Positions 1 through 43,782 of a stretch of DNA of 43,782 bases are shown piece after piece. This stretch comes from Chitinophaga pinensis. Its GTDB lineage: Bacteria > Bacteroidota > Bacteroidia > AKYH767-A > OLB10. The stretch spans positions 1 to 43,782 of the forward strand of contig CALQOD010000010.1 of the NCBI GenBank assembly GCA_943332105.1, written 5' to 3'. How positions within the stretch are numbered: the stretch's first letter is position 1; each line of letters starts with the position of its first letter. The translations under genes were made by a program, and so were the position numbers. The notes beneath the pieces were generated by a model. That model was not told the origin of the DNA and did no database searches. It saw only the letters and a program-made list of their open reading frames with translations.

Positions 1-59
1 AACATAAAAATTGGTTAGTTTAATTTGATTTGGTTTGTCAATAGATTGTAATCGTATTT

Positions 60-623
60 TTATTTTTCGTCGTTGCCTTGGGCGTAATTATTGAAGTCTG
101 AAGCTTGATTGATGATTGAATTCACAGAGCTGTAAAGCTGATCACCTTCTTTAGTGATTTTCTTTACGCGGTAGTATGAGAATCCTGCAGGAGGGGCTTG
201 GTCAATCCATGAATAGTACAATTCTATTTGAGCTCCAACTCCTTCTTTAACACCAACTGATAAATAATCAGTGCCATTTGAAGATCTTTCTACTACATAA
301 ACACAGTCATCAGTTTCATTTTTAGAAGTCCAGCTAACGAAAACTTTTCCTGAATTATACACCGTATTATAGTTGTATATGTTCATCGAGTTTTGATTCT
401 CTGCCGATAATAACTGATTATTATTTGGCGCACTTTGCGCGTTTGCAGTTGTTAGGCTAGAAAGCATCATTAAAAATGCAATCGTTTCAATTAAAAACAA
501 GTATCTAAAAGTTGACCCCTGTTTTTCTTCTCTATTAAAATAGCGTTTAGGTTTAGAATACAAAAGCATGCGATTGTTACGAACTGCTTTGTAGAAATCT
601 TGGGTGTGAGATGTGTGATTCAT
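60..623 (-). CDS. Secreted FN3-like protein of unknown function
   Basis: A 187-residue protein. Residues about 42-63 form a hydrophobic segment ending in TANAQS, which looks like a signal peptide cleaved after Ala-Gln. It is preceded by an unusually long basic N-terminal stretch of about 40 residues. The mature part (about 85-175) carries the pattern SWTSKNE...VYVVERSSNGTDY...YSWIDQAPPAGFSYYRVKK. This is the FN3-like module that in Bacteroidota usually sits just before a type IX secretion sorting domain. Here it stands alone, and no sorting domain follows. It may be a stand-alone periplasmic or surface protein, or a remnant of a larger adhesin. The ATG at 621-623 was used; the Met at codon 19 is an alternative start but does not remove the extension. 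The gene stands alone and is divergent from the 892 gene. No specific function can be assigned. Confidence 0.6.
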   Translation of the reverse strand: MNHTSHTQDFYKAVRNNRMLLYSKPKRYFNREEKQGSTFRYLFLIETIAFLMMLSSLTTANAQSAPNNNQLLSAENQNSMNIYNYNTVYNSGKVFVSWTSKNETDDCVYVVERSSNGTDYLSVGVKEGVGAQIELYYSWIDQAPPAGFSYYRVKKITKEGDQLYSSVNSIINQASDFNNYAQGNDEK

Positions 624-646
624 AATATTTTATTTTTGATTATTTG

Positions 647-674
647 CAATTTACAGGACTCTTTACGAAACAAA
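647..674 (-). promoter_or_regulatory. Candidate Bacteroidota-type promoter for the FN3-like gene
   Basis: On the minus strand, TTTG (671-674) is followed after 17 nt by TAAATTG (647-653). The second element is one base short of the TAnnTTTG consensus, so this is a weak call. The predicted transcript start would lie about 20 nt upstream of the ATG. Confidence 0.3.
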
Positions 675-891
675 TGGCCAAAGGTTACACCTTAATTTCT
701 TTTGTAAGATTAATTGACTTAAGACTCGATTATTTACTTCTGGTCTTATTGGCGATTACGAGCTTTTTTAACGGCTGATTCTTTTCATGGTTTCAGATTA
801 TATCTAATATTTTAAAAGCGATGTATAACCTTATTCAAATCCTTTCGTAGTAAGCCACGAATCAAAATAATTAAATCAAAAATCAATTGAT

Positions 892-2349
892 ATGGACATC
901 CTGACAAAAACAATTAAAAAGCTTTCTGACGAAGAGTATCAAAATTTACTGCATGAGGTTTCAGGTAAGAAAAAGAATAAACCATACATGGTTTTGGAGG
1001 CCACACGAAATAGTAACATAGATGATTCTGAATTGATGGACATCCTACAAGTAAATGCAAGTGCTTATTATACTTTAAAGTCTAGACTAAATTCTAAAAT
1101 CGCTAATATCCTAAGTAAGAAAGTTGATAACCCAATTCAAACATTAATGGACGAAGTATCCCGTGTACCGGCCCATTTGTTTGGAAATAATCGCGATTTC
1201 TCAATTCGAGCTTTGCGTGAATTAGAAAAGCAGTTGATTGAATACGATTTGAATTCTGAATTAATTCTAGTATATAAAACCCTAGCACAGTTGCATGTTT
1301 TTTCAGAAGAGTATGACTTCTTTGAAAATAAATATAAACGACATGTAGCATTTTCATTGGCTGTATCTAAAGCTGAAAACATATTTTTCAAATTACTTAA
1401 AAAAATTGGTGAATACCAATTAAGTCAAAATGAAGCTGATCTTGAAGAGATCGTATTAATGAAGAGAGAGCTTTCTAATATTTGTGAATTGTATGATTCC
1501 CATCGTTTATATGTGCTTTTTAATATTGCTAGAGTTTATTATCTGTGTAATGTACAAGGCAATATTGATGGACTAGCATCCAGGGAACTAGAAATTGATG
1601 GTATTCTTCAAAAGATGTATGATACTTTTGAAAAATATCCACTAGACACTTTCTATCAAAATATAAAAGGGATAACCAATTTATTGTATTTCGAATATTA
1701 TTCAAAAACAAAAAATACGGTTAGGGCTGATTATTATATGAACAAAGTACATTCAATACTTCCTGAACTAACAGAAAAGCCAATTATGCATTTTTTCTTG
1801 ATACAATTTTTGCAAGCTAAAATTTATAAGTATACGATAGATTCTAATTGGGAGCATCTGGCATATGGGTATGACATTATAGAAAATCAACTTGATATAC
1901 AAGAAAATGAAATCTTTCATTTTGTATCAGCTTATAAATATCAAGCAACTGTTAAGTTTTACGCAAAGGATTTTCAAGGAGCCGCAAAAAAAATCAATCA
2001 ATTAAGAAATAAAATAGCAATGAAGCAACATTTAGTCTCTGATGTAGACAATAAAATGTTTCAGGCTTTGCAATATTGCATTCTTGGTGAGGATAGCTTG
2101 TGTATGCAAATTATTAGTAGCTTAAAAAGACAGATTAAAGAAAACGAAGCTCAGTTCGAATCAACAAGGTTGATGATGAAGATTTTAAAATCGGCTCTTA
2201 AACCAGCTGACTATAGAAAGAAAATGAAGAAAATTGCCGAAATGTGGACAGAGTTTGAAATGCTAAATAAAACTCCTTTTTATATTCTAAAGGATATTAT
2301 TCTGGATGAAGTCACTATCAGAAAAATGTGTAATCCTATAAAAAGTTAA
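892..2349 (+). CDS. Helical-repeat (TPR-like) cytosolic protein, unknown function
   Basis: A 485-residue protein without signal peptide or membrane segments. Residues 1-80 form a compact helical region ending in ASAYYTLKSRLNSKI, which resembles a helix-turn-helix or adaptor module seen at the start of similar Bacteroidota proteins. The remainder is regular amphipathic helices with aromatic spacing like degenerate TPR repeats (for example RLYVLFNIARVYYLC and YKYQATVKFYAKDFQGAAKKINQLR). I know of no named family. A cytosolic scaffold or regulatory adaptor is possible but unproven. The gene ends at a strong hairpin that it shares with a convergent response-regulator gene. No clear promoter was found upstream. 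Confidence 0.7.
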   Translation: MDILTKTIKKLSDEEYQNLLHEVSGKKKNKPYMVLEATRNSNIDDSELMDILQVNASAYYTLKSRLNSKIANILSKKVDNPIQTLMDEVSRVPAHLFGNNRDFSIRALRELEKQLIEYDLNSELILVYKTLAQLHVFSEEYDFFENKYKRHVAFSLAVSKAENIFFKLLKKIGEYQLSQNEADLEEIVLMKRELSNICELYDSHRLYVLFNIARVYYLCNVQGNIDGLASRELEIDGILQKMYDTFEKYPLDTFYQNIKGITNLLYFEYYSKTKNTVRADYYMNKVHSILPELTEKPIMHFFLIQFLQAKIYKYTIDSNWEHLAYGYDIIENQLDIQENEIFHFVSAYKYQATVKFYAKDFQGAAKKINQLRNKIAMKQHLVSDVDNKMFQALQYCILGEDSLCMQIISSLKRQIKENEAQFESTRLMMKILKSALKPADYRKKMKKIAEMWTEFEMLNKTPFYILKDIILDEVTIRKMCNPIKS

Positions 2350-2351
2350 TT

Positions 2352-2382
2352 AAAAAAGCCCCGAGGTCATCGGGGCTTTTTT
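2352..2382. terminator. Bidirectional intrinsic terminator
   Basis: A perfect 13-bp stem (2352-2364 with 2370-2382) has a GGTCA loop and an A-run/T-run on either side of a GCCCCGA core, so it can work on both strands. It lies just after the stop of the 485-aa gene. Its last two bases are part of the TAA stop of the convergent response regulator (2381-2383). Confidence 0.9.
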
Positions 2383-2782
2383 AGAAATCTATTGCATTAA
2401 GATATTTTTCATTTAGTGGTTTGTTCACATATTTGTAAACGAACTTGTTTGTTGATGCCTTGTTAATATCATCAGGGCTAATTGATGATGAAAGGACAAT
2501 GATTTTGCAGTTTAATTTTAAGCCTTCGTTTAAATTTTCAAATTCACTTAAAAAAGAAAATCCATCCTTCCCTGGCATATTTAAGTCTAAGAAAATAACC
2601 TGCGGAAACTCGTTTACATCCGATAAAGATTTCAAATAAATTAATGACTCGTCAGTTGAATTCTTAACTATAACTTCTGATGAAAAATTACTAGCAGAAA
2701 TCATTCTTTCGTTAATAAAATTATCTATCTCATTATCGTCTATTAGCAATACTTTTTTGAAGCGTGCTCCAATTCCTTTCAT
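2381..2782 (-). CDS. Single-domain (CheY-like) response regulator
   Basis: A receiver domain of 133 residues with no output domain. Visible landmarks are the acidic pair in KVLLIDDNEID, the phospho-acceptor Asp in VIFLDLNMPGKDG, the Ser/Thr switch position in IIVLSSS, and the conserved Lys in YVNKPL. Such stand-alone receivers act through protein contacts or relay phosphate between kinases; the partner kinase is not in this window. The ATG at 2780-2782 (MKGIGARFKK) was chosen. The longer open frame begins with GTG inside the tRNA gene and is not credible. The ATG lies only 24 nt after the tRNA-Phe 3' end on the same strand and no other promoter is evident, so co-transcription with the tRNA is likely. 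Confidence 0.85.
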   Translation of the reverse strand: MKGIGARFKKVLLIDDNEIDNFINERMISASNFSSEVIVKNSTDESLIYLKSLSDVNEFPQVIFLDLNMPGKDGFSFLSEFENLNEGLKLNCKIIVLSSSISPDDINKASTNKFVYKYVNKPLNEKYLNAIDF

Positions 2783-2806
2783 GAGATTGAAAATTAATTT
2801 TTTATG

Positions 2807-2879
2807 TGGTGATGGGCGGAATCGAACCGTCGACACAAGGATTTTCAGTCCTTTGCTCTACCAACTGAGCTACATCACC
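2807..2879 (-). tRNA. tRNA-Phe (anticodon GAA)
   Basis: A 73-nt cloverleaf on the minus strand. It has a 7-bp acceptor stem (GGTGATG with CATCACC), D stem GCTC/GAGC, anticodon stem AAGGA/TCCTT, anticodon loop CTGAAAA with GAA at 2844-2846, and a GTGTC variable loop. The T arm GACGG-TTCGATT-CCGCC holds one A-C mismatch at pair 50-64. The discriminator base is A and CCA is not encoded. A well-formed promoter lies immediately upstream. Confidence 0.96.
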
Positions 2880-2890
2880 TGAGGAGGGCG

Positions 2891-2920
2891 CAAAAATATG
2901 ATTTTTTTATCAATTTCAAA
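2891..2920 (-). promoter_or_regulatory. Promoter of the tRNA-Phe / response regulator unit
   Basis: On the minus strand, TTTG (2917-2920) is separated by 18 nt from TATTTTTG (2891-2898). This is a full match to the Bacteroidota consensus TTTG-N17-20-TAnnTTTG. The expected start of transcription is about 8 nt before the mature tRNA 5' end. Confidence 0.75.
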
Positions 2921-3008
2921 TTGATTTGTGGAAATTAAACTCTTTCTAAATCATAATTTTTTAAAGTGAGATATTAATCCCATAATAATATTTGCTTAAT
3001 TTGTATTA

Positions 3009-3734
3009 ATGAATTTGGTTTTAGATTTAGGCAATACAGCTTTTAAGTGGGCAATTTTTGATGATAAAAATTTGATTTTCAAAGGGAAGTTAGATTATTC
3101 AAATGTAGTTTATGAATTTCCGGAGTGGGGTAAATATGATATAAAGCAAGTTGCGGTTTCAACAGTAATTGAAATTCCATATCAATTAAAAAAAAATCTT
3201 GAGGCGTTTGACTTTGTTTTGAATATCAATCATAATGCAAGTTTGCCGATTAAGAATAGTTACCAAACCCCGGGTTCTTTGGGTGTGGATCGTTTAGTTA
3301 ATGCTGTTGCAGCTCGTTATTTGTCGGATAAGCAGGAAACATTGGTAATTGATTGCGGGACCTGCCTAAAAATCGATTTGTCTACATTGGAAAATGGTTT
3401 CGTCGGCGGATCTATTTCTCCCGGTATTAATATGAGATATGAGGCTTTACACAATTACACACATAAATTGCCATCGCTGAAACCGATGAACTTTAACAAA
3501 TTAACTGGCATTTCTACTAATGATTCAATTCATAACGGTGTCATTTGCGGCATTAACAATGAGATTTTAGGCTCAATAGAAAACTATGAAAGGGAATTTC
3601 CAGATATTCATATAATAATAACGGGAGGAGACCTCTCTTATTTAGAAAAAATAACAGAAAAAAAAGCCATCTTTGTAGAGCCCGATTTGACACTGATCGG
3701 GATAAATTTAATATTGCTCCACAACATCCAATGA
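3009..3734 (+). CDS. coaX: Type III pantothenate kinase
   Basis: Phosphorylates pantothenate to 4'-phosphopantothenate, the first step of coenzyme A synthesis, in the cytosol. The 241 residues fit the family length. Visible motifs are the N-terminal nucleotide-binding DLGNT (D6), PGSLGVDR (residues 88-95), the catalytic region IDCGTC (D115), and GGSISPGINMR. The family belongs to the ASKHA fold and requires a monovalent cation. The stop overlaps the start of the next gene as ATGA, so coaX is translationally coupled to the outer-membrane protein gene. The ATG at 3009 fits the start of the first beta strand. Confidence 0.95.
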   Translation: MNLVLDLGNTAFKWAIFDDKNLIFKGKLDYSNVVYEFPEWGKYDIKQVAVSTVIEIPYQLKKNLEAFDFVLNINHNASLPIKNSYQTPGSLGVDRLVNAVAARYLSDKQETLVIDCGTCLKIDLSTLENGFVGGSISPGINMRYEALHNYTHKLPSLKPMNFNKLTGISTNDSIHNGVICGINNEILGSIENYEREFPDIHIIITGGDLSYLEKITEKKAIFVEPDLTLIGINLILLHNIQ

Positions 3735-5020
3735 GAATATATCTGAATCATTTATTGCGATTAGTAATTTTATTTGCTCTTTTAAGTAATAATTGCATAG
3801 CTCAAAATAGCACCCTCTCTCCTTATTCAAGATTTGGCATTGGCAATCTAATCTTTAGAGGCTTTTCATATCAAAAGGGTATGGCTGGTCTTTCCATTGG
3901 CTATACTAATCCTAATGCCATAAATTTTAATAATCCTGCATCGTATGCTTACGATTCAATTATGGTCATGGAAATTGGTGTTAATTCAGAGGCTGTATTT
4001 AGTAGGCAAAACGATGTTGAAAATAAAGGGTATAATGCAGACTTAAATGCATTGGCTCTAGCATTTCCAATTGTTAAAAATAAAATAGGGTTTTCATTTG
4101 GCATTATTCCTTTTAGCGGTACGGGCTATAACATTATTTCTACTGATAAAATTGATACTTTAAATACAGATATTAACTATTATTTTAAAGGCTCGGGAGG
4201 ATATACTAAGTACTATATGGGTGCTGGATTTAAATTAACAAAGTCATTGGCTCTTGGAGTAAACGCAAGTTATCTATTTGGAAATGTAATCAATCAAAGA
4301 AAGCAAGAGTTTACTAATTCTATTCTGTTTAATACTAATTATCAGGATGAATTAAGTCTGTCTGATTTTTATTTTGACTACGGATTAAACTGGAAACTTC
4401 CTTTAAAAAATGATAAATCAATTGCTATTGGATTATCAGGTTCGCCTTCACAAAAAGTGAAAGGAGAAAAAAATATTTTATGGTTGAATTATAAAAAAGG
4501 TGCAACAGGATTCGATATTTTAAAGGATACGGTTTACCTTTCGTTGAATAATAATGGGGAAGTTGTTTTGCCAGCTAATTTAGGAATAGGGTTTTGCGTT
4601 TCTAAATTAAATAAGTGGAATTACGGTGCAGATTTATCAGTTCAAAACTGGAGTGAGTATCAGTCCTTCGGAGTGAAAGATCCTTTATTGAAAAATAGTT
4701 TTTCGCTTTCGGCAGGAGGTAGTTATATACCTAGTAACTTAATTTCATCAAGTTACTTTGATAGAGTAGAATATAGAATGGGGGCATACTATAACCAATC
4801 TTATTTAAGATTGAATAACAATTCTAATCTTAACGATATTGGTATCTCAATGGGAGTTGGACTCCCACTCAAAAGAAGTTATCAATCGAAAGTTAATTGC
4901 AGTTTGCAGGTAGGTAAAAGAGGGACTTTAAAGGACAACTTGGTTAGAGAGCAATATATTAGATTATCAATCGGCCTTACCTTTAATGAGGTTTGGTTTC
5001 AAAAAAAGAAATTTGATTAA
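3731..5020 (+). CDS. Outer-membrane beta-barrel protein of the coaX-lptC operon
   Basis: A 429-residue protein with a signal peptide (residues 1-25, ending CIAQ). Near the mature N-terminus is SPYSRFGIGNL, a signature of a Bacteroidota outer-membrane family. It is followed by GYTNPNAINFNNPASYA and many alternating amphipathic strands rich in Gly, Tyr and Asn. The layout recalls FadL/OmpP1-like transport barrels, but identity with those is not shown. The gene overlaps coaX by 4 nt and lies 12 nt before lptC, so a role in envelope biogenesis is a reasonable inference. The transported substrate is unknown. Confidence 0.8.
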   Translation: MRIYLNHLLRLVILFALLSNNCIAQNSTLSPYSRFGIGNLIFRGFSYQKGMAGLSIGYTNPNAINFNNPASYAYDSIMVMEIGVNSEAVFSRQNDVENKGYNADLNALALAFPIVKNKIGFSFGIIPFSGTGYNIISTDKIDTLNTDINYYFKGSGGYTKYYMGAGFKLTKSLALGVNASYLFGNVINQRKQEFTNSILFNTNYQDELSLSDFYFDYGLNWKLPLKNDKSIAIGLSGSPSQKVKGEKNILWLNYKKGATGFDILKDTVYLSLNNNGEVVLPANLGIGFCVSKLNKWNYGADLSVQNWSEYQSFGVKDPLLKNSFSLSAGGSYIPSNLISSSYFDRVEYRMGAYYNQSYLRLNNNSNLNDIGISMGVGLPLKRSYQSKVNCSLQVGKRGTLKDNLVREQYIRLSIGLTFNEVWFQKKKFD

Positions 5021-5032
5021 AATTCTAATACC

Positions 5033-5575
5033 ATGAGTTTGATAAGGAGCATGTTGTTTTTTTTAACTGTCCTGTTTTTGTTTAATTCATGCGAAAACAA
5101 TGAAGGAGAAATTTCTAGAATTACATCTAGGCAAAATGACCCTGTAGAAGAAATTATAGGATTGAAAACAATTTATAGTGATTCGGGTTCGGTTAAAGTG
5201 CTTCTTGAAGCCCCTAGCATGAAAAAAGTTTTAATTCCTAAGCATACAACAGAACTACCAAAAGGAATGGTGCTTAGTTTTTATGATGCTGATATGAAGG
5301 TTGTTTCAAAGATGTCTTCCAGCTATGCGATTCACTACGATCAAGAACATCGTTGGGAAGCCAGAAATAATGTTGAAGTTGTTAACGTAAAAGGTGAAAA
5401 GTTAAATACAGAAAAATTAATTTGGGACGAAAGAGGTAATAAATTGCTTTCTGATAACTTTGTTAAAATTACAACGGCAAAAGAGATAATAATGGGGAAT
5501 GGTTTTGAAGCCGATCAAGATTTCAGCCATTATAAAATCTTTAATGTTACTGGCCATATAACGCTAAACGAATGA
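5033..5575 (+). CDS. lptC: LPS export protein LptC (lipoprotein form)
   Basis: A 180-residue LptC-family protein, the periplasmic component that passes lipopolysaccharide from the LptB2FG transporter towards the LptA bridge. Residues 1-20 form a lipoprotein signal ending in LFNSC with Cys20 as lipidation site; Bacteroidota LptC proteins are often lipoproteins, unlike the E. coli form, which keeps a membrane helix. The rest is a beta-jellyroll-like repeat with typical wording such as SGSVKVLLEAP, LSFYDADMKVVSKMSSSYAI and WEARNNVEVVNVKGEKLNTEKLIWD. The stop overlaps the next start as ATGA. It sits between an outer-membrane barrel and a foldase gene. Confidence 0.88.
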   Translation: MSLIRSMLFFLTVLFLFNSCENNEGEISRITSRQNDPVEEIIGLKTIYSDSGSVKVLLEAPSMKKVLIPKHTTELPKGMVLSFYDADMKVVSKMSSSYAIHYDQEHRWEARNNVEVVNVKGEKLNTEKLIWDERGNKLLSDNFVKITTAKEIIMGNGFEADQDFSHYKIFNVTGHITLNE

Positions 5576-5766
5576 ATATCTACCGATTACTTGAGATTTC
5601 TTGGTTGATTTTAACGTTAGTTGCTGTGTCGATAGGTGTTTTTAAAAGCCTAACGGAATCAGCCTTGACAGGTCTTTGGTTTTTTTTAGTTGCGTTTTTT
5701 ACGAGTATATTTTGGATAATCAGAAGATCTCAAAGGGCAAAAATTGATAGTAATAACGATAATTAG
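5572..5766 (+). CDS. Small inner-membrane protein, two helices
   Basis: A 64-residue protein with two predicted membrane helices (about 8-25 and 33-50) and a short basic, hydrophilic C-terminus RRSQRAKIDSNNDN. It overlaps lptC by 4 nt (ATGA), so it is almost certainly translated with it. I do not recognise a family. Its place suggests a membrane accessory of LPS export or a neighbour of the foldase, but that is inference only. Confidence 0.65.
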   Translation: MNIYRLLEISWLILTLVAVSIGVFKSLTESALTGLWFFLVAFFTSIFWIIRRSQRAKIDSNNDN

Positions 5767-5820
5767 GTTTGCTTTATAAATTTCCTTTAATTGACTCTTT
5801 TAACAATAAATAAAGAGTTG

Positions 5821-5828
5821 TATATTCG
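5821..5828 (+). promoter_or_regulatory. Possible -7 element before the PpiD-like gene
   Basis: TATATTCG matches TAnnTTTG at all but one base and lies about 30 nt before the ATG. No convincing TTTG is found at the -33 distance, so this may be a weak secondary promoter inside the operon. Confidence 0.3.
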
Positions 5829-5859
5829 CACACTTATATTAAGAATTAAATAGATTACT

Positions 5860-7947
5860 ATGGCAGTTATTGAAAAAATAAGAAGCAAATCAGGTGCTCT
5901 TATTGGAATTATTGGATTTAGTTTGGTAGCCTTTATTGCAGGCGATTTGTTTTCATCGAAAAATGGATTTTTTTCTGGTTCAGATAATACTGTCGGAATT
6001 ATTGGTGGAAAAAAAATCGACGTGATGGATTATAATTCCAAAGTAGAGGAATATGTTGAGAATTATAAGACTCAATCGAATAATCAAACTGTTGATCAGG
6101 CAACCATGGATCAAATTAGAGAGCAAGCTTGGAAAAGGTTTGTGGATGATATGGTGCTTGGAGAGCAGTATTCCAAATTAGGGCTTACATGCTCACCAGA
6201 TGAGTTATTTGATATGGTTCAAGGTAAGAACATTGACCCTCAAATTCGTCAAGCTTTTACGGATCCTAAAACTGGTCAATTTAATCCTTCTGCTGTTATT
6301 TCTTTTTTAAAGAATAGAGAGAAAGATCCAAAATCCGCAGCTCAATGGCTAGCCTTTGAAAAGTCGCTCAAAGAGGCAAGAATAGCTCAAAAATATAAAG
6401 ATATAATTAAGGGTGGTTTATATGTTTCTAATTTTGAAGCTAAGGAGAATTTTATTGAAATAAACAGAACTGCTAATGTTAAATATGTAATGATTCCATA
6501 TGCTTCATTAGTAGATTCTACAATTGCAGTTTCAGATGCTGATTTGAAAGCTGTTTATAATGAGAATTTGAAAAAATATAAGCAACCAGATAGTCGCACA
6601 GTGGAGTACGTTGCTTTTAATGTAAAACCTTCTGAAGTTGATATTAAATCAGCATCAGCCGATTTCGCAAAATTATTTGAGGAATTTAAAACTACTTCAA
6701 ATGATTCATCATTTATGGCTGCTAATTCTGATCAGCCATTAGATGATACTTACCACAAAAAAGGGACATTGCCCTTAGATATTGATTCAGTAATGTTTTC
6801 AGCTGCAGTTGGAAAAGTGATGGGGCCATTTGATATGAATGGTGCTTATTCGGCTTCAAAATTAATAGCAGTAAAAACAATGGCAGATTCAGTTAAAGCT
6901 CGTCATATTTTAATTAAAATTGAACAAGGTAAGTCTGATGTTGCAAAAGCAACAGGAGATAGTATTATTACGGCTATTAAAGGTGGAGCGAAATTCGAAG
7001 ATATGGCTACAAAATATTCAATTGATCAAGCTGCTAATGCAAAAGGTGGTGATTTAGGTTGGTTTAATTACCAAATGATGGTGCAACCTTTTAGCGAAGC
7101 TTGCTTTAGTTCATCAAAGGGTGCATTAATCACGGTCGAAACCCAATTTGGATTACATGTTATTGACATAACTGATATGAGTGCAGCTTCCCGTCAGGTA
7201 AAGGTTGCAACATTAGTTAATAAGGTAGAGCCAAGTGCTAAAACAATACAAATTATTTTTACTAAGGCTAACGAATTCGCAAATAAGTTCAATAATGCAG
7301 ATGCGTTTGACAAAGGAATTAAAGACCAGAATTTAACAAAGTTGACAGAGCAAAATATTCAAGAGAATAATCGTCAAGTTGGAGGATTTGAAAACTCTAG
7401 AGAGCTTATCCGTTGGTCATTCAAGGCGAAAGTAGGAGAAGTTTCTAAAGCGTTTGATTTTGGTAATGCATATGTAGTTGCTAAGGTAACTGATATAAGA
7501 GAAAAAGGAACTTCAACAATTGAACAAGTTAAAGAGCAATTAACAACAGAAGCAAGAAAGGATAAGAAAGCTCAAATGTTTATTGATCAATTAACAAAGG
7601 CAGGCTCTTCAAATATTGATGCAATAGCTTCTAAGGTTAAACAAACTGTAATGGCTGCTGAAAATATATCTTTTGCATCGCCCTTCTTAGGTAATGCAGG
7701 ATTTGAAGGAGCAGTAGTTGGAAATTTAATGACTCTTAAGCCAGGACAAATTTCAAAGCCTATAAAAGGTAATTCAGGTGTTTATGTTATTGTCGTAAAT
7801 AATATTAATGAGCCAACATTACCAAAAGAGTTTAAAGAATCTGCAAATCAATTGAACCAGCAATTGCAAGGACGTGCACAGTACGAAGTTGAAAATGCTT
7901 TAAAAGAGAAGGCAGATATTACAGATCATAGAGGAAGATTCTATTAG
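5860..7947 (+). CDS. ppiD: PpiD/SurA-like membrane-anchored peptidyl-prolyl isomerase
   Basis: A 695-residue periplasmic chaperone-foldase anchored by one N-terminal helix (about 12-30, after a short basic stretch). Next comes a SurA-N-type helical chaperone region (about 45-240, containing MDQIREQAWKRFVDDMVLGEQ). A parvulin rotamase domain lies around residues 343-440, with KARHILIKIEQGK, FEDMATKYSIDQ, GGDLGWFNYQMMVQPF and TQFGLHVIDI. The C-terminal part has a second, degenerate parvulin-like region (VGEVSKAFDFGNAYVVAKVTD and LKPGQISKPIKGNSGVYVI). It likely helps newly exported outer-membrane proteins fold, which suits neighbours lptC and the barrel protein. Orthology to E. coli PpiD is by architecture, not proven. 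Confidence 0.88.
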   Translation: MAVIEKIRSKSGALIGIIGFSLVAFIAGDLFSSKNGFFSGSDNTVGIIGGKKIDVMDYNSKVEEYVENYKTQSNNQTVDQATMDQIREQAWKRFVDDMVLGEQYSKLGLTCSPDELFDMVQGKNIDPQIRQAFTDPKTGQFNPSAVISFLKNREKDPKSAAQWLAFEKSLKEARIAQKYKDIIKGGLYVSNFEAKENFIEINRTANVKYVMIPYASLVDSTIAVSDADLKAVYNENLKKYKQPDSRTVEYVAFNVKPSEVDIKSASADFAKLFEEFKTTSNDSSFMAANSDQPLDDTYHKKGTLPLDIDSVMFSAAVGKVMGPFDMNGAYSASKLIAVKTMADSVKARHILIKIEQGKSDVAKATGDSIITAIKGGAKFEDMATKYSIDQAANAKGGDLGWFNYQMMVQPFSEACFSSSKGALITVETQFGLHVIDITDMSAASRQVKVATLVNKVEPSAKTIQIIFTKANEFANKFNNADAFDKGIKDQNLTKLTEQNIQENNRQVGGFENSRELIRWSFKAKVGEVSKAFDFGNAYVVAKVTDIREKGTSTIEQVKEQLTTEARKDKKAQMFIDQLTKAGSSNIDAIASKVKQTVMAAENISFASPFLGNAGFEGAVVGNLMTLKPGQISKPIKGNSGVYVIVVNNINEPTLPKEFKESANQLNQQLQGRAQYEVENALKEKADITDHRGRFY

Positions 7948-7965
7948 AATTTTCAAGCAAAATTT

Positions 7966-7996
7966 AAAAGGGAGAATAATTTTTATTCTCCCTTTT
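7966..7996. terminator. Bidirectional intrinsic terminator between the foldase gene and murI
   Basis: A 14-bp stem (7966-7979 with 7983-7996) has a 3-nt TTT loop. The core is GGGAGAATAA/TTATTCTCCC, flanked by A and T runs that work on both strands. It lies 18 nt after the foldase stop and one base before the murI stop codon. Confidence 0.9.
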
Positions 7997-7997
7997 T

Positions 7998-8819
7998 TTA
8001 TTTCCATAAGTTATTATGCTCCAGTTTAATTTTGCCTTTAAAAAATAGCTTTGTGCTTTCAGCAAATGATGCAGTATAATCCGATACAAAAAAATGATGC
8101 TTCATTTTTTTACCGTTGTTTAATAATCCGTTTGTATTTAAAATTTCTTTAGTATAGTTGGCAACAATTCCAGCCGTATCAAATAAAGTTACTTTGCCTT
8201 TATAGTACTGTTCAATTTCAGGTTTTATTAAAGGATAATGAGTGCATCCTAATATCAAACTATCAACTCCTTTTAATTTCGGACGAGAAAGGTAGTCGTT
8301 GATGATAGTTTTTGAAATTTTATTATTAAAAAAACCTTCTTCAATCATTGGAGCTAGGAGTGGAGTTGCTAAAGAAGCTACTTGTAATTTTTTATTTTTT
8401 GATTTGATTTTCTTCGCGTAGATATCAGTTTTGATGGTGGCTTTAGTTCCAATTACCCCAACTGATTTTAGCTTGGGTTGCGTGGAAACAAAATCGACTA
8501 CAGGGTCAATTACATTAATAATAATCGCGTTGTTTCCAATGTGATCTTTGATTAAGTCGTAAGCAACAGATGAAATACTATTACATGCAATAACTATTAC
8601 TTTACAATTGTAAGTCATTAAAAAATCACTGATTGCAAGTGCCCATTTCTTTATCGATTCTGGCGATTTGTCGCCATAGGGTAGGTGTGCAGTATCACCA
8701 AAATATACAATTTGTTCGTGAGGCATTAACTTATTAATTGCACTTGCAACTGTTAATCCACCTATGCCCGAATCAAAAATTCCTAAAGGTCTGGTAGCAT
8801 CACTTTTTTTCTTTGCCAT
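7998..8819 (-). CDS. murI: Glutamate racemase
   Basis: Interconverts L- and D-glutamate to supply D-Glu for the murein stem peptide, added by MurD. The 273 residues are typical. Visible are FDSGIGGLTV (D16), the YFGDTAHLPYG loop, the first catalytic Cys in VIACNSIS (C79) and the second in LGCTHYPL (C192). The N-terminus MAKKKSDATRPLGIFDSG fits the ATG at 8817-8819. It is the last gene of a - strand block starting with uppS and bamA, but a hairpin separates it from ompH, so it may be read mainly by terminator readthrough or from its own promoter. Confidence 0.96.
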   Translation of the reverse strand: MAKKKSDATRPLGIFDSGIGGLTVASAINKLMPHEQIVYFGDTAHLPYGDKSPESIKKWALAISDFLMTYNCKVIVIACNSISSVAYDLIKDHIGNNAIIINVIDPVVDFVSTQPKLKSVGVIGTKATIKTDIYAKKIKSKNKKLQVASLATPLLAPMIEEGFFNNKISKTIINDYLSRPKLKGVDSLILGCTHYPLIKPEIEQYYKGKVTLFDTAGIVANYTKEILNTNGLLNNGKKMKHHFFVSDYTASFAESTKLFFKGKIKLEHNNLWK

Positions 8820-8842
8820 GTAACAAAATTGATAAAAAAAAT

Positions 8843-8869
8843 AAAGCCCCGAGATTTACCCGAGGCTTT
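8843..8869 (-). terminator. Intrinsic terminator after the ompH genes
   Basis: Read on the minus strand, the arms AAAGCCTCGGG (8859-8869) and CTCGGGGCTTT (8843-8853) form 11 pairs, including two G-U wobbles, around a 5-nt loop. A T-rich tract follows. On the plus strand the wobbles become mismatches, so it is directional, as expected between two minus-strand genes. Confidence 0.75.
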
Positions 8870-8889
8870 TTATAAACTACACTAGTTAA

Positions 8890-9405
8890 TTACTTAATTC
8901 CAAGTTTAGCTTTCACTAATGGTAAAATATCATCTGCGTCTTGTGAAAATATCAAAGTGCCCCCCGGCGTGCTATCAAAAATGTAGGAGAATCCTTTTTC
9001 TTTTGCCACTGCATTTATTGCATCTTGCGCTCTTTTAACAATTGGCCCATTCAACTCTTCTTGTTTTTTCTGCAATGATGTTTGAGCTGATTCTTGGAAA
9101 GCCTGAATGCGCTCCTCTAAGTCTGAGATTTCTTTTTGTTTTGCTTCTTTAATAGGATCCGCCATAGATGCTTCTTTCGATTTGTAATCAGCTATCTTAG
9201 CTTGATATTCAGCGCCCATTGTTTTGTATTGTGAATCGAGCGTGCTTTTAAATTTTGCTAAGGTAGAGTCCGCCAATTTTAATTCTGGCATAATTCCAAA
9301 CAATTCATTTGAGTTAATATGTCCAAATTTTAATGGTGATTGTGCGTTACAAATAGTAGTTACACTTAATACTACACCAAACGCAACTGCAATTAATTTC
9401 TTCAT
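8890..9405 (-). CDS. ompH: OmpH/Skp-family periplasmic chaperone (copy 1)
   Basis: A 171-residue protein with a signal peptide (about 1-21, ending CNAQ). The body, about 25-165, begins with the family strand KFGHINSNELFGIMPE and continues as a long coiled coil rich in Lys, Glu, Gln and Ala (SDLEERIQAFQESAQTSLQKKQEEL). It ends with the paired strand region FSYIFDSTPGGTLIFSQDADDILPLVKAKLGI. Skp proteins are trimeric holdases that escort outer-membrane proteins to the Bam complex. It lies directly downstream of a second ompH copy and bamA. The length suits the family. Confidence 0.92.
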   Translation of the reverse strand: MKKLIAVAFGVVLSVTTICNAQSPLKFGHINSNELFGIMPELKLADSTLAKFKSTLDSQYKTMGAEYQAKIADYKSKEASMADPIKEAKQKEISDLEERIQAFQESAQTSLQKKQEELNGPIVKRAQDAINAVAKEKGFSYIFDSTPGGTLIFSQDADDILPLVKAKLGIK

Positions 9406-9435
9406 GTTTTTTACTTGATTAGGTTTTATATTTTA

Positions 9436-10041
9436 TTATCGTTTTTCGTCAGAACCACCAGCAGGTGCTGTTTTGTTATCGGTTCCTGACTTGCTATCGC
9501 CAGCACCATTCGATTTGCTTCCTGCTTTATATCCCATTGATGCTAATACTTCATCGCTTTTATCGTATTTGGAATTAGTATATAACATCGTTAAGTCACC
9601 AGATTTATCAAATATTACAGCAAAACTCTGATCCGTCGCAATCTTTTTTACTGCATTGTAAATTTTGTCTTGAAGTGGTTTGATAAGCTCTTGTTTTTTC
9701 TTAAAGAGCTCACCTTCATAACCGAATTTTGATTTTTGAAATTCTTTAACTTCCTTTTCTTTGTTGGTAATTTCAAGTTCTCTTTTCTTTTTCATCTCCT
9801 CGGTTAAAAGGATTTGCTCAGCTTGATAGTCTTTGTATAGCTTATCAATAATTGCATATTTGCCTTCGATTTCTTTTTGCCAGCTAATGCTAAGTTGATC
9901 TAATTGCTGTTGTGCTGCTTTGTATTCTGATATGTTATCTAAAATATACTGGCTATCAATAAATGCATACTTCTGAGCACATGCGGGTTTTATTGCAAAA
10001 GCAATAAAAAACACTAAAAGGGTTAACAATTGTTTTTTCAT
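9436..10041 (-). CDS. ompH: OmpH/Skp-family periplasmic chaperone (copy 2)
   Basis: A 201-residue paralog of the neighbouring chaperone. The ATG at 10039-10041 (MKKQLLTLLVFF) starts a clear signal peptide ending ACAQ; an in-frame TTG seven codons earlier is less likely. The start of the fold, KYAFIDSQYILDNISEY, is followed by a charged coiled coil (LEITNKEKEVKEFQKSKFGYEGELFKKKQE) and the closing strand SFAVIFDKSGDLTMLY. Unlike copy 1 it carries a low-complexity Gly/Ser/Lys/Asp tail of about 30 residues (GSKSNGAGDSKSGTD), likely disordered. It lies between bamA and copy 1, so it probably serves outer-membrane protein assembly. Confidence 0.92.
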   Translation of the reverse strand: MKKQLLTLLVFFIAFAIKPACAQKYAFIDSQYILDNISEYKAAQQQLDQLSISWQKEIEGKYAIIDKLYKDYQAEQILLTEEMKKKRELEITNKEKEVKEFQKSKFGYEGELFKKKQELIKPLQDKIYNAVKKIATDQSFAVIFDKSGDLTMLYTNSKYDKSDEVLASMGYKAGSKSNGAGDSKSGTDNKTAPAGGSDEKR

Positions 10042-10112
10042 AAATTTCTTTTTTTGAGCCAATTAATATTCATGCCAAATTTACCAATTTATTTTTAACC
10101 TGAGTATTGTAA

Positions 10113-12620
10113 TTAGAATTGCTGTCCGATTGTAAAGTGGAAGTTGGATCCACTATATACTTTACTACCTTCAATATCATCAAAGCCATATCCCCAATCC
10201 AAACCAAGAAGTCCGAACATCGGCAAGAATATCCTTACACCCATTCCTGCAGAGCGTTTCAAAGAGAAAGGATTAAAGTTTTTCATTCCTAAATAATTAT
10301 TGCCACCCTCAATAAAACCAAGTGTATAAATGGTTGCTGAAGGGTTCAATGATATTGGAAAGCGAAACTCTAATGTAAATTTATCATAAGCGGTACCTCC
10401 AATGTTACTACCATTAATTTTTGGAGTTACCGAGTTGTTATCATATCCTCTTAATGCAATTATTTCTCGACCATCTAAAGAATAACCCGATAATCCATCA
10501 CCGCCAACATAAAACCGTTCAAAAGGACTTTGGCCTATATCTTTGTTATAAAAACCTAAAAATCCGAATTGTGCTTTGCTATACAAAACAAACTTTCCTA
10601 CACTTTTGTAACTAGCAGCACTAAACTTCCATTTATGATATTCTAACCATTTGTATTTTTCTGTCGCAATAGCAGTTTTATAGTCCGTTTTAGTATCAAT
10701 TAATGAGAAAGGAGGAGTAAGCTGAACTGTAAAATTAATTTGCGAACCCGTTCGTATCCAAACAAATCCATCTACAGAGTTTCTTGCTATCGTTTGAGAA
10801 AAGCTCAAATTGTTAGAAGAGCCCTCATTAAAAAGAAATGTTCCAGCCCACTTATTCAAAGAGTAATTTTGAAAAGATAATTCATGATAAAGAGTGAAAT
10901 AATCATCTGGCCATTTCAATCGTCTACCAAGACCAACAGCACCACCAGAAATTGTAAGGTCAGATCGGTTTGTATCATCCAGCTTCAAGCCATTGGATTG
11001 AACAGAACGAAAAGCAGATACAGTTAAGGAATTGGGTTTTTTGCCTCCGAGCCACGGTTCAGTAAACGACATGTTATAGCTTTGAAAATATCTACCATTT
11101 GATTGAAATCGAATGCTTAATTTTTGTCCGTCTCCCGATGGTAATGGGGTCCATGTATTTCTCTTAGCTGCATTCTTAATCGAGAAATTATTAAAAGACA
11201 CACCTAGCGTTCCAACAACGCCAGCTCCACCTCCCCAGCCACCTGAAAGCTCAAGCTGGTCGGATGGTCTTTCTTCAACGATATAGTCAATGTCAACAGT
11301 TCCAGTTGCAGGATTTGGCTTTGGATTGACATTAAGTTTTTCTTGGTCAAAATAGCCTAATTGTGCCAATTGTCTTTGCGTTCTGATAATGTCTGAACGG
11401 TTAAATAATTGACCTGGCAATGTTCTGATTTCCCTTAAAATAACCTTGTCATTTGTTTTTGTATTTCCAGAAACAGATATATTGCTAATAATAGCTTGTT
11501 TCCCTTCGTAAATTCGCATTTCAAGATCTATGGAATCACCAGCAATCTTTACCTCAACAGGTGTGATAGAGAAAAATAAATAGCCATCGTCCATATATAG
11601 CGATGAAATGTCTCGTCCGCTCTGACTTAGATATAATCCTTCTTCAATTCTTTGCTGATTATAAATAGCGCCTTTATTGATATTTAGTATTTCTTGAAGC
11701 ACTGCTGTTGAATACTTTGTATTGCCAATCCAGTTTATATTTCGAATATAATATTTAGTGCCCTCATTGATTTTTAAATAAAGGTTGATAGTTTTCTCAT
11801 CATGCTTTACAATACTATCATAGCTAAATGAGGCGTCACGGAATCCGATTGCAGTATATTTAGCAATGATTTTTTCTTTATCCTTATCTAAACCTTCCTG
11901 AGTAAATTTAGAGCTTGTAAATATTTTATAATAAGCACTTTCTTTTGTGCCCTTCATTTTGTGTTTTAAGCTTTTTTCTGAAAAAGCGATTACTCCTTCA
12001 AAGAAAATCTTATTAATTTTTATTTTTTTCTTATTCGAAATAGTGATAATCATCAATTCAGAATTCGCGCCTGCTGTAGTATCTCTCTCTGTTTTTACAA
12101 ATACATTAGTAAATAAATAGCCCTTATCTACAAAATAATTTTTAGCTAGGTTTTTAGTCGTTTGAATTAAATTCTCATTAACAATCTTTCCTTTTGTTAG
12201 AGAAAGTTTTTCTCTCAATTTATCAGCTTCAGATTTATTAACACCTTCAAAAGTGAATTTAGATAAGCGTGGAAGTTCTTTTATTTTAAACTCGAGAAAA
12301 ATTTTATTGTCAATAATTTTTGTAGCAAATATTTTTATATCTGAAAGTAATCCTTGTTTCCATAAATTTTCAATTGATGTAGAAAGTTTTTCTCCAGGGA
12401 TTTTATATTTTTCACCAACAGTCAACCCTGTTAAGGTGATTAAAACACTTTCGTCTAAATATTGAACACCTGAAATAGTTATGCCTCCTAATTCATATTC
12501 TTTTGGATTTGAATAGTCAATCAAATCTTCATTGCCATTAATTATAGCTTGGCCAGTAACAGAAGTATATTCACTGAAAAATAAAATAATTAATAAAAGG
12601 TATTTATAGGTTTTATTCAT
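10113..12620 (-). CDS. bamA: BamA, outer-membrane protein assembly factor
   Basis: An 835-residue Omp85-family protein that inserts beta barrels into the outer membrane. A signal peptide (about 1-23) is followed by POTRA domains across about residues 45-455, with recognisable wording such as FEGVNKSEADKLREKLSL, IFFEGVIAFSEKSLKHKM, INWIGNTKYSTAVLQEIL and ISVSGNTKTNDKVILREI. The barrel covers about 455-835, with GGWGGGAGVVGTLGVSFNN at its start, the lid motif DGREIIALRGYDNNSVTP, and the C-terminal strand ending GQQF with Phe last. It lies 4 nt after uppS and before the two skp-like chaperones, so the operon couples barrel assembly with the lipid carrier enzyme. Confidence 0.97.
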   Translation of the reverse strand: MNKTYKYLLLIILFFSEYTSVTGQAIINGNEDLIDYSNPKEYELGGITISGVQYLDESVLITLTGLTVGEKYKIPGEKLSTSIENLWKQGLLSDIKIFATKIIDNKIFLEFKIKELPRLSKFTFEGVNKSEADKLREKLSLTKGKIVNENLIQTTKNLAKNYFVDKGYLFTNVFVKTERDTTAGANSELMIITISNKKKIKINKIFFEGVIAFSEKSLKHKMKGTKESAYYKIFTSSKFTQEGLDKDKEKIIAKYTAIGFRDASFSYDSIVKHDEKTINLYLKINEGTKYYIRNINWIGNTKYSTAVLQEILNINKGAIYNQQRIEEGLYLSQSGRDISSLYMDDGYLFFSITPVEVKIAGDSIDLEMRIYEGKQAIISNISVSGNTKTNDKVILREIRTLPGQLFNRSDIIRTQRQLAQLGYFDQEKLNVNPKPNPATGTVDIDYIVEERPSDQLELSGGWGGGAGVVGTLGVSFNNFSIKNAAKRNTWTPLPSGDGQKLSIRFQSNGRYFQSYNMSFTEPWLGGKKPNSLTVSAFRSVQSNGLKLDDTNRSDLTISGGAVGLGRRLKWPDDYFTLYHELSFQNYSLNKWAGTFLFNEGSSNNLSFSQTIARNSVDGFVWIRTGSQINFTVQLTPPFSLIDTKTDYKTAIATEKYKWLEYHKWKFSAASYKSVGKFVLYSKAQFGFLGFYNKDIGQSPFERFYVGGDGLSGYSLDGREIIALRGYDNNSVTPKINGSNIGGTAYDKFTLEFRFPISLNPSATIYTLGFIEGGNNYLGMKNFNPFSLKRSAGMGVRIFLPMFGLLGLDWGYGFDDIEGSKVYSGSNFHFTIGQQF

Positions 12621-12624
12621 GCTC

Positions 12625-13365
12625 TTATTTGACTTGTTCTGATGTCATTCCGAATCTTCTTTCTCTGTTTTGAAATACATAAATTGCTTCGTAAAAATCT
12701 TCTTTTTGGAAGTCAGGCCATAACTTAGTTGTAAAATAAAGTTCTGCATAGGCGAGTTGCCATAGTAGATAGTTGCTTATTCTTGATTCACCACTGGTTC
12801 GTATCATTAATTCTGGATCAGGCCATTCCGATGTTGCTAAGTGAGATGCAATCTTAACTTCATTAATATCATCAATTGAAAGGATTCCATCTTTAACTTC
12901 TTTTGCTATTTCTCGCGCAGCTTTTGTTATTTCCCATCTAGAACTATAGCTTAAAGCTAGTACTAGTGTCATTCTGGTATTTGTAGAAGTTTTTTCTATT
13001 GCTTTTTGCAATTTCTCCCTCACGCCATCAGGTAAACTATCTGTATCGCCGATTGTGGCTAATCGGATGTTGTTTTTCATCAGGGTATCCGTTTCCTTAG
13101 AAATAGTTTGCACCAACAAACTCATTAATGCATCAATTTCAAATTTTGGTCTGTTCCAGTTTTCAGTACTGAAAGCGTATAAAGTCAAAACACTAATGCC
13201 TAATTCTGCAGCCGCTTCAGTAACATCCCTAACTGCAGTTACGCCGTTTGCATGCCCCAATGTTCTAAGCATGCCATGTTGTTTTGCCCAACGACCATTT
13301 CCATCCATAATAATGGCAATATGCTTAGGTAGCTTATCAGTAAACAACAATTCTTTCTTTGACAT
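12625..13365 (-). CDS. uppS: Isoprenyl transferase (undecaprenyl diphosphate synthase)
   Basis: A cis-prenyltransferase that condenses farnesyl diphosphate with isopentenyl diphosphates to make undecaprenyl diphosphate, the lipid carrier for murein and O-antigen. From the ATG at 13363-13365 it has 246 residues. Motifs are HIAIIMDGNGRWAKQ (catalytic D21), YAFSTENWNRP, and the C-terminal RTSGESRISNYLLWQLAYAELYF. An in-frame TTG eight codons upstream lies within the predicted -7 promoter element and was rejected. It is the first gene before bamA and the chaperones. Confidence 0.96.
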   Translation of the reverse strand: MSKKELLFTDKLPKHIAIIMDGNGRWAKQHGMLRTLGHANGVTAVRDVTEAAAELGISVLTLYAFSTENWNRPKFEIDALMSLLVQTISKETDTLMKNNIRLATIGDTDSLPDGVREKLQKAIEKTSTNTRMTLVLALSYSSRWEITKAAREIAKEVKDGILSIDDINEVKIASHLATSEWPDPELMIRTSGESRISNYLLWQLAYAELYFTTKLWPDFQKEDFYEAIYVFQNRERRFGMTSEQVK

Positions 13366-13386
13366 CGGCAGATTTTCGAAGGGATA

Positions 13387-13394
13387 CAAATGTA
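13387..13394 (-). promoter_or_regulatory. -7 element of the uppS-bamA-ompH operon
   Basis: Read on the minus strand this is TACATTTG, a full match to TAnnTTTG. It would place the transcript start about 18 nt before the uppS ATG. No good TTTG lies at the -33 distance, so confidence is moderate. Confidence 0.5.
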
Positions 13395-13452
13395 ATAAAT
13401 TGAAGGTCGACTTCGGGTAAAAAGTTTCAATTAACTGTGGTTTAACATGGAA

Positions 13453-14301
13453 TTACCAAAGCTTTATTCTAAACGGCCGACATTGGTCAATGTAATGCTT
13501 TGAGAGGGTATAGGTAAGTTGAATTCCTGTGAAAGAATACCAGTCGCGGTTAGTGTTATCCCCCCTTTGGCGACCAATATTGCTTTTAGGGTTTTTTATT
13601 ATCGATCTGTCGGATAAATAATATGCAGTTTTTCCATACTCAACACGAATTGCATTTGGATCAGCGTACACCCCGGAAACATCATCTAAGTAATCGGTGT
13701 ATGTCTTTCTTACTATACTTTCCAACGAAAGACCCCATCGCCTGCCAATTTTACATTTTACTCCACCACCAAATACAAAAGCTAGATTCGTTTTTCGGTA
13801 TAAGTTTTTATCAAGGTTCGCTGCAGTTCCTTGTCCTTCTGTGCCTAAAGGTTGCAATTCAATATAACTACCATTATACAATGCTTTGGGATTAAATCTG
13901 AAAATAGATAATCCTACCGCTAGATAGGGGGTAGCAATTGTAGAAGGATTAGAAGTTTGGTAAGGAAAAAAGTTGAACTCTATTTGACCGGTGCCTTCTA
14001 AAATGACACTCTTAAAATTTAAATTTCTATTCTTGCAAAACTCGTCATTTGATTGAGCATCATCCGCTTTAATATGTCCGTAGCTTATGCCTGTTTTAAA
14101 AGCCCAATGATTACTGTAACTTCTTCTGTATAGGAAGCCGATACCCAACTGATTATTTTTAGTGTCATACATGGGTTGATGTAAATCGCCCTTGTAATTC
14201 ATAGCTCCAATCATTATCCCCATTTCACGAGACTGGCCTTTTACAATGGCAGTTAGAAAAATTGTAAATGATAGAATAAGTATTGCAACTTTCTTAAACA
14301 T
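13453..14301 (-). CDS. porG: PorG-like outer-membrane protein (DUF6089 type), copy A
   Basis: A 282-residue barrel protein. The ATG at 14299-14301 starts the signal peptide MFKKVAILILSFTIF...GQ; an upstream in-frame TTG is rejected. The mature protein has alternating strands and shares several motifs with the gene just upstream: NRNLNFKS, LQPLGTEGQG, RKTYTDYLDDVSG and RGDNTN. PorG is an outer-membrane component of the type IX secretion core complex, and in Porphyromonas it lies directly before uppS, as here. That synteny supports the name for this copy more than for the other. The last stretch, after HYIDQCRPFRIKLW, is short. Confidence 0.72.
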   Translation of the reverse strand: MFKKVAILILSFTIFLTAIVKGQSREMGIMIGAMNYKGDLHQPMYDTKNNQLGIGFLYRRSYSNHWAFKTGISYGHIKADDAQSNDEFCKNRNLNFKSVILEGTGQIEFNFFPYQTSNPSTIATPYLAVGLSIFRFNPKALYNGSYIELQPLGTEGQGTAANLDKNLYRKTNLAFVFGGGVKCKIGRRWGLSLESIVRKTYTDYLDDVSGVYADPNAIRVEYGKTAYYLSDRSIIKNPKSNIGRQRGDNTNRDWYSFTGIQLTYTLSKHYIDQCRPFRIKLW

Positions 14302-14346
14302 TTTGGAATAACGCTCTTGAAGTTTAGATATTGCGAAATACAATGA

Positions 14347-15255
14347 TTAGAATACTGGGAAGTTAGTACGGCCAGTTCTTAGTTTATAATGGAAACTAAA
14401 CATTAAAAACATATAGGCATCTTTATTTGTCGCATCACCTCTTTGTGATCCTAAATCAGTTTGAGTTGTTGATGAATTAAGACTGGGATCAGATAAAATA
14501 CCTGCTACTTGACCACTCGATTGTGCGATAGCATTCCTATCATAGTATGTTTTACTTACATCATCAATATAATCGGTAAATGTTTTTCTGATTCCAAATT
14601 CAACTCCAACCCCCATTCTTCTATTGAAGAAATATCTTCCACCAATACCAACCGGAATACATAATTGCGTTCTTTTATATTTGGTTCTTCCCTCTGAAAT
14701 TCCTTGACCTTCTGTTCCTAGTGGCTGCAGATTATACCATTTATCATTGTATTGGCCTTGCGGATTGAAATGAAACACACCAACTCCAGCAAATAAATAT
14801 CCAAGGGCTTCAAAGGAACTAGATCTTTTAATTCCACGCAAGCGATAAACACCACCTTGCCTTGAAGAAACAATCGCATACTCCAAATTTATATTCGCCT
14901 CATAAATATTTGATTTGAAATTTAAATTTCTATTATTTCTAAAATATTCAGCTGTTAATTTATCATCACCCCTTACTTGGCCATATGTTGCATGTGCTTG
15001 AAGTGCTAGTGACTCTGTTATTTTGTATTTCAGTCCAAGTGTCAAAGCCGGACGAGTTAATGAAAGTTCTAAATCTTTAAAACCATTAGTTCCTATTTGA
15101 TTTGCTCCCCCTAAATCACCCAAGAAGTTGGATGCTCCAACACCAGCGCTCAACTCGTAACGATAAGCCTTCCATCTTGAACGAAGTCGTTGTGCATTTG
15201 AAACAGTAGAAAGTAAGATAATGAGGGTTAAAGCTAGAAGTAATTTGTTTTTCAT
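14347..15255 (-). CDS. PorG-like outer-membrane protein (DUF6089 type), copy B
   Basis: A 302-residue paralog of the next gene with signal peptide MKNKLLLALTLIILLSTV (cleavage near SNAQ). The mature part opens with YELSAGVGASNFLGDLGG and holds the shared motifs NRNLNFKS, LQPLGTEGQG, RKTFTDYIDDVSK and RGDATNKD. Gly/aromatic alternation points to a small barrel of 8-10 strands. The two genes are 45 nt apart and result from tandem duplication with strong divergence. It may be a second secretion-system barrel or a separate envelope protein. It has its own promoter (15281-15310). Confidence 0.72.
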   Translation of the reverse strand: MKNKLLLALTLIILLSTVSNAQRLRSRWKAYRYELSAGVGASNFLGDLGGANQIGTNGFKDLELSLTRPALTLGLKYKITESLALQAHATYGQVRGDDKLTAEYFRNNRNLNFKSNIYEANINLEYAIVSSRQGGVYRLRGIKRSSSFEALGYLFAGVGVFHFNPQGQYNDKWYNLQPLGTEGQGISEGRTKYKRTQLCIPVGIGGRYFFNRRMGVGVEFGIRKTFTDYIDDVSKTYYDRNAIAQSSGQVAGILSDPSLNSSTTQTDLGSQRGDATNKDAYMFLMFSFHYKLRTGRTNFPVF

Positions 15256-15280
15256 AACTGAGCGACAATAGTCTTATGGA

Positions 15281-15310
15281 CAAAAATAACATTTTCGCTC
15301 AAAAATCAGA
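15281..15310 (-). promoter_or_regulatory. Promoter of the PorG-like gene pair
   Basis: On the minus strand, TCTG (15307-15310, one base from TTTG) is followed after 18 nt by TATTTTTG (15281-15288), a full -7 match. The transcript start would fall about 22 nt before the ATG of copy B. Confidence 0.6.
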
Positions 15311-15341
15311 TGATTTTTATAAAAATACTAAGAATAATATA

Positions 15342-16220
15342 CTAGTTCCTTGAGTCAAGACCCCAATTCAGTTTTTTTCTTAGCGTATCAAGGAAATTGT
15401 CGTTGCCGATCCTTACTAGGTTCATCGTAAAATCGGACTTTTTTATCGCTAAAGAAACAGTAGAATCGATAGTTACTGATCTGGCATCCAAAGAAGCTAT
15501 AAAATATTGAGACCTACCTTCAACTTCTAATGAAATCACATTTTCATCAGATACGACAATAGGTCTTACATTTAGGTTATGAGGGGCAATAGGGGTAATA
15601 ACAAAATTCTCAGAGTGTGGAGCAATGATTGGTCCACCACAGCTTAAGGAATAACCTGTGGAGCCAGTTGGTGTAGCTATAATTAATCCATCTGCCCAAT
15701 ATGAATTTAAATATTCACCATTAATAAAGGTGTTTATGATAATCATACTAGAGCTATCTTTTTTGTGAATGGTTAATTCATTTAATGCATAATTCACATC
15801 ACCAAATAAATTAATACTGGAATCGAGTTTTAGCAATCTTCGCTTGTCTAATGTGTAATGTCCTTTGAATAAAGAATCGAGGCATTGCGTTATTTCCTGC
15901 TTCGAAATGCTTGATAAAAACCCTAGTCTGCCAACATTAATTCCTAGAACAGGTATACCACTATCCTGAACCTGCGTCAAAGTATCGAGAATGGTACCAT
16001 CGCCACCAACACTAAAAAGAAAATCCACTTTACCTCTTATTTCTGAACCGGAATTATATAGTTCGAAATGAGTTATTTGTTTAACAGATGATTTTAATTG
16101 ATTATAAAGAGGCTGATAAATAATCGGCATTGCACCTTGACTCAAAATTTCTTCAATAAGTTGAATAGCAACTCCGTGATTGGAATCTGATAACTGACGG
16201 GCATAAAGTGCAATCTTCAT
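15342..16220 (-). CDS. nadK: NAD kinase
   Basis: Phosphorylates NAD to NADP with ATP or polyphosphate, in the cytosol. The 292 residues are typical. The signature SVGGDGTILDT contains the catalytic GGDG (residues 72-75). INVGRLGFLS and the second signature IATPTGSTGYSLSCGGPII are present, followed by ITPIAPHNLNVRPIV. The N-terminus MKIALYARQL fits the ATG at 16218-16220. It follows the one-POTRA Omp85 gene by 33 nt on the same strand. Confidence 0.96.
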   Translation of the reverse strand: MKIALYARQLSDSNHGVAIQLIEEILSQGAMPIIYQPLYNQLKSSVKQITHFELYNSGSEIRGKVDFLFSVGGDGTILDTLTQVQDSGIPVLGINVGRLGFLSSISKQEITQCLDSLFKGHYTLDKRRLLKLDSSINLFGDVNYALNELTIHKKDSSSMIIINTFINGEYLNSYWADGLIIATPTGSTGYSLSCGGPIIAPHSENFVITPIAPHNLNVRPIVVSDENVISLEVEGRSQYFIASLDARSVTIDSTVSLAIKKSDFTMNLVRIGNDNFLDTLRKKLNWGLDSRN

Positions 16221-16253
16221 ATTGTAAAGGTACGGTTTTAATTAATTTTTTTC

Positions 16254-17663
16254 TTAAAAAGCTGCCCCAACTCTGAAAAACAATCCTGACTCATGTAACT
16301 TATTAAATGTATACTCAAATCTGAAAACTAAATCGTAATAAGTTACATAATCATAACCAATCCCATAAGCATATTGGAATTGGTTGGATAAGTTGTTGTA
16401 TTTGTTATAGTATTTATCTTGAACATATCCCGCATCAGCAAAAAAATTGAAATACATTGCAATTGGTATTTCATTGAACTTTTCTGATTTCAAGACGGAT
16501 GTTTTATAAATACGCTTTTTCATTAATGTATACTTAAATTGCGATTTAAGAAGAAAATAATTTTGTCCATTCAAAACATAAAAATCATATCCTCTTAAAT
16601 AATCTTGTCCATACCCCATAGCCCTTTGATTTGAAAATGGAGCTTTTGATATTTGTGTAAGTCGCGCTTTGACCATCGACGAAAAATTAAAATGATTATT
16701 TAATTTAAAGTATTTCCTGTAACCAGCAGAAATCGCCATTATATTGGGTTCATTTTTTAATAATACGAACCCGCTTTTAATCACATCAAATTCAAAATAG
16801 TCTCCTTTTAAGGCGTAGGTCTGATAATCTCTTTTATCATGCCGATAACCCCAAGAAAATGTTAATGTTTGCTGCGATGTCGAACTATTAACAAAAAAGG
16901 AAGGATTTAAAATCAATACTGAATCGATTGTTCGGTTTTTTCGGTACTCCAGTCCAGTTGTGAAATAATTATAAATTCCTTTTCTCTTTTTAAGTATTAC
17001 ATAACTAGAAAAATCTTTTCTGACATACAAATTTTCGTTTTTATAAAACTGCAATTTGTCGTTGTTAATATCGTATGCTATTTCATGATTTTGCGTCACA
17101 AATAATCCAGCAGACAATCCAATATTTTGCTTTCTGTTTAGGTAAGGAATTGTGTAGCTTAATCCAATTCTATGAGTATAACCATAAATAAACTGCACTT
17201 GTAAAATTTGATCCCTACCTCTAAAGTTTTCTTGACGCAAGTAAAAACCATAATTTGTTCTGCTGATATCTTTTTTTTGTGCCCATTCACTTAGATTCCT
17301 ATCGGCAATTTCAAAAATAGGCATTGGCCATAAATACCATCGTTCCGTTACTTTAATATAAATTAATGTTGAAGTCGAATCTTCACATATGTAGTTTATT
17401 TCAACAAAGTTGAATAAACCTGTGTTCATTAGATTCTCTTTGCACTTAACAATTACGCTATCTAAGTTCTTTATTCTTTCGTTTTTACAAAATGTTAGTT
17501 CTCTGAGTATTATATTCGATTTTGTTTTTTTATTACCAATAATTAGAATTTCCTTTATGAATTTATCTGGATTTTCATTCGGAGTATTAAATGAGTAAGC
17601 AGAATTAGCATTAAAAATAAAAACAAATAGGATAGCAATAAATATTGAAATTTTCGATTTCAC
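16254..17663 (-). CDS. Omp85-family outer-membrane protein with a single POTRA domain
   Basis: A 469-residue protein. The signal peptide (about 1-25) starts at a GTG (17661-17663), MKSKISIFIAILFVF. One POTRA-like domain, about 34-110, shows FIKEILIIGNKKTKSNIILREL, NLMNTGLFNFVEINYI and LIYIKVTERWYLWP. A 16-strand-like barrel follows, including YGQDYLRGYDFYVLNGQNY, whose RGY motif is that of the Omp85 lid loop, and it ends FRVGAAF with Phe last. Known one-POTRA relatives take part in lipid or protein export, but the job of this one is unknown. It lies 9 nt after the CBS gene. Confidence 0.78.
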   Translation of the reverse strand: MKSKISIFIAILFVFIFNANSAYSFNTPNENPDKFIKEILIIGNKKTKSNIILRELTFCKNERIKNLDSVIVKCKENLMNTGLFNFVEINYICEDSTSTLIYIKVTERWYLWPMPIFEIADRNLSEWAQKKDISRTNYGFYLRQENFRGRDQILQVQFIYGYTHRIGLSYTIPYLNRKQNIGLSAGLFVTQNHEIAYDINNDKLQFYKNENLYVRKDFSSYVILKKRKGIYNYFTTGLEYRKNRTIDSVLILNPSFFVNSSTSQQTLTFSWGYRHDKRDYQTYALKGDYFEFDVIKSGFVLLKNEPNIMAISAGYRKYFKLNNHFNFSSMVKARLTQISKAPFSNQRAMGYGQDYLRGYDFYVLNGQNYFLLKSQFKYTLMKKRIYKTSVLKSEKFNEIPIAMYFNFFADAGYVQDKYYNKYNNLSNQFQYAYGIGYDYVTYYDLVFRFEYTFNKLHESGLFFRVGAAF

Positions 17664-17672
17664 TTCCTCAGA

Positions 17673-18335
17673 CTAAATATTAAGGTAGTGCATAAGAGAA
17701 TCATATCGACCTTTTAAGTCATCATTGAATTCGCTTTGAGAAAAGGAATTAATCACGGTGTAATTATATCTGTAAAAAGCAGCAAGAATTCTTGATAAAT
17801 CTACTTTGTCGATTTTTAAAGTAACCTCAATTTTTTGCGTGGTGTTGGTTGCAGATACACTTGCACTTAAAATATGCCCACCATCAGATTCTATAATTTG
17901 TCCTATGTGGCTCATAGAATAATCTTTGAACCTCATCTCAAGCACAATGATTCCACCTGGCATGTAAACACTTTTACTTTCAGCGAAATAAGCAACTAAA
18001 TCGTTAACCGTTACTAATCCTAAGTAGTTGTTTTCATCATTGATTACAGGAACTATATCCAACTTATTGAGAGTAGCAATTTTTGTTAACTCATAAACAT
18101 GTTGATTTTCAAAAACCGAGATCTTTGAAAGTTTTATTTCAGAATCTTTTATTAGTACTTGATTTAATTCCGACTTAGCAATATCTGTTTTATGAAGTAT
18201 CCCTAAAAAGGATGTGCCATCAATAACAGGTAGCGCATTTAGTCGAAGCTCATCCATCCAAATTAATGCCCTTCCGCAAGTGTCAGACAACTTAAGAGGG
18301 GGTATACTATCAGTAATTAAATTCGAAGCAAACAT
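17673..18335 (-). CDS. CBS-pair protein with C-terminal ACT-like domain
   Basis: A 220-residue cytosolic protein. Residues 1-125 hold two CBS repeats (LSDTCGRALIWMDELRLNALPVID with FLGILHKTDI, and VYELTKIATLNKLDIVPVIND with YLGLVTVNDLVAYF). CBS pairs bind adenosyl nucleotides. The rest, about 130-215, has the beta-alpha-beta character of an ACT domain (GGIIVLEMRFKDYSMSHIGQ). Such CBS-ACT proteins are conserved beside nadK and pdxJ in many Bacteroidota, but no ligand or target is known to me. It is the first gene of the long - strand block. Confidence 0.8.
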   Translation of the reverse strand: MFASNLITDSIPPLKLSDTCGRALIWMDELRLNALPVIDGTSFLGILHKTDIAKSELNQVLIKDSEIKLSKISVFENQHVYELTKIATLNKLDIVPVINDENNYLGLVTVNDLVAYFAESKSVYMPGGIIVLEMRFKDYSMSHIGQIIESDGGHILSASVSATNTTQKIEVTLKIDKVDLSRILAAFYRYNYTVINSFSQSEFNDDLKGRYDSLMHYLNI

Positions 18336-18378
18336 GGTTTCTTTAACGATTGTTTTTAAAAAATGTTATCTGTTGCGA

Positions 18379-18386
18379 CAAACATA
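18379..18386 (-). promoter_or_regulatory. -7 element of the CBS-Omp85-nadK operon
   Basis: TATGTTTG on the minus strand fully matches TAnnTTTG and lies about 43 nt before the CBS-gene ATG. A -33 TTTG is not evident. Confidence 0.45.
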
Positions 18387-18464
18387 GTATTTTAGCCTAA
18401 TAAAACAGGGCTTTCAAAGTCTAATTTATTAACGATTTTATACAATAATTTAAAAATACCAATA

Positions 18465-19181
18465 ATGACTAAATTAAGTGTCAATATAAATAAAATTGCA
18501 ACAATCAGAAATGCTAGAGGTGGAAGCGTTCCTGATATTTTAAAAGCGGCTATTTTTATTGAAAATTGTGGGGCGCATGGCATTACAGTACATCCAAGAC
18601 CTGATCAACGCCACATTCGTTATTCAGACGTTTATGACCTCAAAAAGGTCATTAAAAAAGAGTTTAATATTGAAGGTAATCCAACCTCTGAATTTATTAA
18701 GATTTGTAAAGATGTTCGACCGGAACAGATAACACTGGTACCTGATTCTCCAGATTCTTTAACATCAAATGCGGGATGGGACACAATCAAAAACCGTAAT
18801 TTTTTAATTGATACTATTCATGAATTAAAGGAAGTTGGAAGTCGTATTTCGATTTTTATCGCCCCTAATGTAGAAATGATCTACGCAGCAAAGGAAACAG
18901 GCTGTGATATAATTGAATTATATACTGAATCATATGCTGCAAATTTTATAAAATCTAAAGAGGAAGCTGTTCGTCCTTATCGACTAGCTGCTGATGCTGC
19001 AATAAGTAGTGGATTAAAAATAAATGCAGGCCACGATTTGTCATTAGAAAACCTCAACTATTTTATAAATATTATTCCAGAAACTGAAGAAGTGAGCATA
19101 GGTCATGCATTAATCAGTGATGCACTATATATTGGTTTGGGAAAGACAATTGCAGCGTACTTGCAAGAAATAAAATTATAG
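18465..19181 (+). CDS. pdxJ: Pyridoxine 5'-phosphate synthase
   Basis: Condenses 3-amino-2-oxopropyl phosphate with deoxyxylulose 5-phosphate in the last ring-forming step of vitamin B6 synthesis by the DXP-dependent pathway. It is a TIM barrel of 238 residues. The N-terminus LSVNINKIATIRNARGG, the active-site segment ENCGAHGITVHPRPDQRHI (H43, R45, H50) and INAGHDLSLENL near the C-terminus are visible, as is EVSIGHALISDALYIGL. It is divergent from the CBS gene and stands alone on +, ending 2 nt from a convergent small gene. Confidence 0.96.
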   Translation: MTKLSVNINKIATIRNARGGSVPDILKAAIFIENCGAHGITVHPRPDQRHIRYSDVYDLKKVIKKEFNIEGNPTSEFIKICKDVRPEQITLVPDSPDSLTSNAGWDTIKNRNFLIDTIHELKEVGSRISIFIAPNVEMIYAAKETGCDIIELYTESYAANFIKSKEEAVRPYRLAADAAISSGLKINAGHDLSLENLNYFINIIPETEEVSIGHALISDALYIGLGKTIAAYLQEIKL

Positions 19182-19183
19182 TG

Positions 19184-19378
19184 TTATTCTCCTTTTTTTC
19201 TAGGGTCAAACACAAATTTTTTATAGCCAGTCAATATTATCATGGCATATATAAACCATCCAGTATATTTGTTTAATGAAAATTGATATAATGATGTTTC
19301 TGTTTTCTTTAAAACATAAGTTGATATGATAACAATAGCTAGGTATAACAGCCAATAATAAACTCTATTTTTGCTCAT
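19184..19378 (-). CDS. Small membrane protein downstream of serA
   Basis: A 64-residue protein with two predicted membrane helices (about 8-24 and 41-54) and the tail FVFDPRKKGE. The ATG at 19376-19378 starts 2 nt after the serA stop on the same strand, so it is likely translated from the serA message. The family is not recognised. The ordered positive ends suggest both termini in the cytosol. Confidence 0.6.
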   Translation of the reverse strand: MSKNRVYYWLLYLAIVIISTYVLKKTETSLYQFSLNKYTGWFIYAMIILTGYKKFVFDPRKKGE

Positions 19379-19380
19379 TG

Positions 19381-20580
19381 CTAATTTAAATTATGGGTTC
19401 GAATTGTATACTTTACATTTTGTAATTCTCTCATTAATTGCAAGCTGCTTTTTTTATCAATGTCGAGAGCTACATAGCCAATGTTATTATTTGTTTGAAG
19501 ATATTGGCCAAGTATATTAACTTTCATCTTAGAAATCACACCATTAATTTCACTTAATACTCCTGGTACATTTTGATGAATATGTAATATTCTATAAGTT
19601 TTTTTCAGATAAGGTAAGTTTATTTCTGGAATTGTTAAGCATCCTAAGCTCGAGCCTGATTTTGAAAATGTAATTAGTTTTTCAGCAACATCAACACCAA
19701 TGGCCTCTTGTGCTTCTAATGTGCTTCCTCCAATATGTGGCGTTAAAATGGTGTTGGGCAAATGTTGTAATGGCGACTTAAATACATCTTTATTCGTTTT
19801 TGGTTCCTCTGGAAATACGTCAACCGCGAGGCCTGATATTTGTTTTGCTTTTATTGCATTTTTTACTGCAATTAAATCTAATACATCACCGCGACTTAAA
19901 TTAATCAGATGTACTCCTTTTTTCATCTTTTTTATGTTTTGAGCGTTGATTAAGTTTCTTGTTTCATTGTTTCCCGGGATATGCAATGTAATTACATCTG
20001 ATTTTTTTAGTAGGGTATCTAACGATTTGCACGACTCTGCATTTCCAAGCGCTAATTTGTTGTTGACATCAAAGTAAATTATTTTCATTCCCATTGATTC
20101 AGCTAAGATTGATACTTGAGAACCAATATGGCCATAGCCGATAATACCTAATGTTTTACCTCTTAGCTCATAGCAGCCGTCGCTTTCCTTAAGCCAAATT
20201 CCTTTATGAGCAGCATTGTTTTTTTCTGGTATTCTTCTTAGCAATGATATGCACAGTCCAATAACTAATTCAGCAACTGATCTTGTATTTGAAAAGGGCG
20301 AATTAAATACAGCAATTCCTCTTTCGGTTGCAGCTTTCATATCTATTTGATTGGTTCCAATACAGAAGGCGCCAATAGCTAATAGATTATTCGCTTGATC
20401 TAATACTTTCTTTGTGATTTGAGTTTTTGAACGAATTCCTAGAACAGAAACATCAGAAATTTTATTGATCAATTCTTTTTCAGAAATAGATCCTTTAATT
20501 ATTTCTATTTGACTGAAACCATTTTTTTTAAATAACGCAATAGCTGCAGGGTGAATATTTTCTAGAAGAAGCACTTTCAT
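19381..20580 (-). CDS. serA: D-3-phosphoglycerate dehydrogenase with ACT domain
   Basis: Oxidises 3-phosphoglycerate to 3-phosphohydroxypyruvate with NAD, the first step of serine synthesis. The 399 residues have the E. coli-like form. The substrate-binding part holds IGAFCIGTNQID and FNSPFSNTRSVAELVIGL, and the Rossmann motif is GIIGYGHIGSQ (G148-G153). Catalytic residues are R230 in NLSRGDVLD, E259 in FPEEP and H282 in TPHIGGST. The C-terminal ACT domain (about 328-399, HIHQNVPGVLSEINGVIS) implies feedback control by serine. It is divergent from fbp and followed by a small membrane protein. Confidence 0.95.
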   Translation of the reverse strand: MKVLLLENIHPAAIALFKKNGFSQIEIIKGSISEKELINKISDVSVLGIRSKTQITKKVLDQANNLLAIGAFCIGTNQIDMKAATERGIAVFNSPFSNTRSVAELVIGLCISLLRRIPEKNNAAHKGIWLKESDGCYELRGKTLGIIGYGHIGSQVSILAESMGMKIIYFDVNNKLALGNAESCKSLDTLLKKSDVITLHIPGNNETRNLINAQNIKKMKKGVHLINLSRGDVLDLIAVKNAIKAKQISGLAVDVFPEEPKTNKDVFKSPLQHLPNTILTPHIGGSTLEAQEAIGVDVAEKLITFSKSGSSLGCLTIPEINLPYLKKTYRILHIHQNVPGVLSEINGVISKMKVNILGQYLQTNNNIGYVALDIDKKSSLQLMRELQNVKYTIRTHNLN

Positions 20581-20668
20581 ATTACAATTTTAAGACAATC
20601 TGTAATCTAAAATTTCCTATTAAAATATTTTTTTAAACACTTAATAGTGGTAAATCAAACTAATTACA

Positions 20669-20700
20669 TTTATTATAAACTCTATTTTCAATTATATTTG
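20669..20700 (+). promoter_or_regulatory. Promoter of fbp
   Basis: TTTA (20669-20672, one base from TTTG) lies 20 nt upstream of TATATTTG (20693-20700), which fully matches the -7 consensus. The start of transcription would be about 14 nt before the ATG. Confidence 0.55.
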
Positions 20701-20717
20701 TAGGAAATAAATAAGCC

Positions 20718-21746
20718 ATGTTTACACATAAGCCACTTCTTCGTTTTATTACTCTTGGTCAATTTATTATTGAGCGCCAAGCAGATTTCCCTTATGCAAA
20801 GGGAGAATTGTCTCGCTTACTTCGTGATATTGGTATTGCCGCTAAATTGGTCAATAGAGAAGTTAATAAGGCTGGTTTAGTAGATATTCTTGGTGATATG
20901 GGTGAAACTAATGTGCAAGGAGAGGATCAAAAAAAGCTAGATGTTTATGCGAATGAACAATTTATTAATGCACTGCGTTCAGGGGGAGAATGCTTGGCAG
21001 TTGCATCAGAAGAGAACGAAGATTTAATTGAAATTGAAGGTCCTGTTTCTCAAAACGCAAAGTATTTAGTTTGTATTGATCCGCTGGATGGTTCTTCAAA
21101 TATTGATGTTAATGTGAGCATTGGAACTATTTTTTCGATTTATAGAAGAAAAAATGAAAGTACAGGTACTGCAACAATTGAAGACTTTATGATTAAAGGA
21201 TCGGAGCAAGTTGCAGCAGGATATATTATTTATGGATCAAGTACGATGCTTGTTTATACTACAGGTAAAGGTGTAAACGGATTTACGCTAGATCCTTCTA
21301 TTGGAGAATTTTGTTTGTCGCATCCTGATATGAAGATTCCTGAGGAAGGAATGTTGTATAGCATTAATGAAGGAAACTATATGCATTTCCCAGATGGAGT
21401 TAAGAAGTACATTAAATATTGCCAAGAAGAGGACAAATCCACTAATCGTCCTTATTCTTCGCGTTACATTGGGTCTTTAGTAGCTGATTTTCATAGAAAC
21501 ATGATTAAAGGCGGAATTTATATTTATCCGTCAACAGGCAAATCTCCGAATGGTAAATTACGTTTGCTTTATGAAGCTAATCCGCTTGCATTTATTGTTG
21601 AACAAGCAGGAGGCAAAGCAAGTAATGGTTTTGATAGAATTCTGGATGTGCAACCAGAGTCTTTGCATCAGCGGGTACAATTGTTTATTGGCTCAAATAA
21701 AATGGTAGAAAAAGCTGAAGAATTAATGAAAGCATTTAGTGCTTAA
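20718..21746 (+). CDS. fbp: Fructose-1,6-bisphosphatase, class I
   Basis: Hydrolyses fructose 1,6-bisphosphate to fructose 6-phosphate in gluconeogenesis; metal dependent and cytosolic. The 342 residues match the family. Visible motifs are [14 protein letters not shown], the metal-binding signature [23 protein letters not shown] (D121 and D124), [24 protein letters not shown], and the substrate-binding [20 protein letters not shown]. It is transcribed alone from its own promoter, divergent from serA. Confidence 0.96.
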
Positions 21747-22183
21747 TTTTTTTGATAGAATTTAAAGAGCAAATAGACACATATTTTTTTGAAGACGCTA
21801 AATCCTTTTTTATCGTTGTAAATGCAGTTTTGTAATAAAAGGCTATAACGAAGAGAGCCGATAACTTCTAATTAAAAAATTGAATTTTCGATTTGGATCA
21901 GATATATATGAAAGCAAATAAACCATTCTGCTTTTTTAGACCCATTGTACAGATAGATGATTTTCATGGCTAGTTTATTATAAGGCCTTTGTCTATTTTT
22001 TAAATTTTAATTGGTTTCTTTCCAAATCACCCATTGATATTATTAAAAAATCAGGCAAAATTATCCAATAATGAAACTCATGAAAACCTTATAACAGTAA
22101 TGAATAACCGTCATACAACTATTGATACCATTATTAAAGAATTGGTATCAATACTCATCAATAAAGACGAACCAAAAAACTTT
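21747..22183. other. Gene-poor interval between fbp and the M20 gene
   Basis: About 437 nt with no credible gene. It holds AT-rich sequence with scattered short T and A runs, an 11-bp inverted repeat (22120-22153), and one + strand frame open from 22004 to 22192 that lacks a good start. Its last 30 codons begin at the ATG at 22100 (MNNRHTTIDTIIKEL) and overlap the end of the M20 gene. That frame may be a remnant or chance. No tRNA, rRNA or promoter consensus was found. Confidence 0.6.
22120..22153. repeat. Inverted repeat TATTGATACCA / TGGTATCAATA
   Basis: Perfect 11-bp arms (22120-22130 and 22143-22153) around a 12-nt spacer, 30 nt beyond the M20 stop codon. No U-run follows on the minus strand, so it is an imperfect candidate terminator. 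It could instead be a protein-binding palindrome. Confidence 0.7.
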
Positions 22184-23371
22184 TTACTGTAATTCTTTTA
22201 TCGCTAAGTAAGCCATTAGTCCTGATCCTGTTTTAAGCGAATCTTCTTCAATATCGAAAGTATTAGTGTGGACACTACTAATAATTCCTTTTGATTCATT
22301 CCTAGTCCCAAGGCGATAAAAACAAGCTGGTACTAATTGAGAGTAGAAAGAGAAGTCTTCTGCTGCCATCCATATGTCTAAGTCCAAAACATTTTCTGAT
22401 CCTAAATAATCAATTGCATTATTTTTTACTTTAGCTGTCAAATCTTCATCGTTAATCAATACAGGATATCCTTTTCTAATTTCGAATTCTAGTTGACCTC
22501 CCATTGATTGCACTAATTGATGAGCCAAATCTAACATCCGCTGATGTGCTTCATTCCTCCATTGCTCATTTAATGTTCGGAATGTACCTTCAATATAAAC
22601 ATCATTAGGAATTACATTTGTTGCGCCATTAGCAATAACTTTCCCAAATGATAATACGCTGGGCATAGTAGGATTAGTAACTCTACTTACTATTTGTTGC
22701 ATAGCCACAATCAGATGTGACGTTATAAGAACGGGGTCGATATTTAAATGAGGCATTGCACCATGACCTCCCTTGCCTTTAACTTTTAAATAGAGCTCAT
22801 CAGTACTTGCCATATAAATTCCACTTCTAAAACCGACTTTCCCAGATGGTATTAGTGGCATAACATGCTGACCAATTACGCTTAAAGGTTTAGGATTTTC
22901 TAATACACCTTCTTTTATCATCAATGAAGCACCTCCAGGTATCTTTTCTTCTCCGGGTTGAAAAATCAATTTTATTGAACCATCAAAATTTTCTTTTAAT
23001 TCGTTTAGAATTGATGCGGCTCCGAGTAGTGATGCAGTGTGTGCGTCATGGCCGCATGCATGCATTACACCGTTGTTTTTCGATTTATAATCAATGTTGT
23101 TTTCCTCTTGAATTGGTAGCGCATCCATATCTGCTCGTAATGCTACTACTTTACCATTATCTTTTTTTCCTTTGATAATTCCTACCAATCCTGTTCCAGC
23201 AACATTATCTTGAAATGTAATTCCCATCTCTTTTAATTTAGCGGCTACAAATTTTGCCGTTTCAAACTCCTGAAATGATAATTCAGGATTCATATGAAGA
23301 TATCTTCTAATCGTAACGACTTCATTATGATTTTGAGTTGCAATTTTTTTAATTAATTCAGGATGTATCAT
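22184..23371 (-). CDS. M20-family amidohydrolase (N-acyl amino acid hydrolase type)
   Basis: A 395-residue dinuclear metal-dependent amidohydrolase of the M20D/HipO type, which removes acyl groups from amino acids or short amino-acid conjugates. The metal-ligand motif MHACGHDAHT (C106, H108, H111), the acidic pair FQPGEEKIPGG (E141, E142), IGQHVMP (H169) and the late AEDFSFY are all present. The dimerisation lid lies about 185-300. No signal peptide is visible, so it is cytosolic. The exact substrate cannot be named; diaminopimelate deacetylase or general aminoacylase are options. It follows the large propeller-barrel gene by 13 nt. Confidence 0.9.
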   Translation of the reverse strand: MIHPELIKKIATQNHNEVVTIRRYLHMNPELSFQEFETAKFVAAKLKEMGITFQDNVAGTGLVGIIKGKKDNGKVVALRADMDALPIQEENNIDYKSKNNGVMHACGHDAHTASLLGAASILNELKENFDGSIKLIFQPGEEKIPGGASLMIKEGVLENPKPLSVIGQHVMPLIPSGKVGFRSGIYMASTDELYLKVKGKGGHGAMPHLNIDPVLITSHLIVAMQQIVSRVTNPTMPSVLSFGKVIANGATNVIPNDVYIEGTFRTLNEQWRNEAHQRMLDLAHQLVQSMGGQLEFEIRKGYPVLINDEDLTAKVKNNAIDYLGSENVLDLDIWMAAEDFSFYSQLVPACFYRLGTRNESKGIISSVHTNTFDIEEDSLKTGSGLMAYLAIKELQ

Positions 23372-23384
23372 GGACGTATTTTTT

Positions 23385-26300
23385 TTAAAAATCTAAACCA
23401 AGTGAGAAATAAAATAAGCGTGGTTGTTTAACTCCATCATCAATACCCCAGGCCCAATCGGCGCGAACAAAATATCCGAGAATTCTTGAACGCAAACCAA
23501 AGCCATAGCCACCAACTAACGGCTCAATATTCTTTGTTACAGTTATGCTAATTGGATTGCCATAATAGTCTGCTTTAAATAAAGAATTATTTTTTGCGTA
23601 CGGCGATGATCCTGTCCAAGCGGTTCCGATATCACCGAATCCAACAATTTGAAAATTCCGGAAGAAATCTGTTCGTATCGGTTTGTGAGTTAAATATTGA
23701 AAAATCGGGAATCTGATTTCACTATTGATTAAGGCAAAGCTATTACCATTTCTAATGTTTTGCGTAAATCCACGAAGGTTAGAAGCTACTGTTTGAAAGG
23801 CATAATTTTGCGAATAATCAATTTGTATATTTTCATTGAAATTATTTACTGGTGAAAAACAATTATCAGTAGAACCTAAATAATAAATCAGTTTGTCATT
23901 TCCGAATGAAGTACTTGCGGCAAATCGATTAGCCCATATAATTTGGCGATGTATTTTTTTATAAAAACGAAAATCCATTCCTAGAACAGTTAAATCAGAT
24001 TTGCTCCTGTCCATTTGATCAAAATACTCTGCAAATAATTTATAACGAAGGCCATTGTACAAATTAAGTCCTGTGCTTATCGTGTTATCATGAATAAATT
24101 CTAATCGCGAGCTTACCCAATTTTCATGTTCATTAGGAGCCAATAAATTTGCAATATCAGTACTAAGGTTAACAATTCGATCATTTCTAAAAGACGCAGA
24201 CCATCTTAATGAACTCAAGTCGTTAAAAGGATAACGAAGAGAATAGCGGATGTTGTGAGTGTTTATTTTGTAATAATTGTAAGTGTATACTTCTTCTCTT
24301 GATTGGCGATAAAAACTCCACTGTTGATCGGTTTGATGTTTTAGATTTTCGTAGCTCAAATAATATTCATTACTATTTAAATTTCCAGAAAGTTTAACTC
24401 CTCCAACTAAACGATAATCATCCATTAAATCATTTAGGCCTACTTTAAATAGTCCATTTAATCCCGGGTCAAAATATACGGCTCCACCAGTAAAAGTTTG
24501 ATACGTTTCATTTATTAATGAATTGTCAAGTTGGGTTAACACATAAGTTGGAGCAAAGGCAATTTCATAATTTCTTTGCTTGGGCATTTGATAAAAAGTA
24601 CTGTCCGCAACCAGGGTTATCGTCGAATCAGAATTCGTTTTCGGGTCAAATGAAAGCTGATTTTTATTATTGGTTGTTTTATTCTTTTTAGGAAAATCAG
24701 TAATGAATGAATTTGATGAATGCAAAGATTTAGAATCAGTAATTGCGATATTTTCTTTTATAGATGGACTAGCATCAATTATTGGATTAACATCTTTTTG
24801 TCTTTCTTTCGGTATATTTTCTTTGTCAAGAAGCTTTCGCTGTGTTGTCTTTTTTATTGTAGTAATATTTCTATTTAATAGTGATGAATTGTCGCTTAAG
24901 AATAAACGAAAATGAGAATTTGCAAAGTCAAGAAAAATATTTTTTGTTTGATTGTTATTTACATCTTGTTTAAGAATATCCTTATTATAATTGCTAATGG
25001 ATAATTGATCCACAATATATTTGTAATGGATACTTGTATCGATAAACGCAATAGTACTATCCAGTTTAGCTAGTTGTCTGTTCCTTATACCAGAATTGTC
25101 ACTGATAAACATAAAATGAGAATTGTCTATCATTAAAGGCTCTGTTTCATTGACCAAGGGAGTGTTAGTTAATTGAATTAGTTTAGGCGAAAAGTTTAAA
25201 CAATCATATAGAAACAAATCCGATGTTTTTGAAGTAAAAATTTCTTCTTTTTGTTTTAAACTAGTTGTTTTTAATGAGTCGTTATAACGAGTAGATTGAA
25301 ATGCGATATATTGATCATTCATAACAAATTTCGCAGCACGATCATCCCATCTGTCATTGGTAATTTGTCTAGTAAATTTAGTGCGAGGATTAAAAATGAA
25401 AATATCCGATTGTCCTTTTTGAACTCCAGCTAAAACAATATCATTACCAGTTGACGAATATGAAAAATCTAACACTTTATCAAAGTAATAAAACTTGCTT
25501 GATGTATGCGCAGTCTTTCTTCCTAACTCGAAATAATCGAGATAATATTTACCTTTTTTCTCATAAATTGAAGTAAGATATTTGCCAGAAGGATGCCAGC
25601 CAATTACGGGGTTTGTTTCGTCAATAATTGTGTTTTCGTGTTTGAATCCACCTTTAAATATTTTCTTTTTTTTATTCTTAATAAAGTCGTAAATAAATAA
25701 TTTATATTTTCCACTAGTATTCTCTACGAAGGCAACAGAATTGCCATCTGGACTGATTTTTAATTGTGTTATATTTTGAGTTTTCTTTTTGAAAACAACA
25801 GTTGGTTTTTGAGCGTTTCTAAGGAAAAGTGAATCATCGTTTTGGTATACCTTAGTATAATAATCTTTCCAGTTGTAATTGAGTTGTTTTAAAGATGAAC
25901 CAATAACATACACGAATCCTCCTTCAATATTTTTATTTACTCGCGACATGTAAATTAAATTGGAAATAGTACTTGGACCGTAGCGCATAACAATAAAATT
26001 CCATAGCGATTGCCCTGCTAGCACACTATTAATGTCGCATAATGCATTGAAATTTTTAGTGTTTTTTTCGTTAATTAAATCCCTTAGTTTGTTATCACTT
26101 TCCAGAGGCCATCCTTTAGCTATATAGTTGATTAAACCTTGTATATACCAATCAGGAAAATTAATTAAAGCAGCGCTTTGAACTCTTTCTTTAATAGATC
26201 CACCGTACAATAACTGGTTTATTAGCACTTGCGATATGCCAGCTCTTAGCTGCTCTTTGAAATGTCTGTAATCTCCATCAAAGTAAACTAGAACTTTATT

Positions 26301-26675
26301 ACCAACAATTTTCGTTAACCCGCCAGTGTTAGTATTTAAGTCTTCCGAGCCCAAGCCAATATTACTTTGTTCAAAATCAGTTAGCTTATTGAAAATAACA
26401 AATTGAAATCGTCCATTTATTTTGTAGTCAAATAACTGTTCAATTTCAGCAATTTCATCATCCGAAACTCTTCCAACATATTGAGCTAGCTCTTGTCCCC
26501 CGAGATAGTAATAGGTGTCAAAGTTTTTAAAGCGATAAAATGTCCAAAGAAAATCGGAATATTGAACCCTGTTTTTACCAAAACTCATTTGATACCCTCT
26601 GCTAAATTGGGCAAAAACATTTGATGGTAGGTTAACCAACAAAATAAGGAATAATATAAAAAAATGCTTTTTCAA
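23385..26675 (-). CDS. Pseudo-peptidase / TolB-like propeller / outer-membrane barrel fusion
   Basis: A 1096-residue envelope protein with signal peptide MKKHFFILFLILLVNLPSN...FAQ. The start is a TTG at 26673-26675, supported by the signal peptide beginning there. Residues about 40-290 resemble peptidase-MA-like gluzincins, but the HExxH site reads A145-G-I-S-Q149 (context EQLRAGISQVL) and the later P-x-W-x-x-E-G-L motif reads PDWYIQGL with Gln179 for Glu, so it should be catalytically dead. Residues about 295-560 hold PD40/TolB-like propeller blades (LKISPDGNSVAFVEN, WHPSGKYLTSIYEKKGK, FNPRTKFTRQITNDRWDD). A Ser/Asn/Lys-rich linker (about 580-700) leads to a surface-antigen barrel (about 715-1096) ending SLGLDF. 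The ligand is unknown. Confidence 0.75.
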   Translation of the reverse strand: MKKHFFILFLILLVNLPSNVFAQFSRGYQMSFGKNRVQYSDFLWTFYRFKNFDTYYYLGGQELAQYVGRVSDDEIAEIEQLFDYKINGRFQFVIFNKLTDFEQSNIGLGSEDLNTNTGGLTKIVGNKVLVYFDGDYRHFKEQLRAGISQVLINQLLYGGSIKERVQSAALINFPDWYIQGLINYIAKGWPLESDNKLRDLINEKNTKNFNALCDINSVLAGQSLWNFIVMRYGPSTISNLIYMSRVNKNIEGGFVYVIGSSLKQLNYNWKDYYTKVYQNDDSLFLRNAQKPTVVFKKKTQNITQLKISPDGNSVAFVENTSGKYKLFIYDFIKNKKKKIFKGGFKHENTIIDETNPVIGWHPSGKYLTSIYEKKGKYYLDYFELGRKTAHTSSKFYYFDKVLDFSYSSTGNDIVLAGVQKGQSDIFIFNPRTKFTRQITNDRWDDRAAKFVMNDQYIAFQSTRYNDSLKTTSLKQKEEIFTSKTSDLFLYDCLNFSPKLIQLTNTPLVNETEPLMIDNSHFMFISDNSGIRNRQLAKLDSTIAFIDTSIHYKYIVDQLSISNYNKDILKQDVNNNQTKNIFLDFANSHFRLFLSDNSSLLNRNITTIKKTTQRKLLDKENIPKERQKDVNPIIDASPSIKENIAITDSKSLHSSNSFITDFPKKNKTTNNKNQLSFDPKTNSDSTITLVADSTFYQMPKQRNYEIAFAPTYVLTQLDNSLINETYQTFTGGAVYFDPGLNGLFKVGLNDLMDDYRLVGGVKLSGNLNSNEYYLSYENLKHQTDQQWSFYRQSREEVYTYNYYKINTHNIRYSLRYPFNDLSSLRWSASFRNDRIVNLSTDIANLLAPNEHENWVSSRLEFIHDNTISTGLNLYNGLRYKLFAEYFDQMDRSKSDLTVLGMDFRFYKKIHRQIIWANRFAASTSFGNDKLIYYLGSTDNCFSPVNNFNENIQIDYSQNYAFQTVASNLRGFTQNIRNGNSFALINSEIRFPIFQYLTHKPIRTDFFRNFQIVGFGDIGTAWTGSSPYAKNNSLFKADYYGNPISITVTKNIEPLVGGYGFGLRSRILGYFVRADWAWGIDDGVKQPRLFYFSLGLDF

Positions 26676-26761
26676 TTATTGAAATTAAAGTACTATGCGA
26701 ATTTAATGAAATTGTCTGCTAATTGGTGCCTTAGCTTCGAATAAAAATAAAGGTTTATTAC

Positions 26762-26769
26762 TACTTTTG
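26762..26769 (+). promoter_or_regulatory. -7 element of gldC
   Basis: TACTTTTG fully matches TAnnTTTG and lies 21 nt before the gldC ATG. No clear TTTG occurs at the -33 distance. Confidence 0.45.
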
Positions 26770-26790
26770 CTCGATAGTTAAAAACAGAAT

Positions 26791-27138
26791 ATGAATACAA
26801 ATGATATTGTAAAGCAATCAGAAATAAGTATCAGTGTTGGCTTAAATAACGAAAAGCATCCTGTTAAGATTGAATGGTCTGCGCAAGACTCTGGATTAGA
26901 CGGTAAAAAAGAAGCGAAAGCTCTGATGCTTGCATTTTGGGATAAGATTGAAAAAAGCACCATGCGTATTGACTTATGGACGACTGAAATGTCGGTAGAA
27001 GAAATGCGGTTTTTTGCTTATGAAACACTAAGAAGCATGGCTGACTCCTACGAGCGCGCAACAAGCGATAAAGAACTTTCTAAAGAATTAAGGGCGTTTG
27101 CAAATAAATTTGGGAAAGCTGCAAAAGTGTTAAAGTAA
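26791..27138 (+). CDS. gldC: Gliding motility protein GldC
   Basis: A 115-residue cytosolic protein of the GldC family, needed for full gliding in Flavobacterium, where it improves the function of the lipoprotein GldB. The typical wording is seen: SEISISVGLNNEKHPVKIEW, AKALMLAFWDK, MRIDLWTTEMSVEEMRFF and DSYERATSDKEL. Its stop codon abuts the stop of the convergent engB gene with no base between. gldB is not in the window. Presence of gldC does not prove gliding, since non-motile Bacteroidota also carry it. Confidence 0.9.
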   Translation: MNTNDIVKQSEISISVGLNNEKHPVKIEWSAQDSGLDGKKEAKALMLAFWDKIEKSTMRIDLWTTEMSVEEMRFFAYETLRSMADSYERATSDKELSKELRAFANKFGKAAKVLK

Positions 27139-27717
27139 TTATAGAAGCTCATTTATATACTTTATCAATTCGTCTTTCCCTGTTCTTTCTGTTGCAGAGG
27201 TGACGAATATTGGTGGTAGTTCTTCCCAAAACTCTGATAATTTTGTAGAATAAGAGCTCACTTTTTGTCTAACTTGGTTGGGAGTAAGCTTATCCGACTT
27301 TGTAAACACAATTGAAAATGGAATGCCGTTTAATCCTAAAAACTCAATAAAATCTAGATCCTTCTTCTGTGGCTCTAGTCGAATATCAATAAGTGCGAAT
27401 GTGTTCATCAGTTGCTTTCTATTTAGAAAATAAGACTTCATTAATATTTCCCATTCAGCTCTTGTTGCTTGTGATACCTTTGCAAAACCATATCCTGGTA
27501 AATCTACGAGGTGCCATTTCTCATTGATAATAAAGTGATTTATTGTTTGCGTTTTTCCAGGACTACCTGAGGTCTTGGCTAGTCCTTTTACTGCAGTAAT
27601 CATGTTTATCAAAGATGATTTTCCAACATTACTTCGTCCAATAAAAGCAAACTCTGGAATTTCTAACGAAGGAAGTTGACTTAATTGAACCGAGCTTTTA
27701 ACAAATAGTGCTTTCAT
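27139..27717 (-). CDS. engB: Ribosome-biogenesis GTP-binding protein EngB
   Basis: A 192-residue TrmE-Era-EngA-EngB class GTPase (YihA/YsxC), needed for late assembly of the 50S subunit. The P-loop GRSNVGKSS (27-35), the G2 region SPGKTQTINHF, G3 DLPGYGFA and G4 TKSDKL are visible, and SATERTGKDELIKYI matches the G5 area. It starts at the ATG at 27715-27717 and is preceded by 6 nt after the acyltransferase stop, so it is in the same transcription unit. Confidence 0.96.
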   Translation of the reverse strand: MKALFVKSSVQLSQLPSLEIPEFAFIGRSNVGKSSLINMITAVKGLAKTSGSPGKTQTINHFIINEKWHLVDLPGYGFAKVSQATRAEWEILMKSYFLNRKQLMNTFALIDIRLEPQKKDLDFIEFLGLNGIPFSIVFTKSDKLTPNQVRQKVSSYSTKLSEFWEELPPIFVTSATERTGKDELIKYINELL

Positions 27718-27723
27718 TCAGTT

Positions 27724-28656
27724 TTATTTTCCTTTAGTGTAAGTGTTGATATGTCTACCAACTTTTGATTCATACATATCTTTTAACGTTACTAAAATTC
27801 CTGTTTCTTCTACATCACCAAAATGTTCATTTAATGCAGTACCAAATGACCGCATTGTTGGTGAAAGATTCATATATGAATTAATTAATGGAGGTATATT
27901 CTCTCCAAGTTCTCGTACTTTAGTGTTCAAAATTTTGTGAGCTTCTTTATAGTCAAGATTTTTTATTTCATTCACAAAAGAGCTTATATCATTTGTAATT
28001 GGTAGGGCATGAATAGGAGTCACTAATTGGTCAGCATCGTTGAAATAATGTTGTAAAAATGCAAGTATATAATCCCTTGCAATTAAATTAAAATGCCGAA
28101 ACATAGTAACTTTTCCGAAAAAGTATTTCATATCTGGATTTTCAATTACTAAAGCACCAAGCCCATCCCACAAATTGTCCAGTGAAAATAAGCCTTTTCG
28201 GTTTTCTGGACGAGGCTGATATTTTGGTTGAACGAACGATCTGCCTAATTCAATTGTATAGGGTAAAAACTCTTTCTTAAATTTTTCTGAAAAGCTAAAC
28301 AGTTCGTTTGTTGCCAACATCAAAAAGCCATTTTCATTAATTCCAGCATCTCCACATCGTATATAACGGTATCCACCTACGATTTCATTTTCATCAGGAT
28401 TCCAAACCACTAATTGATTATAACAGCTTTTACAAGTATCAAGTTCATCTAAATCGCAGTCTAAACCCGTTCCTCCTCCGGCTTCTCTAAAAGTCAGCTC
28501 TCTAAGTCGACCAATTTCTCTGAGCGTATTAGGTGCATTATGAATATTGACATCATAAATTTGATTGGATCCATTATTGGTAGACCTTAAAAATGTTATG
28601 TCATTTAACTCTGAATGGAGTAGTGACAATGCAACAGGTTCAATCAATGGTATCAT
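27724..28656 (-). CDS. glsB: GNAT-like N-acyltransferase (GlsB/OlsB type)
   Basis: A 310-residue acyltransferase of the OlsB/hemolysin-like N-acyltransferase group. In Bacteroidota the relative GlsB adds a 3-hydroxy fatty acid to the amino group of glycine, the first step of glycine-lipid synthesis. Visible family wording: LRELTFREAGGGTGLDCDLDELD, NEIVGGYRYIRCGD, ELGRSFVQPKYQP and LFSLDNLWDGLGALV. It is 39 nt downstream of the O-acyltransferase gene on the same strand, so the pair fits the two-gene glycine-lipid arrangement. The acyl acceptor (glycine or ornithine) is inferred, not shown. Confidence 0.72.
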   Translation of the reverse strand: MIPLIEPVALSLLHSELNDITFLRSTNNGSNQIYDVNIHNAPNTLREIGRLRELTFREAGGGTGLDCDLDELDTCKSCYNQLVVWNPDENEIVGGYRYIRCGDAGINENGFLMLATNELFSFSEKFKKEFLPYTIELGRSFVQPKYQPRPENRKGLFSLDNLWDGLGALVIENPDMKYFFGKVTMFRHFNLIARDYILAFLQHYFNDADQLVTPIHALPITNDISSFVNEIKNLDYKEAHKILNTKVRELGENIPPLINSYMNLSPTMRSFGTALNEHFGDVEETGILVTLKDMYESKVGRHINTYTKGK

Positions 28657-28695
28657 TTTTCAGGCAACTAAATTGTATTCAAAGATAGCCAAAAA

Positions 28696-29550
28696 CTAAT
28701 CGCCATTAAAATTGGCTTCTGATAATTTCGTGTTGTTTTGATAGATAAACTCTTTAACATATTGTGCCCATTCAAACTCAGATTTTGAATCATCAAATTG
28801 TGCAGGAGTAATAGGCTTGCCAAATGTAATATGAATTTTTTTTCCTTTTTGGTGATACATCTCATCCATTAAGTAAAGCATCTCAATATTTGCTTTAATT
28901 CCTAATGATGTTCGGATACGAGAAAGATTATAAAAGAACGAAGTGTTTTCTCCTGTAATATGTACAGGAATTACATTTCTCTCAAACTTCTTCGATTTGA
29001 CAACAAAACTTTTTTTCCATTCAAGATCTTTAATAACTCCCTTATTTTGTTTTCTTGATACCATTCCTGCTGGAAAAATCAACACTAATTGATCAGAGTT
29101 ATATTGCTTATCTATAAGGTCTAAAGTTGAAACTGGATTTTTCCCATGCTTATTTACGCCAACAAATTCTTTTTCGAAATTTTTTATACTCAATAGTATA
29201 TCATTGACTATAAACTTAACATCTTTTCTTTTTGTTCCGACAGCTTGTATAAGAGCAATTGCATCAATTCCTCCTAGTGGGTGGTTTGAAGCGATAATAG
29301 CTCCTCCATTTTCTGGTATGTTTTCTATCCCACTAAATGTTGCAATCGGGCCAAAATCGTGGATGATTGCATCGGCAAATTCGAATGAATTTTTATGTCC
29401 GTTTTTTCGGATAAAATCATTCACAAAATCTTGATGCACAATTCGCTTTAAATACTTCAGAATAAAACTTGGTAAAATCTTTAAAAGTTTGGGATTCTTA
29501 GTTGCAATAATATCCTCAACATTAATAAAATCATTGTTCGACGCTTTCAT
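28696..29550 (-). CDS. glsA: PlsC-like O-acyltransferase (GlsA/OlsA type)
   Basis: A 284-residue lysophospholipid-acyltransferase-like protein that would esterify the second acyl chain onto the hydroxyl of the N-acylated amino acid. The active-site motif appears as NHPLGGID (H90, D96) with five residues between His and Asp. The glycerophosphate-side motif appears as FPAGMVSR (159-166). The ATG at 29548-29550 (MKASNNDFIN) was used. An in-frame TTG three codons earlier lies in the promoter -7 element and is rejected. It pairs with the GNAT gene downstream. Confidence 0.72.
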   Translation of the reverse strand: MKASNNDFINVEDIIATKNPKLLKILPSFILKYLKRIVHQDFVNDFIRKNGHKNSFEFADAIIHDFGPIATFSGIENIPENGGAIIASNHPLGGIDAIALIQAVGTKRKDVKFIVNDILLSIKNFEKEFVGVNKHGKNPVSTLDLIDKQYNSDQLVLIFPAGMVSRKQNKGVIKDLEWKKSFVVKSKKFERNVIPVHITGENTSFFYNLSRIRTSLGIKANIEMLYLMDEMYHQKGKKIHITFGKPITPAQFDDSKSEFEWAQYVKEFIYQNNTKLSEANFNGD

Positions 29551-29556
29551 AGTTTG

Positions 29557-29586
29557 CAAAAGTAATTATGTTATCTGTTTAGCAAA
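29557..29586 (-). promoter_or_regulatory. Consensus promoter of the acyltransferase pair, nearly leaderless
   Basis: On the minus strand, TTTG (29583-29586) is separated by exactly 18 nt from TACTTTTG (29557-29564). Both elements are full consensus. The start of transcription falls only a few nt before, or at, the ATG (29550), so the message would have almost no leader. Confidence 0.75.
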
Positions 29587-29614
29587 CTTTTAGTGTAAGA
29601 TGCTTTAGTGTGAC

Positions 29615-29622
29615 AAAGTGGG
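29615..29622 (+). promoter_or_regulatory. Distant MraZ-type box
   Basis: AAAGTGGG, the same core as the three boxes near mraZ but about 310 nt further upstream and close to the acyltransferase promoter. It is a single box, so it could be chance. Confidence 0.3.
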
Positions 29623-29932
29623 AAACAATAGATTTTTATAATTTATACCATTGGGAATGCTAGTCTCACTAAATCAGCTGTTTATATTGAAAAAGTACAA
29701 AAAATGATTAAGCTATTGCGTTGGTTGAGTATCGCCATTTGATTTCAACTGGATTGAAGGAATTTCTCCTTTTTTTAATTCCACAGTTGCCTCAATTGTC
29801 AATTGATTTTATTGTAATACCCAATAAAACAATAGATTACAAAAATATTAAGGGCTTCTGGCGCTGTTTCGCCACTTTTAAAGAATTGATTTTAGTAGTA
29901 TGATAATCAATACTATATGTAAAGTTTTTAAC

Positions 29933-30001
29933 AAAGTGGGATAAAGTGGTAAAAAGTGGGAGAAAATCATTTATTTTTACATCCTAGCCACGAATAGTGG
30001 G
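29933..30001 (+). promoter_or_regulatory. MraZ operator array
   Basis: Three copies of AAAGTGG(G/T) begin at 29933, 29943 and 29953, spaced exactly 10 bp, so all face the same side of the helix. A fourth AGTGGG lies at 29996-30001, about 41 bp from the third, again close to a whole number of turns. MraZ is known to bind several direct repeats of a TGGG-containing core upstream of its own gene. A possible -7 element TATTTTTA (29972-29979, one base off consensus) follows the array. Autoregulation of the dcw cluster is inferred. Confidence 0.75.
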
Positions 30002-30016
30002 AAAAACTCAAAAGGC

Positions 30017-30493
30017 ATGACACAATTTTTAGGAGAATTCGATTGTAAGCTAGACGCTAAAGGGCGTTTGAGTTTACCATCTACGATCCGTAAAAAAGTT
30101 TCTCCAGAGGCACAAGAAAAGTTTGTCGTTAATAGGGGATATGAAAATTGTTTGCATTTGTATCCAATGGATGAGTGGTTAAAAGTAAGTACGGAGGTGA
30201 ACAAGCTTAATCTGGACGTTAAAGACAATCGCCTATACGCTCGTTATTTTTTCAGGGGAGCAACAGAAATAGAATTAGACGCTGCGGGTCGAATATTATT
30301 GCCAAAAACATTGTGTGAGCACGCTGGAATCGATAAAGAAGTTGTCTTGTCAGCCTTTGGATCAAAAATAGAAATATGGTCTAAGGACAAATACAAAGAG
30401 ATGATAGCAAATGAGCCAGATGATATTTCCGACTTAGGTGAAAAAGTAATGGGTAAAATAAATAAGAGTGGAGAAGAAGGTGGTGTATCATGA
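30017..30493 (+). CDS. mraZ: Transcriptional regulator MraZ
   Basis: A 158-residue DNA-binding protein with two AbrB-like swapped-hairpin repeats. The first is FDCKLDAKGRLSLPSTIRKK and the second EIELDAAGRILLPKTLCEHAGI; each carries the DxxGR signature. MraZ forms rings and regulates the first genes of the division/murein cluster. The extended acidic/Lys tail ends in GEEGGVS and overlaps rsmH by 26 nt. The operator repeats lie directly upstream of its start. Confidence 0.96.
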   Translation: MTQFLGEFDCKLDAKGRLSLPSTIRKKVSPEAQEKFVVNRGYENCLHLYPMDEWLKVSTEVNKLNLDVKDNRLYARYFFRGATEIELDAAGRILLPKTLCEHAGIDKEVVLSAFGSKIEIWSKDKYKEMIANEPDDISDLGEKVMGKINKSGEEGGVS

Positions 30494-31379
30494 GCCAGTA
30501 ATGGTGGCCGAGTGCATTGAAGCGCTCAATATTCAAGAGGGTGGGATATATGTAGATGTAACATTTGGAGGAGGAGGTCATTCAAGAGGAATATTAAATG
30601 TTTTGAAGGGAGGAAAGTTAATTGCATTTGATCAGGACACGGACGCATTGCTTAATGCACCAGATGATTTAAGATTTCAATTGATTAATAAAAATTTTAG
30701 TGAATTGAAAGCTGCTTTAAATGCGATTGGGGTCTTTGAAATTGATGGGTTACTTGCTGATTTGGGTGTCTCTTCACATCAATTTGATGAAGGGTCCAGA
30801 GGATTTTCGATTCGGTTTAATTCGAAGCTTGATATGAGAATGGATCAGCGAATTGGTATAACGGCTGAGGATATACTCAATGATTATGATCTAAAACAGT
30901 TAACATTTTTGTTCAGAGAGTATGGCGAATTAAGAATAGCCCATAGAATAGCTGGAATTATAGTAAGTGAGAGAAAGAAAAAGAGAATTGAAACTGTAGA
31001 AGATTTGAAGGAAGCGGTTAGTTCTTGTGCGCCAAAGTTTAAAGAGCATACATTTTATGCACAGTTGTTTCAAGCAATTAGAATAGAGGTAAATCAAGAG
31101 TTAATGGTATTAGAGGACATGTTGTTACAAGCAGTTGAATTACTTAAGCCAAGGGGAAGAATGGTGGTGATGAGTTATCATTCTTTAGAAGACAGAATAG
31201 TAAAAAATATTGTTAACAAGGGTAGTGTAAAAGGTGAGATTCAAAAGGATTTTTTTGGAAATATAATTGGAGTTCCGCTAAAAGCAATTAATAAAAAACC
31301 AATAGAAGCTAGCGAGGCAGAAATAAAAAGAAATACAAGATCACGAAGTGCTAAATTAAGAATTGCCGAAAAAAAATGA
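30468..31379 (+). CDS. rsmH: 16S rRNA (cytosine-1402-N4)-methyltransferase RsmH
   Basis: Methylates N4 of C1402 in the decoding centre of 16S rRNA with S-adenosylmethionine (also called MraW). The 303-residue protein shows YHEPVMVAECIEAL, the SAM motif YVDVTFGGGGHSRGIL, LADLGVSSHQFDEGSRGFSIR, and the late MVVMSYHSLEDRIVKN. No ATG suits; the start is a GTG at 30468, with GTGs at 30480 and 30483 as alternatives. All lie inside the end of mraZ, so translation is coupled. Confidence 0.96.
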   Translation: MEKKVVYHEPVMVAECIEALNIQEGGIYVDVTFGGGGHSRGILNVLKGGKLIAFDQDTDALLNAPDDLRFQLINKNFSELKAALNAIGVFEIDGLLADLGVSSHQFDEGSRGFSIRFNSKLDMRMDQRIGITAEDILNDYDLKQLTFLFREYGELRIAHRIAGIIVSERKKKRIETVEDLKEAVSSCAPKFKEHTFYAQLFQAIRIEVNQELMVLEDMLLQAVELLKPRGRMVVMSYHSLEDRIVKNIVNKGSVKGEIQKDFFGNIIGVPLKAINKKPIEASEAEIKRNTRSRSAKLRIAEKK

Positions 31380-31771
31380 ATAAGATTAAAAACAAAGAAG
31401 TGAATTCATCTTCATTGGTTGAGCAACCAAAAGAGAAGTCGACTTCTTTTAGTATTTCAATTGATAAGTTGATGAACATTTTTAAGGTTTTCAATTTCTT
31501 CAATCGTGATTTAGTTATTCGAAATATTCCGTTTGTTATCTATTTAACCTTTATCGCACTGTTTTATATATGGAATTCATATGCGGTTGATAAAACCGTT
31601 CGAGAAATTGATAAAACAGATAAAGAGCTGAAGGAGTTTCGCTCAGAATTTATTACTGGAAAGTCTGACTTGATGTATAAGTGTAAGATGACCGAGGTTG
31701 CAAACAATATCGAAATGTACGGGGTGAAGGAAAGTAAAGAAGCTCCAAAGAAAATTTTAATTACAAAATAA
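31376..31771 (+). CDS. ftsL: FtsL-like cell-division protein
   Basis: A 131-residue bitopic membrane protein between rsmH and ftsI. It has a cytosolic N-terminus of about 50 residues (rich in Ser, Lys, Glu), one helix at about 58-74 (IPFVIYLTFIALFYIW), and a periplasmic coiled-coil region (KTVREIDKTDKELKEFRSEF). This arrangement and place match FtsL, which joins FtsB and FtsQ to activate FtsWI. The sequence itself is poorly conserved, so the name rests on topology and gene order. It overlaps rsmH as ATGA. Confidence 0.8.
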   Translation: MNKIKNKEVNSSSLVEQPKEKSTSFSISIDKLMNIFKVFNFFNRDLVIRNIPFVIYLTFIALFYIWNSYAVDKTVREIDKTDKELKEFRSEFITGKSDLMYKCKMTEVANNIEMYGVKESKEAPKKILITK

Positions 31772-31789
31772 TACTTGCTACAAAATAAA

Positions 31790-33877
31790 ATGGCAGGACA
31801 AGGACAGAAAAAAGATATTTTATTAAGGGTAAACTTAGTTTTTCTAGGGTTTATATTATTTGGCTCATTCATTCTATTTAGCATTGGAAAAGTTCAAATA
31901 ACAGAAGGAGAAATGTGGAGAAGTAAACAACAAGCATTAAACTTAAAATTTGTTGAGATAGATCCAATGCGTGGGAATATTTATGCTTGTGATGGTAGTT
32001 TATTAGCAACATCATTGCCGAGGTACGATGTCCATATAGATATTATGGCACCTGCAATTACAAATTCTGTATTTAATGAAAAATTAGATTCTTTATCGAA
32101 TGCACTAGCAAATTTGTTCGGAGACAAAACGAAACTAGATTATAAGCAATTATTGCGCGAAGCACGAAATGAGAAGAATAGATATTTTTTAATAAAGAGA
32201 AATATAACATTCGAACAACGAAATAAGTTAATCAATTTTCCACTTTTAAATCTGAAGAAAAACAATGGTGCATTAATTATTTCACAATTAAGCAGAAGAG
32301 AAAAGCCATTTAAGGAATTGGCGAGTAGAACAGTTGGATTTAAAGTAAATGATAGTACGATTACTTCAGTAGGAATTGAAGGGGCTTATAATGATTATTT
32401 AAAAGGTATCCGAGGAAAGCGATTGATGCAAAGAATTTCTTCATTCGTTTGGAAACCAGTAAATAATGAAAATGAAATTGAACCAAAGGATGGTAGTGAT
32501 ATAGTTACAACTATAGATATTAATATTCAAGATGTAGCAGAAAACGCATTACTCGAAAATTTAGTAAAGAATAATGCAAAAATGGGTTGTGCGGTTTTGA
32601 TGGAGGTTGCTACCGGTCAAGTAAAGGCAATTGCAAATCTTAAACAAAATGAGCAGGGGGTTTACGAAGAGTCATATAATGTTGCAATAGGTAATGCTAC
32701 TGAGCCAGGATCAACATTTAAATTGGCTTCATATATTGTTGCAATGGAAGACGGCTTTTTGAATCCAGACGACACTATTCCAACCTATGGTGGACGCAGA
32801 AATTTTGGTTCCGAAACAATTGAAGATTCACATCCTGATGGAAAATCCTATAAGTCAGTTAAAGATGCATTTGCTCATTCTTCTAACGTAGCGGTTGCTT
32901 CGGCAATTTCTAAGTATTATCAAAAAAATCCACAGTCGTATATCAACGGTATCAAAAAGCTACATATAGATTGTGATCTTGGAATAAAATTATCTGGTGC
33001 TACTTATAATTCAATAAAAAACACAGGTGATAAATCGTGGTCTGGTGTTTCGTTGCCTTTTATTTCTATGGGTTATGAAACATTGCTTACTCCAATTCAG
33101 CTTTTAACATTTTATAATGCAGTTGCGAATAATGGTAAGATGGTTGCGCCCATTTTTGTTAAAGAAATTAGAAATAAGAGTGAAGTACTTCAAAGGTTCA
33201 GTCCAATTGTAATTGCCGATTCTATTTGTTCTCAGGCTACAATAAAAAAAGCAAAAATATTATTAGAAGAAGTTGTAAAAACAGGTACGGCAAAAGCCAT
33301 AAAGAATAGTCAATATTCAATTGCTGGTAAAACTGGAACTGCGCAAATTGCTTCTATGAATGGATACGATAAAAAGACTTATCAGGCTTCCTTCTGTGGA
33401 TATTTTCCTGCTGAAAATCCAAAATACTCATGTATAGTTGTTGTGTATGCTCCTAATAGCGGATTGATTTATGGATCTGAATTGGCTTGTCCTGTATTCG
33501 CAGATATCGCTGCAAAAGTTTATTCATTGGACATCAAAATGCACAAGGAATTAAATAGGTATCCAGACTCACTTTTTGCAGGTTTTCCAATAATTAAATC
33601 TGGCCAGGCAAATCAGACTTCAAATGTTATAAAGGCACTTTCTATTCCATACGATATACAGACTAACGGTTGGGTAGATACGAACTTAAAGAAAGTTGAA
33701 AATTCTTCAAGCTTTGTTCCCAATGTTGTTGGTATGGGCCTTAGTGATGCAATTTATCTACTAGAATCTTTTGGTTTGATTGTTCAGCCGGTAGGAAGAG
33801 GAAAGGTTTATAAACAATCGATTAAAGCAGGATTAAAATTAGAAAAAGGTCAGAAAATAATTCTTGAATTAACTTGA
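31790..33877 (+). CDS. ftsI: Septal transpeptidase FtsI (class B PBP) with PASTA domain
   Basis: Cross-links septal murein. From the ATG at 31790 it has 695 residues; a TTG five codons upstream is rejected. An N-terminal helix (about 15-32) anchors it. The transpeptidase domain carries the active Ser in STFK (S308, K311), the SxN motif SSN (364-366) and KTGTA (514-518). The pedestal region includes IDPMRGNIYACDG. A PASTA domain of about 55 residues (FVPNVVGMGLSDAIYLLE) closes the protein, as is usual in Bacteroidota but not in E. coli. It follows ftsL by 18 nt, and its stop TGA shares one base with the murE ATG. Confidence 0.96.
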   Translation: MAGQGQKKDILLRVNLVFLGFILFGSFILFSIGKVQITEGEMWRSKQQALNLKFVEIDPMRGNIYACDGSLLATSLPRYDVHIDIMAPAITNSVFNEKLDSLSNALANLFGDKTKLDYKQLLREARNEKNRYFLIKRNITFEQRNKLINFPLLNLKKNNGALIISQLSRREKPFKELASRTVGFKVNDSTITSVGIEGAYNDYLKGIRGKRLMQRISSFVWKPVNNENEIEPKDGSDIVTTIDINIQDVAENALLENLVKNNAKMGCAVLMEVATGQVKAIANLKQNEQGVYEESYNVAIGNATEPGSTFKLASYIVAMEDGFLNPDDTIPTYGGRRNFGSETIEDSHPDGKSYKSVKDAFAHSSNVAVASAISKYYQKNPQSYINGIKKLHIDCDLGIKLSGATYNSIKNTGDKSWSGVSLPFISMGYETLLTPIQLLTFYNAVANNGKMVAPIFVKEIRNKSEVLQRFSPIVIADSICSQATIKKAKILLEEVVKTGTAKAIKNSQYSIAGKTGTAQIASMNGYDKKTYQASFCGYFPAENPKYSCIVVVYAPNSGLIYGSELACPVFADIAAKVYSLDIKMHKELNRYPDSLFAGFPIIKSGQANQTSNVIKALSIPYDIQTNGWVDTNLKKVENSSSFVPNVVGMGLSDAIYLLESFGLIVQPVGRGKVYKQSIKAGLKLEKGQKIILELT

Positions 33878-35334
33878 TGAAGCTCTTAAAAGAAATATTA
33901 TACAAGACAAATATTGAGCAGGTGGCTGGGTCTACTTCTGTTAATATTTCTGAAATCGCTTTTGATTCTAGAAAGGTAAGCGAGTGGTCATTATTTGTTG
34001 CTGTCCGAGGCGCTGTTGCTGATGGGCATGATTTTATTTTAACAGCAATTGAAAAAGGGGCAATCGCAATTATTTGCGAAGAAATACCTGAGGATATTAT
34101 TCCTAGAATAACATATGTGAAAGTTAAAGACTCTTCACATGCTTTAGCTGTTGTATGTAATAATTTTTACGATGATCCTAGTTTAAAATTAAAATTGATT
34201 GGAGTTACGGGTACTAATGGAAAAACTACTTCCGTCACCTTATTGCATTCTCTATTTACACAGTTAGGGTTTAAGTGTGGACTGATTAGTACTGTAAATA
34301 ATTTAATTGGAGAAATTACAATTCCATCAACTCATACCACCCCGGATCCATTACAAATAAATCAGCTTTTATCTAAAATGGTAGAGGAGAATTGTGATTA
34401 TTGTTTTATGGAAGTTAGTTCGCATGCTGTGGTTCAAAAAAGAATCGATGGGTTGACATTCTTAGGTGGAGTGTTTACTAATATAACAAGAGATCATCTA
34501 GATTATCACAAAACCTTTGATGAATACATAAAAGCAAAAAAAGGATTTTTTGATCATTTGCCTGAAAGCTCTTTCGCACTTGTAAATGCCGATGACCGTA
34601 ACAACCAAATCATGGTTCAAAATACAAAAGCAAGTATTAAAACTTTTGCGCAAAAAAATGTTGCTGATTTCAAAGTAAAAATATTAGAAAATAATTTTTC
34701 AGGCTTGTTACTTAATATAGAAGGTAATGATGTATTATGTTCTTTGATTGGAAGTTTTAATGCAAGTAATTTATTAGGTGTGTACGCAGTTGCTATGCTA
34801 TGTAACCAAGAAAAAATAAATGTTCTTACTGCTTTGAGTAACCTACAGCCTCCAGCAGGAAGATTTGAGTGTTTACAGTCTGAAAACAATATTACTGGAA
34901 TCGTAGATTACGCACATACACCTGACGCATTGGAAAATGTTTTAAATACAATAAATAATATTCGAACAGGAAATGAATCAATAATTACAATTATTGGATG
35001 CGGTGGTGATAGAGATGCTGGCAAGCGACCTCAAATGGCACAAATTGCATGTGAATTAAGTAGCAAAGTAATACTTACTTCAGATAATCCAAGAAGTGAA
35101 AATCCGGAAACTATTATTAAAGAAATGCAAGCAGGGGTTCCTCCGCAATACTATAGAAAGTCTCTTGCTATTTCAGATCGTCGTGAAGCAATTCGCACAG
35201 CTGTTGCACTAGCGCAGCCAGGCGATATTATTTTGTTAGCGGGCAAAGGACATGAAAAATATCAAGAAATAAATGGAGTTAAACATCCATTTGATGATAA
35301 AGAAATTTTAAACGAAACATTTCAATCTTATTAA
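33877..35334 (+). CDS. murE: UDP-MurNAc-tripeptide ligase, meso-diaminopimelate specific
   Basis: Adds meso-diaminopimelate to UDP-MurNAc-L-Ala-D-Glu with ATP. The 485-residue protein has three Mur-ligase domains. The N-terminal UDP-binding part shows AFDSRKVSEWSLFVAVRG. The P-loop GVTGTNGKTTS (109-119), HTTPDPLQI and DYAHTPDALENVL follow. The amino-acid selective loop reads DNPRSE (D403-E408), the signature of the diaminopimelate form rather than the lysine form. Translation is coupled to ftsI by a TGATG overlap. Confidence 0.97.
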   Translation: MKLLKEILYKTNIEQVAGSTSVNISEIAFDSRKVSEWSLFVAVRGAVADGHDFILTAIEKGAIAIICEEIPEDIIPRITYVKVKDSSHALAVVCNNFYDDPSLKLKLIGVTGTNGKTTSVTLLHSLFTQLGFKCGLISTVNNLIGEITIPSTHTTPDPLQINQLLSKMVEENCDYCFMEVSSHAVVQKRIDGLTFLGGVFTNITRDHLDYHKTFDEYIKAKKGFFDHLPESSFALVNADDRNNQIMVQNTKASIKTFAQKNVADFKVKILENNFSGLLLNIEGNDVLCSLIGSFNASNLLGVYAVAMLCNQEKINVLTALSNLQPPAGRFECLQSENNITGIVDYAHTPDALENVLNTINNIRTGNESIITIIGCGGDRDAGKRPQMAQIACELSSKVILTSDNPRSENPETIIKEMQAGVPPQYYRKSLAISDRREAIRTAVALAQPGDIILLAGKGHEKYQEINGVKHPFDDKEILNETFQSY

Positions 35335-35337
35335 TTT

Positions 35338-36594
35338 ATGCTTTATTATTTTTTTGATTATTTAGATAGAGTTTATGATTTACCTGGAGCAGGTGTGTTC
35401 CATTATATTTCGTTTAGATCTGCGATGGCACTCATAACATCTTTACTTGTTACACTTGTTTTTGGAAAACGAATCATAAATATATTATTGAAACTTCAGG
35501 TAGGAGAGACAATTCGCGATTTAGGATTGACAGGTCAAAGTGAAAAGAAAGGCACTCCAACTATGGGAGGTGTCATAATTATAGCCGGGATATTAATTCC
35601 TACTTTGTTATTTACACGATTAAATAATGTATATATCATTTTAATGATTATAAGCACTCTTTGGTTAGGTGCAATCGGATTTGTAGATGATTATATTAAA
35701 GTATTTAAAAAAGATAAAGAAGGCTTGCGAGCAAAATCAAAATTGATTGGTCAAATTGGACTTGGGATTTTTGTGGGGTGTGTATTGTATTTTAATAATA
35801 ATGTTGTTGTTAAAGAAAAACTAAGTAAACAAAAAATAGTAATTGAACAAAAGGGAAATATTATTGATGATATGAAGAGTAAAGAGGGTTTTTTATTTTC
35901 CGGTAAAAATACAAAATCAACAAAAACAACAATTCCATTTTTTAAGAATAATGAGTTTGATTATGCTGATTTAATTTCATGGTCAGGCGATAATAAAAAA
36001 TATTTGTTGCCATTGCTTTTTATCATTATCGTAACATTTATTATCACCGCAGTTTCTAATGGATCAAATATAACTGATGGAATTGATGGATTAGCTACTG
36101 GTACTTCTGCTATTGTTGGCGTTACACTTGCGGTTTTTGCGTATGTGTCAGGTAATGCAATATTCGCAAACTATTTGAACATAATGTATATTCCGAACAC
36201 CGGAGAGTTGATGGTTTTCATGAGCGCCTTTGTTGGAGCTTGCGTTGGTTTCTTGTGGTATAACTCATATCCTGCGCAAGTATTTATGGGTGATACAGGA
36301 AGCCTTGCTATTGGAGGTTTAATTGCAGTTTTTGCAGTTGCGGTGAGAAAGGAATTATTGATTCCAATTATCTGCGGAATCTTTTTAGTGGAAAATTTAT
36401 CTGTAATGATTCAGGTAAGTTATTTTAAATATACTAAGAAAAAATACGGTGAGGGTAGAAGGGTTTTTAAGATGTCTCCAATTCATCATCATTATCAAAA
36501 GTTAGGATATCACGAATCAAAAATCGTCACTCGATTTTGGATTATAGGAATAATGTTAGCAGTGCTGAGTATTGTTACATTGAAATTAAGATAA
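35338..36594 (+). CDS. mraY: Phospho-MurNAc-pentapeptide transferase MraY
   Basis: Transfers phospho-MurNAc-pentapeptide from UDP to undecaprenyl phosphate, making lipid I. The 418-residue polytopic protein is longer than the E. coli form (360). Active-site landmarks are [13 protein letters not shown] (D117, D118), [14 protein letters not shown] and [14 protein letters not shown]. The extra length is an insert between helices at about residues 155-225, rich in Lys, Asn and Ser and continuing to [13 protein letters not shown]. Start ATG 35338 comes 3 nt after the murE stop. Confidence 0.97.
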
Positions 36595-37938
36595 ATGAAT
36601 AGCGAAAAGAAAATAGTTGTATTGGGAGCTGCAGAAAGTGGAGTTGGCACAGCTATTCTTGCTCAAAAGCAGGGCTTTGATGTTTTTGTATCTGATTTTG
36701 GTAAGATATCAGATAAGTATAAGAAAGAGCTAACGATTAGGAATATACCCTTTGAAGAAGGTTGTCATACACAAGAAATAATATTTAGTGCATCAGAAGT
36801 TGTAAAGAGTCCAGGGGTTCCTGATAAGGTTGCGATTGTAACTGGTATTAAGGATTTGGACATACCTGTTATATCTGAAATCGAATTCGCTTCAAGATTC
36901 ACAAATGCAAAAATGATTTGTATAACCGGAACAAATGGCAAAACAACTACAACGCTATTAACTTATCATATTCTGCAAAAAGCAGGATTGAATGTTGGGT
37001 TAGCAGGAAATGTAGGAAAGAGTTTTGCTCGTCAAGTAGCTGAAGAAAATTTTGATTACTATGTTTTAGAGCTAAGTAGTTTTCAGTTAGATGGCTGTTA
37101 TAATTTCAAAGCGGATGTCGCAATTCTGACCAATATTACTCCTGATCATCTTGATAGATATGATTACAATCTTCAAAATTATATTGATTCAAAATTTAGA
37201 ATAATACAAAATCAAGGACCCTCAGATGCATTTATTTATTGTGCAGATGATATGCTTACAATGCAGGAGGTCACTAAAAGAGAATTTAAAATGCAGTGCT
37301 TTCCATTTTCAATAAATCAGAAGAATGGAATGAATGCCTATGTAGAAAATAATAACCTTATAATTCAAACCCATAACCAAACACTAAATATGTCAATTCA
37401 AGAACTAGCATTACAAGGAAAACACAACTTGTACAATTCAATGGCTTCAGGAATCGCCTCAAGAATTTTAGAAATCAGAAAGGAAGTAGTAAGAGAAAGT
37501 TTTTCGGATTTCGAAAACATTGAGCACCGATTAGAATTTGTAAATTCAGTCCATGGAATCGATTTTATTAATGATTCAAAAGCCACGAATGTTAACTCAA
37601 CATGGTATGCATTAGAAAGTTTACAGAGTCCAATTATTTGGATCGCCGGCGGTGTTGATAAAGGAAACGATTATTCAATGCTCACAGATTTAGTGCAAAA
37701 CAGAGTGAAAGTTTTAATATGCTTGGGAACTGAGAATAAAAAGTTGATTAAAGCATTTAAAGAAATAGTTCCTGTTATTATTGAAACTGCTTCTGCTGAT
37801 GAAGCAGTACAAGCCGCATATCGCTTAGGTAAAAAAGGGGATACGGTATTGTTATCGCCTTGCTGTGCTTCGTTTGATTTGTTCGAAAATTATGAAGACC
37901 GTGGTCGTCAATTTAAGGCTGCTGTTCGTTCGTTATAA
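36595..37938 (+). CDS. murD: UDP-MurNAc-L-alanine--D-glutamate ligase
   Basis: Adds D-Glu to UDP-MurNAc-L-Ala with ATP. The 447-residue protein has VVLGAAESGVGTAILA at the N-terminal Rossmann site, P-loop ITGTNGKTTTTL, LSSFQLDGC, LTNITPDHLDRYDY, FINDSKATN and the late LLSPCCASFDLFENYEDRGRQF. Its ATG immediately follows the mraY stop with no gap. Its D-Glu substrate is made by MurI, encoded at 7998-8819. Confidence 0.97.
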   Translation: MNSEKKIVVLGAAESGVGTAILAQKQGFDVFVSDFGKISDKYKKELTIRNIPFEEGCHTQEIIFSASEVVKSPGVPDKVAIVTGIKDLDIPVISEIEFASRFTNAKMICITGTNGKTTTTLLTYHILQKAGLNVGLAGNVGKSFARQVAEENFDYYVLELSSFQLDGCYNFKADVAILTNITPDHLDRYDYNLQNYIDSKFRIIQNQGPSDAFIYCADDMLTMQEVTKREFKMQCFPFSINQKNGMNAYVENNNLIIQTHNQTLNMSIQELALQGKHNLYNSMASGIASRILEIRKEVVRESFSDFENIEHRLEFVNSVHGIDFINDSKATNVNSTWYALESLQSPIIWIAGGVDKGNDYSMLTDLVQNRVKVLICLGTENKKLIKAFKEIVPVIIETASADEAVQAAYRLGKKGDTVLLSPCCASFDLFENYEDRGRQFKAAVRSL

Positions 37939-37947
37939 TTTTTTGTG

Positions 37948-39147
37948 ATGAACTGGATTCAGAGAAATATTAAACTTAAGGGAGATAAGACAATATGGAT
38001 TATTGTCTTCCTGCTCTCTATTGTTAGTTTGTTAGCTGTTTACAGTTCTACAGGATTGCTTGCATTTAAAAAAGTTTCAGGCAATACCGAGCATTTCTTA
38101 TTCAAACATTTTATTGTATTGTGTGGAGGAGGTGTAATTATGTATATTACAGCATCGTTTCCCTATACCCTTTATGCAAGACTTGCAAGATTTTTCTATT
38201 TGCTAGCAGTTCCATTGCTGATATTCACATTGTTTATGGGTACCAATTTGAATGATGCAAACAGATGGATTACGCTTCCGATTATTGGAATGACATTTCA
38301 GACTTCCGACTTTGCTAAAATAGCATTGATATTATTTTTAGCACGACAAATTTCTAAAAGTCAGAATACAATTAATGAATGGAGAGCTACCGTGGTTCCA
38401 TTAATAATTATTGTTGGAGTTGTTTGTGCGTTAATTTTTCCCGCAAATTTTTCTACTGCTGCTTTATTGTTTTTTACTTCATTAGTAATTATGTTTATTG
38501 GAAGGGTAAGTATAAAACATCTTGCTAAAATTGTAGGAATCGCTTTGATTTGTATAACATTATTTTTTGCTGTTGCACACGCAGTAGGTTATAAAGGTCG
38601 TATTGAAACGTGGATAAACCGCATCATGACTTTTGTAGGTTATAATGATCATAAGGCTGATTCCAAAAATGCGAAGTTTGAATTTTCTGATGAAGACTAT
38701 CAAGCACAACAAGCAAAGATTGCAATTGCAACAGGGGGTTTTTTCGGGAAAGGTCCAGGCAATAGCGAACAAAGAAATTTTTTACCACATCCATATTCTG
38801 ATTTTATTTTTGCAATTATAATAGAAGAGTATGGTTTGGTAGGAGGTTTTTTTATTCTCATTTTATACTTGCTGTTTTTTTATAGGGCGTTGCTTATTGT
38901 TAAACGAACTGAAAAAGCATTTGCTGCAATGATTACAATCGGCTTTGCATTTAGTATGGTGTTTCAAGCACTAATAAATATGGGGGTGGCAACAGGTGTG
39001 TTTCCTGTTACCGGGCAAACATTGCCAATGTTAAGTATGGGTGGGTCGTCCATTATATTTACAAGTTTTGCGTTTGGGGTAATCCTAAGCGTTAGTAACT
39101 CAATTGAGAATCAAGAAAAATTGGAAGATATAAGTGCAATAAGTTAA
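37948..39147 (+). CDS. ftsW: Septal peptidoglycan polymerase FtsW
   Basis: A 399-residue SEDS-family glycosyltransferase that polymerises lipid II at the septum with FtsI. About ten membrane helices are present, beginning at about residue 17 (TIWIIVFLLSIVSLLAVYSSTG). Family signatures seen are RWITLPIIGMTFQTSDFAKIA, YQAQQAKIAIATGGFFGKGPGNS with QRNFLPHPYSDFIFAII, and GQTLPMLSMGGSSI. The ATG at 37948 was chosen over the GTG one codon before. It lies between murD and murG. Confidence 0.96.
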   Translation: MNWIQRNIKLKGDKTIWIIVFLLSIVSLLAVYSSTGLLAFKKVSGNTEHFLFKHFIVLCGGGVIMYITASFPYTLYARLARFFYLLAVPLLIFTLFMGTNLNDANRWITLPIIGMTFQTSDFAKIALILFLARQISKSQNTINEWRATVVPLIIIVGVVCALIFPANFSTAALLFFTSLVIMFIGRVSIKHLAKIVGIALICITLFFAVAHAVGYKGRIETWINRIMTFVGYNDHKADSKNAKFEFSDEDYQAQQAKIAIATGGFFGKGPGNSEQRNFLPHPYSDFIFAIIIEEYGLVGGFFILILYLLFFYRALLIVKRTEKAFAAMITIGFAFSMVFQALINMGVATGVFPVTGQTLPMLSMGGSSIIFTSFAFGVILSVSNSIENQEKLEDISAIS

Positions 39148-39151
39148 ATAA

Positions 39152-40252
39152 ATGAGCAAGGTGATTATAAGCGGTGGTGGTACTGGCGGACATATTTTTC
39201 CTGCCCTTGCAATAGCGCATGCGTTAAAAAAAATTCATCCTGAAACAGAAATTTTATTTGTTGGTGCAGAAGGTAAAATGGAAATGGAAAAAGTCCCCGC
39301 AGCAGGATATGAAATAATCGGATTACCTATTGCTGGTATTAAAAGAAGTTTGTCAATTGACAATTTGTTTTTTCCTGTTAAGCTTATTAAAAGTTTATCA
39401 AAAGCAAACAGCATATTAAAATCGTTTCAGCCAGATATTGCAATAGGTGTTGGTGGTTATGCAAGTGGTCCTATGCTATTTGTAGCTTCAATGAATGGTA
39501 TTCCAACTTTAATTCAAGAGCAGAATTCTTACCCTGGAATTACTAATAAATTACTTTCCAAGAAAGCCACTAAAATTTGTGTTGCTTATGAAGGAATGGA
39601 TAAATTTTTTCAGTCCTCAAAAATTATGTTTACGGGAAATCCAGTTCGTGAGGACATAAAAGACTTACATAATAAAAAATCAATTGCTGCTCAATATTTT
39701 CAACTTTCAGAATCTACTCCGACATTATTAATTGTTGGTGGAAGTCAAGGAGCAAGATCAATTAACAAAGCAATTTATGCTGAGTTAGAAAAATTAAATG
39801 ATTCTGGAATACAAGTTCTTTGGCAAACAGGAAAAAGTTTTTTTGCTCAAGCAAATGATAAAATCAAACAAATTAATTCTGATAGCATAAAAGCATTTGA
39901 TTTTATATCAAAAATGGATTTAGCTTATTCTTTATGTGATCTCGTTGTTGCACGTGCAGGAGCGAGCACTGTATCTGAATTATGCATCGTAAAAAAGCCT
40001 TCGATTTTGGTTCCATTACCAACAGCTGCAGAAGATCATCAAACAAAAAATTGTTTAGCACTAGTAAATAGAAATGCTGCATTATTACTAAAGGATCAAG
40101 ATGCCGCATCAAAATTAATTAACGAAGCAATCAGTTTAATGAACAATCTTTCTAAGCGTGAAGACTTAGCAAAGAATATTGCTCCATTAGCACGACCAGA
40201 TGCGGCTGATACAATTGCGAAAGAAATATTTTCAATTATCAATAAAAAGTAA
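39152..40252 (+). CDS. murG: Lipid II synthase MurG
   Basis: Transfers GlcNAc from UDP-GlcNAc to lipid I on the inner face of the membrane. The 366-residue GT-B fold protein shows GGGTGGHIFPALAIA at the N-terminal domain, GVGGYASGPML, EQNSYPGITN, the second domain GGSQGARSINKAI, and the UDP-binding region VVARAGASTVSELCIVKKPSILVPLP. Its length equals the family norm. It begins 4 nt after ftsW. Confidence 0.97.
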   Translation: MSKVIISGGGTGGHIFPALAIAHALKKIHPETEILFVGAEGKMEMEKVPAAGYEIIGLPIAGIKRSLSIDNLFFPVKLIKSLSKANSILKSFQPDIAIGVGGYASGPMLFVASMNGIPTLIQEQNSYPGITNKLLSKKATKICVAYEGMDKFFQSSKIMFTGNPVREDIKDLHNKKSIAAQYFQLSESTPTLLIVGGSQGARSINKAIYAELEKLNDSGIQVLWQTGKSFFAQANDKIKQINSDSIKAFDFISKMDLAYSLCDLVVARAGASTVSELCIVKKPSILVPLPTAAEDHQTKNCLALVNRNAALLLKDQDAASKLINEAISLMNNLSKREDLAKNIAPLARPDAADTIAKEIFSIINKK

Positions 40253-40261
40253 TTTACATAA

Positions 40262-41650
40262 ATGAAAAACGAGTTGGCTAATATAAAGCATGTTTACTTT
40301 CTTGGAATAGGAGGAATAGGCATGAGTGCGATCGCTCGTTATTTTCATGCAGTTGGGAAGTCTGTTTCAGGATATGATAAAACACCAACTCAACTAACAC
40401 AGCAATTAGAATACGAAGGGATAGCAATTCATTATGATGATGATGTTAATAATATTCCATTAGAAATAATTAATTGTTTAGATAAATCTGAAGTGTTGGT
40501 TGTACTTACTCCTGCAATTCCGAAGGAACATGCTGAATGGAATTTTTTAGTACAAAAAAACTTTACAATTATTAAGCGTTCGAAAGTATTAGGTGTATTA
40601 ACCAATGGTCAAACTACATTAGCAGTAGCAGGAACGCATGGTAAAACAACAACTTCAACAATGCTTGCGCATATCCTTAATAGCGCTGTGAAAAACACAT
40701 CTGCATTCTTAGGAGGAATAAGTTCTAATTTTAAAAGTAATTTGCTAATAGGAAATACTAATGCCGAAGATCATCGGATAGTTGTAGAAGCTGATGAGTT
40801 TGATCGATCGTTTTTGCAGTTGTTTCCTGATATTGCTATTATCACATCCATGGATCCAGATCATTTGGATATTTATGGTGATAAAAATGAAATGGAACAT
40901 AACTACCGTTTGTTTGCTAGTCAAGTAAAGGAAAAGGGAGTGTTAATTTATAAGAAGGGCTTAGCGATAGGAGATGTGAAATCCAAAACTTATTCTTATT
41001 CTATAGAAACAGCTGAATGTGATTTTGCAGGTACAAATATTAGAGTGGAAAACGGTTTTTATCATTTCGATTTTAAGTCGACTGAAAATTATTTTTCTGA
41101 TTTAGTATTAGGATTACCTGGTCGTCATAATGTTGAAAATGCCGTTGCAGCTACTGCTGTTGCAATAATGTGTGGAGTTACTGAAAATGAATTGCGCGCA
41201 GCTTTAAAATCGTTTTCAGGTGCTCAGCGAAGATTTGAAATTCAAATTAGAAATAACCATTGCGTTTATATTGACGATTATGCGCATCATCCTGCCGAAT
41301 TAAATGCGGCGATCCTTTCTGCCAAAGAGTTGTTCCCTAATAAAAAAATTACAGGAATTTTTCAACCTCACTTATTCACAAGGACGCGAGATTTTGCAAC
41401 TGAATTTGCTCAAAGTTTAAGTTTGTTGGACTCGCTTATTATGCTTGATATTTATCCGGCGAGAGAACTTCCAATAATAGGAATTAATTCGAATACTATA
41501 CTCGATCAGGTAACAATCAATGATAAATGTTTGGTTAGTAAATCAGATTTATTGAGTGAAGTAAAAGCCAGAAATCCAGAGGTCCTAATGACCTTAGGGG
41601 CTGGTGATATTGACCAGTTTGTTGAACCTTTAATACACTTATTGAATTGA
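40262..41650 (+). CDS. murC: UDP-MurNAc--L-alanine ligase
   Basis: Adds L-Ala to UDP-MurNAc with ATP, the first amino acid of the stem peptide. The 462-residue protein contains VYFLGIGGIGMSAIARYF, P-loop VAGTHGKTTTSTML, EADEFDRSF, TSMDPDHLDIYGD and YIDDYAHHPAELNAAI. The stop TGA overlaps the TTG start of ftsQ. No ddl gene follows, as is usual for this phylum. Confidence 0.97.
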   Translation: MKNELANIKHVYFLGIGGIGMSAIARYFHAVGKSVSGYDKTPTQLTQQLEYEGIAIHYDDDVNNIPLEIINCLDKSEVLVVLTPAIPKEHAEWNFLVQKNFTIIKRSKVLGVLTNGQTTLAVAGTHGKTTTSTMLAHILNSAVKNTSAFLGGISSNFKSNLLIGNTNAEDHRIVVEADEFDRSFLQLFPDIAIITSMDPDHLDIYGDKNEMEHNYRLFASQVKEKGVLIYKKGLAIGDVKSKTYSYSIETAECDFAGTNIRVENGFYHFDFKSTENYFSDLVLGLPGRHNVENAVAATAVAIMCGVTENELRAALKSFSGAQRRFEIQIRNNHCVYIDDYAHHPAELNAAILSAKELFPNKKITGIFQPHLFTRTRDFATEFAQSLSLLDSLIMLDIYPARELPIIGINSNTILDQVTINDKCLVSKSDLLSEVKARNPEVLMTLGAGDIDQFVEPLIHLLN

Positions 41651-42471
41651 AAATTAATATTCAGCATAAAGTAAAACGACTAATAGTTATTGGCAGCTGG
41701 ACGCTTTCAATCGCTGGGTTAATTGTGCTTTTAGGGTTCGTTAATTATAAACAATCAAATTCAATTTGTAAAAATGTAATTGTAAATATTAACGAAGGTG
41801 TAGGACATGATTTTGTAGATAGAAATGATATCCTGCAATTGGTTTACAGCAAGGGAAAATTGGTGGGGAAATCTTATGCTATAATCAACAAAACATTGTT
41901 AGAAAAAATTGTGATGAGTAATCCATTTGTAGAACGAGTTGAAGTATATTCAACACTTGATGGAAGTCTTCATATTGATGCATGGCAGCGAGATCCAGTT
42001 GTAAGGGTGTTCAACATGCAAAATGAGCAGTTTTATATTGATAAAAATGGTGCGTTCATGCCAGTGTCTGATAAATACACTCCTTCGGTACTTGTAGCCA
42101 ACGGATTTATTTATAACACCTATGCTGAAATGAAAATTGCGCCACCGCCAGTTTTAAAAAATTCAAATAATATCGATTCATTAACAATTCCACGGATGAT
42201 TAATCAGGTTTTTACGGTCGCTAGTTTTGTTGCTGCAGATACTTTCTGGTCTGCGAACACGCAGCAGATATTCGTAAATGAGTTGCAAGAGATTGAATTG
42301 GTTCCTCGAGTTGGCGATCACCGAATTTTAATTGGAGATACCACGGATTTAAAAGGCAAATTCAATCGGTTATTTTTGTTTTATAAAAAGGGATTAAGTA
42401 ATACAGGATGGAATAACTATTCATTAATAAATCTTAAGTTTAAAAATCAAGTTGTTTGTACTAAAAAATAA
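41647..42471 (+). CDS. ftsQ: Cell-division protein FtsQ
   Basis: A 274-residue bitopic protein with a short basic N-terminus (KINIQHKVKRL), one membrane helix (about 12-29), then a POTRA-like domain of about 38-105 (VIVNINEGVGHDFVDRNDIL) and a beta domain. FtsQ recruits FtsL/FtsB at the septum. The only plausible start is a TTG (41647) that overlaps the murC stop; the next ATG would remove the membrane helix. The name rests on topology plus position between murC and ftsA, since FtsQ sequences diverge strongly. Confidence 0.9.
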   Translation: MKINIQHKVKRLIVIGSWTLSIAGLIVLLGFVNYKQSNSICKNVIVNINEGVGHDFVDRNDILQLVYSKGKLVGKSYAIINKTLLEKIVMSNPFVERVEVYSTLDGSLHIDAWQRDPVVRVFNMQNEQFYIDKNGAFMPVSDKYTPSVLVANGFIYNTYAEMKIAPPPVLKNSNNIDSLTIPRMINQVFTVASFVAADTFWSANTQQIFVNELQEIELVPRVGDHRILIGDTTDLKGKFNRLFLFYKKGLSNTGWNNYSLINLKFKNQVVCTKK

Positions 42472-42482
42472 TTTTTAATAAT

Positions 42483-43778
42483 ATGTCAGAAATCATTGTT
42501 GGATTAGATATTGGAACTACAAAAATTGCAGCTATTGTTGGAAGACGAAATGAGCATGGCAAGATTGAAATTTTAGGAATGGGACGCTCAGAATCTTTAG
42601 GGGTGATGAGAGGTGTAGTTGCTAATATTGAAAAGACTGTTGCCTCTATTAGAGAAGCTGTTGAAGAAGCTGAAGCAAAATCAGGAGTTGAAATTAAAGA
42701 GGTTTATGTTGGAATTGCGGGACAGCATATTAAAAGTATGCAGCACCGAGGTATGATAACTCGCGCAAATAATGAATATGAAATTAGCCAATCAGATATT
42801 GATGCAATCACAGAAGATATGTATCGTCTTGCGATGCCTCCTGGAGAGGAAATTATTCATGTAATTCCTCAAGAATTTATTGTAGATAACGAGCAAGGAA
42901 TTAAAGAGCCTGTTGGAATGGCAGGTATTCGTTTAGAGGCAAATTGTCATATTATCACGGGTCTAGTAACAGCTGCAAAAAATATTTATAAGTGCGTAGA
43001 AAAAGCAGGATTAAAAACAAAGGATTTAATTCTTGAACCTTTAGCATCTGCAGAGGCTGTATTAACGGATGAAGAAAAAGAGGCAGGGGTTGTATTGGTT
43101 GATATTGGTGGTGGAACAACAGATATAGCAATTTTTCAAGATGGTATAATTCGCCACACTGCTGTTATTCCGTTTGGTGGTAATGTAATCACGGAAGACA
43201 TTAAAGAGGGTTGTTCTATTATTCGTAATCAAGCAGAGCTTTTAAAAGTGAAGTTTGGTTCAGCTCTTTCAAAACAAACAAGAGAAAATGAAATCGTTTC
43301 AATTCCTGGTCTAAGAGGTAGAGAGCCAAAAGAGATTTCTGTAAAAAACTTAGCTCATATTATTCAAGCTCGCATAGAAGAGATTATTGATAATGTATAC
43401 TACGAAATTAAAAACTCTGGCTATGAAAAGAAGCTTATAGCAGGAATTGTTATTACTGGTGGAGGTTCGCAATTAAAAAACATTACGCAGCTAGTAGAGT
43501 ATATAACGGGAATGGATACCCGCATTGGTTATCCAAATGAGCACCTAGGAAAAGGACTTGACGAAGTTAAGAGTCCGATGTATGCAACTGGAGTTGGTTT
43601 AGTAATTAAAGGATTGCAAGAGACAGAGTATAGTGAATCAAAAGTAAAATTCGAACTAGATTTGCAGCCTGATACTGGAGGTTCTGGAACTAAAGTGCCA
43701 ATTAAGAAAGGTCCTTGGTATGAAATGTTTTATAAGTCGCTAACTGATGACGGCGGTGACCAACCCTTGAATGGATAA
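42483..43778 (+). CDS. ftsA: Cell-division protein FtsA
   Basis: An actin-like ATPase that tethers FtsZ to the membrane and recruits late division proteins. The 431-residue protein contains IVGLDIGTTKIAAIVG, the SHS2 1C domain within about 85-165 (VYVGIAGQHIKSMQHRG), VDIGGGTTDIAIF and IVITGGGSQLKNITQLVEY. The C-terminal KKGPWYEMFYKSL could be the membrane-binding amphipathic helix. It follows ftsQ by 11 nt and its stop lies 4 nt before the window edge, so ftsZ is expected next. Confidence 0.97.
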   Translation: MSEIIVGLDIGTTKIAAIVGRRNEHGKIEILGMGRSESLGVMRGVVANIEKTVASIREAVEEAEAKSGVEIKEVYVGIAGQHIKSMQHRGMITRANNEYEISQSDIDAITEDMYRLAMPPGEEIIHVIPQEFIVDNEQGIKEPVGMAGIRLEANCHIITGLVTAAKNIYKCVEKAGLKTKDLILEPLASAEAVLTDEEKEAGVVLVDIGGGTTDIAIFQDGIIRHTAVIPFGGNVITEDIKEGCSIIRNQAELLKVKFGSALSKQTRENEIVSIPGLRGREPKEISVKNLAHIIQARIEEIIDNVYYEIKNSGYEKKLIAGIVITGGGSQLKNITQLVEYITGMDTRIGYPNEHLGKGLDEVKSPMYATGVGLVIKGLQETEYSESKVKFELDLQPDTGGSGTKVPIKKGPWYEMFYKSLTDDGGDQPLNG

Positions 43779-43782
43779 TATT

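What the first reader, a model, noticed from the sequence alone, without database searches (positions are those of the whole stretch)
23385..26675. Envelope fusion: dead gluzincin-like domain + TolB-like propeller + outer-membrane barrel
One 1096-residue protein combines an apparent peptidase-MA-like domain, a PD40 propeller and a barrel. Aligning EQLRAGISQVL with the usual HExxH segment puts Ala, Gly and Gln where His, Glu and His belong, and the later PxWxxEGL motif has Gln for Glu. The domain should therefore bind rather than cut. A sensor or receptor that reads murein or lipoproteins through the propeller while spanning the outer membrane is an attractive guess.
Basis: partly seen in the sequence, partly recalled or inferred. 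Interest (0 to 1): 0.55.

Follow-up and report, generated by a model that had tools for sequence, protein, structure and literature searches.

The report
Outer-membrane Omp85 barrel with fossil protease
A large outer-membrane protein found in most Bacteroidota genomes searched joins a protease-shaped domain that has lost its catalytic residues, a TolB-like propeller and a BamA-like barrel, while distant relatives still have the protease intact, which makes an uncharacterised outer-membrane assembly factor testable.

Summary
On the minus strand, a 1096-residue protein (TTG start, 26675 to 23388) carries a signal peptide, a gluzincin-fold domain, a six-bladed TolB-like propeller and an Omp85 (BamA/TamA-type) barrel; each fold was confirmed by structure prediction and comparison. 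A tree from the other domains puts the class-wide loss on one branch, with a second loss elsewhere. A separate live subfamily persists in 12 of 295 class genomes. Both soluble domains are less conserved than in live relatives of equal barrel divergence, but kept.

The architecture overlaps the uncharacterised 'WD40-Omp85' subfamily of Heinz and Lithgow (2014), for which the parts I read mention no protease domain. In 10 of 24 live genomes the gene follows a TamB/AsmA-like gene and RNase R. The best-supported role is outer-membrane biogenesis, with the dead protease as a client-binding scaffold; the sensor/receptor guess has no evidence of its own. Function is untested.

The parts
23385..26675 (-). 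Whole gene, 1096 aa, pseudo-gluzincin + TolB-like propeller + Omp85 barrel (stop codon 23385-23387)
26610..26675 (-). Signal peptide, residues 1-22, TTG start; no lipobox Cys seen
   Evidence: sequence read by eye; not run through a predictor
25806..26609 (-). Inactive gluzincin-fold (Peptidase_MA_2-like) domain, residues 23-290
26229..26243 (-). A145-G146-I147-S148-Q149, in the columns of HExxH
26136..26156 (-). P174-D-W-Y-I-Q179-G180, in the columns of PxWxxEG; Gln replaces the expected third zinc ligand Glu
24891..25817 (-). Six-bladed TolB-like (PD40) propeller, about residues 287-595
24576..24878 (-). Linker, residues 600-700, predicted disordered at 630-692
   Evidence: pLDDT under 50; least conserved part
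23388..24569 (-). Omp85 superfamily barrel, about residues 703-1096
23766..23777 (-). L967-R968-G969-F970, the Omp85 loop-6 (V)RGF/Y motif
   Evidence: R968 and G969 invariant in 24 divergent homologs; the motif is described in PMC12611786 (passage)
22184..23371 (-). Downstream M20-family peptidase/amidohydrolase gene, 13 bases after the stop, no signal peptide seen by eye; frequent neighbour in the class
26791..27138 (+). GldC-like gene, divergent, upstream; found beside the gene in 19 of 170 loci, all near relatives

Best explanation
This is an outer-membrane biogenesis factor of the Omp85 superfamily in which the usual POTRA domains are replaced by a TolB-like propeller and a gluzincin domain. 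SHOWN by computation: the three folds, loss of all catalytic and zinc-ligand residues in the window's clade, intact residues in live relatives, one branch that separates the dead class proteins from the live ones, retention of the dead domain across that class. INFERRED: that live is the older state; that both soluble domains lie in the periplasm under the barrel, as POTRAs do; that the barrel inserts, tethers or passes envelope material as other Omp85 proteins do; that the propeller docks a partner; that in live relatives the protease trims or destroys misassembled clients, and in the class of the window the domain only holds them, as a pseudoprotease scaffold. Live members may work with the TamB/AsmA-like bridge encoded upstream in some genomes. 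The nearest working analogy is E. coli BepA, a periplasmic Zn-peptidase involved both in the maturation and in the degradation of LptD.
For: Folds. Live relatives exceed the PF13485 cut-off in 5 of 5 scanned (of 28; 38.7-61.2 bits against 32.4); dead class relatives still match it in 19 of 77 at E up to 10 (best 7.2e-8). Catalytic columns: 28 rows H/E/H/E, 136 rows with neither His, 1 row with the first His only, of 165 rows that include duplicates; 0 of 57 class rows and 28 of 29 non-class rows live. Tree on residues 295 onward only: 38 of 38 class dead rows on one side of a branch, SH-aLRT 100, 2 changes of state in all (2 also). Kept in 59 of 61 genomes, own included. Omp85 loop-6 R968-G969 invariant in 24 divergent homologs. 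Live non-class loci: TamB/AsmA-like gene - RNase R - this gene in 10 of 24 genomes with 9 kb or more upstream; a PF04357 TamB match lies beside it in 6 genomes and is the genome's only one in 5. BepA: start of abstract of PMC8423444 in a search listing.
Against: No function was measured. The TamB linkage is absent in 14 of those 24 live genomes and was not seen in class loci (whose upstream flanks were only about 1.5 to 6 kb), where the frequent neighbour is an M20 gene that looks cytosolic (35 of 58 class loci against 0 of 28 non-class). Live genomes also hold other Omp85 proteins (4 to 10 PF01103 matches, this family included, in each of 14 non-class genomes), so it need not be the TAM barrel. 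Some class genomes lack any match (46 of 295; 39 of the 253 more complete ones), so it is not indispensable for the outer membrane of this class. Propeller and protease domains are less conserved in the dead clade than in live relatives of equal barrel identity, which also fits a waning role.
Confidence: 0.5

Rival explanations
1. TAM-like lipid conduit: the barrel is the outer-membrane dock of an AsmA/TamB-like bridge and passes lipids, not proteins; protease and propeller only position the bridge.
For: TamB/AsmA-like gene two genes upstream in 10 of 24 live genomes; the adjacent PF04357 match is the genome's only one in 5 genomes.
Against: No such neighbour in 14 of 24 live genomes; in the window's own genome a POTRA-containing Omp85 (TamL candidate) and a TamB lie on other contigs. 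[quoted passage not shown] johnsoniae.
Confidence: 0.2
2. Sensor or receptor: the dead domain and propeller bind a periplasmic ligand such as murein or a lipoprotein and signal through the outer membrane.
For: A non-catalytic peptidase-fold cleft and a TolB-like propeller could bind a ligand; TolB binds Pal (PDB titles).
Against: Omp85-type barrel; no signalling domain recognised in the protein; live relatives have intact catalytic residues, which a receptor would not need.
Confidence: 0.12
3. Secretion port: the barrel exports a passenger or its own soluble domain, as proposed for two-partner and patatin-type members.
For: The Omp85/TpsB superfamily includes translocases (PMC4104836, section 10 read).
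Against: Among flanking ORFs no family shared by many loci looked like a secreted partner (checked by eye, not exhaustively); the soluble domains precede a linker and the barrel just as POTRAs do.
Confidence: 0.1
4. The domain is still an enzyme with different ligands or chemistry.
For: New conserved residues in the old site of the dead clade: Q142, R144, G146.
Against: No His or Cys is conserved in 70% or more of 57 class rows in residues 25-291; position 149 varies among Q, R, E and K.
Confidence: 0.03

Closest known systems
WD40-Omp85 subfamily (Heinz and Lithgow 2014, PMC4104836)
   Same: N-terminal TolB-like propeller, no POTRA, Omp85 barrel; likened there to a BamA-BamB fusion
   Different: In the parts read (passages, sections 10 and 13) no protease domain and no live/dead split is mentioned for this subfamily ('peptidase' has 0 hits in the main text). 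Their sequence lists were not compared.
'Metallo' Omp85 subfamily of the same paper
   Same: An Omp85 barrel with an enzyme domain, called a metalloprotease there and suggested to serve periplasmic quality control or virulence (section 10)
   Different: Its domain is PF00149, a different Pfam family from PF13485, and no propeller is described; noted as conserved at genus level
Peptidase_MA_2 (PF13485) and M9 collagenase / M1 aminopeptidase gluzincins
   Same: Fold (Z up to 14.8) and, in live relatives, HExxH plus the distal Glu
   Different: All catalytic and zinc residues lost here; fused to propeller and outer-membrane barrel
BamA / TamA / TamL
   Same: Barrel fold, loop-6 RGF motif
   Different: No POTRA; propeller and dead protease instead; no lipobox Cys seen
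TolB
   Same: Six-bladed propeller fold
   Different: Far below the TolB equivalog cut-off; covalently joined to a barrel
BepA (E. coli periplasmic peptidase)
   Same: Zn-peptidase working on a barrel protein (functional analogy for live members)
   Different: Separate soluble protein of family M48 with TPR domain (recalled)
F. johnsoniae BamP (PMC12611786)
   Same: Extra Bacteroidota envelope subunit bound to an Omp85 barrel
   Different: Its folded domains lie beneath BamA and its loop enters BamA's barrel; 'propeller' and 'peptidase' have 0 hits in that paper. Sequences were not compared.

Membership tests
Clan MA gluzincin peptidase (Peptidase_MA_2) | Gluzincin fold | tested here: met
Clan MA gluzincin peptidase (Peptidase_MA_2) | HExxH plus downstream Glu ligand | tested here: not met
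   A145/G146/Q149/Q179; present in 28 of 29 non-class homologs
Clan MA gluzincin peptidase (Peptidase_MA_2) | PF13485 score over cut-off | tested here: not met
   window protein no match; 5 of 5 live relatives scanned are over cut-off
Clan MA gluzincin peptidase (Peptidase_MA_2) | Zinc binding and proteolysis | not testable with these tools
   needs purified protein
Omp85 superfamily | BamA-type barrel (PF01103) | tested here: met
   28.5 bits against 24 on the barrel alone; not listed in the full-length scan; Z 24.7
Omp85 superfamily | Loop-6 (V)RGF/Y motif | tested here: met
   L967-R-G-F970, R968 and G969 invariant in 24
BamA / TamA / TamL | N-terminal POTRA domains | tested here: not met
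   none in Pfam scan up to E 10; N-terminal part folds as gluzincin and propeller
WD40-Omp85 subfamily | TolB-like propeller before an Omp85 barrel, no POTRA | tested here: met
WD40-Omp85 subfamily | Sequence clustering with the members listed in 2014 | not tested
TolB | Six-bladed propeller fold | tested here: met
   Z 22.6
TolB | TolB equivalog score | tested here: not met
   TIGR02800 35.3 bits against 343.15
TAM (TamA/TamL with TamB) | Gene linkage to a TamB-like protein | tested here: inconclusive
   10 of 24 live genomes; not seen in class loci, with short upstream flanks; PMC12045153 passages say that tamL and tamB are not in one operon in Bacteroidota

The most novel reading that the evidence does not exclude
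A further TAM/BAM-like outer-membrane machine of the Bacteroidota: an Omp85 barrel with a built-in quality-control protease and docking propeller, paired with its own TamB/AsmA-like bridge, whose protease was switched off once in the ancestor of one class and kept there as a client-binding pseudoprotease.
Probability: 0.3. Interest if true: 0.78.

Novelty: new variant of a known kind. Interest (0 to 1): 0.56.

Why it matters
The well-studied Omp85 proteins work through POTRA domains and separate soluble partners or proteases. Here a protease- or chaperone-like module and a BamB/TolB-like module are joined to the barrel, in a protein kept by most genomes searched and, in the papers found here, not characterised. 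The clean split into live and dead forms gives a natural experiment: whatever both forms share is the non-proteolytic core function, and whatever only live forms do is what the protease adds. It also gives a concrete candidate partner for TamB/AsmA-like proteins in some non-class Bacteroidota.

Tried and rejected
Rejected: that the gene is BamP of the F. johnsoniae BAM complex (different architecture as described; sequences not compared). Rejected: that no class genome has a live copy. My first count (0 of 57) came from loci gathered with the window protein; a search with a live protease domain and then with a class live copy found a distinct live subfamily in 12 of 295 class genomes, so the statement was narrowed to homologs of the window's clade. 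Considered and left weak: the frequent M20 neighbour as a replacement protease; it has no signal peptide by eye, and in several relatives a membrane protein of about 120 residues lies between. Considered and dropped: that this protein simply replaces TamA/TamL; other Omp85 genes are present. A phage-collection search found no match. Paper searches in which, judged by titles and starts of abstracts, nothing on a protease-propeller-Omp85 protein appeared: 0 papers; only the 2014 paper; 2 papers; 11 papers.

Rows dropped: four loci with truncated or short homologs (L004, L012, L042, L050), two named loci without a frame of 900 codons (L093, L099), the duplicate L001, 18 near-copies, and also L040 and L041 (long branches). 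One named locus (L149) with a short frame and one near-copy (L102) were left out of the structure alignment. The catalytic state of L042, a second, shorter copy in G023, was not read. In one search the catalytic residues of 11 of the 12 live-subfamily genomes were read; G546 was not.
Full report
WHAT IS THERE. The gene lies on the minus strand, 26675 down to 23388 with its stop at 23385-23387, 1096 residues. It starts with TTG; an in-frame stop lies directly upstream, so this is the first possible start, and it includes a signal peptide read by eye. The plus strand read in the given frame is full of stops. On sequence alone the window protein is hard to place: PD40 at 13.3 bits against a cut-off of 20.9, TolB TIGR02800 at 35.3 bits, E 6e-9, far below its equivalog cut-off, no PF13485 match, and PF01103 not listed for the full-length protein but over the cut-off (28.5 against 24) when the barrel is scanned alone.

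FOLDS. An AlphaFold2 model of the whole protein from 77 sequences has mean pLDDT 80.7 and pTM 0.78. Its barrel matches BamA (Foldseek E 3.4e-9; best Z 24.7 with 4.0 A over 316 residues) and its propeller matches TolB (Z 22.6, 2.9 A over 245). Residues 23-292 folded alone (mean pLDDT 79.1) match clostridial collagenase peptidase domains best (5 matches at E under 0.001, all of that kind). On re-alignment the best Z is 14.8 with 3.4 A over 221 residues, and all 50 listed rows are by title gluzincin peptidases: M9 collagenases, lugdulysin (M30), M1-type aminopeptidases and LTA4 hydrolase. The domain is largely helical, for which the tool warns that Z under about 13 may be a common arrangement; here 18 of the 50 rows are at 13.0 or more and no other fold is listed. 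Residues 630-692 of the linker between propeller and barrel are predicted disordered.

IS THE PROTEASE DEAD, AND WAS IT EVER ALIVE? Homologs were taken from 61 genomes (59 match, own included), 296 phylum genomes (195 match, own included; at most two candidates per genome were scored there) and named genome contigs (196 relatives found, the best 80 kept). In the alignments the columns of A145, G146, Q149 and Q179 hold H, E, H and E in 28 rows; 136 rows have neither His; one (L153) has the first His only. These 165 rows include the query twice and some genomes both as handles and as named contigs. Without the named set and the duplicate, 0 of 57 rows from the class and 28 of 29 rows from other classes of the phylum are live. 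The exception, L068, has R-E-L in place of H-E-H, a separate loss. Five live proteins of the 28 were scanned and all five exceed the PF13485 cut-off; 19 of 77 dead class domains still match it at E up to 10, best 7.2e-8. Residues such as W176, G180, P174 and G158 are kept in dead and live alike while the catalytic residues are gone, and no His or Cys is conserved at 70% or more in the class domain, so no substitute metal site is apparent.

ONE LOSS. A tree from residues 295 onward only, so that the active site cannot bias it, needs 2 changes between live and dead (69 rows, 75 rows). The class clade of dead proteins is one side of a branch with SH-aLRT 100 (38 of 38 rows), and L068 is the second change. 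These are quick trees without bootstrap; one search warned of long branches (L040, L041, L068), and one search left out the first two. Polarity is inferred: two of the three deep lineages are live, and the wider peptidase family is defined by the motif (recalled). That the phylum is Bacteroidota rests on the record titles of near-identical loci.

A RESULT AGAINST MY FIRST READING. Searching 295 class genomes with a live protease domain (249 match) brought up in-class proteins of about the same length that DO have HExxH; two read in full have the same order of domains by eye. Searching with one of them separates 12 of 295 genomes (E 9.3e-81 or better) from all other listed matches (E 9.6e-20 or weaker). 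The residues were read in 11 of the 12, and in G097 a live copy (L232) and a dead copy (L077) coexist. In the tree these live copies form their own clade (8 rows). So the class is not free of live copies; the window's lineage, as far as read, is.

CONSTRAINT. At matched barrel identity the protease domain is less conserved in the dead clade than in the live one (barrel 0.3-0.4: 0.330 against 0.495; 0.4-0.5: 0.408 against 0.547; 0.5-0.6: 0.515 against 0.624), and so is the propeller (0.266 against 0.395; 0.352 against 0.440; 0.442 against 0.508) (46 dead and 26 live rows, pairs not independent). Relative to the barrel, both soluble domains are thus less constrained, yet they are kept whole, and the old active-site helix shows new conserved residues (Q142, R144, G146). 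This fits a scaffold better than an enzyme, but does not prove a function.

NEIGHBOURHOOD. In the class, an M20 peptidase gene without visible signal peptide follows on the same strand in 35 of 58 loci with at least 1 kb downstream (48 of 70 in the overlapping named set), against 0 of 28 outside the class; in several loci a small membrane-protein gene lies between. GldC-like and EngB genes are neighbours in 19 of 170 loci. Outside the class, RNase R lies directly upstream in 13 of 29 loci, and before it a TamB/AsmA-like gene of about 1500 codons in 10 of the 24 live genomes for which 9 kb or more upstream was read; the other four live genomes were read over shorter stretches because the contig ends. 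Of three of these neighbours scanned, one is over the TamB (PF04357) cut-off, one over that of DUF748 (AsmA-related, recalled) and one has no match. In five genomes the adjacent gene is the only PF04357 match (G286, G178, G301, G069, G294), and G332 has a second one elsewhere. The non-class genomes also hold other Omp85 proteins, 4 to 10 PF01103 matches in each of 14, this family included, so it is not shown to be the sole TAM barrel.

HOW IT MOST LIKELY WORKS. Shown: folds, loss of catalytic residues, relatives, gene order. Inferred: the soluble domains sit in the periplasm in the place of POTRAs; the barrel acts in outer-membrane biogenesis; live members combine holding and proteolysis of clients, as BepA does for LptD (PMC8423444, start of abstract in the listing), and the class members hold only. 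Confidence in architecture and inactivity is high; confidence in the biogenesis role is about one half.

WHAT IS KNOWN. Heinz and Lithgow (PMC4104836; passages, sections 10 and 13) defined a WD40-Omp85 subfamily by bioinformatics: a TolB-like propeller before an Omp85 barrel, likened to a BamA-BamB fusion. No peptidase domain is mentioned for it in the parts read. The same paper describes another subfamily, 'Metallo', as Omp85-metalloproteases with PF00149 and suggests periplasmic quality control for it; that is a different domain from the one here, but the idea of a protease on an Omp85 barrel is therefore not new. Its supplementary tables were not seen. The F. johnsoniae BAM paper (PMC12611786, passages and outline) and the TamL paper (PMC12045153, passages) do not describe this protein in what was read. 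Searches showed no paper on the combination in the library held here, which lacks most subscription journals.

VERDICT. This is a new variant of a known kind, of moderate interest, with a clear route to tests.

Noticed in passing
L216-L225, L232: A distinct live subfamily of the family (HELVHAFQY-like motif, C-terminus PGW or PVW in the two read in full) in 12 of 295 class genomes, 8 of them from one genome family.
   Followed up: partly
L171-L174, L176, L179, L182, L185, L190, L194: Gene order TamB/AsmA-like (about 1500 codons) - RNase R - live protease-propeller-Omp85 in non-class genomes.
   Followed up: partly
L103, L107, L109, L110, L112-L117 (just downstream of the gene): A conserved membrane protein of about 120 residues, resembling half of a TauE/SafE transporter (recalled), after this gene.
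   Followed up: no
window 16254-17663: 469-residue protein with a sub-cut-off POTRA match (E 0.0012), possibly another short Omp85 protein.
   Followed up: no
L068 (G333): Independent partial loss of the active site (R-E-L for H-E-H, distal Glu kept) outside the class, on a long branch.
   Followed up: partly
L042 (G023): A second, shorter (806 aa) and diverged copy of the family, followed by a further fragment, in a genome that also has the normal gene.
   Followed up: no
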